This document shows positions 1 to 64,000 of a stretch of 64,000 nt of DNA, in pieces. The stretch is taken from positions 1 to 64,000 of the forward strand of contig CALISD010000014.1 of NCBI GenBank assembly GCA_938041955.1, given 5' to 3'. Position 1 is the stretch's first letter. Each line of letters begins with the position of its first letter. The stretch comes from an uncultured Granulosicoccaceae bacterium. GTDB lineage: Bacteria > Pseudomonadota > Gammaproteobacteria > Granulosicoccales > Granulosicoccaceae. The translations under genes and the position numbers were made by a program. Under the pieces are notes generated by a model. The model did no database searches, had not been told where the DNA came from, and saw nothing but the letters and a program-made list of their open reading frames with translations.

Positions 1-268
1 TCAGCTCGGTTTCAACTCCCAGCAAATGATCCGGCAATCTAAGCGACAACTGATAGGAGGCATAACAGGAGGTGTAAACGAATCCACTGACAAACACCAG
101 CAACGGCATTATCAGCCGCGGCGCTTTGTGTTTACAGATGCCGACAGCCAGCGACAACAATACAAGCAGCAATAACAGATGAGGCGGGGCTGGCAGCTCA
201 GGAAGAAAGGCAACACAGCACAGTGATACAACGAATACAACAGAATGCACTAACACAACAAACTTCAC
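1..268 (-). CDS. comEC: ComEC/Rec2 DNA-uptake channel, N-terminal fragment
   Basis: The minus strand is open from about 274 to the window edge and encodes a very hydrophobic N-terminus (VVFVVSLCCVAFLPELP, then LLLLLVLLSLAV, then LLVFVSGFVYTSCYASYQL) ending near RLPDHLLGVETEL. Several closely spaced membrane helices followed by a short polar stretch fit the DUF4131/ComEC N-terminus. ComEC often lies next to lolC/lolD in gammaproteobacteria and forms the inner-membrane channel for transforming DNA. There is no usable ATG. GTG at 268 is the likeliest start and TTG at 274 is an alternative. The gene lies about 55 nt downstream of lolD on the same strand and continues beyond base 1. The assignment rests on topology and neighbourhood, since the catalytic part is outside the window. 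Confidence 0.65.
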   Translation of the reverse strand, partial: MKFVVLVHSVVFVVSLCCVAFLPELPAPPHLLLLLVLLSLAVGICKHKAPRLIMPLLVFVSGFVYTSCYASYQLSLRLPDHLLGVETEL

Positions 269-323
269 ATACAACGAGACGGCATCCTACCATGCAGCGT
301 CTACGACGCAACCAACTGGCGGC

Positions 324-1019
324 CTAAGTGTCCAGATATTCTCTTTGCAGACGACCGCCACTCAATCGGTAAATCGTGCGCATACGCGCAGCAAGTCTGG
401 TGTCATGCGTCACAATTATAAACGCAGTGCCAAGCTCGCGATTTAGTTCGAGCATGAGATCATAGACATAGGCCGCTGTTTCTTCGTCCAGGTTGCCGGT
501 TGGCTCATCTGCCATCACCAGCTTAGGGCGATTAATTAACGCTCTGGCGATCGCTGCACGCTGCCGCTCACCCCCGGACAACTCAGATGGTTTGTGGTGT
601 AGTCGATCACCCAAGCCCACCTTGCGCAACAGATCAATCGCTGCCTCGCGGGCCTTACGTGTGGACTGGCGCGCAATCAGCAACGGCATGGCGACATTTT
701 CTACTGCGGTGAATTCCGCTAACAGGTGGTGAAACTGATAAACAAAACCGAGCATGTCAGCACGAAGAAAACCACGATCTGCCGGTGACATTCGATTAAT
801 GTTGTGTCCGTCTATAGTGAGCTCACCTCTGTCCGGCGTATCTAGCCCGGCCAGCATATGTAGCAAAGTACTTTTGCCACAACCTGACGACCCAATAATG
901 GCAATCTGTTCCGCTACCTCAATCCGCAAGTCAAGACCGCGAAGTACGGAAAGTTCCTCACCCCCTTGCTTGTAGACTTTATCGATGCGTTCAGCATTTA
1001 ACACTGGATAGTTATTCAT
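324..1019 (-). CDS. lolD: Lipoprotein-releasing ABC transporter ATPase LolD
   Basis: This is the ATPase of the LolCDE-type complex, which hydrolyses ATP at the cytoplasmic face of the inner membrane to release lipoproteins to LolA. The 231-residue product has a Walker A motif (GSSGCGKS, residues 43-50), the ABC signature LSGGERQR and Walker B/D-loop (LVMADEPTGNLD), and matches the usual family length. I chose ATG at 1019 over an in-frame start 12 codons upstream because that extension would lie inside lolC. The start overlaps the lolC stop in ATGAATAA, so the two are probably translationally coupled. MacB-type ATPases look similar, but the LolC-like partner and ComEC neighbour favour LolD. 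Confidence 0.93.
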   Translation of the reverse strand: MNNYPVLNAERIDKVYKQGGEELSVLRGLDLRIEVAEQIAIIGSSGCGKSTLLHMLAGLDTPDRGELTIDGHNINRMSPADRGFLRADMLGFVYQFHHLLAEFTAVENVAMPLLIARQSTRKAREAAIDLLRKVGLGDRLHHKPSELSGGERQRAAIARALINRPKLVMADEPTGNLDEETAAYVYDLMLELNRELGTAFIIVTHDTRLAARMRTIYRLSGGRLQREYLDT

Positions 1020-2259
1020 AGGCGAGTGCCTGCGCTGGCTCTGTACGGGCAGCACGCCACGCAGGATAAAGAGTAGCTAATAGCGTGAGTATTATTGCCA
1101 ACGTTGCGACCTTCCAGACGTCAGCATAATCAAGTTCCGATGGCAACACACTGATGTAATAAACGCTTGGGTCAAGAAACCGGGTTTTAAACAACCGCTC
1201 TATAGCAGGCACCAACGTTTCTACATTGCTTGCCAACAACACACCACCCACTACACCCAGTACAGTGCCGATAAATCCGATCAATGCACCCTGTATCAGA
1301 AACACCATCATGATCGAACGTGGCGACGCACCCATGGTTCGCATTATTGCTATGGCAGACTGCTTATCAGTCACCACCATCACCAGTGTACTCACGATGT
1401 TAAAAGCAGCAACAGCAACAATTAGAGCAAGAATCACAAACATCACTGTCTTTTCAGTTCTGACAGCCCGGAAGAAATTAGCATGTCGTTGAGTCCAGTC
1501 ACTGACCCAGTAATCTTCTGATACTTCAGAGGCGAGATCACGCGCCACTTCCCGCGCAGCAAACATATCTTTCAGCTGTAGACGAACACCGGTGTAGCCC
1601 TTGTCCATTCTTAACAGTGTTGAAGCATCATCCGCGTGCATTAGTGCGAAGTTGCGATCGTACTCAAACATACCTATTTCAAAAATGCCCCGCACCGTGA
1701 AACGTTTCATACGCGGCAGCACCCCCACTGGAGTGACACTCGCCTCCGGGGTAATAACGGTGATTTTGTCGCCTACCACTGCCTGCAGAAAATCTGCTAA
1801 TGCGCTGCCCAGAACAATGTCAAATGATCCGCTGGTTAAATCATCCAGGCGCCCCGCGATCATCTTGCGATCAATATCTGACACTTTGGGCTCTTGATCA
1901 GGCAACACGCCACGCACAACTATGCCGGTCACTTGCTTGCCCTTCACTACCATCACCTGACCTTCAACATACGGTGCTGCGCCGACCACTTCCGGGTGAT
2001 CGACCGCGGCACTTGCCAACTGCTGCCAGTCTTTCATTGGCTCGTTGTACAGCGTGATGGTGGCGTGCGATGCGGCGCCGAGTATCCGCTCGCGCAGCTC
2101 TTTTTCAAACCCGTTCATCACCGCCATCACGGTGATTAAGGCAGTCACACCCAACGCAATACCGAGTATTGAAAGGAGCGATATAAAAGAGATAAAGTGA
2201 TTTCGGCGCTTGGCGCGCGTGTAGCGAAGCCCGACAAAAAGTTCAAAGGGTTGCAGCAT
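1012..2259 (-). CDS. lolC: Lipoprotein-releasing permease LolC/LolE family
   Basis: This is the inner-membrane permease subunit of the lipoprotein release system. The 415-residue product has an N-terminal cytoplasmic start (MLQPFELFVGLRYTR), a first membrane helix at about residues 25-48 with the conserved MAVMNGFEKELRERILG segment after it, a large periplasmic MacB-PCD-like domain, and three C-terminal helices from about residue 273, ending in a YPAWRAARTEPAQALAYE FtsX-type tail. Only one LolC/E-type gene is visible upstream of lolD. It may form a homodimer like LolF, or a second permease may be encoded elsewhere. The stop overlaps the lolD start by 8 bp. Confidence 0.92.
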   Translation of the reverse strand: MLQPFELFVGLRYTRAKRRNHFISFISLLSILGIALGVTALITVMAVMNGFEKELRERILGAASHATITLYNEPMKDWQQLASAAVDHPEVVGAAPYVEGQVMVVKGKQVTGIVVRGVLPDQEPKVSDIDRKMIAGRLDDLTSGSFDIVLGSALADFLQAVVGDKITVITPEASVTPVGVLPRMKRFTVRGIFEIGMFEYDRNFALMHADDASTLLRMDKGYTGVRLQLKDMFAAREVARDLASEVSEDYWVSDWTQRHANFFRAVRTEKTVMFVILALIVAVAAFNIVSTLVMVVTDKQSAIAIMRTMGASPRSIMMVFLIQGALIGFIGTVLGVVGGVLLASNVETLVPAIERLFKTRFLDPSVYYISVLPSELDYADVWKVATLAIILTLLATLYPAWRAARTEPAQALAYE

Positions 2260-2474
2260 AGGAATTTAGATTGGTTCCGGTAACTCTTTCCGGGCGGGAG
2301 AAAGGCAGGAGTCTGTGATATCCCACCGACCATAACATAGCACAGGCACTCGTAAAAACCGGATCGCATTACCGGACAGTCTAGTTCATCGTTCAAGCCT
2401 CATGCCGAAACACCGCGGCTACATATACAAGACCAAAAGGTGGCGGTATAGTTTCCTGAACAAAGGAGTTCATC

Positions 2475-3188
2475 ATGAATCTGCTAGTGCTGCAACACAT
2501 CGATTGCGAACACCCGGGGCAGTTACGGGAGTACTTGAAAAAGGATGGCGTCAATTGGCAGGCGGTCGAATTAGACGCTGGTGAGCAGATACCGCCACTG
2601 CATGATTACGACGCCATGTGGGTGATGGGCGGCCCGATGGACGTATGGGACACCGAGGAACACCCATGGCTTATCGCAGAGAAAGCCGCCATTCGAGAAT
2701 GGGTACTTGAATTGAAACGACCCTATCTGGGCTTATGCCTCGGCCACCAGTTACTCGCAGATGCGCTTGGCGGCAAGTGCGGAAAGCTTGACCCGCCTGA
2801 AATCGGTGTGCTCGACATTGAACTCACTGACGCAGGACGCCGCGACCCGATCTTTGCCGACATGCCAGACACCCAACGTGCGTTGCAATGGCACTCGGTC
2901 CAGGTCACCGAAGCTCCGGACAATTGTACGATTTTGGCGCAATCGAATGTCTGCGCTAATCAGGCAATGCGCGTAGGAGAAAATGCCTGGTCTATGCAAT
3001 ACCACGTTGAAGTTGAACCCGACACTGTCGAAAACTGGTCAGCCATACCGGCCTATCGGTCAGCCCTTGTCAATACTTTGGGTGAGCACGCACTGCCTGA
3101 GCTACTGGCGTCTGCGACCCGTGAACTTGATTCATTCGCATCAAATTCGGAGCTGTTGTATCGTAATTTCATGGCCTCCACAAGGTAG
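2475..3188 (+). CDS. Class I glutamine amidotransferase (GMP-synthase-like)
   Basis: The 237-residue stand-alone glutamine amidotransferase domain has the nucleophile elbow YLGLCLGHQLLADALGG (Cys near residue 92) and a late QYHVEVE motif supplying His and Glu, so the triad is complete. The N-terminal MGGPMDVWDTEEHPWL is typical of proteins labelled GMP-synthase-like or gamma-glutamyl hydrolase-like. A strong AAAGGAG ribosome binding site lies just before ATG 2475. It starts a same-strand trio with a flavoprotein (12 nt gap) and an aminotransferase, which suggests metabolism of an amino or amide compound. The substrate cannot be read from the sequence. Confidence 0.85.
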   Translation: MNLLVLQHIDCEHPGQLREYLKKDGVNWQAVELDAGEQIPPLHDYDAMWVMGGPMDVWDTEEHPWLIAEKAAIREWVLELKRPYLGLCLGHQLLADALGGKCGKLDPPEIGVLDIELTDAGRRDPIFADMPDTQRALQWHSVQVTEAPDNCTILAQSNVCANQAMRVGENAWSMQYHVEVEPDTVENWSAIPAYRSALVNTLGEHALPELLASATRELDSFASNSELLYRNFMASTR

Positions 3189-3199
3189 ACCCATCACCT

Positions 3200-4300
3200 A
3201 TGGCTGACATCGAAACCATTGTCATTGGTGCAGGCGTTGTTGGACTTGCAACTGCTGCTGCACTTGCAGCCAGTGGGCAGGAAGTAGTGGTGCTGGAACG
3301 CGAAAAAACTATCGGACAAGGCGTGAGCTCACGTAACTCTGAAGTCATACATGCCGGTATCTACTATGCAGCGGGGTCACTCAAGGCTCAGTTGTGCGTG
3401 CGTGGCAAAACACTTCTATATCGCTACTGTAGCGAACGCAATATTCCGTACAACCGCACTGGCAAGCTGATAGTCGCCACCGGCGAGGGAGAGATAGAAG
3501 CCCTTAAGACACTACAGCTAAAAGCGTTCGACAATGGCGTCGATGATATAGACATGATCAGTGGATCAGAGGCGATCGCACTGCAACCCGGACTGAAATG
3601 CGTTGCAGCGCTGAACTCACCGTCCACCGGTATCATTGACAGCCACGCCCTGATGATCAGCCTGCAGGCAGACATCGAGCATCACAAGGGGATGGTAGTA
3701 TGCAATAGCGAAGTGCGGTGCATTGATGTAAAAAATAAAACCTTACAGATCAGATTGGATGACGGTAGTGCCGTAACAGCAGGAAAAATAATCAATTGTT
3801 GCGGCCTGAATGCAGTGCCCGTAGCGCGGACGTTGGAGGAAATTGATAAGGCCACTATTCCTGATGCAAAATTCGCCAAAGGCAACTACTTTAAACTAGC
3901 GGTTAAAGCCCCCTTTACCCAATTGATCTACCCGGCCCCTGTGGTGGGCGGGCTGGGTATACACCTTACAATTGATTTAGCCGGCCAGCAGCGATTCGGG
4001 CCGGACGTAGAGTGGCTAAACGAGGACCACTTTGATTACCAAGTAGACCCCTCACGGGCGAACTCATTCTATGCCGCTATCAGAAACTATTGGCCAGACT
4101 TGCCAGATAACTCATTGGTGCCGGATTATGCAGGCATTCGGCCTAAAATAGTTCGCAACGACACCATCAATATTGACTTTGAATTCAGCACTGAGCAACA
4201 TCATGGCGTGAGTGGTTTAATAAACATGTACGGCATTGAATCCCCGGGGCTGACATCATCACTGGCAATAGCCGAGTTTGTTCGAGACACTCTGCTATAA
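3200..4300 (+). CDS. FAD-dependent oxidoreductase, L-2-hydroxyglutarate dehydrogenase-like
   Basis: The 366-residue DAO-family flavoprotein starts with an N-terminal dinucleotide-binding fold (VIGAGVVGLATAAALA, residues 8-23) followed by the ribose-binding acid in VVVLERE. The block SRNSEVIHAGIYY, followed by GSLKAQLCVRG, is characteristic of the L-2-hydroxyglutarate oxidase/dehydrogenase group (LhgO/L2HGDH). The C-terminus carries DYAGIRPKI and a GLINMYGIESPGLTSS FAD-closing motif. It probably oxidises a 2-hydroxy acid or an amine with electrons going to quinone or oxygen. It follows the amidotransferase by 12 nt, so they are probably co-transcribed. The family is secure, the exact substrate is not. 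Confidence 0.85.
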   Translation: MADIETIVIGAGVVGLATAAALAASGQEVVVLEREKTIGQGVSSRNSEVIHAGIYYAAGSLKAQLCVRGKTLLYRYCSERNIPYNRTGKLIVATGEGEIEALKTLQLKAFDNGVDDIDMISGSEAIALQPGLKCVAALNSPSTGIIDSHALMISLQADIEHHKGMVVCNSEVRCIDVKNKTLQIRLDDGSAVTAGKIINCCGLNAVPVARTLEEIDKATIPDAKFAKGNYFKLAVKAPFTQLIYPAPVVGGLGIHLTIDLAGQQRFGPDVEWLNEDHFDYQVDPSRANSFYAAIRNYWPDLPDNSLVPDYAGIRPKIVRNDTINIDFEFSTEQHHGVSGLINMYGIESPGLTSSLAIAEFVRDTLL

Positions 4301-4335
4301 GCTATTCGCAAGTATCCGTTGAAGTAAAAATACCA

Positions 4336-5457
4336 TTGGAGCCGCAAGTGCCGATACCTTTTACAGAAATAGTAAATAGTCTGCCAGCAACGACGCCATT
4401 TGTTGGACCTGAAACACTTGAAAGGCAACAGGGGAAAATCTTTCGCGCTCGAATTGGCGCAAATGAAAGCGCCTTCGGACTCTCGCCGGCTGCAGCGATG
4501 GCAATGCGTGAAGCCGTGGCAGAAAGCCATCTGTACGCAGACCCTGAAAACTACGATTTACGACAGGCTCTGGCACTCAAACACGGTGTGCATATGGATG
4601 AAATTTGCGTCGATGCAGGCATCGATTCACTGTTGGGTCTGACGGTTAGAATGCTACTTGAGCCCGGGCAAAACGTCGTTACCTCACTTGGCGCCTATCC
4701 CACATTGAATTATCACGTCGCAGGTTTCGGAGCGAACCTTGTCACGGTCCCATACAAAGACTTCCATGAAGATCCGGAAGCGTTAATCAACGCTTCCGCA
4801 CAACACCACGCTAAGCTGGTCTATATCGCCAACCCTGATAACCCTATGGGTACATGGCACACAGCGGAAACCATTTCGCAAATGATAGCAGACGTTCCCG
4901 AACACTGCGTATTGGCTTTGGACGAAGCCTATACAGAATTTGCCGAAAACCCGATTGCACCGCGCATAGATACCAGTAACAAAAATGTGATCCGTTTTCG
5001 CACCTTCTCCAAGGCGTACGGAATGGCAGGTCAACGTATCGGCTATGTAATAGCTCACAAGGACATCATCACCGGCTACAACAAAATCAGAAACCACTTC
5101 GGCATTAACCGGGTAGCACAGAAAGGCGCACTGGCAAGTGTTCAAGACGCCGACTTTCTGCCGATGGTCAGAGCATCAGTTTCTGCTGCACGTGCCCGCG
5201 TCACAGAGTTTGCGCAGGGCCACAGCTTCACAGTTGTGCCATCGAATACAAATTTTGTGGCTGTTGATTTAGGCTCCACAGAATCCGCAACACTGATGAT
5301 TTCTGAACTCAACAAGAGACAGGTCTTCATGCGAATGCCGGGGGTTGCACCATTAAATCGTTGCATTCGCGTCGGTCTTGGAACAGATCGCGAATTTGAG
5401 GTTTTTACGCACGCATTTAACGAAATTATCAAACAGAAGAACTTTGTCAGAGGGTAA
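4336..5457 (+). CDS. PLP-dependent aminotransferase, HisC-like (fold type I, class I/II)
   Basis: The 373-residue product resembles histidinol-phosphate aminotransferase. It has an ANPDNPMGTW substrate/PLP segment, the ALDEAYTEF aspartate pocket, the PLP-lysine motif FRTFSKAYGMAGQRIGY (Lys about residue 225), and a late RCIRVGLG carboxylate-binding arginine. It is not in a histidine operon. It follows an amidotransferase and a 2-hydroxyacid flavoprotein with a 35-nt gap, so it may act on another amino acid in a catabolic trio. The first in-frame start is TTG at 4336 and a GTG at 4348 is an alternative. The start is therefore uncertain but the body of the protein is clear. Confidence 0.85.
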   Translation: MEPQVPIPFTEIVNSLPATTPFVGPETLERQQGKIFRARIGANESAFGLSPAAAMAMREAVAESHLYADPENYDLRQALALKHGVHMDEICVDAGIDSLLGLTVRMLLEPGQNVVTSLGAYPTLNYHVAGFGANLVTVPYKDFHEDPEALINASAQHHAKLVYIANPDNPMGTWHTAETISQMIADVPEHCVLALDEAYTEFAENPIAPRIDTSNKNVIRFRTFSKAYGMAGQRIGYVIAHKDIITGYNKIRNHFGINRVAQKGALASVQDADFLPMVRASVSAARARVTEFAQGHSFTVVPSNTNFVAVDLGSTESATLMISELNKRQVFMRMPGVAPLNRCIRVGLGTDREFEVFTHAFNEIIKQKNFVRG

Positions 5458-5663
5458 ATGGCACCGACGCAGCGTAAGTCATACTTTGAGCATTAAATAA
5501 CCAGATCAGGCAATTTATAACAAAATTTCGCGTGAGACGAGGCGATGTAAAATTGTGACCGCATACACACTATATTCAAATTATGTGATGTGGTTCCGTT
5601 GCTAAAGACGGGGATTATTTCGACAATGCGGACTCCGAATTTTGCCTACCTGAGTACCCGGAC

Positions 5664-6812
5664 GTGATCAGTTTTTTTTGCAGAACCTCTTCTTTTATTT
5701 TTCTTCTTTTGACTACAATCAATCCAGCAACTGCGCAAGATATTTGTGTTGTTAAAGGCGATACGCTCACCACAGCCAGAAGCACCTATGCTGCGCAGTG
5801 TGATGTTCGACGTGTCGATTGCGACCCATTCAATGGCGAGTGGTATTGTGCAAGCTACGGCATGTCGGGCTCAACCGCCCCTAACTTGACTATTCAATCA
5901 ATTGCCATGGCGCCATTGCCTGTGACCCCTGCTCCGATTGAGCCATTACCGGCAATCCCTGCCCCGATTGAGCCCGCCACTCCGATTCAGCCATTTCCGA
6001 CGACCCCTGCAGCGCAACCAACACCTCGCCCCGCAGAACAGCCAATGCCTGTCAGCCCGGAGCCACCCGCTACACCGGCGACCGCTAATCCGACCAACAC
6101 TTTCGACAAAAACCCTGCTGACATAACCGATCTCATCTTAATCACCGGACAATCCAATGCATTAGGCGCCGGAACTTCGTACGATCAATCACTCGACCGA
6201 CCCAGCAGCAACGTATTCGCGTTCACCAACAATGGCTGGCAAGAGGCTGACTTGAAACAAGTCTGGGACCTGAACTGGCATCCCCGCAATCACCCCGACA
6301 CCGATCCATCGAACAATTTTGCCATTCACTTTGGCAAATCGGCAGCCGCCAGAGATGACTCCAGAGTCATCGGCTTTATACTAGCGTCGAAGCCAGGCGC
6401 AAAGATTAGTGAGTGGGATTATCAAGGTGACTTTTATAACACCCTGCAGGCCAAGGCGCTGGACGCTATAAACCAGTTGCCGCACAAGAATTCGATTGAC
6501 GGCATATTGTGGCACCAGGGTGAATCTGACGGAGTGGACAAGCAATATTACACTGACTCTCTGTACTCACTCATCTACAACCTTCGCAACGAAGCCTGGG
6601 TAAATTCACGAGCACCTTTCATTTGTGGTGAGACTAAAATCAGATCGGTAAATAACAGGCTCAATGGCCTCAATCGAGATTCGGACCCGAATACAGCATG
6701 TGTTCCGGCAGAAGACTTGAGCACGCTGGGCGATGACAGACACTTTGATGCACCAGCGCTCAGGACACTCGGTGCCCGCTATGCAGACGCATACCTCAGA
6801 ATCACACCTTAA
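5664..6812 (+). CDS. Secreted SGNH/carbohydrate esterase family 6-like (SASA domain) protein
   Basis: The 382-residue protein begins with a signal peptide (FIFLLLTTINPATAQ, cleavage near residue 25). A small Cys-containing segment (about residues 27-65) and a proline-rich linker with repeated PAPIEP-type units (about 75-150) follow. The C-terminal domain has the nucleophile block LITGQSNALGAG, the middle block ILWHQGESDG and a late DDRHFDAPALR histidine block. These match the sialate O-acetylesterase/acetyl-xylan esterase SGNH family. It probably removes acetyl or acyl groups from extracellular polysaccharide. The start is GTG at 5664. The gene stands alone between the aminotransferase and mfd. 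Confidence 0.82.
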   Translation: MISFFCRTSSFIFLLLTTINPATAQDICVVKGDTLTTARSTYAAQCDVRRVDCDPFNGEWYCASYGMSGSTAPNLTIQSIAMAPLPVTPAPIEPLPAIPAPIEPATPIQPFPTTPAAQPTPRPAEQPMPVSPEPPATPATANPTNTFDKNPADITDLILITGQSNALGAGTSYDQSLDRPSSNVFAFTNNGWQEADLKQVWDLNWHPRNHPDTDPSNNFAIHFGKSAAARDDSRVIGFILASKPGAKISEWDYQGDFYNTLQAKALDAINQLPHKNSIDGILWHQGESDGVDKQYYTDSLYSLIYNLRNEAWVNSRAPFICGETKIRSVNNRLNGLNRDSDPNTACVPAEDLSTLGDDRHFDAPALRTLGARYADAYLRITP

Positions 6813-6840
6813 ACAAGTTCTTTTTCTCCATCATCCCTAC

Positions 6841-6871
6841 GCAATTGCGGTAGCTTGTCTGCCGCAATTGC
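6841..6871. repeat. Perfect inverted repeat (hairpin) between the esterase gene and mfd
   Basis: GCAATTGCGG at 6841-6850 is exactly repeated in inverse at 6862-6871 with an 11-nt loop, 29 nt after the esterase stop codon. It may act as a transcription terminator for the esterase gene, but there is no T-tract on either strand, so intrinsic termination is not clearly supported. Confidence 0.45.
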
Positions 6872-6997
6872 TGATTAGCCGGCGCGAGTAACATCTGCCG
6901 GAGCATCGTATCCGTGATCTGACCCAAACGCCGGACTGCAGCATTATGCGGCAGCCAACTATGGTAAAGTTCCAGCGTTTACACCCGCATCAGCAAT

Positions 6998-9900
6998 ATG
7001 TCACATCCTCTGGTTCTCGATCACCCTACGAAAGCAAGCGCCCACTGGGGCAAACTGTATGGAAGTGCCAGCGCACTTGCGATTGCCGAACATGCACAAA
7101 CGGCCGAGCACCTCACATTGGTGGTCACTGCTACCAGTGCGGATGCATTCCATCTGGAAGATGCGCTGCGATTCTACGCAAAGAATCTGACCATCCTAAA
7201 CTTCCCTGACTGGGAGACTCTACCTTACGACCTGTTTTCACCACATCAGGACATTGTCTCGCAGCGGCTGAAAACGCTTTATCAGCTGCCGAACGTTAGC
7301 CACGGTGTACTAATACTTCCGGTATCGACTTTGATGCAGCGTCTCTGCCCTGCTGCCTACATCGATCAACAAGCGCTACTCATTAGCACCGGTGATGAGC
7401 TTCCAATGGATGAGTTCCGCACCAAACTCACCAACGCGGGATACAGAAACGTCAGTGAAGTATCAGAGCACGGTGAATTCGCGGTGCGCGGCTCCCTGTT
7501 TGATCTATTTCCGATGGCATCTGATAAGCCGTTTCGAATTGACTATCTGGACGACGATATCGACTCAATTTTTCAATTCGATCCTGTTACCCAGATTGCA
7601 GATACTGCAAATAGAATTGATCGCGTTGAATTGCTGCCGGCGCGCGAATTCCCAATGGACGAGAAAGCAATTACACGTTTTCGACAAGGCTTTCGTCAGC
7701 GATTCGAATCAAGCAGAGAAAGCCCGGTATACCGCGATATTAGCAACGGTGTGGTGCCGTCAGGCTGTGAATACTACATGCCACTCTTTCTTGAAGAGAT
7801 GGTGACTATCTTTGATTACCTCAGCAAAGACGCATCAGTCATCCAGTTAGGCGACTGCGCGTCCGCTATGCAAGAGTTTACAGAGCAATTGCATGAACGC
7901 TACGAACAGCGCCGCTATGACATTGAGCGCCCCGTGCTACCACCTGAAGAAATCTTCATTGACAGCACAGAAGTTAACAATCGAATCAAACAACACAAAA
8001 GAACCAACGTCGCACCGGCTGAACTTCCGGACTCCAAGACAAACTACAACTTCAACACGGTAGCCCCCGGTAAATTTCCACTTACCGTACGACTGGACAA
8101 CCCAATAGGGCTGCTGCAGCAATTCCTCGACAGCTTCCCTGGTCGAGTCCTGTTTGTTGCTGAGTCTGCAGGTCGCCGTGAAGCGTTTATGGAAATGCTG
8201 ATCAGCAACAATGTATCGGTGATCGGCGTTGATGGCTGGCTGGAATTTTTACAAAGCGACAGACAATACTGCATCTGTGCAGCACCGCTTGACGACGGAT
8301 TGGTTTTACCCGATGCCGCAGGCAACGGAATTGCCATGGTCTGCCAGGCGCAGGTCTCGGGCACAGGTGCAGAACAAGCCAGGCGTCGACGCAAGCGCAC
8401 AACGCGGGATAGCGATGCGGTTATTGCCAACCTGGCCGATCTTTCAATCGGCGCACCCGTAGTGCACATTGATCATGGTGTGGGTCGCTACATCGGCCTG
8501 GTAACACTTGATGTGGGCGCGGCAAACACCGAATACCTGGCGCTTCGCTACGCCAAGGAAGACAAACTCTACGTACCAGTATCCTCACTGCATTTAATCA
8601 GCCGTTATACCGGAGCGTCTGAAGAGTCTGCACCGTTACACCGACTCGGCGGTGAGCAATGGCAAAAGGTAAAACGCAAAGCGGCACAAAAAGCTCATGA
8701 TGTTGCAGCTGAGTTATTAGAGATACATGCGCGCCGCGCCGCGAAGGTTGGCTTTGCTTTTAAAGAAGACACCAATAACTACGCCGTATTCGCAGAAACA
8801 TTTCCGTACGAAGAGACTCCAGATCAAGAGCGGGCGATTGAAGAAGTCGTCTCCGACATGCGCTCCGCACAACCAATGGATCGGGTGGTCTGTGGAGATG
8901 TAGGTTTTGGTAAAACAGAAGTGGCCATGCGTGCCACGTTTGTAGCGGTGGACGGCGGCAAACAAGTCGCGATACTTGTCCCGACGACGCTGCTTGCACA
9001 TCAGCATCACCAGAACTTTCTTGATCGCTTTGCCGACTGGCCGGTTCAAATTGAATGCCTGTCCCGATTTAGAACAAAAAAAGAACAAGACGAAGTACTT
9101 AGCAAACTTAAAACAGGTGGTGTCGACATTGTTATCGGCACACACAAATTATTGCAGAAGAGCGTCGTGTACAACAACCTCGGCCTGGTAATAATTGATG
9201 AGGAACATCGCTTCGGGGTACGTCATAAAGAACACATGAAAAAGCTACGTGCGGAGGTAGACATACTGACGTTGACCGCCACACCAATACCTCGCACGTT
9301 AAATATGGGACTGTCCGGTTTAAGAGACCTTTCGATCATTGCCTCACCTCCACCCAATCGACACCCGATTAAAACATTCGTCGGGGAATGGTCTGATACG
9401 CAAATCAGGGAAGCCATTCAACGTGAACTGGCACGCGGCGGCCAGGTGTACTTTCTCCACAATGAAGTCAGCTCCATCGAGCGTATCGCACGTCAACTGG
9501 CTGAAATAATACCGCAGGCCACCATACAAATTGCACACGGACAAATGGGTGAACGCCAGCTTGAATCCGTGATGTTCGATTTCTATCACCAGCGCTTTAA
9601 CGTTTTGCTGTGCACCACGATCGTTGAGAGCGGAATTGATGTACCTACTGCGAACACAATCATTATCAACCGTGCAGACAGACTGGGCCTGGCACAACTA
9701 CACCAGTTGCGCGGTCGCGTTGGACGATCACATCACCGCGCCTATGCCTACTTGCTCGCTCCGCCCAAAAAATCGATGACCAAGGATGCGGAGAAAAGAC
9801 TCACTGCCCTCGAATCACTCGAAGAGCTCGGCGTGGGCTTTACCTTAGCGACTCATGACCTTGAAATCCGTGGTGCCGGCGAACTGCTGGGCGATGAGCA

Positions 9901-10447
9901 AAGCGGCCAGATACAGGAAATCGGGTTTACGCTATATACCCAGCTCCTGGAACGCGCTGTCGAGGCACTGAAATCCGGGCGTTTGCCCGATATAGACGCA
10001 CCATTAGCACAGTCCACCGAAGTCGAACTCGGCCTGCCTGCAATATTGCCGTCAGACTATGTGTCGGATGTGCATACCAGGCTGATACTTTACAAGAGAA
10101 TTGCCAGTGCGAAGGATTCCGGCGCGCTGGATGAACTCAAAGTAGAATTCATCAACCGATTCGGTCTACTACCACAACCGGCACAATCACTGTTCCGTTC
10201 GACTGAATTTAAACTGCAGTGCCAGAAACTGGGGGTTAAGAAGCTGGAAGCTGGCGCGAGTGGCGGAAGGCTGGTGTTTGACGACAAACCGAATATTGAT
10301 CCGGGGCTACTCATCGACCTCATTCAAAAATCACCGCAAGAGTTTCGTTTTGATGGCCAGAAAATGTTCAAATTCACCTATGAGCTTGAAGAACCCGAAC
10401 AACGTATCGAATACATAGCCGAACTTCTGTCAAATTTTCAAAAGTAA
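6998..10447 (+). CDS. mfd: Transcription-repair coupling factor Mfd
   Basis: Mfd removes RNA polymerase stalled at DNA lesions and recruits UvrA. The 1149-residue product has the full family layout. The N-terminus is a degenerate UvrB-like module (about residues 1-330, with FPDWETLPYD and SVSTL-type segments). The RNA-polymerase-interacting domain lies near residues 480-550 (VVHIDHGVGRYIGL). The translocase has Walker A GDVGFGKTEVAMRA (about 632-645), a DEEH box (IDEEHRFGV, about 733), TATPIPRTL, and the TRG region QLHQLRGRVGRS. The C-terminal TRCF domain starts near residue 1010. ATG 6998 gives the usual family length. csiV follows after 2 nt. Confidence 0.97.
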   Translation: MSHPLVLDHPTKASAHWGKLYGSASALAIAEHAQTAEHLTLVVTATSADAFHLEDALRFYAKNLTILNFPDWETLPYDLFSPHQDIVSQRLKTLYQLPNVSHGVLILPVSTLMQRLCPAAYIDQQALLISTGDELPMDEFRTKLTNAGYRNVSEVSEHGEFAVRGSLFDLFPMASDKPFRIDYLDDDIDSIFQFDPVTQIADTANRIDRVELLPAREFPMDEKAITRFRQGFRQRFESSRESPVYRDISNGVVPSGCEYYMPLFLEEMVTIFDYLSKDASVIQLGDCASAMQEFTEQLHERYEQRRYDIERPVLPPEEIFIDSTEVNNRIKQHKRTNVAPAELPDSKTNYNFNTVAPGKFPLTVRLDNPIGLLQQFLDSFPGRVLFVAESAGRREAFMEMLISNNVSVIGVDGWLEFLQSDRQYCICAAPLDDGLVLPDAAGNGIAMVCQAQVSGTGAEQARRRRKRTTRDSDAVIANLADLSIGAPVVHIDHGVGRYIGLVTLDVGAANTEYLALRYAKEDKLYVPVSSLHLISRYTGASEESAPLHRLGGEQWQKVKRKAAQKAHDVAAELLEIHARRAAKVGFAFKEDTNNYAVFAETFPYEETPDQERAIEEVVSDMRSAQPMDRVVCGDVGFGKTEVAMRATFVAVDGGKQVAILVPTTLLAHQHHQNFLDRFADWPVQIECLSRFRTKKEQDEVLSKLKTGGVDIVIGTHKLLQKSVVYNNLGLVIIDEEHRFGVRHKEHMKKLRAEVDILTLTATPIPRTLNMGLSGLRDLSIIASPPPNRHPIKTFVGEWSDTQIREAIQRELARGGQVYFLHNEVSSIERIARQLAEIIPQATIQIAHGQMGERQLESVMFDFYHQRFNVLLCTTIVESGIDVPTANTIIINRADRLGLAQLHQLRGRVGRSHHRAYAYLLAPPKKSMTKDAEKRLTALESLEELGVGFTLATHDLEIRGAGELLGDEQSGQIQEIGFTLYTQLLERAVEALKSGRLPDIDAPLAQSTEVELGLPAILPSDYVSDVHTRLILYKRIASAKDSGALDELKVEFINRFGLLPQPAQSLFRSTEFKLQCQKLGVKKLEAGASGGRLVFDDKPNIDPGLLIDLIQKSPQEFRFDGQKMFKFTYELEEPEQRIEYIAELLSNFQK

Positions 10448-10449
10448 CC

Positions 10450-11139
10450 ATGACTATGACCAGATTTTATAATGCACCATACACCTTATCTCTGAAATTT
10501 CAGCTGGCAGTTCTGTTGGGTTTCTTATTCGTCTCACCAGCACAGGCTGTTGACTACGATGTAGAGATTATTATCTTCGAACATGTCCGCGACACAACGG
10601 TGGGTAGCAGCAGCACGCTGCTGGTGCCTGTGGTTCGCAATGCCCAGCAGATCCCCGAAGCGCCCACTCCGGGTTCCCCGATACAACCGCTCGGTGAATT
10701 GCGCTTGAGCGCTGAAGCTGAAAAGATCAAAGCCTCTAACAACCATCGACTGATGTATCACGGTGGCTGGAGACAAGGGGCAATAGACAAAGAAAACGCA
10801 CCGTATATGTCTATTGCAATGGGACGTCGGGTAAGCCTGCTGGCAGAAAGAGGTGACGCCGACAGCATCTACCTGCGCGGATACACCAACCCGCCTGCCA
10901 ACCTGGAGCAAGAGTTACGACAACGCACTATCAGTAAACTGCAAGGCGGTATAAAGGTCTGGGTTGGGCGCTTTCTGCACTTCGATACCCTGCTGTCCTA
11001 CACACCTTCAGGCGCAAATTATTCATTCGCATTTGAATCTGAGCGGCGTATGCGCAGCAGACAAATGCACTACATTGACCACCCGCGTGTAGGCATCATC
11101 ACCAAAATTTTTCCGGTAGACGACACAGCACCGAACTAA
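10450..11139 (+). CDS. csiV: CsiV-like periplasmic peptidoglycan-binding protein
   Basis: The 229-residue protein has a signal peptide (LAVLLGFLFVSPAQA, cleavage near residue 33). The mature part starts VDYDVEIIIFEHV and ends in a conserved WVGRFLHFDTLLSY region followed by ESERRMRSRQMHYIDHPRVGIITKIFP. This pattern and the position directly after mfd match the CsiV family, named in Vibrio for a cell-shape integrity factor that acts with the LpoA/PBP1A system. It is separated from mfd by 2 nt, so the two are probably co-transcribed. The function is inferred from family and synteny. Confidence 0.78.
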   Translation: MTMTRFYNAPYTLSLKFQLAVLLGFLFVSPAQAVDYDVEIIIFEHVRDTTVGSSSTLLVPVVRNAQQIPEAPTPGSPIQPLGELRLSAEAEKIKASNNHRLMYHGGWRQGAIDKENAPYMSIAMGRRVSLLAERGDADSIYLRGYTNPPANLEQELRQRTISKLQGGIKVWVGRFLHFDTLLSYTPSGANYSFAFESERRMRSRQMHYIDHPRVGIITKIFPVDDTAPN

Positions 11140-11179
11140 GACTCATCTCAGTCACGGCATTTACAACTGGAGAACTATT

Positions 11180-11575
11180 GTGGTTAAAAAAGGCATCAAG
11201 AAGCTTATCGCTGACGCAAATGAAGTCATCGAAACACTCCCGACCACTGAAGCTATCGAAGCTGTCAACGACGATAACTCGGTTATTGTTGACCTGAGAG
11301 ATATTCGAGAGCTGTACCGTGAAGGTCGAATTCCGGGTTCCACACACGCGCCTCGTGGGATGTTGGAATTCTGGGTTGATCCTGATAGCCCCTACCACAA
11401 AGAAATTTTCGCATCAGGCAAGCGACTTGTATTGCACTGTGCTTCCGGATGGCGCTCTGCACTTGCAGCAAAAACACTTCAAGAAATGGGCTTAGATAAC
11501 GTTTGCCATATTGATGGCGGCTTTAAAGCATGGAAGGAAGCGGACGGGCCAACTGAGGCGGTCGAGAAGAGGTAA
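11180..11575 (+). CDS. Single-domain rhodanese-like sulfurtransferase
   Basis: The 131-residue protein has one rhodanese domain. VIVDLRDIRELYREGRIPGS (residues 35-54) is the CH2A-like start, and LVLHCASGWRSALAAKTL holds the active-site loop with Cys87 (loop CASGWRS). HIDGGFKAWKEA closes the domain. It probably transfers sulfane sulfur to a thiol acceptor in the cytoplasm, and no signal peptide is seen. The start is GTG at 11180, preceded by a GGAGAA ribosome binding site. It lies 40 nt after csiV, but a functional link with it is not evident. Confidence 0.87.
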   Translation: MVKKGIKKLIADANEVIETLPTTEAIEAVNDDNSVIVDLRDIRELYREGRIPGSTHAPRGMLEFWVDPDSPYHKEIFASGKRLVLHCASGWRSALAAKTLQEMGLDNVCHIDGGFKAWKEADGPTEAVEKR

Positions 11576-11621
11576 CAAAGTTATATACCGGCAACGCTGA
11601 TTATTATTTTCAAGTCGCGGT

Positions 11622-12392
11622 ATGGCTGCTCAAACAATTCTGATCATCAACAAAGAAGAGGTGTTGCTGCTGGCACCTCTTGCAGAATTCCTATCGAAAC
11701 ATGCTGATCATGTCCACACCATCTACCACACATCATTCTTCCCGCCACAAACAGATAAGCTCGATTACGTCAAAAGCGTCTTAAAAATAACAGACAAGGC
11801 GTATTGGCTAAGATATTTTGTCCGGTTTTTTCGCAATAAAGTATTCGGTTCATTTCTATTTCCAGCCAGTTGGAGAAGAAAGTACAACCTGAGATACTTA
11901 GTAAATGACTATCGCATTCCGTTCATCAACGTATTTGATGTAAACGATGAAGCGTTTATTAGAAAAATAAAAGCGCAAAGAATCAGCACCGCATTATCAT
12001 TTACCTACCAATTGTATCAATCCGAAATTATTAATATTCCAGGCTTTAAGATTTACAACTTCCATCCGGGTTTGCTGCCGAACAACAAAGGTCGCTGGCC
12101 TATATTCTGGGCTATCGTTAAGGGAGACGAGCATGGAATAACTTGTCATGAGATAAACGAAAAGATCGATGCGGGTGAAATAATTCTACAGAAAAATCTT
12201 GGCAGACTTTCAGGAATGACTATTGAAGACGTGATGGACATAGTGATAAAGGAACTACCAATGATGATCTCCACAGCACTAAAAAAAATCCTGACTGATG
12301 ACATACAGGCAATCATCAGTGATCAGCCAGATTTTTACGGCGATGCCCCAGACACCGAAAACATAAAAATATATTGGAACAAAGTGAAGTAA
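11622..12392 (+). CDS. Formyltransferase-fold protein (Fmt/ArnA/GART-like)
   Basis: The 256-residue product keeps the whole catalytic triad of 10-formyltetrahydrofolate-dependent transformylases: Asn146 and His148 in YNFHPGLLPNNKGRWP, and Asp183 in EINEKIDAGEIILQ. The N-terminus has a Rossmann-like start (TILIINKEEVLLL). Such free-standing domains often formylate sugar-nucleotide amines for surface polysaccharide, or act in purine synthesis. The length and the basic insert (YFVRFFRNKVFGSF) are unlike Fmt. The gene is visibly richer in A and T than its neighbours (AAA, ATA and TTT codons are common), which suggests horizontal acquisition. The substrate is unknown. Confidence 0.72.
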   Translation: MAAQTILIINKEEVLLLAPLAEFLSKHADHVHTIYHTSFFPPQTDKLDYVKSVLKITDKAYWLRYFVRFFRNKVFGSFLFPASWRRKYNLRYLVNDYRIPFINVFDVNDEAFIRKIKAQRISTALSFTYQLYQSEIINIPGFKIYNFHPGLLPNNKGRWPIFWAIVKGDEHGITCHEINEKIDAGEIILQKNLGRLSGMTIEDVMDIVIKELPMMISTALKKILTDDIQAIISDQPDFYGDAPDTENIKIYWNKVK

Positions 12393-12734
12393 AACTGGCA
12401 TTGAATACAGACGGCAGGTCACAACTCAGGGGTGCCAACCCGCAACTCTTCAGCAGTGAATTTTACTGATCACTTACTGACCCTGGCGGAGGCGATTGGC
12501 GCTTTTCACACCGTATGAAATAGGCGCCCACCGCTGGGGCATACGCGCTAAGCACCGCCACCTAAAATCAGGTCAGCTGCGCACACTACTGGAGAAGCAC
12601 CAAACAAAACGCTTTTGACCTGACTGTTTAACTCATTCCACCTCCCCGTTCAGTTTACAATTCAGATTGTATTCAGACCTCCGCAGTAAACTGAACCCTC
12701 AAACATCCACTTGGCGAAATGTGAGGATCACCCC
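12393..12734. other. Intergenic region with possible decayed reading frame and regulatory repeats
   Basis: Between the formyltransferase and the glycine-zipper gene no intact gene is seen. Bases about 12466-12620 read in two different frames as plausible protein pieces (DHLLTLAEAIGAFHTV, then after a frameshift GAHRWGIRAKHRHLKSG and a stop). This could be a small decayed gene, but the evidence is weak. The right part (12648-12696) holds the TTCAG array and inverted repeat described separately. Confidence 0.35.
12648..12696. promoter_or_regulatory. Inverted repeat and TTCAG direct repeats, probable operator
   Basis: GTTCAGTTTAC at 12648-12658 is repeated in exact inverse as GTAAACTGAAC at 12686-12696. 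TTCAG also occurs three times in the same orientation (12649-12653, 12661-12665, 12672-12676), spaced 12 and 11 bp, about one helical turn apart. Direct half-sites spaced by a turn are typical for OmpR/PhoP-family response regulators, and such a regulator is encoded at 13863. The site lies 40-90 bp upstream of the glycine-zipper gene start. Binding by that regulator is inference. Confidence 0.5.
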
Positions 12735-13478
12735 ATGGATAAGAAAGCCCTGACTTTAATCGGTTCTGCCGTGTTGACCACATTGGTATCTGGCAACAGC
12801 CACGCTGGAAAAGGAAACTACTTTACCGACTATGCCCGAGTGCTTCGTGCAGAACCCATCTATAAATATGTGACGGTTCAAAAACCCGAGCGACGCTGTG
12901 AGATTGTTCGCACAGGCCATGGCAATCGCCACAACAACAATCGCCGACAAAACGGTCACCGCCAGAACAGTCACAGAAACAACGGACTGAGAAATAATGG
13001 CCATGCTGGCCATGGAAACCTTCAAAACGGCCACTCTCGCGCTATTAACCACTCAAACACCGGCAGCGCCGTGTTTATCGGCGGTGTGATTGGCGGGGCA
13101 ATCGGCCATCACGTGACCCGCAATATCAACGGCAGCGGTAATGTTGGCGCGACCCTGGCGGGCGCTGCCATAGGTTCAACCCTGGCGCATACCGCGGCTC
13201 GAAATCAAATCAGCCCGCAAAGACACAACCAAAACCGCGGACACACCACCTCCAGCCACGATCGCGGCCACAACGGACATGGCAATCGCGGACATGGCAG
13301 AAACCACCAACGCAACAACAGTTATGAGCGCTGCCAAACCGTCAACGTGTCATACGAGGAGCGTCGCCGGGATGGCTACAACGTCACCTATCGATACCAC
13401 GGTCACATTTTTAACACCCGCACCACACAGGATCCGGGGGATCGAATTGCGGTAAGAGTTCAAATTAAGCCTCATTAG
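12735..13478 (+). CDS. Exported glycine-zipper protein with His/Asn/Gly-rich segments
   Basis: The 247-residue product from ATG 12735 has a GAGGAT ribosome binding site 7 nt upstream. It has a short signal peptide (LIGSAVLTTLVSGNSHA, cleavage near residue 24), then a conserved-looking segment (YARVLRAEPIYKYV). Next come a His/Asn/Arg/Gly-rich stretch (about residues 57-105), a glycine-zipper pair (IGGVIGGAIGHHVTR and GATLAGAAIGSTLAH), a second His/Asn/Gly-rich stretch, and a C-terminal beta segment (YNVTYRYHGHIF). The zipper part resembles SlyB/17-kDa-antigen envelope proteins, though there is no clear lipobox. The His-rich parts could bind metal. It stands just upstream of a PhoPQ-like system and may be its target. 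Confidence 0.72.
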   Translation: MDKKALTLIGSAVLTTLVSGNSHAGKGNYFTDYARVLRAEPIYKYVTVQKPERRCEIVRTGHGNRHNNNRRQNGHRQNSHRNNGLRNNGHAGHGNLQNGHSRAINHSNTGSAVFIGGVIGGAIGHHVTRNINGSGNVGATLAGAAIGSTLAHTAARNQISPQRHNQNRGHTTSSHDRGHNGHGNRGHGRNHQRNNSYERCQTVNVSYEERRRDGYNVTYRYHGHIFNTRTTQDPGDRIAVRVQIKPH

Positions 13479-13601
13479 ATTGAAATACTGGCCGTTAACC
13501 TGCCGGTCAGCCATACTCGGTTATCTTAGGCGGTATGGGCGTGACGCCCGCGCACTGATTCAGTCAGACAACCATAGCCGACAGGATGAGGCCTTTCGTA
13601 C

Positions 13602-13859
13602 GTGAGAATTTCTACAAGAACAATCGCTGTATTTTGTGTACTGTCTGCCACTGCCATCGGTGGCGTGTGTACCGCAGATGACTGCACAGAAATAGACAGC
13701 GATGGCACCATTGCCGACCTTCTGTTAGAGAATGAAGGCGGCAAAGTCCTGAAAGTTGAAGAAACTATTGATGCTCAGGGTTGTATCGAGCTGAAAGTGA
13801 GAATTTTAGTGAACGGTACAGTCAAAGCGATCACCATTCCTAACGAAACCGGAGCCTAA
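13602..13859 (+). CDS. Small secreted PepSY-like protein upstream of the two-component genes
   Basis: The 85-residue protein starts at GTG 13602 with a signal peptide (TIAVFCVLSATAIGGVCTA) and a compact mature domain of about 60 residues. The mature part is acidic and contains IADLLLENEGGKVLKVEETIDAQG followed in frame by a beta hairpin (IELKVRILVNGTVKAITI). Size, export and position directly before a PhoP-like regulator match the small PepSY proteins that often open such operons. It ends 3 nt before the regulator start. A role as periplasmic modulator of the sensor kinase is likely but unproven. Confidence 0.7.
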   Translation: MRISTRTIAVFCVLSATAIGGVCTADDCTEIDSDGTIADLLLENEGGKVLKVEETIDAQGCIELKVRILVNGTVKAITIPNETGA

Positions 13860-13862
13860 GCC

Positions 13863-14555
13863 ATGCGCGTCCTTATCGTTGAAGACGAAGAAACACTACG
13901 CGATCAAATCTGCGAGCGTTTTAAAGAAGACGGATTTGCCATCGACTCTGCCGGCGATGGCGACGAAGGGTTATATCTGGCGCGTGAGATGCCTATTGAT
14001 GTCGCCGTCATCGATCTGGGCCTGCCGGGTATCGACGGCATGGAAATTATTCGCACAGTTCGAGAAGAAGGTCACCTGTACCCGATTCTCATTCTAACTG
14101 CACGTGACCGCTGGCAAGACCGGGTAGAAGGACTTGAGGCGGGCGCCGACGATTACCTGGGCAAACCCTTTCATCTTGAAGAACTACTGGCACGCGTCAG
14201 AGCATTGCTAAGGCGTGTCGGTGGATTTGCACACCCCATACTTGAGTTTGATGGCATGCTACTCGAGACCCGGGAACAAAAAGTTTCTGTGAGTGGCGAG
14301 GCGGTTACGCTCACAGCCTATGAATATAAGGTATTGGAATACCTTGCGATGCGCGCTGGTGAGGTCATATCTAAACCTGCATTGCTCGATCATCTGTATG
14401 AAGAAAATACTGAAAGAGACACCAATGTTCTTGAAGTATTTGTACGTCGCCTAAGACGCAAGCTCGACCCTGAAGCCACACTAAACCCGATCGAAACACT
14501 TCGCGGACGTGGTTACCGCTTTGCGTTGGAGCGCATCAATTCTACTGATTCATGA
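13863..14555 (+). CDS. OmpR/PhoP-family response regulator
   Basis: The 230-residue two-domain regulator begins with the acidic pocket LIVEDEE (Glu/Asp at residues 7-9). The phospho-acceptor Asp lies in VAVIDLGLPGIDGME (about residue 51), the switch Thr in ILTARD, and the Lys in DDYLGKPF. The C-terminal winged helix has TLTAYEYKVLEYLA and a recognition helix ending in NVLEVFVRRLRRKLD, then ETLRGRGYRF. It resembles PhoP/QseB-type regulators. It lies between the PepSY-like gene and the sensor kinase, and its stop overlaps the kinase start by 4 nt (ATGA). The upstream TTCAG array is a candidate binding site. Confidence 0.93.
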   Translation: MRVLIVEDEETLRDQICERFKEDGFAIDSAGDGDEGLYLAREMPIDVAVIDLGLPGIDGMEIIRTVREEGHLYPILILTARDRWQDRVEGLEAGADDYLGKPFHLEELLARVRALLRRVGGFAHPILEFDGMLLETREQKVSVSGEAVTLTAYEYKVLEYLAMRAGEVISKPALLDHLYEENTERDTNVLEVFVRRLRRKLDPEATLNPIETLRGRGYRFALERINSTDS

Positions 14556-15898
14556 ACTCTATCTCCGTTCGCTTGCTACTGGCGGCGGCACTACTTATGG
14601 CGGTCTTCATCGGTGTAACAACACTTGCGATTCAACACACCGTTGATCAACGTGCAACCATTGCACAGCAGGAGCGAATGCACGGCCAGATATACGCATT
14701 GCTCGGCGTGACGGAGATCAACGACAGCGGCAACATTGATATACACGCATCAGACCTGCCTAACGGTCTGATGCGCCAGCCGGCATCGGGTATCTATGCT
14801 GAAGTTCGAGATACGGCTGAGCAGCAAGTCTGGCATTCACCATCGCTCACCTCCCCTATTCCAAGCAGCACTGATGGCGCCATCGGTCAGTGGATGTTTT
14901 CAAAAGAGCCTGACAATCATCTCGGCTCACTGTTTATTATGAGATTCGCGGTCGAATGGCTACTTCCGTCAGGCACCACCACTGCATATCAATTTGTGGT
15001 TGCAGACGCCAGCGACGACTTCGATCAACAACGCAATATATTCAACAGAAACCTGTGGATAGCCATGCTGTCGATGGGCGCGCTGTTGCTGATATCAATG
15101 GCGCTGGTACTGGCGTGGGGATTGAGTCCGCTACGTCGTATATCCCGTCAGTTAAATGAGATTGAATCAGGCACGCGCGAGTCATTGCCAGTCAATGTTC
15201 CGGTTGAATTGCATCCCCTCACCAGTCGTATCAACATGCTGATTGCAAGTGAGCGTGGCCGTCAGAAGCGCTACCGCCAAACCCTGGATGACTTAGCACA
15301 CAGCCTGAAAACACCGCTCAGCGTACTTAGAAATACAGACACGGCCACTACCGACAATAGCAATCAACCACCTGAGCTTGCAAGGCAGGCAGATAGAATG
15401 GAACAGATTGTCAGCTACCACATCAAGCGGGCTGACGCCGGCACACAACGCTTGTTAACCTCACCGATCTCGGCAGTGGTGCCAGCAGACAGAATTATCC
15501 GCTCACTGAAGAAGGTTTATCATGAGCGTGAAATTGAGTTCATCAACGCCATTGATAAAAACGCCCAAATCCGCATTGACGAAGCAGATCTTATGGAAAT
15601 ATTCGGCAATCTGCTTGAAAACGCGTGTAAATACGGGGCACAAAAAATCCGTCTGCACAGTAGCCGTAACGACAGTGCAGTGTCGATCACCATTGACGAT
15701 GATGGCCCGGGCTTTCCTGAAGGCATGCACGAACGGCTGTTAAAACGCGGTGTACGCGCGGACACACAGATCGAAGGACAAGGCATTGGCCTGTCCATAA
15801 GCCGTGAGTTAATAGAGAGCTACGGGGGCACTCTGCAATTGTCCGACAATCCACAAAGTGGCGCCAGAATCATAGTCAGCCTACCAACAGGTAAATAG
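14552..15898 (+). CDS. PhoQ-like membrane sensor histidine kinase
   Basis: The 448-residue kinase has two membrane helices (about residues 7-26 and 168-192) flanking a 140-residue periplasmic sensor. A HAMP-like linker follows (LSPLRRISRQLNEIESG), then the H-box LDDLAHSLKTPLSVL (His near residue 250), the N-box IFGNLLENACKYGA, and G-boxes DDDGPGFPEG and GQGIGLSIS. The order matches the PhoQ group, which senses divalent cations or membrane-active peptides, but the ligand here cannot be read. It is translationally coupled to the response regulator through an ATGA overlap. Confidence 0.93.
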   Translation: MNSISVRLLLAAALLMAVFIGVTTLAIQHTVDQRATIAQQERMHGQIYALLGVTEINDSGNIDIHASDLPNGLMRQPASGIYAEVRDTAEQQVWHSPSLTSPIPSSTDGAIGQWMFSKEPDNHLGSLFIMRFAVEWLLPSGTTTAYQFVVADASDDFDQQRNIFNRNLWIAMLSMGALLLISMALVLAWGLSPLRRISRQLNEIESGTRESLPVNVPVELHPLTSRINMLIASERGRQKRYRQTLDDLAHSLKTPLSVLRNTDTATTDNSNQPPELARQADRMEQIVSYHIKRADAGTQRLLTSPISAVVPADRIIRSLKKVYHEREIEFINAIDKNAQIRIDEADLMEIFGNLLENACKYGAQKIRLHSSRNDSAVSITIDDDGPGFPEGMHERLLKRGVRADTQIEGQGIGLSISRELIESYGGTLQLSDNPQSGARIIVSLPTGK

Positions 15899-15994
15899 CC
15901 GCCCATTTTAGTTGTGTAGCGTTTGTACTAAACTGACCTCCATTGATCTGCATTACAACCCGGATCTGGCTCTCGAAATTAAACGGATAAATTT

Positions 15995-17179
15995 ATGAAC
16001 GACGCTGTCATCGTCTCAACCGCCCGTACACCTATTGGTCGCGCATTCAGGGGGTCGCTAAACAATATAAAATCTCCGACAATGATGGCTCATGCGATCA
16101 ATCACGCTGTTGAACGCTCATCTGTTGCGGCCGATGAAATCGACGATGTGGTCATCGGCACCGTACTCACGGCAGGAACGGCCGGAAACAACATCGCCCG
16201 TCTTGCCTCACTTGCTGCGGGGCTTCCAGCCACAGTGTCGGCTCAGACAATGGACCGACAATGTTCTTCAGGCTTAATGGCCATCGCCACAGCCGCCAAA
16301 CAAATTATGGTTGATGGCATGCAGGTTTGTGTGGCAGGCGGTCAGGACAACATATCGCAGGTGCAGCAGCACTATTTTGAGTGGATTTCAGCTGAGCTTG
16401 ACCCGAACGTTGTTGCAAAGTCCGAGCACGCTTATATGCCGATGCTGCAAACAGCTGAGGTTGTCGCCAACAAATACAAAGTCACCCGCGACATGCAAGA
16501 TGAATACGCCCTGTCCTCACAGATGCGTACCGCCGCCGCCCAGGAAGCCGGATTGTTTGATGACGAAATCGTTGCCATTAGCGCAACTCAAAAAATCGTC
16601 GATAAAGAAACAAAAGAAGAATCGTTCAAAGAAGTCACTCTCGCAAAAGACGAAGGCAACCGCCCTGGAACCAAGCTGGAGAATTTGCAAAACCTCAAAG
16701 CGGTCATAGACGGTGGAACGGTTACAGCAGGAAATGCCAGCCAGCTATCAGATGGTGCTTCGGCATGTGTTGTCATGGATGCAAAATTAGCAGAAAAACG
16801 CAACCTTGAACCGCTCGGTATTTACAGAGGCATGTCAGTGGCCGGCTGCGAGCCAGACGAGATGGGCATCGGCCCGATTTACGCCATACCAAAACTACTT
16901 AAGCAACACGGTTTAAAAGTCAGTGATATCGGCCTGTGGGAGCTGAATGAAGCGTTTGCCGTGCAGTGTATGTATTGCCGCGATAACCTCGGCATTGATC
17001 CTGACATCTATAATGTCAACGGCGGTTCTATTTCCATTGGTCATCCATACGGTATGACAGGTGCAAGAACCGCAGGGCATGCGCTTATTGAAGGTAGGCG
17101 GCGCGGTGCAAAATATGTTGTGGTCAGTATGTGTATCGGTGGCGGCATGGGTGCCGCCGCGCTGTTTGAAATAGCGTAG
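15995..17179 (+). CDS. Acetyl-CoA C-acyltransferase (thiolase)
   Basis: The 394-residue thiolase has all catalytic motifs. The acyl-enzyme Cys90 lies in [11 protein letters not shown], followed by NEAFAVQ, the His in [16 protein letters not shown], and the second Cys in [17 protein letters not shown]. It cleaves 3-ketoacyl-CoA or condenses two acyl-CoA units. The cytosolic AtoB/FadA-like type is likely, since no targeting signal is seen. It stands alone, with no beta-oxidation partners beside it, so the chain-length range and direction cannot be inferred. A hairpin terminator separates it from the convergent gene downstream. Confidence 0.93.
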
Positions 17180-17206
17180 TCAACACGATAGAAGCTCGCA
17201 AATCAT

Positions 17207-17233
17207 CCGGAGCGTTCAGATTGAACGCTCCGG
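17207..17233. terminator. Hairpin terminator between convergent genes
   Basis: CCGGAGCGTTCA (17207-17218), a 3-nt GAT loop and TGAACGCTCCGG (17222-17233) form a perfect 12-bp stem. It lies 28 nt after the thiolase stop and 18 nt after the stop of the convergent oxidoreductase gene, so it could serve both. No long T-tract follows on either strand. Confidence 0.7.
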
Positions 17234-17251
17234 GTCTTGCAGAATCACCAG

Positions 17252-17872
17252 CTAGTTTTTCTCTACAACCCCTGCTTCAAGTAGCAAGCCTTCTATTGCT
17301 TCATAAGGTTGCGCACCTACAATACCCTTTTGGGCGACGACATAGGTAGGCACACCGGTCACCCCATAGCTACGTGACTTACTCCAGTCATTATCGACTG
17401 CTTCTTTAAAACTACCGTTGGTCAATGCCTCGGAAGCACCTGCGGTATCAAGCCCGATAGATTTGCACAACGCCAGCAATACGTCGGTATCAGCGACATT
17501 CTGGCATTCAACAAAGTAAGCCTTAAAAAGTGCATTGTGGATCATCTCACCTTCTGGCTGAGTCTCGGCCCACTTTGCCAGTTCTTGAGCCTTTCGACTG
17601 TTGTAGGTATGTGTTCGCTGGCCATAAGGTAAGCCTTCAGCATCCATCAGGCCTTTCATATGCTTATTTTTTCCTTCAATTTCTTCAGGGCCGCAATTAA
17701 ACAGTGCTTCCAGCGGTCGGCCCTCAGACGGAGTTTCCGGGTGCAGCGGAAACTGTACAAACTGTACGGCAACATTATACTTTTCTTGTATTCGCTCAAT
17801 ACGCACGGTACTGAGATAACACCAGGGTCAAACGTAGTCGTTGAAAACTTCTAATACAGGGGTTTCAAGCAT
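17252..17872 (-). CDS. FrnE/DsbA-family oxidoreductase, probable selenoprotein with U-P-W-C active site
   Basis: Read from ATG 17872, this 206-residue frame contains one in-frame TGA at 17830-17828 (codon 15). The context is EVFNDYV-TGA-PWCYLSTVR, where the FrnE/DsbA family has CPWC. The TGA thus replaces exactly the first, nucleophilic cysteine, while the second cysteine (codon 18) is kept. The rest is a typical thioredoxin fold with helical insert, including SYGVTGVPTYVV with the cis-proline loop. A GAGGG ribosome binding site lies 9 nt before the ATG, and a SECIS-like hairpin follows the TGA. Selenocysteine insertion is therefore likely. A start downstream of the TGA (GTG 17806) would lose the active site. 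No selA, selB, selC or selD is in the window. A nonsense mutation is possible but the position argues against it. Confidence 0.82.
17795..17815 (-). promoter_or_regulatory. SECIS-like hairpin downstream of in-frame UGA
   Basis: In the mRNA, 12 nt after the UGA, CUCAGUAC pairs with GUAUUGAG (8 bp, one G-U pair) around the 5-nt loop CGUGC. The apical loop lies 21-25 nt after the UGA and has G at its second position followed by U. Bacterial SECIS elements recognised by SelB lie in this distance range with a G in the first loop positions, so the geometry fits. The hairpin is inside the coding sequence, as expected in bacteria. Confidence 0.7.
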
Positions 17873-18050
17873 GGTATCGATCCCTCAAAATGAAGGTTAA
17901 GCATACATTCAGTGTTTATGCATTAATAGTGTAGAGAACACTCAAGATGAAAAGCAACTTCATGCTTTTGTCATAAACTGTCTCTATCCCCATTGAATCA
18001 AACCAAAAGAAGTAACATGTTGAAGAGACAAACACAGGAACTCAACTCAT

Positions 18051-18542
18051 ATGGTTGATCAAACAAAGCGAACCACGCTCAAAATTCTAAGCGGCTCGGC
18101 GGCGGTAATGGCTGCATCTTCGTCTGTGGTGATGGCGGGCAACTGCATTTACGGTGCAGACAAATCACACACTGCAATGGAAGAAACCGTTGTACCGGTA
18201 TCCAATGGAACAGAGCTGACCATCGCTCTGTCGGTTGAGCCTGAACCGACTATTCGCATGACGAACCACAGCAATAAATTACTCATCGTTCGCCATGTGT
18301 ACCCTGGTATTGTGCATGCAGGTGACCAAACGTTCGATATTAATTCAATTTTTGAAAACAGCGCTTATGCGATTGGTGCAGGCACTACCCGGAACGTATT
18401 AATCAAACCTACCGCAAGCACCACAGCAGAGACAAGCTATCCAGGGCATCTATACAAAAAACAACCCCAACGCATAGCCGCGGTCACCGGACGAGACCAT
18501 CAGGGAAAGCTTGCCAATTCTACCCGAAGCTTCTTTGCGTAG
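18051..18542 (+). CDS. Small exported protein of unknown function
   Basis: I do not recognise this 163-residue protein. Its N-terminus (QTKRTTLKILSGSAAVMA then ASSSVVMAGN) is a signal sequence with the look of a Tat-type leader, but it has Lys-Arg instead of twin Arg. The mature part is mostly beta-like (TELTIALSVEPEPTIRMTNHSNKLLIVRHVYPG) and could be a small cupredoxin- or immunoglobulin-like fold. No metal-site cluster is evident. The start ATG 18051 has AGGA 11 nt upstream. It is divergent from the probable selenoprotein gene, sharing a 178-bp intergenic region. Confidence 0.6.
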   Translation: MVDQTKRTTLKILSGSAAVMAASSSVVMAGNCIYGADKSHTAMEETVVPVSNGTELTIALSVEPEPTIRMTNHSNKLLIVRHVYPGIVHAGDQTFDINSIFENSAYAIGAGTTRNVLIKPTASTTAETSYPGHLYKKQPQRIAAVTGRDHQGKLANSTRSFFA

Positions 18543-18610
18543 TAGCCTGCACGGGCAAAATAACTTGGTTGCGTCTCGGATCCACGGACGCTCATACGTA
18601 CAACCGTTAT

Positions 18611-19270
18611 TTAGCTCGACGCCTCCAATACAACCGCATCATGCACAACCATCGCAACATCCAACTCTACTTGTAACCTTTCAAGCACTTGGTGCGCTGC
18701 CCAGTGTCGACGCAATATAATGCGCTTCGACGTGCATTCAATTGCTATCGCCTCCGACTGAAGTAAAAACTTTCTGATCTTCTGCTTCAACAACGGCAAC
18801 ACGACATCACCCTGCTCAGTCACCACGTGATACCTGTTCGCCAACTGCGAATCATCTGGAATGTCAATGTTTCTGCCGTCTGTGATATACGTGATCGCTT
18901 CTGGCACAACGGTCGGAAGCAACGTAAATTCCGCTAATACATGAGCCGTATCTATGACCGTGATAGACCAGGCCGTTTGATTGCGTTTGCGCGCGGCTTT
19001 ACTTAAGGTGAACTTGCGCCTGTTTGTAGAATACGCCTTGAATTGCCTAGTGGTTACACCGCCCTCTTCCTTTTGGTAAAGATTCTTGGTGTACATGCCC
19101 GCCACCAGCGCAGAATCAGACAGGTTTTCTAATTGCTCCACGCCTTTATCGCTGAAAGATTTGTCACGGTAGAATCGTCGCGAGATAAGTGGTGTTCTGA
19201 TGGCATCAACAATTCCGAAAACCGCCATGGCAAAAACAAACGCGGTAACCGCATACTCAGTTGTTGTCAT
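18611..19270 (-). CDS. Membrane-anchored protein of unknown function, partner of the CorC-like gene
   Basis: The 219-residue protein has a single N-terminal membrane helix (YAVTAFVFAMAVFGIVDAI, residues 5-23). The cytoplasmic domain that follows begins RTPLISRRFYRDKSF and is rich in basic residues and beta-like segments. No catalytic motif is recognised. The start lies 2 nt after the stop of the CorC/HlyC-type gene on the same strand, so the two are almost surely co-translated. It may be an accessory factor of that protein. The 3' end converges on the small exported-protein gene. Confidence 0.65.
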   Translation of the reverse strand: MTTTEYAVTAFVFAMAVFGIVDAIRTPLISRRFYRDKSFSDKGVEQLENLSDSALVAGMYTKNLYQKEEGGVTTRQFKAYSTNRRKFTLSKAARKRNQTAWSITVIDTAHVLAEFTLLPTVVPEAITYITDGRNIDIPDDSQLANRYHVVTEQGDVVLPLLKQKIRKFLLQSEAIAIECTSKRIILRRHWAAHQVLERLQVELDVAMVVHDAVVLEASS

Positions 19271-19272
19271 GA

Positions 19273-20628
19273 TCAGTGGTTTTCTTTAGTCGTTTGCTCA
19301 CCACCGTGCTCAGTATCAGGGCTTTGAAGCCTTTTGACACTAACACTGCCCACCCTTCGATTTTTAACGCTCAAAACGTTTAGCTTGTAGTTGTCCTCAA
19401 TGATTTCATCACCGACTTCAGGCATGCGTGCTAATCGCTCCATAAACAAACCAGATACAGAATTAGCATCGAGCTCGGCTGATACTACTAGCCCCACTAC
19501 TTTCTGAAGATCTCCCAGGGATACGAGACCATCGATTTTCCATTCATTTTCCCGTGTTTTGACAATATCGACCAAACTGGCAGTGGTATCGGTTTCGTCT
19601 TCTATTTCACCGACAATTTCCTCCAGGAGATCTTCCATCGTCACCGCTCCGACAAAGGTACCGTATTCATCAACGATCAACGCCATATGCGCATTTTTTA
19701 CCCGCATCAACTCGAACAACGCGGGCACCTTTTGTGATTCGGGTACAACCAACGCGTCGCGACAATACTCACTGATATTCTTCCATGGCTCAGCAACACC
19801 GTTGAGTAGTGCCCTGTGGATATCTTTCACTAACAAAATACCGATAATTTTTTCATTGTCGTCGCTGTCTACTACCGGAAATCGCGAAAACTCACTGTCC
19901 TTGATCGCGGTCAGATTTCTAGCGTGATCACCACGGGCTTCCAGGCAAGTCAAAGAGTTTCGCGGGATCATCACACGCCCGACCTGTCTTTGATCGAATT
20001 CAAACAGGTTGTGGAGCATGACCGCATGGTCCGACTCAATTTCACCGTGGTCCCTTGATGTGGCTACAAGACCCTTGAGTTCAGCACCGGATAACACGTC
20101 ATCGTGCCCCGCTGGAGCAACTCCCAACCACGCTAAAATGGTGTTGCTCGCTTTATTGAGCGCCCAGTTCAACGGCCAGACCGCAATGTAGGCGATATGC
20201 AACGGATAGGCGGCCCACATAGACACGGGTTCAGGCTTCCGAATCGCGAGTGTCTTGGGCACTTGCTCACCCACCACAATGTGGAGCGACGAAAAAATCA
20301 GAAATCCGATTAAAAAGGACGCTGTGTGAACTACTGATTCGGAGGCCCCCATTTTGGTGAACATGGGCTCCAGCAAATGCGCCACAGCCGGCTCACCAAC
20401 CCAGCCAAGCCCCAGTGACGCCATGGTAATACCCAACTGACAGGCAGCCAGATACGCCTCAAGGTTGTTCATTATGCGCAACGTAAGGCGTGCTGTGGCA
20501 CTGCCGTCGTTGGCGAGGGCTTCAATACGGAATCCCTTCGCCTTCACCAGCGCAAACTCAGCAGCAACAAAAAAGGCATTTGCTGCCAGCAGCAAAATGA
20601 TAACAACGAGACTAGTTGTGGTACTCAT
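19273..20628 (-). CDS. CorC/HlyC (UPF0053) CNNM-CBS membrane protein
   Basis: The 451-residue protein has an N-terminal CNNM/DUF21 membrane domain (FFVAAEFALVKAKGFRIEAL, AACQLGITMASLGLGWVGEP and VVGEQVPKTLAIRKPEPV are hallmark segments, residues 18-145). A CBS pair (about residues 210-340, VMIPRNSLTCLEA ... VTMEDLLEEIVGEIEDE) and a C-terminal CorC/HlyC transporter-associated domain (about 355-435) follow. Members are linked to magnesium/cobalt efflux and tolerance; the old haemolysin name is misleading. It is followed by a membrane-anchored partner gene. Confidence 0.9.
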   Translation of the reverse strand: MSTTTSLVVIILLLAANAFFVAAEFALVKAKGFRIEALANDGSATARLTLRIMNNLEAYLAACQLGITMASLGLGWVGEPAVAHLLEPMFTKMGASESVVHTASFLIGFLIFSSLHIVVGEQVPKTLAIRKPEPVSMWAAYPLHIAYIAVWPLNWALNKASNTILAWLGVAPAGHDDVLSGAELKGLVATSRDHGEIESDHAVMLHNLFEFDQRQVGRVMIPRNSLTCLEARGDHARNLTAIKDSEFSRFPVVDSDDNEKIIGILLVKDIHRALLNGVAEPWKNISEYCRDALVVPESQKVPALFELMRVKNAHMALIVDEYGTFVGAVTMEDLLEEIVGEIEDETDTTASLVDIVKTRENEWKIDGLVSLGDLQKVVGLVVSAELDANSVSGLFMERLARMPEVGDEIIEDNYKLNVLSVKNRRVGSVSVKRLQSPDTEHGGEQTTKENH

Positions 20629-21204
20629 AGACGATTAATAACGACGCTCACCAGACGAATATTGTCTCGCCGAACAGTAGCACTGACGCTCGCACGGCAC
20701 CACGCATTTGATGTTATTTTTACACAATGTTAAAGCCTGCCCCGGCCGGCAAAAAGAACGGGAAAAGGCCGGATTGACGAAGTACAGACATTGGGACTCG
20801 ATACACTGTAAAGGAATTGATAGCTCGTTGAATATCGGTGTTCATCAACAACTGATGCCACTGCTGTTTGCCTAACATCATGTTCGCAGCAATACTGATG
20901 ACGTGTATGCCTATTCAGGTTTTGTGGCCGCACGATGCCTGGTAAGGGGCACAAGCCAGACGTGCATCGATCGCAGTTAACCCACTGCATGAGCAAGAAT
21001 CAGCGTTTACGCTGTTAATCTGTTGGACGTTCGTTGCTTGCCTTGCTCACGCGGCGGGTTACCCGACCGTCTATTACTGATGATATGTATTGTATAGTTA
21101 GCCCTGTCAAATGCTTATACTTGATCTACCGGTTTGTTAGCGTCAGAACCTGAAACTGCTATTCAACTATAATTCCTACCGTCAGTCACCAATAGTGAAT
21201 CAAC
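20629..21204. other. 576-bp intergenic region without a convincing gene
   Basis: This region separates the divergent CorC-like gene and the GhrA-like gene. A minus-strand frame at 20730-20996 is open for 88 codons, but it has no ribosome binding site and no recognisable fold, so I do not call it. A possible promoter (extended TGCTTATACT near 21111-21120) points toward the GhrA-like gene. I see no tRNA-like or long repeat structure. Confidence 0.4.
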
Positions 21205-22149
21205 ATGCATGCAGTTATCCCTTTCACAGGCCAGGTTGAAACAGAGGAACAGAATACATGGATTGAAGCAATCAATACGCGAAGCCAACTTTGCAGGATA
21301 ACGCCAATTGATCAACTCTCTGAAAACGACAAGCTAGCCGCCGAAATGGCGATAGTCGCCAACCCTGATCCTGCAACACTAAAACAGCTCCAGAACCTTA
21401 AGTGGATTCAGAGCCTGTGGGCCGGTGTCGAAACAATCTTCGCCTCCGATATCGACTCTGATATCAAAGTCGTGCGACTGACGGATCCGCAATTAGCGGA
21501 ATCAATGGCTGAAGCGGTGCTTGCCTGGAGTCTCTACCTGCATCGCAAAATGCCACAGTATCGAAGCCAACAGAATGAATGCCGTTGGAACCCGCTGTCA
21601 TTACAGCTACCGGAAGATTGCAACATTAGCGTTTTTGGGCTTGGCAAACTCGGCGCAAAGGCAGTTGCGCGATTAAAACTAAATGGCTTCACTGTGCGCG
21701 GTTGGAGCAGAGGCGAAAAAGCAATCGATCAAGTAGAAACGTTTCATGGCAATTCCGGGTTACACCAGATTCTGCCGTTAACAGATATCGCCGTAGTTTT
21801 GTTACCACTAACAGCACAAACTGAAAATCTCTTTGACGCCACGCTGCTGAAACAACTGCCAAAGGGCGCGTCTGTTATAAATTTCGCTCGCGGTCGTATC
21901 ATCGTTGATAGCGATCTGCTTGCCGCGTTAGATAATGATCATATCGATCACGCGGTGCTCGATGTTTTTGTGCAAGAGCCACTGCCACATGATCACGCTT
22001 TTTGGACTCATGAAAAAACCACTGTACTACCACACATCTCTGCCCCCACCACGATAGCGACAGCTGCCGCTATCGCCGCCGGTAATATAGACCGTTATAT
22101 TACAAGCGGCGTGATCCCGGATGCGGCGGATAGATCAACAGGCTACTAA
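21205..22149 (+). CDS. ghrA: D-2-hydroxyacid dehydrogenase, glyoxylate/hydroxypyruvate reductase A-like
   Basis: The 314-residue NAD(P)-dependent reductase has the nucleotide-binding loop ISVFGLGKLGAKAV (about residues 145-158). The catalytic Arg lies in INFARGRIIVDSDLL, the Glu in VFVQEPLP, and the His in VLPHISAPT. The early SLWAGVETI segment is typical of the GhrA branch, which reduces glyoxylate and hydroxypyruvate. It stands alone, convergent with the phosphorylase gene. The exact 2-oxoacid preferred is not certain. Confidence 0.85.
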   Translation: MHAVIPFTGQVETEEQNTWIEAINTRSQLCRITPIDQLSENDKLAAEMAIVANPDPATLKQLQNLKWIQSLWAGVETIFASDIDSDIKVVRLTDPQLAESMAEAVLAWSLYLHRKMPQYRSQQNECRWNPLSLQLPEDCNISVFGLGKLGAKAVARLKLNGFTVRGWSRGEKAIDQVETFHGNSGLHQILPLTDIAVVLLPLTAQTENLFDATLLKQLPKGASVINFARGRIIVDSDLLAALDNDHIDHAVLDVFVQEPLPHDHAFWTHEKTTVLPHISAPTTIATAAAIAAGNIDRYITSGVIPDAADRSTGY

Positions 22150-22165
22150 ACCACCCGGTCGTCCC

Positions 22166-22193
22166 GACTACAATCCTTTGACTACAATCCTTT
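22166..22193. repeat. 14-bp tandem duplication at a gene end
   Basis: GACTACAATCCTTT occurs twice in immediate succession (22166-22179 and 22180-22193). The second copy encodes the last residues and the stop codon of the phosphorylase gene on the minus strand. The duplication lies just beyond its stop and does not alter the protein. Confidence 0.8.
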
Positions 22194-22928
22194 ACTGAGC
22201 ATTTCAGCGATCAGCTTTTGCACATGATCCACCCCGCCCTTGAGGTTCTTTTCAATTTCACTGAAGCTAATACCGGAAGGTACTTTTCCAGCGGCACGAT
22301 TGACCACCATTGCACAGCAGGCATACTCAAGGCCCAACTCCCGCGCCAGTGAAGCTTCCGGCATGCCGGTCATTCCTACAATAGTGCAGCCATCGTTTTC
22401 CATACGTTTTATTTCTGCGGCGGTTTCCAGCCGCGGCCCCTGAGTGGCGCCATATACCCCATGATCAACAAGCGGTAAGTTCAAACTCTGCGCCGAGCTG
22501 ATAAGCCGGTCCCTGATGTGGGACGAATAAGGTTGGGTAAAGTCTATGTGCTCAAATTTGTCATGCTTTGCACCATGAAAGGTATGCGAACGCCCATAGG
22601 TGTAGTCAATGATCTGATCAGGTATCACAACACATTGATCCACACAATCATTGGCAATCCCGCCAACAGCCGCCAGTCCAATCACATGAGTTACACCTAC
22701 TTCACTCAGCGCCTTTATGTTCGCACGATAGTTCACCATGTGTGGCGGGATCGTGTGACGGCCACCGTGCCTGGCAAGAAAAACAACTTCACAGCCATCG
22801 ATCTCGCCATTGATCAGCGGGCTTGATGGTGCACCATATATTGTTTTCACCATCTCCCTGTGGTTTAGCGTCATACCCGGCATGTTGCTCACGCCGGTAC
22901 CACCGATAATTGCTATTTTTGACATCAA
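22182..22928 (-). CDS. S-methyl-5'-thioinosine phosphorylase-like (PNP/MTAP family)
   Basis: The 248-residue nucleoside phosphorylase opens with IAIIGGTGVSNMPGM and has the phosphate/base-binding parts VVFLARHGGRHTIPPHMVNYRAN and HGVYGATQGPRLETAAEI, followed by TIVGMTGMPEASLARELGL. The MTAP/PNP group II layout is complete. In Pseudomonas the adjacent-to-nagZ member is an S-methyl-5'-thioinosine phosphorylase, which recycles methylthioadenosine after deamination. Here nagZ is also next door, on the same strand but separated by a MITE-like insertion. MTA phosphorylase activity cannot be excluded by sequence reading. Confidence 0.85.
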   Translation of the reverse strand: MMSKIAIIGGTGVSNMPGMTLNHREMVKTIYGAPSSPLINGEIDGCEVVFLARHGGRHTIPPHMVNYRANIKALSEVGVTHVIGLAAVGGIANDCVDQCVVIPDQIIDYTYGRSHTFHGAKHDKFEHIDFTQPYSSHIRDRLISSAQSLNLPLVDHGVYGATQGPRLETAAEIKRMENDGCTIVGMTGMPEASLARELGLEYACCAMVVNRAAGKVPSGISFSEIEKNLKGGVDHVQKLIAEMLSKGL

Positions 22929-23007
22929 TCGCCAGCCTTGTTCAATCTAATTACACTTATTGTACACGGCTTAAACTGATGCCGAATCACAACATTCACC
23001 AAAGCCT

Positions 23008-23256
23008 CTAGCCTGCATTATTCATGAGGATTCGTCACTCAGCGGAAATAGCGCTAAACAGGTCGCATGATCGAGTGAGAAACGTGGCCCGCCACGTGCC
23101 CGAGCTTAATCATGCGAGATGTGACGCGATATTTTCGTCTGATGGCGAATAGACACACTGCTATTTTCAAAGTGGCCCTCCAACGACAGTTTAGACCTAT
23201 GTTTACAGGTGTTTGCCTTATGTTTTCTTCGTCGCCTTGTGAATAATGCAGGCTAG
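23008..23256. mobile_element. MITE-like element with 17-bp terminal inverted repeats, at the nagZ stop codon
   Basis: CTAGCCTGCATTATTCA at 23008-23024 is repeated in exact inverse at 23240-23256. Both ends carry CTAG, which could be a 4-bp target duplication flanking a 241-bp core (23012-23252), or part of the ends. The right-hand CTAG contains the nagZ stop codon (TAG, 23255-23253), so insertion took place exactly there without changing the protein. The interior has no credible gene but has internal palindromes (ACGTGGC/GCCACGT; CGCATGAT/ATCATGCG). I do not assign it to a transposase family. Confidence 0.72.
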
Positions 23257-24275
23257 GCCATTGATTCAAGAAGCTGACGAGTCGCTGCAAGCTGATTGGC
23301 ATCTGGCATATTACCTCTCACCTGGCGCGCAAGTGATAAACGTCGTTGCACACCACCATACTCAAACGGCAATGCGCCTAGTTCATCAAGCGTTTTTTCA
23401 ACCGCTCTACGGTTATTGCAAATCAACACCAGATCAGAACCTGCTGCAAGTGCCATCTGCGTACTATCACTGGCAGATCCCAAACCGGCTACCGCAGCCA
23501 TAGAAAGATCATCGCTAATAATTGCACCGCCAAAGCCTAACTTTTTTCGCAAAATGTCAGTTAACCACACGCGGCTTAAACTCGCCGGCAGGCTATCTAT
23601 GGCGTCGTAGATCACATGCGAGGACATTATCGCTGTCGCCGAGCGGCACAGTTTCTCAAACGGCAATTGATCAGATAATGTAATCGCATCATGACCACGC
23701 TTGTCGTGGGCAAAATCAAGATGCGTATCCTCAACCACACTTCCGTGCCCTGGAAAATGCTTCAGGACACTGGCGCATCCCACAGAGTCAAAGCCCTCAA
23801 TTAACGCCCACGCTAAATCGACCACTCCATCGACGGTATCATGCAAAGCACGGTCGCCAATAACACCAGACAACCCCTGATCAATGTCCACCACTGGCGC
23901 AAAAGTGAAATCGATATCGCATTCAGCCAGCTCAAAGACCATTAGCGCAGCAGTATCCCGGATTGCTTTTAAGGCGGCAACGCGATCCACACTGTACTGT
24001 TGACCAAACTTTCGCATTGCAGGAATTACAGTAAATTCGTCCCTGAACCGCTGTACGCGACCGCCCTCATGATCGACGGCAATCAGTAGCGCTCCGTTGC
24101 GGCTACTACGCAGCTGTGCAATAAGTGACTTGAGCTGATTGCGGTCGTGAAAGTTGCGACTGAATAGGATTATCCCGCCGACCAGCGGGTGGGACACGAT
24201 TTCCTGATCTTCGCTGCTAAGTGTCTGACCTTCGACATCGACCATTAATGGTCCGATCGGTTGTGGTTGTGTCAT
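23253..24275 (-). CDS. nagZ: Beta-N-acetylhexosaminidase NagZ
   Basis: NagZ removes GlcNAc from anhydromuropeptides in the cytoplasm during cell-wall recycling. The 340-residue GH3 protein has GPLMVDVEGQTL at the start, then LVGGIILFSRNF, VDHEGGRVQRFRDEF, the flexible-loop catalytic motif VLKHFPGHGSVVEDTH (Asp/His dyad) and SDDLSMAAVAGL with the nucleophile Asp. Its length is the usual one for the family. The stop codon coincides with the CTAG end of a MITE-like insertion. It lies on the same strand as the thioinosine phosphorylase gene, as in Pseudomonas. Confidence 0.94.
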   Translation of the reverse strand: MTQPQPIGPLMVDVEGQTLSSEDQEIVSHPLVGGIILFSRNFHDRNQLKSLIAQLRSSRNGALLIAVDHEGGRVQRFRDEFTVIPAMRKFGQQYSVDRVAALKAIRDTAALMVFELAECDIDFTFAPVVDIDQGLSGVIGDRALHDTVDGVVDLAWALIEGFDSVGCASVLKHFPGHGSVVEDTHLDFAHDKRGHDAITLSDQLPFEKLCRSATAIMSSHVIYDAIDSLPASLSRVWLTDILRKKLGFGGAIISDDLSMAAVAGLGSASDSTQMALAAGSDLVLICNNRRAVEKTLDELGALPFEYGGVQRRLSLARQVRGNMPDANQLAATRQLLESMA

Positions 24276-24516
24276 AGATGGGTGTCCAGCGTATATATTT
24301 AGTTGGTGTCATTCTATTGGCGGCATAGTGCCACGAACCAATCGCCTATTGGTGTTTCCGCTTGGAAACAGGCAACTTTTAATCACAATTCGAGTCTGAA
24401 CCGCTTAACGGTCCGTTATACTGATTGTCGCGGTTTACGCCACGAATCATTTACCGCAGAACAGCCCTGATCAAGCAATAGCACCAATTGCGATCAATAC
24501 CCGGGAGCACTGACCC

Positions 24517-25293
24517 ATGCTCAGACAGACGCTGGCTATTGCGGCTTTTTCCGGCTGCATAATTGCACAGACTTGCCCAGCAGAAACAGTCACGTCGGCT
24601 GATCCTCACCCCATCAACACAAACAGATTCGCAAACCAGTACGAATTTGCTTTCGCACGATTGGTTTATCGAGGCAACGACGACAATGGTTGGGGGCCAC
24701 GCTGGCGGGTAGACTGGCCAGAGGCAGAAACTCACTTACTGGAAGGTATTAACCGGCTTACCAGAGTAAATAACCGCAGCGAAGGCGTTTTAGTCAAACT
24801 CTCCGATGATTCTATTTTCGACTTCCCATGGATGTACGCAGTAGAGGTAGGTTCACTTTCATTAAATGATGACGAGGCAAAGCGATTACGGGAATACTGC
24901 CTGCGCGGCGGATTCTTAATGGTAGATGATTTTCATGGACCATTTGAGTGGGCTAACTTTGCCTACACCATGAGAAAGGTATTTCCTGACAGAGACATCA
25001 TAGAACTCAAAGATGACAACACAATATTTCACGTACTCTATGATTTGCCGGAAAAAAAACAGATTCCTGGATTACGGCCATTACGTTCAGGAAGAACTTG
25101 GGAACGAGGCGGAAATATTCCGCATTGGCGGGCTATACTTGATGACGACGGGCGCATCATGGTAGCAATTAACTTTAATATGGATTTAGGTGACGCATGG
25201 GAGCACGCCGATTGGCCGGAATACCCGGAGCCCTACTCTGCCATGGCCTACCGGTTTGCCATCAACTACGTACTTTACGCAATGACTCACTAA
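24517..25293 (+). CDS. DUF4159-family protein, first gene of the MoxR/VWA locus
   Basis: The 258-residue protein has a signal peptide (LAIAAFSGCIIAQTCPA, cleavage near residue 22) and a DUF4159 domain. It has FAFARLVYRGNDDNGWGPRW, DFPWMYAVEVGSLSLNDDEA, LREYCLRGGFLMVDDFHGP (glutamine-amidotransferase-like fold without the catalytic Cys) and a late WEHADWPEYPEPYSAMAYRF. DUF4159 proteins are commonly encoded with MoxR ATPases and DUF58/VWA proteins, as here. The biochemical role is unknown. It is 127 nt upstream of the VWA gene and divergent from nagZ. Confidence 0.82.
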   Translation: MLRQTLAIAAFSGCIIAQTCPAETVTSADPHPINTNRFANQYEFAFARLVYRGNDDNGWGPRWRVDWPEAETHLLEGINRLTRVNNRSEGVLVKLSDDSIFDFPWMYAVEVGSLSLNDDEAKRLREYCLRGGFLMVDDFHGPFEWANFAYTMRKVFPDRDIIELKDDNTIFHVLYDLPEKKQIPGLRPLRSGRTWERGGNIPHWRAILDDDGRIMVAINFNMDLGDAWEHADWPEYPEPYSAMAYRFAINYVLYAMTH

Positions 25294-25420
25294 GGGTGTT
25301 CCCATTTTACCACTTCAACTTATCCCAACTGTCGAACGCACAAAGCTCAGTGACGTTCCGCTACGACTCAAGTAACGCGAACAATGTGCCTCTACACAAT
25401 GAAAAAATTCACTAGAAAAT

Positions 25421-27673
25421 ATGTTTGACTGGCTGCTAAATCACCCGAAGGCAGACTTTGATGCAGGTCAACTCACCTTTGCATCAACGCTAAGCCCGTG
25501 GCTGCTGGTTGCACTGGCATTGCTGGCGGCCCTCCTTTTGGGCCTGAGTCTGTGGCGCCGCAAGCAAGACTTGTCTACCAACAAGCTCTGGACCTTGTGG
25601 ACACTACAAGCACTCGTAGCCACACTGCTACTCATACTTTTCTGGCAACCGTCACTGAAGATCAACAGCATCAGCGCTGGCGAAAACTCGGTGGTGGTGT
25701 TACTTGATTCTTCAGCCAGTATGCAGGTTGAATCGCAAGGGGCAAGTCGCTACGCAACGGCTGTCGATGAACTCACTACGTCGATTATTCCAGCGCTTGA
25801 AAAGCACTTCAGCGTAAAAACAGCCACGTTTGGCAATCAATTGAATTGGGTCGACAACCTCCCCACACCTGCCGGTAACACTTTTGAGCAACGCAGTAAT
25901 ATCAGCACAGCACTGATAGATGTGCTCGATCAGGCACGGGTCAACCCACTCACCGCTGTGGTTCTCGCCAGTGATGGTAGTGATAACTCGCAGGCGATAA
26001 CAACAGCGTTCTGGGATGAACTTTCCAACTACAACGTGCCGGTTCATACCATTGGTATCGGCCGCACAAACTTGCCAGACGATACAGAAGTGGTATCCGT
26101 AGACTTACCGTCAACTGCGATGCCGGGGTCAGTGCAAACAGCGCGTGTGACAGTTCAACACGGCAACCAGGAATCTTTGAGAGTTAAGGTCTACTCAGGC
26201 GATGACATCATTGCCATTGAAGAGAGAACCCTCCCGAAAAAAGCCGGTCTTACCACCATAGATGTTGAAATCAGTGCCGAAAAAACAGGCATGCAAGCAT
26301 TGCGGTTTGAGGCTGAGGCCAGCGCTTCAGACATCTCTCCACAGAACAACAGTCGCAGCCGCCTGCTGCAAGTAGCAGAGCAGAAACGCAAGGTGCTGTA
26401 CTTTGAAGGCGAACCGCGCTGGGAATACAAGTTTATTCGCCGCGCCATGCACAAGGCACCAAGTATTTCACTGGTGACCATTCTTCGCACCACGCCAAAC
26501 AAGTTTTACCGCCAGGGCATTGAATCACCGGAACAGCATGCCGGCGGTTTTCCGGAAACCAAAGAGGAACTGTACTTATACGATGCTGTGATCATTGGCA
26601 ACGTTGAATCAGTCTCTATGAATGCTATTCAGCAGCAACTGCTTCACGACTACGTTTCTGAACGTGGCGGCACACTGCTGATGCTTGCCGGCGACAAGGC
26701 GTTATCAGATGGCGGCTGGCAAAACAGTCCGGTGGCAAAAACACTTCCAGTCTCACTGCTGAAGTCCGGCCAACCTACTTACAGCCGGGTGCACGCCAAA
26801 GCGAATTTAACCGGCGCGGGTAATTACTCGCCTATCACCCGATTCATCGCCAACCCTGCTGAAAACGAATCGCAGTGGTCCATATTGCCGGAGCTTGCGG
26901 ATTTTCAACGCACAGGTGAATCCAAGCCCGGTGCTAATGTGTTACTGACCACAACCATCAACAACCGGGATTACCCGTTACTCACCCATCAACGTTACGG
27001 CAAAGGCAATTCGTATTTACTGGCAACCAGTGGCACCTGGCGCTGGCAAATGCAGCTTCCCTCTGAAGACCAGCACCATGAAACGTTTTGGCGTCAGTTA
27101 TTGCACTCAATTGCGGCCACTGCGCCACAACAAATGCAAGTCTCAAGCGATCGGCAAATATACCTGGATGATTCAACCGTAAAACTGTCTGCGACATTAT
27201 TCGACAAGCGCTTTAATCCGTTGTCCAATGGTGTAGTGACCGCCAACCTGACCTCTCCTGAAGGCACTAAAAGCACCGTTGTACTCGCCGCCAGTGCAGA
27301 AGAGCCAGGCATCTATAGTGTTAACGCCGAAGCGCCACAAACTGGCAGCTGGCAAATTGATATCGAAGCGCAAGACTCGGATAAGAAACTTATATCCTCA
27401 TCCACAAGCTGGGTGCATCGCGAAGATGGCACGGCGGAATACTATGCTTTGGCACAGAATGATGACCTTCTGAAACGCATCGCCAGCAGTACCCAGGGCA
27501 AGTACCACTCGGTGGAAGACGCGCAATCAATCGCTGAAACACTGCGCACAGCGCGCTCCGGCATCGTTCGTGAACAAACCCTGCCTCTGTGGAATGCACC
27601 ACTTTTCTTCCTGCTACTGATTGGCTTGAAACTGCTGGAATGGTTTCTGCGCTTGCGCTGGGGTCGCTTATGA
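25421..27673 (+). CDS. Membrane protein with von Willebrand A and amidotransferase-like domains
   Basis: The 750-residue protein has two N-terminal helices (about residues 26-46 and 60-80), then a VWA domain with a MIDAS-type DSSAS motif at residues 96-100. An Ig-like region follows (about 225-310), then a large periplasmic class-I amidotransferase-like domain (HDYVSERGGTLLMLAGDKAL, RYGKGNSYLLATSGTWRW). A beta-rich tail and a last helix (FFLLLIGLKLLEWFL) complete it. It resembles the large membrane VWA proteins of MoxR loci. MIDAS binding of a divalent cation would mediate protein contact. The stop overlaps the next start by 4 nt. Confidence 0.82.
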   Translation: MFDWLLNHPKADFDAGQLTFASTLSPWLLVALALLAALLLGLSLWRRKQDLSTNKLWTLWTLQALVATLLLILFWQPSLKINSISAGENSVVVLLDSSASMQVESQGASRYATAVDELTTSIIPALEKHFSVKTATFGNQLNWVDNLPTPAGNTFEQRSNISTALIDVLDQARVNPLTAVVLASDGSDNSQAITTAFWDELSNYNVPVHTIGIGRTNLPDDTEVVSVDLPSTAMPGSVQTARVTVQHGNQESLRVKVYSGDDIIAIEERTLPKKAGLTTIDVEISAEKTGMQALRFEAEASASDISPQNNSRSRLLQVAEQKRKVLYFEGEPRWEYKFIRRAMHKAPSISLVTILRTTPNKFYRQGIESPEQHAGGFPETKEELYLYDAVIIGNVESVSMNAIQQQLLHDYVSERGGTLLMLAGDKALSDGGWQNSPVAKTLPVSLLKSGQPTYSRVHAKANLTGAGNYSPITRFIANPAENESQWSILPELADFQRTGESKPGANVLLTTTINNRDYPLLTHQRYGKGNSYLLATSGTWRWQMQLPSEDQHHETFWRQLLHSIAATAPQQMQVSSDRQIYLDDSTVKLSATLFDKRFNPLSNGVVTANLTSPEGTKSTVVLAASAEEPGIYSVNAEAPQTGSWQIDIEAQDSDKKLISSSTSWVHREDGTAEYYALAQNDDLLKRIASSTQGKYHSVEDAQSIAETLRTARSGIVREQTLPLWNAPLFFLLLIGLKLLEWFLRLRWGRL

Positions 27674-28584
27674 ACACTCTTCAAAGATTAGCGACTGCCT
27701 GCATGCTGTGCATTACTACACATGCAACGGCTCAGGCTGCCAACGTCACTGTAGTCATCAGTGGCCTCGGCGGTAGCGAAGAATACTCAGAAAAATTTAA
27801 CCAGTACGCGACTACCATTGCCGATGCTACTCGCAAGATCGCGCTCACCCCGACAGACGTCATGTTGCTTCGCGGCGATGCCTCAAAGAAAGAAATCCTC
27901 ATTGCTCTGTTTGACGCCATCGCTACCCGCACCGACATTGATAAATTCAGCGCTTTTTTTATTGGCCACGGATCTTTTGACGGCAGAGCGTACAAGTTTA
28001 ATATCCCGGGCCCGGACATCACCGGAGAAGAGTTAGCAGAGCTTCTAAATAAAATTCAGTCAAAACAACAGTTGGTCGTCGCCTCAACCAGCGCCAGCGG
28101 CGCACTGTTAGATATTATTGATACCGGCAACCAATCCACCGGCCAGCGAATACTGATCACCGCTACAAAAAACGGTCGTGAGAAAACCGCCGTGCTGTTC
28201 CCGGAATTTATGGTCGAGGCACTCGAGGGGGCAACCGCTGATACCGATAAAAACGAAAGTATCAGCGCGGCAGAAATTTTCGAATACGCCAACCGTGCTG
28301 TTGAAAGCCACTATGAAACCGAAAAGCTGCTTGCTCCTGAACACGCCAGATTAAAAGGTGAAGCCGCAGAAGGATTTGAAATTACCCGTTATGGCAACTT
28401 ACTCAGCAGTCAGGATCAGATTCCACAGGAACTCATCAGCACGCGCGAGACTCTGGCCAATCAATTAAGCATTCTTCGTTCTCGTAAGGAAGACATTGAC
28501 GAAGACGAATACTTCGACACACTGCAGGATCTCATGCTGAAGCTTGCAGACATTCAGCGCCAGATTGACGATTCGTCGAAATAG
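27670..28584 (+). CDS. Exported caspase-fold protein with Cys-to-Ser active site
   Basis: The 304-residue protein starts at ATG 27670, overlapping the previous stop in ATGA; a longer upstream frame would sit inside the VWA gene. A signal peptide (LATACMLCITTHATAQA) is followed by a caspase/C13-like core. VTVVISGLGGSEEY is strand one, and AFFIGHGSFDG carries the catalytic-type His100. LVVASTSASGALLDII falls where DxCxSG is expected, with Ser141 in place of Cys. A C-terminal coiled part (about residues 260-304) follows. The fold assignment rests on motif order. With Ser at the nucleophile position it may be a binding pseudo-enzyme or an altered hydrolase. Confidence 0.65.
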   Translation: MNTLQRLATACMLCITTHATAQAANVTVVISGLGGSEEYSEKFNQYATTIADATRKIALTPTDVMLLRGDASKKEILIALFDAIATRTDIDKFSAFFIGHGSFDGRAYKFNIPGPDITGEELAELLNKIQSKQQLVVASTSASGALLDIIDTGNQSTGQRILITATKNGREKTAVLFPEFMVEALEGATADTDKNESISAAEIFEYANRAVESHYETEKLLAPEHARLKGEAAEGFEITRYGNLLSSQDQIPQELISTRETLANQLSILRSRKEDIDEDEYFDTLQDLMLKLADIQRQIDDSSK

Positions 28585-28603
28585 AAGCGGGAAATTGACC
28601 TCA

Positions 28604-30910
28604 ATGCTACTCGATTCAACCACCGGAAATATCGTTTTGAAACTCGCACGTCTGGCAGCAGCATCCGTGCTGCTCTGTATACCATTAAATACTTTGGCGG
28701 AAGAGTACGACCCTAATCGGGATGACCAATTGCTCGCGTGCGATCGTGTTTATGATCGCGGTAACATAGATCAGGCGATCGGTTGCTATACACCACTAAA
28801 GAGCAGCGATTCATTATCGATAGCCGCAGAGGCTACCTGGGCACTGGGAGATACCAACAAAGCCAACGAACTCTTCCGACTGGCGGTGCAGGCCCAACCG
28901 CGCAACCCGCATCTTCGTGCACGCTGGGGACGGCTATTTTTAAGTACCCACCAACCCAGTCAGGCGGCGCCACTTTTTCAGGAAGCTCTGCAGCTGGATC
29001 CGAATTTACTGCACGCAAAAACGGGCTTAGCTGCCGCCCTGTTGTCACAACCGGGGGCTGAAGCACGCAAGCTTCTGGCAGAGATTTCAATTGAGCATCC
29101 GGATGATGTCGAAACCTTGTTGATGCTGGCCCGGCTTGAACTTGAAACTCGTAACCTCGATCAGGCTGATCAGCTGCTAGACCGCGCGCTTACCAGTGCA
29201 GAGTCACAGAGCATTTCACCGCTGGACATTTATGCACTAAAGGCATCGGCAGATATGTTGCGCGATGTTGAAGACAGTGAGTGGACAAAAAAAGCGCTGC
29301 AAATCAGCCCGGCTTACGGCGATGTATTTTTCGTCGCGTCGCACTACCATCTGATCAACTACCGCTATCGCGAAGCGGTAGAGGTGTTACGCAAAGCGGT
29401 AGAAGTGCAGGAAACCCATTGGAGCGCACATTCACAGCTGGGCATCAACCTGCTACGACTGAACGATATCGCAGGTGCTAAAAAGCACCTTGAAATCGCG
29501 TATCGCGGTGACCCGTATGACACCGCCACGGTCAATACGCTAAAGCTGCTCGATACTCTGGATGAATTCAAAGACCTCGACACCACGGCCGTATTTCGCC
29601 TTCCAGGCGACAGTGACGACAGCACGGTTCCTGTAGTCATGCGGCTGCATCGTGATGAAGCAAAGTATCTGTCACCTTATGTTGAAGAGCTCACGCTAAA
29701 AGCGGTAAAAACCTTCTCTGAGCGCTATGACTTCGCGCTTGCAGAGCCATTGATTGTTGAGCTATTCCCGAATCATGATGATTTTGCCGTCAGAACCGTA
29801 AGTACTCCCGGGGTCGGCTTGTTAGGTGTCACCTTCGGCTATCTTCTCGCCATGGACAGCCCGTCCGGTCGAGCACCTGGAGAGTTCCATTGGGGCAGCA
29901 CGTTATGGCACGAACTGGCCCACGTATTCACTATTGAAAAGTCCGATCACCGAATGCCACGATGGTTTACTGAAGGGGTATCTGTATACGAAGAGTGGAC
30001 AACCGGTCCGCTTCGCGGCAGACACATACCCGTGGATGTACTTCAGGCTATTTCAGAAAATAAACTCCTGCCGGTAAAGGACCTGGATAGTGGCTTTGTA
30101 AGACCCACCTATCCTAATCAAGTCACCGTCAGCTATATGCAGGCCGGTTTAATATGCGAAATGATCAGCGAGTTCTGGGGCCACAACAAACTCACTGAGA
30201 TGCTGGTTGAATTCGACAAGCGCAAAGACACCACTGAAGCAGTGCGAACTGTCCTCGGTATCAGCACCACCGAACTGGATCGCAATCTCAAGCAATACAT
30301 AGAATTGAATTTTGGCAAAGTCATTAGCGAGTTCGACAACTGGCGTGAACTACTGAGCAGCATGCACACTGCGGTGCAATCAGACCAATGGGCAACTGTG
30401 GTGGCACTGGCAAATCAGGCCAATGAAATTTACCCTGAATATGTCGGCAATGGCACCACCTATCTCGCACTGCATGAAGCTTACGAGTCTAATGGTAACG
30501 TCGACCGTGCAGTTGAAGTGCTTGAAACCTGGTTTGACTATGGTGGCTACCAGCCTGACATGCTGCATCAACTTGCCCATCGCTTGCGTGACCAGGGACG
30601 TACTGATCGAGCAACAGAAGTACTCGAATCGATAAACTGGGTCAGCCCGAACAACATTGACCTTCACGAGCGTTTGGGTAAAGACTACCTGAACAGAGGC
30701 GACAACCAGGCGGCGATCAGAGAGTTTCAGTCGCTGCTCGGCCTGAACCCGCACGACAAATCCGATGTGTATCTTAATCTCGCCTACGCTTACAAAAACC
30801 TTAACGATAAAAAACGTGCAAAGAGAAATGTGCTGCAAGCGCTAGAACTCGCACCCTTCTTTCGGGAAGCACAAGACTTACTCGTGGAACTAACCGGAGA
30901 CTCTTCATGA
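28604..30910 (+). CDS. TPR protein with gluzincin (HExxH) metallopeptidase domain
   Basis: The 768-residue protein starts at ATG 28604, 19 nt after the caspase-like gene; the upstream in-frame extension would overlap it. It has a signal peptide (LAAASVLLCIPLNTLAE), then N-terminal TPR repeats (about residues 45-320). A peptidase MA-like domain has zinc motif HELAH at 436-440 and the third ligand in the downstream MPRWFTEGVSVYEEW. C-terminal TPRs follow (about 615-765). The exported location suggests a periplasmic protease or a scaffold for the locus. The stop overlaps the moxR start by 4 nt. Confidence 0.85.
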   Translation: MLLDSTTGNIVLKLARLAAASVLLCIPLNTLAEEYDPNRDDQLLACDRVYDRGNIDQAIGCYTPLKSSDSLSIAAEATWALGDTNKANELFRLAVQAQPRNPHLRARWGRLFLSTHQPSQAAPLFQEALQLDPNLLHAKTGLAAALLSQPGAEARKLLAEISIEHPDDVETLLMLARLELETRNLDQADQLLDRALTSAESQSISPLDIYALKASADMLRDVEDSEWTKKALQISPAYGDVFFVASHYHLINYRYREAVEVLRKAVEVQETHWSAHSQLGINLLRLNDIAGAKKHLEIAYRGDPYDTATVNTLKLLDTLDEFKDLDTTAVFRLPGDSDDSTVPVVMRLHRDEAKYLSPYVEELTLKAVKTFSERYDFALAEPLIVELFPNHDDFAVRTVSTPGVGLLGVTFGYLLAMDSPSGRAPGEFHWGSTLWHELAHVFTIEKSDHRMPRWFTEGVSVYEEWTTGPLRGRHIPVDVLQAISENKLLPVKDLDSGFVRPTYPNQVTVSYMQAGLICEMISEFWGHNKLTEMLVEFDKRKDTTEAVRTVLGISTTELDRNLKQYIELNFGKVISEFDNWRELLSSMHTAVQSDQWATVVALANQANEIYPEYVGNGTTYLALHEAYESNGNVDRAVEVLETWFDYGGYQPDMLHQLAHRLRDQGRTDRATEVLESINWVSPNNIDLHERLGKDYLNRGDNQAAIREFQSLLGLNPHDKSDVYLNLAYAYKNLNDKKRAKRNVLQALELAPFFREAQDLLVELTGDSS

Positions 30911-31923
30911 CCGACCACCCTTCACAGACCGAGGCGGCCGCCGAAACCACTGCAAGAGATGTAGAGGACTTCCGTTACGTCGTAGACAATATCCGGCGCC
31001 AGGTCGGGCAAGTAGTCGTAGGCCAAAGTGACGTGGTCGAACACCTGCTTATTACACTGTTGGTGGGCGGGCATTGTCTGATCACCGGCATGCCAGGTAC
31101 AGCCAAAACCTTACTTGTACGCACGCTCTCTGAAGCGCTGGGTCTGCAACACAACCGAATTCAGTTCACCCCCGACCTGATGCCAACAGACATTACCGGT
31201 ACCGATATCATCAGTGAAGACGGCAGCGGCCGGAAGAACTGGTCGTTTGTACCCGGCCCTATTTTCACCAATGTCTTGCTTGCAGATGAAATTAATCGTA
31301 CGCCACCTAAAACTCAAGCAGCACTGCTTGAGGCGATGCAGGAAGGCTCAGCGACTGTTCGCGGCACTCTGCATCAACTGCCAAAGCCATTCTTTGTACT
31401 GGCAACGCAAAATCCATTAGAGCTTGAAGGCACTTATCCTTTGCCGGAAGCACAACTTGATCGCTTCCTGTTTAACATATTGCTTGACTACCTCGATGCA
31501 GCTGATGAACTGGAAGTCGTCGCAAGATTCACCGGTGACCGTGGCACTCCTCAACCGACACCATGCACCAATGCCGAACAGATACTTCACTTTCAACAAC
31601 TCGTCAGACAAGTCCCGGTCTCTGAATCCGTTGCAATGCATGCGGTTAACCTTGTTCGCGCCACGCGACCGGTGTACACCGGTGCGCCGGAACTCGTTAA
31701 GCGCTATGTGAAATTCGGGGCAAGTGTCAGAGCCACTTTGTTTCTGACATTATCTGCAAAAGCGCGCGCATTAATGGATGGACGCTACCACGTGACCCAT
31801 GAAGACATTAATGCTCTGGCAGGACCGGTGCTCAGACACAGAGTACTGCTAAATTACTTCGCTGAGTCCGATGGCGTTACCATGGAAGACATCATCGGCG
31901 ACACCGTCAGGTCACTGGGCTAG
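30907..31923 (+). CDS. MoxR-family AAA+ ATPase
   Basis: The 338-residue cytoplasmic ATPase has Walker A GMPGTAKT (residues 61-68), Walker B VLLADEINRTPPKTQAALLEAMQEG-type sensor region (about 120-140), sensor 1 FVLATQNPLELEGTYPLPEAQLDRF-type segment and a C-terminal lid with ALAGPVLRHRVLLNY. MoxR proteins work as chaperone-like ATPases with VWA partners to mature or assemble target complexes. It is coupled to the TPR-peptidase gene upstream (ATGA) and followed by the DUF58 gene after about 12 nt, the standard MoxR-DUF58 pair. Confidence 0.93.
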   Translation: MTDHPSQTEAAAETTARDVEDFRYVVDNIRRQVGQVVVGQSDVVEHLLITLLVGGHCLITGMPGTAKTLLVRTLSEALGLQHNRIQFTPDLMPTDITGTDIISEDGSGRKNWSFVPGPIFTNVLLADEINRTPPKTQAALLEAMQEGSATVRGTLHQLPKPFFVLATQNPLELEGTYPLPEAQLDRFLFNILLDYLDAADELEVVARFTGDRGTPQPTPCTNAEQILHFQQLVRQVPVSESVAMHAVNLVRATRPVYTGAPELVKRYVKFGASVRATLFLTLSAKARALMDGRYHVTHEDINALAGPVLRHRVLLNYFAESDGVTMEDIIGDTVRSLG

Positions 31924-31935
31924 GTCGAATTGACG

Positions 31936-32871
31936 ATGAACTCCAACGCTTCCGGAAACCACAAGTCGCGCGCACAACATCTGTTAAAACCAGATGTACT
32001 GGCGCGTCTGTCTTCACTTGAGCTTGTTGCAAAATCTGTGGTTGAAGGGTATTTCACGGGTCTGCATCGATCACCGCATTTCGGTTTCAGTCAGGAGTTC
32101 TCAGAGTACCGTGCGTATAACGACGGTGATGATCCACGCTTCATTGACTGGAACGTCTATGCCAGAACCGATCGCACCTATACCAAACGGTTTATCGGGG
32201 AAACCAATACCACAATAAACCTGGTCCTTGATGTCAGCGGCTCAATGGCCTACGCCACTAACGACATCAGTAAACTGCTGTACGGTAAATTTATCTGCGC
32301 CTCACTCGCCTATCTGGCGCGCAAGCAACACGATGCTATCGGTCTGACCCTGTTTGATGAAAGCATAAGAGACCGAATTCCACCGTCCGCACACCCAGAT
32401 ACTTTATTCCGCTCGCTGGCACTGCTCGAAAAAACACAGGCCGACAGGAACACTGAGTTTAAAAGCCAGTTACAACAGCTGGCTGGAACATTCAGAAAAC
32501 GCGGTATGCTGGTGCTGGTATCTGATTTTTATTGCGACCCGCAGGAACTGTCAGACCAACTACAACCGCTGGTTCAGCACGGCCACGAGGTCGCACTGTT
32601 TCATCTTCTCGACCCGAGTGAACGCAATCCGGCAGAGCATGTCAAAGCATTTAATTCGGCAAGTCTGCTGCGTGATATTGAAACCGGAGAACAGGTCAGT
32701 GTGTCATCCGAGTTTCTGCGCACCGAATACCCGCAAAGAATTGCCGACCACATTCAAACACTAAGTGATTTATCAATGCGCAACGGCTTTCATTATACCA
32801 GCTGTCAAACTGATGAAGCGCTGAATGAAGTACTGCACCAATACCTGATCTTGCGACAACAAAGGCGCTAG
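31936..32871 (+). CDS. DUF58-family protein with VWA-type domain
   Basis: The 311-residue protein begins at ATG 31936; a TTG two codons upstream is less likely. The DUF58 hallmark SEYRAYNDGDDPRFIDWNVY (about residues 56-75) is followed by a VWA domain with MIDAS DVSGSMA (from residue 99). It lacks membrane helices. DUF58 proteins are the usual partners of MoxR ATPases and probably present the VWA ligand site for ATPase-driven assembly. It lies between moxR and a mini-ORF that leads into the BatA-like gene. Confidence 0.9.
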   Translation: MNSNASGNHKSRAQHLLKPDVLARLSSLELVAKSVVEGYFTGLHRSPHFGFSQEFSEYRAYNDGDDPRFIDWNVYARTDRTYTKRFIGETNTTINLVLDVSGSMAYATNDISKLLYGKFICASLAYLARKQHDAIGLTLFDESIRDRIPPSAHPDTLFRSLALLEKTQADRNTEFKSQLQQLAGTFRKRGMLVLVSDFYCDPQELSDQLQPLVQHGHEVALFHLLDPSERNPAEHVKAFNSASLLRDIETGEQVSVSSEFLRTEYPQRIADHIQTLSDLSMRNGFHYTSCQTDEALNEVLHQYLILRQQRR

Positions 32872-32873
32872 TA

Positions 32874-32936
32874 ATGCTCGGTGGCTTAAATAAAAGCTTA
32901 AATAAACGTTTAAGCAAACTAAGGGGCCCGCTGTGA
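32874..32936 (+). CDS. Possible 20-residue basic mini-ORF coupling DUF58 and BatA-like genes
   Basis: ATG 32874 follows the DUF58 stop by 2 nt and opens a 20-codon frame reading MLGGLNKSLNKRLSKLRGPL. Its TGA stop overlaps the GTG start of the next gene as GTGA. The peptide is basic and could form an amphipathic helix. An AAAGGCG ribosome binding site lies about 7 nt before the ATG. It could be a translational coupling leader rather than a functional peptide. Nothing confirms expression. Confidence 0.4.
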   Translation: MLGGLNKSLNKRLSKLRGPL

Positions 32937-34906
32937 GTCTACTGGCACCGCTGTTTTTACTTGGCCTGCTCTCTGCCCTGCTTCCCTGGTGGCTGCACCG
33001 ATTGAGTGCCAGCAACCCGCCTCAGGCAGACTTTGGATCCTCCCGCTTTCTTGAAGAGACCATAAGCACCTCCAGCAAGAAAAAACGTACCAGATACTGG
33101 TGGCTATTGGCGTTAAGAGTGTTGTTCGTGGGCCTTTTATCGCTGCTATTTGCTCAGCCGGTGATTGAACGCTTGAGAGCCGCCGGCACATCAAACGTCA
33201 GGCATATATTACTCATTGATACTTCGTTATCACAAAACCTCAATGGGCGATGGGCCCGAAGCTTGGAAATCGCCGATGATATTCTCGATAAGGCATCAAG
33301 CGCGGATCAGGCCATCGTGATCTCTGCCTCTGATCGATTTATTCAAGCACAGGACGACGACTCTATAGAGTCTGCCAGAGTACGGCTCGGGTCCCTTACA
33401 CCGCAGAACACCCGATTAGACTATGGTCGTATTGCCAGTGCAGTGGCAAGCGCTGCAGCAACTTCCGCCGATAGCAATAATCACCTGCACATTATTACTG
33501 ATGCTCAAGCATCAGCCTTACCCGACCGCTTTACAGCACTTGCTGTGGACAAGGTGCAGGCACTTAACGTCTACTCAAGTGCAAGCGCAGATGACGCCAA
33601 TACTTCTGTTACGGGTAAGCTGGAAGCGTCACGCAACGAGACGGCTAACATTGTCGCCATAGTGAATAACTATGGCAATAACAACGCCACGCGAACACTG
33701 CAGGTACTGGCTGATAACGTAGTATTGGCCAGCAAAGAGCTCCTCCTTAGTGCGAATTCCAATATTGTTCATCGGTTTGAAAACATTGATATCTCAGAGG
33801 CCAGTGCTCAACTCACCATACAAATAAGCCCGCAGGATTCACTCAAAGAAGATGACAGATGGCTGTTACCATTGCCAAACAAAGACAAGACCGAACTCAC
33901 CATTATAGTCGCCAACAACGAGCCGTCTGTTTCAGGAACGTATGTAAAAGCTGCTATAGAGTCCGACGTCCGATTTAAAACCAGAATATTGGAAGCTGAC
34001 AGATTCACTAAAAGCGATGCCGGCAATCTGATCATCGTGCCTGACGCCTCTGCCCTGTCGGACCGCGCAGCCGGTAGATTGCGCGACTATATTGAAGAAG
34101 GCGGCAATGTGCTGGTGGCTGTAGGCAGTAAGCCCCACAGTGCCGCAGCACGTTCATTATTAGGTGTGACATCGGCAATGCAAACGGATCAATCAGACAA
34201 CGAGAGCACAACGTTTAATAGTGTGGGAGCGATTGATCAAACGCATCAAACAACCAGCGGCCTGGAGAGTAACTGGCGTTCTATTTCAATAGTAAGGCAT
34301 CAGGCGCTACAGCCGGACCTGACTGATCGTTCCATAATAAAGTTGTCCGATGGATCTCCGCTACTTATTGAAAAACGAATTGGCGCGGGCAAAATGATAT
34401 TACTGGCTACTGCTCTTGATACCCGTTGGACCGACTTACCAACCGATTCAGTATTCGTTGCTTTTGTCATCAAATCGATAGACTACCTGGGCGGCGACAT
34501 CGCAGCCACAAGCTATCGCTCAACCGGGGATGCCATCAGTGTCTCATCCGGCGCGCAGCTATTGGACCCGACCGGCGAGCCGATGCGGGATCTCTCAGAG
34601 CTATCTGATCGAACTACAGTCAGGCTCGACACACCCGGCATCTACCAGCTACGCAATTCAGCCGGCATTCAATCGATTGCGGTAAACAGTGATGCACGTG
34701 AATCCGACATTACAAGCATTGATGACAACACGCTCACTGACTGGCAGCAAATGGTCAACTCATCATCGAACTCTACTGCATTGAATCAACCGGCAGATAA
34801 GAGCCAAAAAAGTTTCTGGTTGTGGCTTCTGCCGTTGCTGCTCGTCGTGGCTTTGCTAGAATCGCTATACAGTCACAGGCACTTGTGGATAAGGCGCGAG
34901 GCATAA
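32933..34906 (+). CDS. BatA-like membrane protein with VWA domain
   Basis: The 657-residue protein starts at GTG 32933 with AAGGGG 7 nt upstream. Its N-terminus is the BatA family start (LAPLFLLGLLSALLPWWLHRL, here with helix one at about residues 2-19 and a second helix near 62-80). A VWA-like domain (LLIDTSLSQNLNGRW, about 90-260) with an imperfect MIDAS follows. Next come an Ig-like region, an amidotransferase-like segment (IEEGGNVLVAVGSK) and a C-terminal helix (FWLWLLPLLLVVALLESLY). It stands between DUF58 and the giant coiled-coil gene. Such proteins are membrane partners of MoxR-DUF58 modules. Confidence 0.85.
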   Translation: MSLLAPLFLLGLLSALLPWWLHRLSASNPPQADFGSSRFLEETISTSSKKKRTRYWWLLALRVLFVGLLSLLFAQPVIERLRAAGTSNVRHILLIDTSLSQNLNGRWARSLEIADDILDKASSADQAIVISASDRFIQAQDDDSIESARVRLGSLTPQNTRLDYGRIASAVASAAATSADSNNHLHIITDAQASALPDRFTALAVDKVQALNVYSSASADDANTSVTGKLEASRNETANIVAIVNNYGNNNATRTLQVLADNVVLASKELLLSANSNIVHRFENIDISEASAQLTIQISPQDSLKEDDRWLLPLPNKDKTELTIIVANNEPSVSGTYVKAAIESDVRFKTRILEADRFTKSDAGNLIIVPDASALSDRAAGRLRDYIEEGGNVLVAVGSKPHSAAARSLLGVTSAMQTDQSDNESTTFNSVGAIDQTHQTTSGLESNWRSISIVRHQALQPDLTDRSIIKLSDGSPLLIEKRIGAGKMILLATALDTRWTDLPTDSVFVAFVIKSIDYLGGDIAATSYRSTGDAISVSSGAQLLDPTGEPMRDLSELSDRTTVRLDTPGIYQLRNSAGIQSIAVNSDARESDITSIDDNTLTDWQQMVNSSSNSTALNQPADKSQKSFWLWLLPLLLVVALLESLYSHRHLWIRREA

Positions 34907-34908
34907 CA

Positions 34909-38616
<3,708 letters not shown>

Positions 38617-38655
38617 TGTAACGCTTCAATATCACGATTCACGGCAAGCTGACTT

Positions 38656-39165
38656 GTGAGTAAAACGAATCACACACTGGAATCGTTTGCGCCGGTATTG
38701 CCGGATAACGCCGAGCTTTTGATTTTAGGGTCAATGCCGGGTGTAGCCTCCCTGCAAGCGAATCAATATTATGCACACCCTCGAAATGGATTCTGGAAAA
38801 TCCTGCAAGCCATCTACGGGGGCGGCATTAATTCGTATGAAGAGCGCCTTGCTTTGCTACATATTCAACGAATCGGTGTTTGGGACACACTAAAACACTG
38901 CGAAAGACCCGGAAGTCTCGACTCAGCAATCGCATCAGGCTCTGTCATATGCAATGACTTCAACGATCTACTGGCAAAATGCCCCACTATCAAACTCATC
39001 GCATTTAATGGCAAAGCCTCCGAAAAATGGTTTCGTAAGCTGGTCCTGCCTGAACTACAACATTCATTGACTCTGGCGAGTCTGCCCTCCTCCAGCCCGG
39101 CTATGGCGTCTCTGACTATCGATGAAAAAACCGCACAATGGCGCCAGGCGCTCAGCACCGTATGA
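38656..39165 (+). CDS. Uracil-DNA glycosylase superfamily, deoxyinosine/hypoxanthine glycosylase type
   Basis: The 169-residue DNA glycosylase has the active-site start LILGSMPGVASL (residues 21-32), the conserved YYAHPRNGFW segment, an AFNGKASEKWF motif, and the late SLPSSSPAMAS block in place of the usual HPSP-type loop. These are features of the family-6 UDG-like enzymes that excise hypoxanthine from deaminated adenine. It starts at GTG 38656. It lies 39 nt after the MoxR locus on the same strand, but a functional link is not evident. Confidence 0.82.
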   Translation: MSKTNHTLESFAPVLPDNAELLILGSMPGVASLQANQYYAHPRNGFWKILQAIYGGGINSYEERLALLHIQRIGVWDTLKHCERPGSLDSAIASGSVICNDFNDLLAKCPTIKLIAFNGKASEKWFRKLVLPELQHSLTLASLPSSSPAMASLTIDEKTAQWRQALSTV

Positions 39166-39272
39166 AAAAACCGAATTTCAAAGGTCACAGGGTCATGTAA
39201 TTGTACTTCAACCGACAAATGGTATAGAACTGGCACGTGTAGTGGATTCACAGCACGCAACCCTGTTTTTTC

Positions 39273-41165
39273 ATGCTCTTGCCTTTTAGATCACTCATTA
39301 ATCACCGATCGATGTTGCTCCTGCTGCTAGTAATGCTATTGGCAAGCGCAGCAATCTTGCGGCTATTGTGGTACACGGAGCACCTCCACCAGGCGCGTTT
39401 AACGAATGCACACCAACAGTATCTGACAGCAAAAATATTACTCGAGAAAGGTACAGAGGAAAACGCCGCAGCTTTGTGGAAACTGCATTGGCAGGCGACA
39501 CAAAAACGCTTCGAAACCTACACAAACAAAGAGCATTGGCCACGCCTGCACATGTTGTATTTTGAGGCGCCATATCAACTACACAGCAGAATCGAGAAGA
39601 TTGGCGGCAGATCGACCAGTTCCATTGGCCCGCCAGAGCAACCGGTCGCAAATAATTTGCTGCTTCATGGCTTAAGCGCGGTAGTTGAAGAATTAGACAC
39701 GCAAAACTATCAGACTTCAAAACGACTCAGGCTGGCTGCTGTGTGTATATTGCCTGCGCTGTTATTGTGGTTGATCCTCTATCATTTCTTTATCTACCAA
39801 CCCATGCGCGCTGATTCCAGGCGCGCAAAAGACGAACTGGAGTTTAAAAATGATCAGCTGGACTCCCTCACCTATAGCGATCAACTGACTGACACCGCTA
39901 ACAGAAAGGCTATCACCCAATTCCTGTCGGACTACGAAGAAAATGAAAACCATAGCGATGAATTTATCGCTCTGGCCATAGTTGATCTCGACTACTTCCA
40001 ACAGATAAACGATGTGTTCGGCTACTTTGCAGGCGACGCTGTACTAAAAGAAGTTGCCGCAAGAATAAATCAGGAGCTTAGAGATGGCGATCAGCTTGGT
40101 AGAATCGACTCCGATCGTTTTGCTATTGTATTGTGTGATTTAACAGCCCCGAAAAACGCCGAACTCATAATAGACCGCATACAGAGGGCGATTGAGCAAC
40201 CTCTACACTACAAGCAAAATACACTCAACGTAACCTGCACTGTCGGTGCAACAGTTCAGCAATCCAACGCCATCGAAATTGCCGAGTTGTTTAAACTCAG
40301 CGATGAGGCGTTGCTGCAAGCCAAACAGAATAGAAGAGGATCCGTGTTCCTGCTGTCAGACAAACAGCAGCAAGCGCTATCAAGACAAAGACAAATCATC
40401 AATACCATTAAAAACGCACCACCCGATGATATATTTGACCTTGCATTTCAGCCCATCGTAAATTTAGACACCCGCAAGATCGCAAGTTGCGAGTGTTTGC
40501 TGCGCTGGAAGGGAACGCAACCAGAGGATGTCGCCGCCACAGAGCTGGTACCTATTCTCGAGATGTTTGGCGATATAAACCAGGTCGGGCTATGGGTTTT
40601 AAAAACCAGTATGCAGCAATTAAAAACCTGGCAATCAAAGTATGCTATCGATGATCTCGTGATGTCGGTAAATATTTCGGCAAGACAACTCGAGACAGAA
40701 GATTTTTCACAGCAAATTGCAACGATTGCCAGAGAAATGGATCTGGACCCGCAATGCGTCTCATTGGAATTAACTGAAACAGTGGCAATCAAACACCTTG
40801 AAGCCGGACGGCATCAATTAGCCCAACTCAAAAATCATGGATTTAATGTTTCGCTTGACGACTTCGGAACCGGCTATTCATCGCTACAGTACTTAAAACA
40901 GATCCCTGCAACCTCAGTCAAGATAGACCAGTCATTCGTTCAGGAGATGCTGAAGGACGAACGCGACATGGCAATCGTTAAAGCAGCAATCAACATCGCC
41001 ACCGCCATCGGCCTGAAAGCAATAGCAGAAGGCATTGATACCGATGAACAAGCAGACTGCCTGCAATCCCTGGGCTGCCAATTCGGCCAGGGCTATTTAT
41101 TCGCCAAGGCATTAACAGCGCCTGAGTTCGAAAGCCAGCTCATTCTCCGTGGCAACACGGGGTAG
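39273..41165 (+). CDS. Membrane GGDEF/EAL protein with degenerate GGDEF and intact EAL
   Basis: The 630-residue protein has two membrane helices (about residues 12-32 and 152-172) flanking a 120-residue periplasmic sensor. A GGDEF domain follows (about 195-355) in which the signature reads IDSDRF instead of GGDEF, so cyclase activity is unlikely. The EAL domain (about 380-620) keeps ECLLRW, SVNISARQL, ELTETVAI, SLDDFGTGYSSL, VKIDQSF and AIAEGID, so c-di-GMP phosphodiesterase activity is likely. The GGDEF part may act as a GTP-binding or regulatory domain. It is monocistronic, and the sensed signal is unknown. Confidence 0.9.
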   Translation: MLLPFRSLINHRSMLLLLLVMLLASAAILRLLWYTEHLHQARLTNAHQQYLTAKILLEKGTEENAAALWKLHWQATQKRFETYTNKEHWPRLHMLYFEAPYQLHSRIEKIGGRSTSSIGPPEQPVANNLLLHGLSAVVEELDTQNYQTSKRLRLAAVCILPALLLWLILYHFFIYQPMRADSRRAKDELEFKNDQLDSLTYSDQLTDTANRKAITQFLSDYEENENHSDEFIALAIVDLDYFQQINDVFGYFAGDAVLKEVAARINQELRDGDQLGRIDSDRFAIVLCDLTAPKNAELIIDRIQRAIEQPLHYKQNTLNVTCTVGATVQQSNAIEIAELFKLSDEALLQAKQNRRGSVFLLSDKQQQALSRQRQIINTIKNAPPDDIFDLAFQPIVNLDTRKIASCECLLRWKGTQPEDVAATELVPILEMFGDINQVGLWVLKTSMQQLKTWQSKYAIDDLVMSVNISARQLETEDFSQQIATIAREMDLDPQCVSLELTETVAIKHLEAGRHQLAQLKNHGFNVSLDDFGTGYSSLQYLKQIPATSVKIDQSFVQEMLKDERDMAIVKAAINIATAIGLKAIAEGIDTDEQADCLQSLGCQFGQGYLFAKALTAPEFESQLILRGNTG

Positions 41166-41525
41166 CACCATTCGTCTCTTCAAGTAACATAATCGTTACG
41201 TATTCAGCCGGTTACCCTAGACCCAATGTATTAGTTTTTAACATCGCAGGGAAGGCTAACGCGCGCTAAACAATGCTACAATTCTCGGCATCATCGGAGT
41301 TAAAAACGCTCTGCGCACTTGCTCAACAGCCTGTCAGGTCATGACTGGCATTCGGGTAAGAGCCACCAGCGGAATAACTAGCTGGCATGCTTGGCTATCA
41401 CCGCTCCGCATCACTTAATTAGCAATGTCCACTGCACTGCGGCGTACGTTTTCACCTCAAGTTAGGCCACAGCAGCAGACAGTAATAATGGGTAACACCG
41501 CACTAACCACTCAGGGGTTTTATAT
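41166..41525. other. 360-bp intergenic region without a recognised feature
   Basis: I find no gene, RNA structure or strong repeat between the GGDEF/EAL gene and the DUF937 gene. A good AGGGG ribosome binding site lies just before the next start, so at least a promoter must be in this region, but no convincing -35/-10 pair could be chosen. Confidence 0.4.
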
Positions 41526-43490
41526 ATGTCATTTAATATCATGGATATGGTAAAAGGTCAGATCAGTGATCAGCTGATCGGCCAGATTGGAGGCTTACTA
41601 GGCGAGAGCCCGGATAAAGCACGAAACGCAATAGACAGCGCAGTGCCAACCTTGTTAGCAGGGATTGGCGAGTCAGCCCAGAATGCCAATGGCGCTGATA
41701 CATTGTTCAATCTTGTTAATCGACAAGATGACAACATCGTCGATAACATCGGCGCAATGATTGGCAGCAATCAATCTTCTGAATTAATAGAATCCGGCAC
41801 ACGCGGGCTTGGCTCAATGCTTGGCAACAAAGGTGTCACCAGCATGATCTCCGGTTTGTCCGGCCACACTGGTCTTGGTAAAGGATCAGCCGGTTCATTA
41901 CTTGGCATGCTGACACCAATGGTAATGGGCCAACTAAAACGAAAAGCGGGTTCCGACGGTCTGAACGCAAGTGGCCTGGCGAGCATGCTCAAGAGCCAGG
42001 GCAGCAACATTTCGGCTTCCATGCCAGCAGGCATGCTTAAGCAGCTCGAAGCAGCAGGTTTTGGTGAAAGCGACGTCTCAATGGGCGCTCCTACCGGCGG
42101 TGGTTACTCTACTGCTGGCGTAACGGCAGGCGTAGCTGCTGCTGGTGCTGGTGTCGCTGCAGCAGCAGGGTCAGTGAGTCGCGGTGCTGGCAATGTAGCC
42201 TCTGGTGCTGCCGATGCCGCACGCGGTGCAGCAAGCAGCGTGTCTCACACAGCCAGTAATGTCGCAGGATCAGCAGCCGGTGCTGCAGGAAGTGCCGCTC
42301 GAGGTGTTTCTGGTGCTGCAAGCGGTGCGGTTGACGCAGGTAGAAATGCTGCTGATGCAGCCGGTCGAGGCGTCAGTCATGTTGCAGGAAGTGCTGCTGA
42401 CGCCGCCGGCAATGCCGGACGCACAGTATCCGGTGCCGCTGGTAGCGCAGTTGATGCAACTCGCTCAGCAGCCTCAGGCGCGGTCGATGCAACACGTGGT
42501 GCCGCTGGATCAGCTGCAAACGCCGCGGGTAATGCAGGCCGCGCTGTCACAGGTGCCGCTAGTGGTGCGGTTAGTGGCGCAGCTGACGCAACCCGTTCAG
42601 CAGCGTCAGGCGCGGCAGACACTGCCCGCAACGCTGCAAGCTCGGTAGGCAACGTCGCAGATCGCGCAACAGATACAGCACGTAACGCTGCAAGTTCAGC
42701 CGGTCGAGCAGTAGACAGAGGCGTAGATGCTGCAGGAAACAAAGTGGGTGGCGCTGTTGACAGCACCAGACAGGCTGCAAGCAACACTACACGGTCAGTA
42801 AAAGATACAACTCACAGTGCTACTCGCGATGCGAATACAAGAGTTGATTCGGCTCGAGGCAGCATCGAAGCTCCACGCAAAAGCGGTGGTTTCTGGAAGT
42901 GGTTAATTCCACTTCTGATCGCTGCAGCAGCGTGGTTTGGTTTTAAACAAATGGGAACCAAAGACGTTGATGTCTCAGGTACTGTTGGCGACGTAACCGA
43001 ATCTGCAACTGGTGTTGCAGGCGATGCAGTTGATGCGACTAAAGACGCAGCCGCAGGCGCTGTTGATGCAACCAAAGATGCAACAGCCGGCGCTGTTGAC
43101 GCAACCAAAGATGCAGCAGCTGGTGCCGTTGACGCAACCCAAGACGCAGCGACCAGTGCGGTAGATGCGACATCAGGTGCAGTCACCATGCCTTCAATGG
43201 AAATGCCTGAAATGCCTGGTCTGCCTGAAGGTATGAGCGAAGAGCTTAGCGGTGCCTTCTCTGGTGCTACCACTGCACTGGGAAGCATCACTGATGTAGA
43301 TTCTGCAAAAGCAGCACTTCCATCACTTGATGGACTAACAGGCATCATGGACAAAGTACCTGAAGCAGCCCGTGGCCCGCTGAGTGGCATGGTCGGTAAC
43401 CTCACACCTATGCTCGATAAAGCCAGTGCAATCCCCGGTGTCGGAGACGTATTGGCACCGGCATTGGAGAAGCTGAAAGGCTTCATGTAA
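41526..43490 (+). CDS. DUF937 protein with Ala-rich LEA-like repeats and a membrane helix
   Basis: The 654-residue protein has a DUF937 (YidB-like) N-terminus of about 170 residues (SDQLIGQIGGLLGESPDKA). A region of about 270 Ala/Gly-rich residues with irregular 11-residue units (GAVDATRSAAS-like, about 195-445) follows. Then come one membrane helix (WLIPLLIAAAAWFGF, about 458-472), a second block of exact 11-residue units AVDATKDAAAG (about 501-553), and a short C-terminal domain. The 11-residue units resemble group-3 LEA proteins, which protect cells against drying or osmotic stress. The function is inferred from this resemblance. A terminator lies at 43520-43547. Confidence 0.75.
   Translation: MSFNIMDMVKGQISDQLIGQIGGLLGESPDKARNAIDSAVPTLLAGIGESAQNANGADTLFNLVNRQDDNIVDNIGAMIGSNQSSELIESGTRGLGSMLGNKGVTSMISGLSGHTGLGKGSAGSLLGMLTPMVMGQLKRKAGSDGLNASGLASMLKSQGSNISASMPAGMLKQLEAAGFGESDVSMGAPTGGGYSTAGVTAGVAAAGAGVAAAAGSVSRGAGNVASGAADAARGAASSVSHTASNVAGSAAGAAGSAARGVSGAASGAVDAGRNAADAAGRGVSHVAGSAADAAGNAGRTVSGAAGSAVDATRSAASGAVDATRGAAGSAANAAGNAGRAVTGAASGAVSGAADATRSAASGAADTARNAASSVGNVADRATDTARNAASSAGRAVDRGVDAAGNKVGGAVDSTRQAASNTTRSVKDTTHSATRDANTRVDSARGSIEAPRKSGGFWKWLIPLLIAAAAWFGFKQMGTKDVDVSGTVGDVTESATGVAGDAVDATKDAAAGAVDATKDATAGAVDATKDAAAGAVDATQDAATSAVDATSGAVTMPSMEMPEMPGLPEGMSEELSGAFSGATTALGSITDVDSAKAALPSLDGLTGIMDKVPEAARGPLSGMVGNLTPMLDKASAIPGVGDVLAPALEKLKGFM
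43026..43184 (+). repeat. 33-bp tandem repeats encoding 11-residue LEA-like units
   Basis: Four full units and one shortened unit encode AVDATKDAAAG, AVDATKDATAG, AVDATKDAAAG, AVDATQDAATS and AVDATSGAV. The nucleotide copies are similar but not identical, with mainly third-position changes, so the array is under selection for the peptide and is not recently amplified. Confidence 0.85.
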
Positions 43491-43519
43491 TTCCAAAGCT
43501 GCATAAGTAAGTAGTATTG

Positions 43520-43547
43520 AAGGCGGGGTTTTACCCCGCCTTTTTTT
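43520..43547 (+). terminator. Rho-independent terminator of the DUF937 gene
   Basis: AAGGCGGGG (43520-43528), a 5-nt loop and CCCCGCCTT (43534-43542) form a strong GC-rich stem, followed by a run of Ts (43541-43547). It is 29 nt after the stop of the DUF937 gene on the plus strand. The T-run is only on this strand, so it serves that gene. Confidence 0.93.
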
Positions 43548-43645
43548 CGTTTTATTGAGGGCTCAACCGTAATTCGCAGTGCCAGAGAATGGTGTAAACA
43601 CAACATGGTGTGTTGCACTCATTGAGCTGACGGCAAATGCGAGAA

Positions 43646-44119
43646 CTACAAATTAACGACCGTCACCACAGCATGCGCAGCAATCCCCTCTTCCCTGCCG
43701 GTAAAACCCAGTTTTTCACTGGTCGTTGCTTTGACGTTAACCCGCTCTTTTGAAATACCAAGATCTTCGGCCAACGTCACACACATTTGATCTATAAAAT
43801 TTGCCAGCTTGGGTCGCTCTGCCACGATCGTAACATCTGCATTGTTGCAAACCATACCGCGCTCTGCGACCAACTCCACTACCCGACGCAGTAATATGCG
43901 GCTATCTATACCTTTGAAAGCATCATCAGTATCGGGAAAGTGGCGGCCGATATCACCAAGAGCACACGCACCAAGTAGTGCATCACACAACGCATGGATC
44001 GCTACATCGCCATCGCTGTGAGCCTTGAAGCCTTTACTATGTGGAACATCAACACCACACAGCCGCACCCACTCTCCCTCACAGAAAGCATGCACGTCAT
44101 AACCATGTCCTATACGCAT
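43646..44119 (-). CDS. ispF: 2-C-methyl-D-erythritol 2,4-cyclodiphosphate synthase IspF
   Basis: IspF catalyses the cyclisation step of the MEP isoprenoid pathway. The 157-residue protein has the metal-binding start [11 protein letters not shown] (Asp/His ligands), [35 protein letters not shown], and a late [19 protein letters not shown] loop, all hallmarks of the family. It is the last gene of the block and lies 26 nt after ispD, as usual for this pair. Confidence 0.96.
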
Positions 44120-44145
44120 TATTTACTTCCGATAATTGTGCAGGT

Positions 44146-44931
44146 TTAACTTTCCCGGGCCTGTGCGGCAAGGTATTGCTTTGCCAATATCAGGTCAGTG
44201 GCTGTAGTTATTTTAATATTGTCAGCCTGACATTCGATCAGCCTGGGCTCGTAGCCTGCATGCTCCATAGCCGAAGCCTCATCAGTTATAGTGACACCAT
44301 CAGCCAATGCTGTATTCATTGCATTAAGTAATTCATTGACATGAAATAACTGCGGTGTCGCTGCACGCCATAAAGACTCGCGATCCACCGTTCGCTTTAC
44401 CCGACCCTCTCTACTTGCAAGCTTGATCGTATCGCTTACCGGCATCGCGAGCAGCCCGCCATTGGCGTCACCATCAACTTCACCGATCAGCTCGTGGATA
44501 TCGCTTACTCTGACACATGGCCTCGCGGCATCGTGCACCAATACACTGGCATTATCCGCAGCAATCTCTTTCAGACAGTGAAGACCATTTTGAACCGACT
44601 CGGCTCGACTGGCACCACCAACACATGTCACTACCTTCGATCGAAGTAGCTCCATCTGCTCTACGGTGGCTTCATCACAATACAGCCACCTGTCTTTATT
44701 GTTAATGCTCGCTGCGTCTAACACAACCACAATTTTTACTATTGACTCTACCAGCAACAATCGATTGATCGTCTGATTTAATACAGTGCCATCACCGAGT
44801 TCAATATACTGCTTCGGGATCGTGTTATTCATACGACGACCGATACCTGCAGCAGGTATCACAGCGTACAACTCTTGAGTACTTGTCGCTTTGTTATTGC
44901 CAGCTTCATCCGCGACGCGGGAGGCACTCAT
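44146..44931 (-). CDS. ispD: 2-C-methyl-D-erythritol 4-phosphate cytidylyltransferase IspD
   Basis: IspD joins CTP to MEP in the non-mevalonate isoprenoid pathway. The 261-residue product has VIPAAGIGRRMNNTIPKQYIEL (CTP loop, about residues 24-45, with PKQY), VHDAARPCV and VSDTIKLA, then the C-terminal TDEASAMEHAG block. About 20 residues precede the family start (from MSASRVADEAG), so the true start could be further in. The first codon overlaps the ftsB stop by 4 nt (ATGA). Confidence 0.95.
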   Translation of the reverse strand: MSASRVADEAGNNKATSTQELYAVIPAAGIGRRMNNTIPKQYIELGDGTVLNQTINRLLLVESIVKIVVVLDAASINNKDRWLYCDEATVEQMELLRSKVVTCVGGASRAESVQNGLHCLKEIAADNASVLVHDAARPCVRVSDIHELIGEVDGDANGGLLAMPVSDTIKLASREGRVKRTVDRESLWRAATPQLFHVNELLNAMNTALADGVTITDEASAMEHAGYEPRLIECQADNIKITTATDLILAKQYLAAQARES

Positions 44932-45281
44932 TGTATCTGCTGGTCTCGCTTTTCTTTATTCGCTACTCGAGCGAGATTGTCACTTTCAAGGGCAGGTCCA
45001 ACATCAACCTTTTCACCGACAAACTGGTAAAAGGTTTCGCCTTTTCCGATCATGCCTAACTCCGAACGCGCACGAGCTTCTATCTCTCCGAGGCCGTCCT
45101 CAAGATCCTTCACTTCAGCGCGTAGCGCGCTGTTGATGTCTTGTTGATCTTCAAGCTTTGAGCTCAGTGCTTTAATTTCTGATTGGTACTGGCGTACTTC
45201 ACGCACGCCACCGTCACCGGCCCAAAGGCGAACCTGCAAGATAACAAACATTACCGCTAATACTGTAATCAGTAATTTCAA
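44928..45281 (-). CDS. ftsB: Cell division protein FtsB
   Basis: FtsB is a bitopic inner-membrane protein of the divisome and forms FtsQBL with FtsQ and FtsL. The 117-residue product has one N-terminal helix (LLITVLAVMFVILQVRLW), then a coiled coil (about residues 27-75) and a C-terminal EIEARARSELGMIGKGETFYQFVG segment as in the family. The C-terminal tail is about 15 residues longer than in E. coli. It lies between eno and ispD, the order common in gammaproteobacteria. Confidence 0.93.
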   Translation of the reverse strand: MKLLITVLAVMFVILQVRLWAGDGGVREVRQYQSEIKALSSKLEDQQDINSALRAEVKDLEDGLGEIEARARSELGMIGKGETFYQFVGEKVDVGPALESDNLARVANKEKRDQQIQ

Positions 45282-45332
45282 CTATGAGCTCCCGATGACC
45301 AACTGAGCAATACCATTACGTCAACCGCTGCC

Positions 45333-49147
<3,815 letters not shown>

Positions 49148-49366
49148 CTAGAATTGATGTGGAAGAGGTAGTACAAGATGGGGTTGCAGGTTACCAGAAG
49201 CGCCCAAATCGGACAATGATCATCATTGGCACTTTAGTGTTACATCAATGAATCAGCTCAGTTAATTCAGTGGATTATTAGCCGTTTAATGACCAATAAC
49301 GACAGCCTGCCGCCTTTATTACGCTCATTACCAAATGGCTACAATAAAACGCTTGCAAAACACACC

Positions 49367-50665
49367 CTAAAGGGAGGCTTCAGAACCGCAAATATCCACC
49401 AGCTTTCCTTCTTTATACACGAACGCCAGACGCGCGCGCTGCCAGGGCGGACAGCCCCTCTGTTGCAATAGTGATTTCACCGCCACGCTGTGCGCTGCCC
49501 CCGGCGCCCGCCAGCGCTCACCACCTCGACGATTCCTCACCACCAGAATATCATCCAGGTAAGAGCGAAGATTGGGATGCTCAGCCGCCACCAGGTGCCA
49601 ATCGAGTTCAGGGATATACAACGGTTCATTCGCGTTGCTCCAGTGGTATTCAAAATCGACCACCGGTTCAAATGACTCTCGCGGGCCGATAAATATTTCA
49701 TCTCGATAGCGGGCAACAGACGCGGCCCCGAAACTGACCCGACCATGACTTTCTGCACCGGCCTCTAAAAGATCTGAGACTATTTGATCCAGTTGCACCT
49801 GTGACGGCGCTAAAAAACCCTGTGACTTGACCCAGTAACGCAAGGCATTGCGCCGCCTCGCAGGTGACAAGCTATTGATCTTAGGCAGCGATAACTTTGA
49901 TTGGTTTTCATCACCGGCCAGATCAATTGCCGCGAGATCATTGGCAAGGTTGGCCGCCTCAGCAGCGTGAGCGGCACTGCGTGAAAGTCGGTGCGCAATC
50001 TGTGGCCAACGCCCACCGATAAGCGGCATAACCTGATGACGAACAAAATTGCGATCATAACGCGTGTCTTGATTACTTGGATCCTCACACCAGCCAAGCG
50101 AAAGACTTTGTGCATATTGCACAATCGCGTCACGTGACACAGACAACAGCGGCCGCAGCAAATACCCGTCACCAAACACCCGGCGCTCAGGCATTGAGGC
50201 AAGTCCTGACACCCCGGCTCCTCTAAACAGCTGTAATAGTAGCGTTTCCGCCTGATCATCTGCATGGTGGGCGGTGCAAAGATATTCACCAGCACTCAGA
50301 TTTTCTTCGAAAGCTGCATAGCGAGCATCGCGCGCAGCCGCTTCCGGGCTTAATCCGGAGTCGAGATCTACTGCTACTTTAATGACTTGAAACTCGATAT
50401 TGTGCGTGTCACACAGGCACGCACATTGGACGCCCCATTCAGGGCTTTGCGATTGCAAGCCATGATCAATATAGATAGCCCGCACCGTGCCGGAGTGGGT
50501 TTCTCGCCACTGCGCCGCAAGGGACAAAAGTACAACTGAATCAACACCGCCACTGAGCGCAACGACCACATCGGACTTTACGCTTTCGTGTTCGGTTAAG
50601 CGGTTGATTGATGCATTGAACTGCGCACCAAGCGAAGCGCTGTTATTACGCTTCTTTGAATTCAC
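49367..50665 (-). CDS. tilS: tRNA(Ile)-lysidine synthetase TilS
   Basis: TilS modifies C34 of the AUA-reading tRNA-Ile to lysidine, which is essential for decoding. The 432-residue protein has the N-type PP-loop ATP motif [14 protein letters not shown] (about residues 33-46), [32 protein letters not shown] and the C-terminal domain (ERWRAPGA-type segment). The start lies within the accA 3' end (20-bp overlap), so the genes are closely coupled. A 228-nt gap separates it from pyrG. Confidence 0.94.
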
Positions 50666-51605
50666 CGAAACTGCGCAATCTTTCAGTGCGCTGGCGAATC
50701 AGATCATCAAACAGCATGGACGACAACTGGCTCAAATCTTCCACCAGCGCTTCCTGAAGTGACGCCGCAGTGGCCACATGATCGCGGTGCGCACCGCCCA
50801 ACGGCTCCTGAATGATTCGGTCTATCAGGCCAAGCTTTTTTAAACGCTCAGTGGTAATGCCCATTGCCTCTGCGGCCTCTGGTGCTTTGTCAGCGCTTTT
50901 CCACAGTATTGATGCGCACCCCTCAGGGGAAATCACACTGTAAGTGCTGTACTGCATCATGTTGAGTCGATCACCCACACCAATCGCGAGTGCACCACCC
51001 GATCCGCCTTCGCCAATGACGGTGCATATAATTGGCGTACGTAAATCGGCCATGGTAATCAGGTTACGCGCTATTGCCTCACTCTGACCTCGCTCTTCTG
51101 CACCAATACCAGGGTAAGCGCCGGGTGTATCAATTAAAGTGATTAAAGGCAGGTGAAATTTTTCGGCAAACTTCATTACCCGCAACGCCTTGCGGTAGCC
51201 TTCCGGCTTTGGCATGCCGAAATTGCGGTGCAAATTGCCTTTGGTGTCTCTGCCCTTCTGATGCCCGATCACCGCGACCGCCTGGCCTCTCAGTCGACCG
51301 ACGCCTGCAATGATCGCCGGATCATCAGCAAAGGCTCTGTCACCGTGCATCTCTTCAAATTCAGTGAAGATTGCCTCGATATAATCGAGCGTAAAAGGAC
51401 GGTTGGGATGACGAGCAACCTGCGATACCTGCCACGGATCGAGCTTGGAGAAGATTGACGCGGTCAGCTTGTCGCACTTGGTCTGAAGCTTTGCAATGTC
51501 TTCAACCACATCAATATCAACATCGTCGCTGGCACTGCTTAGTTCTTCAATCTTTGCCTGAAGATCAGCGATAGGTTGTTCAAACGCCAAATAACTGGGA
51601 TTCAT
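50646..51605 (-). CDS. accA: Acetyl-CoA carboxylase carboxyltransferase subunit alpha
   Basis: AccA with AccD transfers carboxyl from biotin to acetyl-CoA for fatty-acid synthesis. The 319-residue protein begins [20 protein letters not shown] and has [36 protein letters not shown], the oxyanion-hole parts [20 protein letters not shown] and [17 protein letters not shown], and [19 protein letters not shown]. An AGGAT ribosome binding site precedes ATG 51605. It is in the order dnaE-accA-tilS seen in E. coli. Confidence 0.97.
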
Positions 51606-51696
51606 TAATTATCCTGAGCCTAGCGGCCCAATCCTTCAGGTTCATTCAATCGGAAATACGTTCGGCGAGTATACCAAATCAGCGCGCATAGCTCGC

Positions 51697-54600
51697 TCAA
51701 TACACCAAATCGACATCACTGACGCCGTCAGTCTGGTTCAAAGATTCAAGCAGCTGTGCAGACGGGTTGATATGCCAATCTTCACCCAACCTGATTCTGG
51801 CAGTCGCTTTATCGTTGGTGTAGTCGATAGCCACCGGCAGCCGTCCACCGCTTCTGTGCCCGGCCAAAGCCGATTGGATATCCGCCAGCGACCCCGCGCC
51901 TCGCCACGTAACCAGAAGCAGGCGCGCGAAACGCTCGCGCGCATCCTCCATAGAATAGATTTGCCGAGCCCTGATACTATAGCCGCCGCTGAATTGATCA
52001 ATGCCTAATCCACCTTCGATAACCACAACCGTGTCCTGGCTGAGCTTCTGGCCTTCGGCATCAAGCAACTCACCCATGACCACAACATCCACTTTCCCGG
52101 TACAGTCATCCAAAGTGGCAGTCATGATTTTACTGCCACGATTAGTGGCTCTAATGCGGCAATCTGTCACCAGTCCCGCGACCACGGCATCGACAGTGGC
52201 TCGGCTCGCCCTGCCATCTTTGCCGCCGTTAGGTACCCGGGAGCATTGATCAGCGATACGACCGCTGGTAATTTTTTCAAGTTCCGGCAGAAACGGCTCG
52301 ATTGGATGGCCGGACAAATAGAGCCCTGTGGTCTTTCTCTCAGCTGCCAGGCGCTCAAGCTCTGACCATGGTGGTGCGATAGTCAGCTCCACCTCAATAC
52401 TTTCAGCCTCTGACAAATTACCAAACATATCTGTCTGGCCGGCATCCTTGTTTCGCGACTCCTGACTGGCAGCACTCAATGCCAGAGTGAGATTTTGCAT
52501 CAAGGTTGAACGACCCTGCCATCGTGGCGGGTCAGTCTCTTCATCTTCAAATGGTACCAACGTATCCAGGGCACCGGCACGAATTAGTCCCTCGAGAACG
52601 CTTCGTCCGACATTGGCCCCATCCACCCGCTGGCATAAATCCATGAGGTTTTTGAATTTACCGTTCAGGTTGCGCTCATCAAGAATTTTTTCGAGTACCC
52701 CTTCCCCCACACCTTTAATTGCAGCCAGGCCGTATCGCACCGTGCGATCGTTGACCGGAGTAAAGGAAGTTTCAGAGTAATTGACCTCAGGCGGCAGTAG
52801 TTTACAGCCATTTAACTGCAAGTCCTCTATGGTACGCACCACCTTCTCTGTTGCATCCATATCCGCGGTCAGTACCGCACTGTAAAATTCCGATGGATAG
52901 TGACACTTAAGCCACGCTGTCTGGTAAGACAGCACTGCATAAGCCACTGAGTGAGATTTGTTAAAACCGTAGCCGGCAAACTTCTCTACCAGATCAAAAA
53001 TGTTACTGGATAGTTGTGCATCGATACCATTGTTGTTACAGCCTTCAACAAACACACTACGTTGTTTGGCCATCTCCTCAGGTTTTTTCTTACCCATGGC
53101 TCGCCGCAACACGTCCGCGCCACCTAGCGTATAGCCCGCCAACACCTGGCCAATCTGCATGACCTGTTCCTGATAAACAATAACGCCATAGGTTGATTCA
53201 AGTATTGGTTTTAAACTTTCATGTTGATAGTCCGGGTGCGGGTAGGAAACCGGCTCCAATCCGTTTTTACGGTTGATAAAGTCATCTAACATGCCTGAGT
53301 TCATCGGCCCCGGACGATACAGCGCCACCAATGCAACAATGTCATCAAAGCAATCGGGTTTTAATCGCGCAATCAGCTTTTTCATGCCACCTGATTCCAG
53401 CTGAAACACACCGGTGGTTTTCGCTTCCTGCAATAAGATATAGGTATCTTTGTCTGTATAGCTCAGCTTGTCGATATCAAGTTGCGCGTCCGCTGCCTTG
53501 TTTTTGTTAATCATTTTCACAGCGTTGTCGATTATCGTCAGCGTACGAAGGCCAAGGAAATCAAACTTCACCAAGCCAACGGCTTCAGCGTCATCTTTAT
53601 CAAACTGGGTAACCAGGCTGCTGCCATCGGCCTCACAGTAGAGCGGTGTAAAATCAGTTAAGCGCGTCGGCGCGATGACCACACCACCGGCGTGCTTACC
53701 TGCATTACGTGGCAAGCCTTCCAACTGCAGTGCCATATCAACCACTGTGCGGGTATCTTCTTCGTTCTCATACGCACGCTTAAAGTCTTCAGCGACCTCC
53801 AGAGATTTACTCAGCGTGATACCAATATCCATTGGCACCATCTTCGATAATCGATCACCGAAACCATACGGGTGACCCATCACACGGGCGACATCTCTGA
53901 CCACCGCTTTGGCCGCCATCGTACCGTAGGTAATGATCTGCGATACTCTGTCACTGCCGTACTTTTCACCGACGTATTGAATAACCTTATCGCGTTTATC
54001 CATACAGAAATCGATATCGAAATCCGGCATTGATACGCGTTCCGGGTTCAGAAATCGCTCAAACAGCAAATCAAAAGCAAGCGGATCAAGATCGGTAATG
54101 CCAAGTACATATGCCACCAGTGAACCCGCACCGGAACCACGACCCGGGCCGACCGGCACGTCGTTTTCCCGACTCCATTCGATGAAGTCCGCAACGATCA
54201 AAAAATAGCCTGGAAAGCCCATTTGGATAATGACATCCAATTCTCTCTTCAAGCGTGCGTCATAGGGTTCACGAGTGACTGCAAAGTCATCAGCGCTTGT
54301 GTCATACAGGCGATTCAGTCGTTTGTTTAAGCCCTCCTCAGACAATGACCTTAAGTAATCATTTTCATCCATACCTTCCGGCACAGGGAAATCAGGCAGC
54401 ATCGGGTCGCCGAGCGAAATTTCAAGGTTACAGCTGATGGCTATTTGTACTGTGTTCTCAAGTGCCTGAGGCACATCAGAAAAGAGCGCGACCATCTCAT
54501 CTTCAGAGCGCAGATATTGCTGCTCACTGTAGTTGCGCGGGCGCTTGCTGTTGGTGACTTCGTAGCCTTGCTGAATACAGACCCTGATCTCGTGCGCCTC

Positions 54601-55218
54601 AAAGTCTGTTGCATGAATAAACCGCACATCGTTGGTCGCGACGATCGGGCAGGACATGCGCGCGGCCAGTGGTAACGCTGCCTGGTTGTATCGCTCTTCA
54701 TCCGGTCGACCGGTACGCTGCAGCTCAATGTAGAAACGTTCCGGAAACAATCCCATGAAACGCTTTAAACGCTCGGTGGCGAGTTCCTGGTTATCAGCCA
54801 GAAGCGCCTGGCCTATATCTCCAAAGCGACCACCGGACAAAGCAATGATGCCGTTGGTATAGCCTTCCAGCCATTCCACATGGAGCATCGCCCCTTCATG
54901 AGTCTGCCCCTCCTGGTAACTTCTTGAAACCAACTGCGTGAGGTTCAAATACCCTTCAAGGTTCTGCGCCAACAGCACCATCGGCGTCGGCTGATCGGCC
55001 TCCGTGAGAACACGAGCATCAACGCCGATTATCGGCTTCAGGCCGCTGGCAAGCGCGGCACGATAAAACTTGATCAATGCAAACATATTGCTTTGATCAG
55101 ACAAAGCCACAGCCGGCATACCACCGGCCTTGACGGCCTGCATCAATGGTTTGATACGAACCACACTGTCTACCAGAGAAAACTCAGTGTGAACGCGCAA
55201 ATGTGCAAAGCGGGTCAT
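51697..55218 (-). CDS. dnaE: DNA polymerase III alpha subunit
   Basis: This is the replicative polymerase subunit. The 1173-residue protein begins with the PHP domain ([19 protein letters not shown]). The catalytic core follows ([20 protein letters not shown] and [16 protein letters not shown] with the catalytic Asp residues, about residues 345-400). Next come the thumb and fingers ([28 protein letters not shown]), an HhH region, an OB-fold (about 990-1070) and the tau-binding tail. It overlaps the rnhB stop by 4 nt. The gene is complete. Confidence 0.97.
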
Positions 55219-55901
55219 AGCGGCAGATCTGTCATGGCGGGCTGCAAAATGTCACGCACCGGTCCAAACGTCTTGCGATGCACGTCCAATACACCATGTT
55301 GCTGGAGTGCCTTCAGATGTACACGGGTCGGGTAACCCTTGTTGCTGTCAAAGCCATACTCCGGATGCTTCAAGTGCAGCTTGCGCATGGTTCTGTCTCT
55401 GTCCACCTTGGCCAGAATTGAAGCTGCAGAAATTTCCTGAACCAGGGCATCGCCCTTGACGATCGCCTGGCAATTGCATTGTGTAATAGGACATCGGTTG
55501 CCGTCGATCATGCAGTGGTTAGGGGTCACGGACAATCCCTCAATCGCACGGGCCATGGCCAACATGGACGCATGCAATATATTCAATCGATCAATTTCCT
55601 CCACTGAGGCCTCCGCAATACAGTAAGACACCGCATTGGCCTTGATCAACTCCGCGAGTTCCTCACGACGCTCTTCGGTCAGCACTTTGGAATCCGCCAG
55701 CCCGGCCACTTTTCGGGCAGGATCCAGAATCACTGCGGCGGCCACCACACTACCCGCCAACGGGCCCCGGCCCGCTTCATCTACACCGGCGACCAAATAC
55801 CGCTTGCTGGTACCGGCATTGTCAAAGAAGAGTTGATCAAAGGACAGTTGAGGAGTTCGCATTAGGCTTTGCGTGGTCTGCTGAAGGTTCATGGGCGGCA
55901 C
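55215..55901 (-). CDS. rnhB: Ribonuclease HII
   Basis: RnhB removes RNA from RNA/DNA hybrids and misinserted ribonucleotides. The protein has the DE-D-D metal site: Asp/Glu in [16 protein letters not shown], Asp in the MIDGNRCPI segment and Asp in [14 protein letters not shown], plus [14 protein letters not shown]. The first start (GTG 55901) leaves about 35 residues before the family core, and inner ATGs at 55892 and 55862 are possible starts. It is upstream of dnaE (4-bp overlap), the classical rnhB-dnaE order. Confidence 0.94.
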
Positions 55902-56032
55902 GATCTAAGACGCAAATGATATCCGCTCACAGAGCAGAAAGTTGGCTTAATTTCGACTTCGACGCAGATGACGGTGCCCGCCATTCAAGGTATGGTACCT
56001 GTAACGTATTTGACTCATTGAGGAAGCCCGTT

Positions 56033-56662
56033 TTGACACCTAACCAACACGACGCCCTGCTGATCATCGATGTACAAAACGACTTCTGCCCCGATGGCGC
56101 ACTCGCGGTGCCGGAGGGAGATCAGGTAGTACCGGTAATCAATCAACTGACCCGTCGATTTCAAACCATTGTACTCACCCAGGATTGGCACCCCGCCGGG
56201 CATGCGTCGTTTGCCAGCACTCATAGCGCCGATCCGTTCTCAACCACCACCCTGCACTACGGTGAGCAAACGTTGTGGCCGGATCACTGCATCCAAGGCA
56301 GCGACGGGGCAGAGTTTCACCAACAATTGCAATCAAATGGTGCGGCTTTGATTGTCAGAAAAGGCATGCACCCGGGTATCGACTCATACTCTGCATTTTT
56401 TGAAAACGACAAAACCACATCAACAGGCTTGAGCGGCTACCTGAGGGCACAAGGGATCAAACGGGTTTTCTGCGTCGGGCTGGCATATGACTACTGTGTT
56501 CGCTACACCGCAGAAGATGCAGTCAAAGAGCAGTTTGAAACTATCGTAATCAAAGACGCATGCAGAGCGATAGACATGAATGACAGCGCCGCTGATGCAA
56601 ATGATTCTTTTAACAAAATGGGTATATCAACGATTCAAAGCAGCGACCTAAAGGCGAGCTGA
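56033..56662 (+). CDS. pncA: Nicotinamidase PncA
   Basis: PncA deamidates nicotinamide to nicotinate for NAD salvage. The 209-residue protein starts at TTG 56033 with GAGGA about 9 nt upstream; an ATG 39 codons upstream adds residues foreign to the family. It has the catalytic Asp13 in LLIIDVQNDFCPDGAL, metal ligands in TQDWHPAGHASF, the Lys in IVRKGMHPGIDSYSAF and the nucleophile Cys in VFCVGLAYDYCVRYTAED. The gene is divergent from rnhB. Confidence 0.93.
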   Translation: MTPNQHDALLIIDVQNDFCPDGALAVPEGDQVVPVINQLTRRFQTIVLTQDWHPAGHASFASTHSADPFSTTTLHYGEQTLWPDHCIQGSDGAEFHQQLQSNGAALIVRKGMHPGIDSYSAFFENDKTTSTGLSGYLRAQGIKRVFCVGLAYDYCVRYTAEDAVKEQFETIVIKDACRAIDMNDSAADANDSFNKMGISTIQSSDLKAS

Positions 56663-56941
56663 TATAAACCTGTAGTAACCGATAGATAAAAAGAGAGCCC
56701 GCCGTAAGCGGGCCCGATTGGGGGTGAGATTTTCCTGGGGCATGGCCCCGACACCGGATTAAAATCCGATTTCTAAATTTAATGACTCTCTGGAGCAGAA
56801 GCTACAGAAGTAAAAACTGAACCACTGTTAAGCTTCTTTCAGGTAGATAACATCCATGATGTATGCCAAGCAGAAGCCACTTAACGGCTGACGAATTGTA
56901 ACTGTCTAGTCGATCACACGTTGAGTGTGAAACCCGTAACC

Positions 56942-56970
56942 CTTGAAACTTTATTAGCGCGCCCCTACAT
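56942..56970 (+). promoter_or_regulatory. Sigma-32 (heat-shock) promoter of the Hsp20 gene
   Basis: The -35 element CTTGAAA (56942-56948), a 13-bp spacer and the -10 element CCCCTACAT (56962-56970) match the RpoH consensus (CTTGAAA, 11-16 bp, CCCCATnT). Transcription would start near 56977, giving a leader of about 70 nt before the ATG at 57049. Confidence 0.85.
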
Positions 56971-56977
56971 CTGTAGC

Positions 56978-57048
56978 GTTGCAGAGATGCTGCCAAGCAG
57001 GTCCATGCAACATTCTTATTTCCATATTGCTTAAAAGAGAGAATATGT
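56978..57048 (+). promoter_or_regulatory. Possible ROSE-like RNA thermometer in the Hsp20 leader
   Basis: The leader can fold into a first hairpin (GTTGCA at 56978-56983 with TGCAAC at 57006-57011, plus an inner TGCT/AGCA pair). A second small hairpin pairs UUGCUU (57027-57032) with GAGAGA (57037-57042) over an AAAA loop, which hides the ribosome binding site. ROSE thermometers of small heat-shock genes use a UUGCU-like element against the ribosome binding site, including a bulge or mismatch. The fit is fair but not proven. Confidence 0.45.
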
Positions 57049-57510
57049 ATGAACGCTATAGACTTCACACCGTTATACCGCAGCACTGTTGGATTCGACC
57101 GGTTGGCCAACCTGCTTGATTCGGCACTACAACACAACCATAGCAGCGGCTATCCACCGTACAACATCGAATCAACCGAAGAGAATCATTACTCCATCAC
57201 GTTAGCAGTGGCGGGATTTACTGATTCCGAACTGGATATCCAAACAGAACGTGGCGTACTCACCGTTCGCGGTGAAAAGCAGCCTGCTGATAAAGATGAA
57301 CGTAACTTTCTATATCAAGGCATCGCAACACGCACCTTTGAACGCAAATTCCAACTGGCAGACCATGTAAGTGTGGTAGATGCACAGCTTGAAAATGGAA
57401 TTCTTAAAGTGGATCTTGTTAAAGAGATACCAGAAGCGATGAAACCGAAAAAAATCAGCATCGGTTCTGCCAGCCCTACGTTAGAGCACAAAGAAGAAGT
57501 CGCAGCTTAA
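57049..57510 (+). CDS. Small heat-shock protein, Hsp20/IbpA family
   Basis: The 153-residue chaperone has an alpha-crystallin domain (about residues 38-130). It includes NIESTEENHYSITLAVAGF, the strand pair ELDIQTERGVLTVRGEK, FERKFQLADHV, and NGILKVDLVKEIPEA with the conserved dimer-interface motif. It holds unfolded proteins until DnaK/ClpB refold them. A sigma-32 promoter and a possible thermometer precede it, and a terminator follows at 57579. The Gln/Asn-poor N-terminus is short, as in IbpA-like proteins. Confidence 0.94.
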   Translation: MNAIDFTPLYRSTVGFDRLANLLDSALQHNHSSGYPPYNIESTEENHYSITLAVAGFTDSELDIQTERGVLTVRGEKQPADKDERNFLYQGIATRTFERKFQLADHVSVVDAQLENGILKVDLVKEIPEAMKPKKISIGSASPTLEHKEEVAA

Positions 57511-57578
57511 CTGCGAACACCAGCACTGCGGGGTAACATTGCGATCACAACTTAAGTGAGCAAATGTTGCGTCACACG

Positions 57579-57610
57579 GCCTGGCACAAAATTGTGCCAG
57601 GCTTATTTAC
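57579..57610 (+). terminator. Terminator of the Hsp20 gene
   Basis: GCCTGGCACAA (57579-57589) and TTGTGCCAGGC (57592-57602) form a perfect stem followed by TTATTTAC. It lies between the Hsp20 stop and the convergent giant coiled-coil gene, whose stop is 16 nt further on. Confidence 0.8.
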
Positions 57611-57625
57611 ATTGCTACGAGTGAC

Positions 57626-60600
57626 TTATTTCTTTTTCTGTTGATTAGCTTTCTGGCGCTCCGTCCAGTTGTAAGTTCCGGCAATAATCTGCTTTGCACT
57701 TAACACCCATTCTTCGCGCTCAATACGATCAGGGAAGCCGTCAAGCATCTCTGCGTACTTTTCTACATCAGCTTTCTTCCATGCGGCAATGTCTTCGAAG
57801 TTATTCACCCCTTTGCCGTTCAGCATTTTCTCGATCACCGGCCCGATTCCAAAGATCAGTTTGAGATCATCTTTGCCATCTTTTCGGGTTGTCTTCTTAC
57901 CGTCGGCGGTAACTGCAGCCTTCTTTGGCTTGCTGGCTTTCTTCGCCACCTTTTTCGCCGGCTTGTTTTTATTTTTTGCTTCCCGCGCCTTGCGTCGCTC
58001 TTCCCAATTGTAAGTACCACCGAGAATTTGCTTCGCACTCATGACCCATTCATCACGCTCGATGCGATCTGGAAAACCTTCCAGCATCTCTGAGTATTTG
58101 GCCACATCAGCTTTCTTCCACTTGGCAATATGCTCAAACTTGGTGACGCGTTTTTTGTTTAGCATCTTCTCAATCTTTGGCCCAATACCAAAAATCAATT
58201 TGAGATCATCCTGACCATCTTTACGTGTGGTCTTCTTGCCGTCTGCGGTGAGCTTTGGCTTTGCAACAACCTTAGCCTTCGGCTTAGCTTTAGGTTTTGG
58301 TCTGGCAATCGGTTTAGCAACAGGTTTCGGCTTCGGTGCACTTTTCAACTTATCGATCATCGCCTTTAAGCGTGCGATTTCCTGATCTCTCTTTGAAACA
58401 TCTTTACCATGTTTGGTTTGAACTGAAGTAAGCGATTTCTCCAGCTGCACAACACGCCTCGCCTGGATGGTCTTTTCATCCAGCTGTTTACGCAAATCCG
58501 CCGCAGTGGCTTTTTGACTAGCCACCTCTTTCTGCAGCCGGGTTAATTCAGCAAGCTTGCGTTTCGCATCTGACAGATCTGCCTGCAGAGACTTTTTACT
58601 TTTCTCGGTCTCCGTGTGACGACGGGCCATGCTCGCCTCAAGCGTCTTAACAGACTTCTGAAGACGTTGGAGTTCTCTCTCACGCTGACTGGCAAGCGAT
58701 TGTGAATCCTTCACCTCTTTTCTAAGCGCCAGTACATTTGACTGTTGGGTGCCTACGTCTCTCTTAAGAGTGGACACTTGTTTATCAAACAAACCAAGCT
58801 TTTTGTCTTTGGAAGATACCTCTGCCCGCAGTGCCTCAGCTTCTTTCAAACGCTTTCGAAGGGCTTCAAGCTCTGAAATTCGTTTAGTTTCAGTTGCTTC
58901 AAACCTGGCGCGTGCCTGATCACTGGACTTACGCAATGACTCAAGACGCCTGCCAGATTCGTTGGCGCTCTTCTTGGCACTCGACAGCTCATCAGACCAT
59001 TTAACTTTCTCGGCTTTTTGCACCGCCGTGAAAGACTGGAACTCAGCTTCTCGTTTTTCAAGCTTTTGCCTTAACAGGCTGAGTTCTTTCACCTGCTTTT
59101 GCAAAGCGGAGATATCAGTTGACCATGACACCTTGGCCGCCTTCTGAGACTCTTGAAGCGTTTTATATTCAGCCTCGCGCTTCTCAAGCTTCTGCCGCAG
59201 CGCGCCGAGTTCCCGAACCTGTTTCTGTAGTCCGGAAACATCACTCGCCCATTTCGAGTTAGATACTTTCTGCGCAGCCTGCAATGCCTTGAATTCAGAT
59301 TCGCGCTTTGCAAGCTTCTCTCGTAATGGATTCAGTGCTTTCACCTGCTTTTGTAAAACAGACACGTCAAATGACCATTTTGCGTTGGCGCTCTTTTGAG
59401 CTTCCTGCAGCGCTGAAAAATCAGCCTCGCGCTTGACGAGCTTTTGCTGCAACGGTGCTATCTCTTTTACCTGGCTTTGCAAGGCGGACACCTCAGTGGT
59501 CCATTTTGCATTGGCGTTTTTCTGAGCGTCCTGCAGCGCTGCAAATTCAGACTCTCGCCTGGCAAGCTTTTGCTGCAACGGTTCCAGTTCTCGAACTTGC
59601 TTTTGCAAGGCTGACACGTCGTTAGCCCACTTGGCATTAGATGACTTTTGCGCCACCTGTAACGCTGAAAGCTCATTCTCACGTGTGCCCAGTTTCTGTT
59701 CTACCGATTCCAGGGCTTTCACTTTATCCTGAAGCGCAGACAACTCACTAGCCCACTTCGAACTTGCTGACTTGTGCTGTTCTTCAACCGCTTTGTATTC
59801 ACTCTCTCGAGCCGCTAGCTTTTGTTGCAACGGCTCCAGTTCGCCTATACGCTTTCGCAAATCCGAAGTTTCTGCCACCCACTTCGAATTAGACGATTTA
59901 AGTTGTTCTTCAAGCGTCTGGTATTCACTTTCTCGCGAAGACAATTTCTGCTGCAACGGCTCCAGCTCTCTAACACGACCTCGCAATGCAGCCAATTCAG
60001 TTGCTGATTTCGAGATCGCTGCCTTGTGCTGTTCTTCAAGCGCTTTGTACTCGCTTTCTCGAGAAGACAACTTCTGCTGTAACGGTTCAAGTTCATTTAC
60101 ACGATCCTCCAGCGCCGATAGCTCGCTTGCCGACTTCGCGATAGCGGCTTTGTGCTGCCCCTGGAGAATTCCGTATTCACTCTCACGTGACGACAACTTC
60201 TGCTGCAACGGCTCCAGCTCTTTCACACGATTCTGAAGTGCAGACAACTCACCGGCAGATTTCGCAATCGCCGCCTTGTGCTGTTCCTCGAGTTTTCTGT
60301 ATTCACTTTCCTTCGAGGATAGCCTCTGCTGCAACGGTTCAAGTTCTTTCACTCGATTCTGCAACGCAGACAACTCACCGGCAGATTTCGAAATCGCCGC
60401 CTTGTGCTGCTCCTCGAACTTTCTGTATTCACTTTCCTTAGAGGATAACTTCTGCTGCAGTGGCTCAAGCTCTTTGACTCGATTCTGCAATACAGACATT
60501 TCACTAGCCGCTTTACCACTGGCTGCTTTTTGCTGCTCTTGCAGTGCTCTGAACTCACCTTCCCTTGCAGATAATTTCTGCTGCAATGGCTCAAGCTCTT

Positions 60601-63600
60601 TCACACGATTCTGCAGTCCAGATAACTCACTGGCAGATTTCGCAATCGCCGCTTTGTGTTGCTCTTCGAGCGCTTTGTACTCACTTTCACGCGACGATAG
60701 TTTCTGCTGCAACGGCTCAAGTTCTTTTATTCTATTCTGCAATGCAGACAATTCGCTCGCCGACTTCGCAGTCACCGCTTTCTGTTGCTCTTGCAGCGTC
60801 CTGTACTCGGCATCACGAGTAGACAACTTGTGCTGCAATGGCTCAAGTTCCTTAATTCGATTCTGCAGCTTGGCCAGTTCAGAAGTGGATTTCGATGTCG
60901 CTGATTTATAACGTTCGTCCAGCGCCTTATATTCGTTATCTCGAGAAGACAACTTCTGCTTCAACGGCTCTAACTCTTTAATTCGATTCTGCAGAGAAGC
61001 CGATTCGCTGGTCCATTTTGAAGATGCTGCCTTATGTTGTTCCTCAAGTGCTTTGAACTCATTTTCACGGGTCGACAATTTTTGCTTCAGCGGTTCAAGT
61101 TCCTTTATCCGATTTTGCAAGGAAGACAGCTCGCTTGACCACTTTGCACTCGCACTTCTATGCTGCTCTTCGAGCGTTTTATATTCATTGTCACGGGCAC
61201 TGAGCTTCTGACGTAACGGCTCAAGCTCTTTAACCCGCCCCTCCAGCTTTTTCAGTTCACCATCTGACTGACTGAGTCGATTCTGTCTATCGTCAATTGA
61301 TTTCTTGAAACCGACAATTTCGGACTGAAAACCCTGGATCTGTTTCTTCTCTCCATCCAGCTCAGCTGTTAGCTTTTGAATTCTGGCGTTCGATTGCTCT
61401 TCTGTGACTTTTATCTTCTGCTGCAAAGATTCATAGCGTTTTTGTGCAGCGGACGACTCTGCGTTCAACTCGCCAAGCATGTTGTCCCGCTCTGCGATGT
61501 CCCGTTTGAGTGAATCAAGCTGCTTGATCTTAATTTCAAATTCAGCAATTCGCTTGTCACGCTGCGTGAGCAATTGCTTATGTTGCTCCTCGGCCGCATT
61601 GAGTTTGCGTTGTAACTCAGATTGCGAATCCGCCCGGAGCTTAACAATGTCACCTTCTTTGGCTTTTAGTTTTTGCTCAGTGTCTTTAAAGCGTTGCTGC
61701 CACGGTTCAAGCTCTTTGACTCTTGATTGATACTGATTTTCCTTGGCTTGTGCATCCTGCTTTAACTTGCCTATCTCTGATTCAAGCTGAACCGCCTTCT
61801 TTTTATAAGTCTCAATTTCCGCAGCAACTGTGGCGAGCTTTTTGTCTCGCTCTGCCACATCACCTCGCAATGCTTCCAGGGTCTTCACATCAGATTGCAG
61901 CTTCTGAATTTGCTTATCTCGCTCTGCTACCAGATTGCGCGAGCCCGATTCCGCCTCAGAGGCTTTCTTACGTTGCGTTTCCAGTTCTGCTTTTTGTTTT
62001 TCACCCGCCTGGCGCATCTCAACCCTGAGCTTCTCAATCTCGTTACGTGAGTCGTCAGCCTGCTTCTTAAATGGACGCAGACCGTCAGCATCAGCCTGTG
62101 ACTTCTTTAATTCAATCGCATGTTGCTCACGAGCTTTTATCAGCGCCTGCTGTTCACTCTCAAGCCCTTGCAATTTTGACTTCAGTGATTTTATTTCGTT
62201 ATCTCGATGATCAAGATCAGTCTTAAGCTTTTCGAGCGAACCGATTTTCTTTCTGAGCTCATCAACCTCAATATCACGCTTCTTTAATTTCTCGGTGTAC
62301 TGCTTTTGCTCGGCGTCATATTTCGACTGCAAATCAGATATTTGCCTTTTGTCTTTCTCACCGGTCGACCGCAGCTCTGTCTGCAAGGCCGTAAACTTCA
62401 TTTCGCTTTCCCGCACCTTTGCCTGCAGCGGAGTAAGCTCTGTCACACGAGCACGCAGTGAGTTTGCTTCAGTCACCTGCCCATCCAGCTCATTCTTGAG
62501 ACGCTTGACCTCTACTTCATGCTTTCTGAGATCTTCCAGTTGCTTACCAAAAGCGACAATTTTCTGTTCTTTCGCAGTCACTTCACTAAGTGTGGCAGTG
62601 TGGGTCTTTTTGGCTGAATCCAGCTCCTTGTTTAAGTCAACCACTTTCTTGTCGAGCTCGGCCTTCTTTTGGCGTAATTGCTCGAGTTCTTTTAACGACT
62701 GCCTAAGTGTCGCCACTTCTGCTTCTGATTTTTTAAAATCTGCACGAGCTGCAGCCAAGGCTTTTTCAGCCTTGGTGATCTCCGCGTCTTTCTTAACAAT
62801 CTCTGCGTCTTTACCGGTTACCTGAGATCGGAAGCGACCCACATCAGCTGTGACAGTGGCCACCTTGTTTTCATTGTCTTTTACCGCCTTTCTCAACGGT
62901 ACAATCTGATCGTCCCGCTCTTTGACCTGCTTTTGCAAATCTCCGATCTTCTTTTCCAGTTCTTCTATTCGACCACGTTGCTCAACGATCACCCCTTCGT
63001 ATTTCTTCGAAGACTCCTCGGTTGTTCGAGTGAACTGCGCCAGACGATTTTCCATTTCGCCCATTTCCAATCTCGATTTTTCAAGATCTGCCGCAGAGCT
63101 TTTGAATCGCGTAATGTTCGAATCACGCTCTTTAAGGTCAATTTCCAGGGCTCCGATCTGCTCACGGAACCGGTTGCTGTCTAACTCCAGCTTGGCCTTC
63201 AATTTACTTTGCTGTTCAAGATCTGCTTTGAGGGTATTTATTTGAGCATCTCTGGCAGACACCTGGGTACGCAATTCTTCCAGGCGGGTCCCAAGCTGAT
63301 CGTATTCTTTGTTGCGTGACTCGAGCGTTGAGTTAAATTCTTTTATTCGGCTCTGGCCCGCCCTTTCAAGCTCAGAGATCTTTCTCTTGTAGCTGTCAAT
63401 TTCGAGCTGGCTTGCACCATCCGGCTCACTGTCAATTTCTGCCCGCAGGGTGGCTAAGTCGGATTCACGGCCGGATATCTTACGATCGTATTCCCGTTTC
63501 GCATTTTCAAATTGCTGCTGCTGTTTTTCCAGCCGCTTGCGTAGATCAGAGATAATCGAATCCTGCTGTTCCGCACGACGGCGCAACGGCGCGATGTCAC

Positions 63601-64000
63601 TATCTACGACAGCTGGTTTTACCACTGCAGCGGGTTTTGGCTGCGCCTTGAACAACGAAATTTTCTTGTCTGATTCCTGGCGTGCAAGTTCTGCCTGCTG
63701 TTGTTGCAGCGCAAGGCGCTTGCGTAGATCAGAGATTATTGATTCCTGCTGTTCCGCGCGGCGGCGCAGCGGCGCAATCTCGTTATCGATCGCGGGCTTT
63801 GGCTGAGACATCAGCGAGAGTTGTCGCTCTGCCTCTCCCCAACCTGCAAACGCACGGACTTTCTCGTAGGCTTCTTCCTCAATGTTTGATTTCAGCTGCC
63901 GTTCGCGAACGCTTGTCAGACCAACAACCTCGGGAGCACTTGATCTTGCGCTGTCAGAGGCAATCAGGTCGCGCACTTTTCGCTGTAGATCATTGACCTG
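57626..64000 (-). CDS. Giant coiled-coil protein with two C-terminal HhH-like domains (5' end outside window)
   Basis: At least 2125 codons are open to the window edge with no start needed inside (a GTG at 63976 is simply in frame). The protein is almost entirely heptad coiled coil. Near the N-terminal end in view a unit with APLRRRAEQQ and SIISDLRKRL occurs twice. Further on are 18 consecutive 42-residue repeats (61237-58970), then more coiled coil. A Lys/Pro-rich linker and two copies of a domain of about 65 residues follow (DDLKLIFGIGP...KMLN...FPDRIER). That domain resembles the helix-hairpin-helix-like module (COG3743/NuoE C-terminal type). No ATPase head or membrane helix is in view. 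It is probably a structural scaffold. Confidence 0.75.
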   Translation of the reverse strand, partial: QVNDLQRKVRDLIASDSARSSAPEVVGLTSVRERQLKSNIEEEAYEKVRAFAGWGEAERQLSLMSQPKPAIDNEIAPLRRRAEQQESIISDLRKRLALQQQQAELARQESDKKISLFKAQPKPAAVVKPAVVDSDIAPLRRRAEQQDSIISDLRKRLEKQQQQFENAKREYDRKISGRESDLATLRAEIDSEPDGASQLEIDSYKRKISELERAGQSRIKEFNSTLESRNKEYDQLGTRLEELRTQVSARDAQINTLKADLEQQSKLKAKLELDSNRFREQIGALEIDLKERDSNITRFKSSAADLEKSRLEMGEMENRLAQFTRTTEESSKKYEGVIVEQRGRIEELEKKIGDLQKQVKERDDQIVPLRKAVKDNENKVATVTADVGRFRSQVTGKDAEIVKKDAEITKAEKALAAARADFKKSEAEVATLRQSLKELEQLRQKKAELDKKVVDLNKELDSAKKTHTATLSEVTAKEQKIVAFGKQLEDLRKHEVEVKRLKNELDGQVTEANSLRARVTELTPLQAKVRESEMKFTALQTELRSTGEKDKRQISDLQSKYDAEQKQYTEKLKKRDIEVDELRKKIGSLEKLKTDLDHRDNEIKSLKSKLQGLESEQQALIKAREQHAIELKKSQADADGLRPFKKQADDSRNEIEKLRVEMRQAGEKQKAELETQRKKASEAESGSRNLVAERDKQIQKLQSDVKTLEALRGDVAERDKKLATVAAEIETYKKKAVQLESEIGKLKQDAQAKENQYQSRVKELEPWQQRFKDTEQKLKAKEGDIVKLRADSQSELQRKLNAAEEQHKQLLTQRDKRIAEFEIKIKQLDSLKRDIAERDNMLGELNAESSAAQKRYESLQQKIKVTEEQSNARIQKLTAELDGEKKQIQGFQSEIVGFKKSIDDRQNRLSQSDGELKKLEGRVKELEPLRQKLSARDNEYKTLEEQHRSASAKWSSELSSLQNRIKELEPLKQKLSTRENEFKALEEQHKAASSKWTSESASLQNRIKELEPLKQKLSSRDNEYKALDERYKSATSKSTSELAKLQNRIKELEPLQHKLSTRDAEYRTLQEQQKAVTAKSASELSALQNRIKELEPLQQKLSSRESEYKALEEQHKAAIAKSASELSGLQNRVKELEPLQQKLSAREGEFRALQEQQKAASGKAASEMSVLQNRVKELEPLQQKLSSKESEYRKFEEQHKAAISKSAGELSALQNRVKELEPLQQRLSSKESEYRKLEEQHKAAIAKSAGELSALQNRVKELEPLQQKLSSRESEYGILQGQHKAAIAKSASELSALEDRVNELEPLQQKLSSRESEYKALEEQHKAAISKSATELAALRGRVRELEPLQQKLSSRESEYQTLEEQLKSSNSKWVAETSDLRKRIGELEPLQQKLAARESEYKAVEEQHKSASSKWASELSALQDKVKALESVEQKLGTRENELSALQVAQKSSNAKWANDVSALQKQVRELEPLQQKLARRESEFAALQDAQKNANAKWTTEVSALQSQVKEIAPLQQKLVKREADFSALQEAQKSANAKWSFDVSVLQKQVKALNPLREKLAKRESEFKALQAAQKVSNSKWASDVSGLQKQVRELGALRQKLEKREAEYKTLQESQKAAKVSWSTDISALQKQVKELSLLRQKLEKREAEFQSFTAVQKAEKVKWSDELSSAKKSANESGRRLESLRKSSDQARARFEATETKRISELEALRKRLKEAEALRAEVSSKDKKLGLFDKQVSTLKRDVGTQQSNVLALRKEVKDSQSLASQRERELQRLQKSVKTLEASMARRHTETEKSKKSLQADLSDAKRKLAELTRLQKEVASQKATAADLRKQLDEKTIQARRVVQLEKSLTSVQTKHGKDVSKRDQEIARLKAMIDKLKSAPKPKPVAKPIARPKPKAKPKAKVVAKPKLTADGKKTTRKDGQDDLKLIFGIGPKIEKMLNKKRVTKFEHIAKWKKADVAKYSEMLEGFPDRIERDEWVMSAKQILGGTYNWEERRKAREAKNKNKPAKKVAKKASKPKKAAVTADGKKTTRKDGKDDLKLIFGIGPVIEKMLNGKGVNNFEDIAAWKKADVEKYAEMLDGFPDRIEREEWVLSAKQIIAGTYNWTERQKANQQKKK
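57652..58240 (-). repeat. Tandem duplicated C-terminal HhH-like domain
   Basis: Two copies share DGKKTTRKDG, DDLKLIFGIGP, IEKMLN, FPDRIER and W-E-E-R/W-T-E-R ends, in the pattern TADGKKTTRKDG, core, GTYNW. A Lys/Ala-rich linker separates them. Each core has the GIGP turn of a helix-hairpin-helix. The duplication is at both protein and DNA level, with many silent changes, so it is not recent. Confidence 0.8.
58970..61237 (-). repeat. Eighteen 126-bp tandem repeats coding for 42-residue heptad units
   Basis: Eighteen successive units, each exactly 42 codons (six heptads), begin R/Q-[VI]-K-E-L-E-P-L-Q-Q-K-L and end near S-E-L-S-A-L-Q. No unit has an insertion or deletion. The last six units diverge (Q-V-K start, K-S-S-N-A-K-W). 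The total is 2268 bp, i.e. 58970-61237. The units in the middle (5-10) are most alike, suggesting that expansion was centred there. Confidence 0.93.

Follow-up and report, generated by a model that had tools for sequence, protein, structure and literature searches.

An in-frame TGA near the 5′ end of a gene for a FrnE/DsbA-like oxidoreductase raises the question of whether this codon ends translation or is read as selenocysteine (Sec). The gene lies on the minus strand of a 64,000-nucleotide stretch of contig CALISD010000014.1 (hereafter the window), from the draft genome of an uncultured Granulosicoccaceae bacterium (GCA_938041955.1; 6.18 Mb, 222 contigs, 93% complete).

A FrnE-like frame interrupted at the active site

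The features of the locus are as follows.

17252..17872, minus strand: predicted selenoprotein gene for a FrnE/DsbA-like thiol-disulfide oxidoreductase, 206 aa with Sec15 (frame reading, PF01323 and FrnE matches)
17882..17886, minus strand: GAGGG, ribosome-binding-site-like, 9 nt 5′ of the ATG (sequence reading)
17872-17870, minus strand: start codon ATG (sequence reading)
17828..17830, minus strand: in-frame TGA, codon 15, first residue of UPWC, read as selenocysteine (TGA/TGC exchange among homologues)
17254-17252, minus strand: stop codon TAG (sequence reading)
17252..17806, minus strand: 184-aa ORF with GTG start, the shortened product of Sec-blind gene calling (table 11 ORF list)

The TGA at codon 15 is the sole internal stop, and the frame gives 206 residues once it is counted as one; the predicted protein begins MLETPVLEVFNDYV-U-PWCYLST..., with the TGA translated as U. 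A first-pass annotation of the window had described a 206-codon frame broken only by this TGA, at the place of the first Cys of a CPWC motif, and re-reading confirmed both the frame and its positions; the strand, which is minus, had been left unstated. It had also anticipated that automated calling would shorten the gene to the part after 17806, and on this frame the table 11 list does give the 184-aa ORF alone. UGA also serves as a stop codon here: of ten further ORFs examined in the vicinity, two end in TGA.

The protein matches the Pfam DSBA family (PF01323; 123.3 bits against a cut-off of 25.6, E 1.4e-35, profile positions 2-189 of 191), and its best sequence match in the PDB is Deinococcus radiodurans FrnE (DR_0659; 5cnw and 5cp1; E 1.9e-24), which it resembles over residues 7-199, the CPWC of the D. 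radiodurans protein aligning with UPWC. Both (U/C)15-P-W-C18 and V174-P175 are invariant in all 32 rows of an alignment (A3) from which the SPYG homologues L043, L046 and L047 were left out, and we take P175 to be the cis-Pro of the cis-Pro loop. The window protein differs from D. radiodurans FrnE in that Sec replaces the first Cys and in that the C-terminal CXXXXC tail is absent, no Cys being found beyond residue 136. Many FrnE proteins carry this tail and some do not, so that it is optional, and it has been proposed to regenerate the D. radiodurans enzyme (PMC8945050); recycling of the window protein should therefore differ. With the domain beginning at residue 7, the protein is probably cytoplasmic.

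A more distant match was found to NCBIfam NF041057 (Rcas_1661 thioredoxin-like (seleno)lipoprotein, a UxxC family termed ‘DsbG-like’ in PMC13188914), which is matched by 30 of the 32 A3 rows at E 0.001 or better. The window protein scores 31 bits, over residues 90-196 only, far under the NCBI cut-off of 190 bits, and membership was rejected. PHROGs gave one partial match, of 64.4 bits over residues 108-188, to a family annotated as of unknown function.

Gene neighbourhoods were compared across 27 loci with flanks of up to about 3 kb, some shorter, and among the 12 largest clusters listed no sense-strand neighbour family was common to more than six loci. Relatives of the genes at 18051-18542 and 18611-19270, neither of which has a Pfam match, adjoin the selenoprotein gene in six of the 27, the window included. 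A perfect inverted repeat of 12 nt, its arms 3 nt apart (17207-17233), lies between the selenoprotein gene and the convergent thiolase gene and looks like a shared terminator; it was not listed by the consensus terminator scan, which gave two sites (0.9 expected), and the promoter scan gave one (1.1 expected).

Codon 15 in homologues and the selenocysteine machinery

Codon 15 was compared in 28 distinct homologues of at least 45% identity that cover it, 13 from 57 relatives and 15 from a wider scan of genome contigs (24 loci; six search peptides, of which one carried the motif in its Cys form and five lay off codon 15). Six repeat copies, L069 and L070 (which stop short of codon 15) and loci below 45% identity were left out of this set. 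TGA followed by PWC occurs in 25 of the 28, and TGC in the other three (L052, L054 and, covering residues 1-80, L067), so that the in-frame UGA aligns with Cys of homologues as had been predicted. All three TGC homologues are alphaproteobacterial records, and the Cys forms are approximately 58% identical to the window protein. Among 18 more distant rows the residue is Cys in 15 and Ser, within SPYG, in three; a distant paralogue in the window genome (27% identical) is stop-free.

The concern that close relatives might be truncated pseudogenes was not borne out, as the aligned part of each of the 25 TGA genes contains a single stop. In the 13 relative genomes the close homologues, the window's own aside, are 55 to 84% identical to the window protein, with one in-frame stop each, a TGA. 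Both 5′ and 3′ of the TGA, dN was lower than dS in all pairs with computable dS (four of six pairs for codons 2-14 and three of six for codons 16-206 minus 19-27); against L019, dN/dS was 0.230/0.717 and 0.080/1.207 for these two stretches respectively. One relative (G013, contigs C58 and C77) carries, in addition to a main copy of 61% identity, a further match that contains one TGA and is 63% identical over residues 3-130, and another (G008) has an extra fragment covering residues 156-202, short of codon 15.

The first-pass annotation had proposed a search for selA, selB, selC and selD, and all four are present in the window genome. The tRNA-Sec scores 66.3 bits (RF01852, cut-off 47) and is called tRNA-SeC by ARAGORN, a second RF01852 match above the cut-off being a tRNA-Ser; selA (568.7 bits, contig C42) lies 1.4 kb from selB (403.4 bits), and selD scores 246 bits. 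The same genome holds a second TGA gene, with the TGA at codon 11:

L082:1480-1698 (= G000:C11:26264-26452, G000 being the window genome), minus strand (in L082): SelW/Rdx-like gene with in-frame TGA, CVQU motif

Across the 57 relatives the TGA gene was found in 13 and selA over its cut-off in 16, selB over its cut-off marking the same 16 genomes. Both the TGA gene and selA occur in 11 genomes, selA only in five, neither in 39 and the TGA gene only in two, G009 (94% complete) and G019 (84%), which have no selA or selB over the cut-off. In G009 a tRNA-Sec scores 78.1 bits. No tRNA-Sec passes the cut-off in G019, where the C-terminal part of a selB was found at a score below the cut-off. Since both genomes are drafts and selA adjoins selB, a single gap can remove both genes, and draft gaps probably account for their absence. 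Outside these 57, selA was found in all nine of the other Sec-form genomes searched, and in one of three Cys-form genomes searched (that of L052); L057, L058 and L064 were left out of this search.

A candidate SECIS hairpin downstream of the UGA

Bacterial SECIS elements are hairpins just 3′ of the UGA whose small apical loop contains a G (PMC1088965), and the window gene has a candidate with these features:

17795..17815, minus strand: candidate bacterial SECIS hairpin CTCAGTAC-CGTGC-GTATTGAG (folding, near-invariance in Sec genes)

In the RNA, CUCAGUAC-CGUGC-GUAUUGAG, the stem begins 12 nt past the UGA and the loop is of 5 nt with G second. The 51-nt stretch from the UGA onward has a folding energy of -13.8 kcal/mol, compared with -7.05 (sd 2.35) for shuffled sequences (z -2.87, 0 of 200 as stable). 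Codons 20-25 hardly vary among the 25 Sec genes, synonymous sites included: codon identity at equal amino acid is 0.949 (1450 comparisons), against 0.614 for the best of 182 other 6-codon windows and 0.406 outside codons 15-27, and none of 300 synonymous-codon shuffles within each gene reached this value (maximum 0.352).

Pairing was possible in 90.6% of 192 cells among 24 distinct sequences, as against 17 to 50% for slid controls, and in the seven inner pairs three of 168 cells were unpaired. Of the 25 Sec rows, 22 permit the complete set of seven inner pairs and three permit six of them; the hairpin is part of the minimum-energy fold of 51 nt in 23 rows, the exceptions being L065 and L066, joined by L061 when 54 nt are folded. 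The three TGC rows allow just three or four of the seven pairs, none of them in the fold; L052 and L067 have at the same place a different local stem, of about -7 and -6 kcal/mol respectively, that may be chance or a remnant.

Folding energy by itself is unremarkable in 16 of the 25 Sec rows, z being -2 or lower for the 51-nt stretch in nine and positive in two. Covariation is weak to modest: changes on both sides are seen in three of eight pairs, one of which is the outermost pair, itself unpaired in 15 of 24 sequences; a slide by +3 beats the hairpin on covariation score (0.096 versus 0.067), and 270 of 500 shuffles had as many pair types as the real hairpin. Rfam gave no match at E up to 10 across 17700-17950. 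The grounds for regarding the hairpin as a good bacterial SECIS candidate are the synonymous constraint that accompanies TGA, and neither energy nor covariation.

These results bear on the other ways in which the TGA might be read. Were it a true stop, the locus would be a pseudogene or would yield just the product of the ORF that starts at 17806, and under table 11 that ORF does stand alone; but its product would miss the entire UPWC motif, the same-codon TGA recurs in 25 distinct genes from lineages of four phyla, and dN < dS holds on both sides of it, all of which make a true stop very improbable. The draft state of the assembly might point to a sequencing or assembly error at a TGT or TGC codon, but the sharing of the TGA by 25 distinct genes makes error unlikely, and with a near-invariant hairpin sequence that tracks TGA and not TGC we regard the chance of it as negligible. 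The amino acid inserted cannot be told from sequence alone, which leaves some room for UGA readthrough that does not use the Sec machinery, for instance through a reassigned UGA or a suppressor tRNA; against this the UGA stands exactly opposite the redox Cys, the genome has the full Sec machinery, and the TGA-terminated ORFs nearby speak against general reassignment, so that we consider such readthrough extremely improbable.

Pseudogene, sequencing error and non-Sec recoding were accordingly rejected on dN < dS, the TGA common to 25 genes and the Sec machinery. The selenoprotein reading of the first-pass annotation is supported by the machinery genes, the exchange of 25 TGA with three TGC and the undecayed homologues, and we conclude, with a probability of roughly 95%, that the gene product is a DsbA-family protein of the FrnE branch that contains Sec. 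As the machinery genes and the hairpin suggest, a ribosome reaching the UGA at codon 15 would insert Sec once SelB, carrying Sec-tRNA(Sec), has bound the hairpin that follows closely. Sec15 would then be the nucleophile in a Sec15-Pro-Trp-Cys18 redox pair adjoining the cis-Pro loop at V174-P175, and the enzyme may reduce, oxidise or isomerise disulfides. In vitro, D. radiodurans FrnE reduces insulin and acts as an isomerase, and the frnE mutant shows sensitivity to cadmium and diamide (PMC8945050); by analogy, the window protein probably acts in oxidative or metal stress.

The FrnE subfamily and known DsbA-like selenoproteins

In a midpoint-rooted tree of 45 rows (L067, too short, was left out) all 25 Sec forms group together with two Cys forms, L052 and L054 (support 98/99), and within this group the Cys pair is nested beside a Sec form (91/66). 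Sec/Cys label changes number at least two, of which well-supported branches force one; inner support is weak and the program warned of long branches. Rows of the Sec group are labelled as Pseudomonadota, Planctomycetota, Thermodesulfobacteriota and Myxococcota. The tree suggests a reversion from Sec to Cys inside a mostly Sec clade. A broader proposal, to which we give about even odds, is of a Sec-native FrnE subfamily in which Sec is the usual and probably ancestral first active-site residue over four phyla, with a nearly invariant SECIS, and in which rare reversion to Cys goes with loss of the SECIS sequence and in some genomes with the absence of selA.

The first-pass annotation called the selenoprotein probably new but suspected that its class might already be described, and the suspicion proved correct. 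‘DsbA-like’ UxxC selenoproteins have been known since 2005, when nine, assigned to COG2761, were reported from the Sargasso Sea among new families said to have SECIS-like stem-loops (PMC1088965), and were described again in 2008, 2022 and 2026. The Sargasso family thereby shares with FrnE a COG that includes D. radiodurans frnE (DR0659; PMC1978522). The Global Ocean Sampling (GOS) family ‘DsbA 1’ (pfam01323, UxxC) has 63 sequences and is commoner in marine samples (PMC2398784); DsbA-like proteins with PF01323 and UxxC are listed in PMC9312934 and in a 2026 review (PMC13188914), whose table gives a ‘DsbA-like protein form 1’ (PF01323, UxxC, NIP15863.1) with one early source cited, and which we infer to be the same family as DsbA 1. 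Four DsbA-like selenoproteins are counted in PMC1794560, and the accessible text of PMC12013277 names neither DsbA nor FrnE.

Likened by COG, Pfam family and motif, and not by alignment, the Sargasso, GOS and form 1 proteins resemble the window protein in PF01323, UxxC, a downstream SECIS and a marine setting. Our literature search found nothing on a UPWC motif protein, a Granulosicoccaceae selenoprotein or, judging by titles, a FrnE selenoprotein of this kind, and PMC1088965 alone for DsbA selenoproteins under COG2761; in the accessible text of the published DsbA-like selenoprotein accounts, figures aside, no description of this FrnE subfamily or of its SECIS sequence was found. The kind is therefore known and the window gene is a further member of it, what is added here being the Granulosicoccaceae members, the mostly Sec FrnE subfamily over four phyla and the SECIS candidate.

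The Granulosicoccaceae members join a little-studied family of UxxC DsbA-like selenoproteins, and the window gene is an example of one shortened by table 11 gene calling. The near-invariant hairpin sequence is a good starting point for a family-specific SECIS model, and the Sec and Cys members of one subfamily form a natural set with which to ask what is gained from Sec in a cytoplasmic disulfide enzyme.
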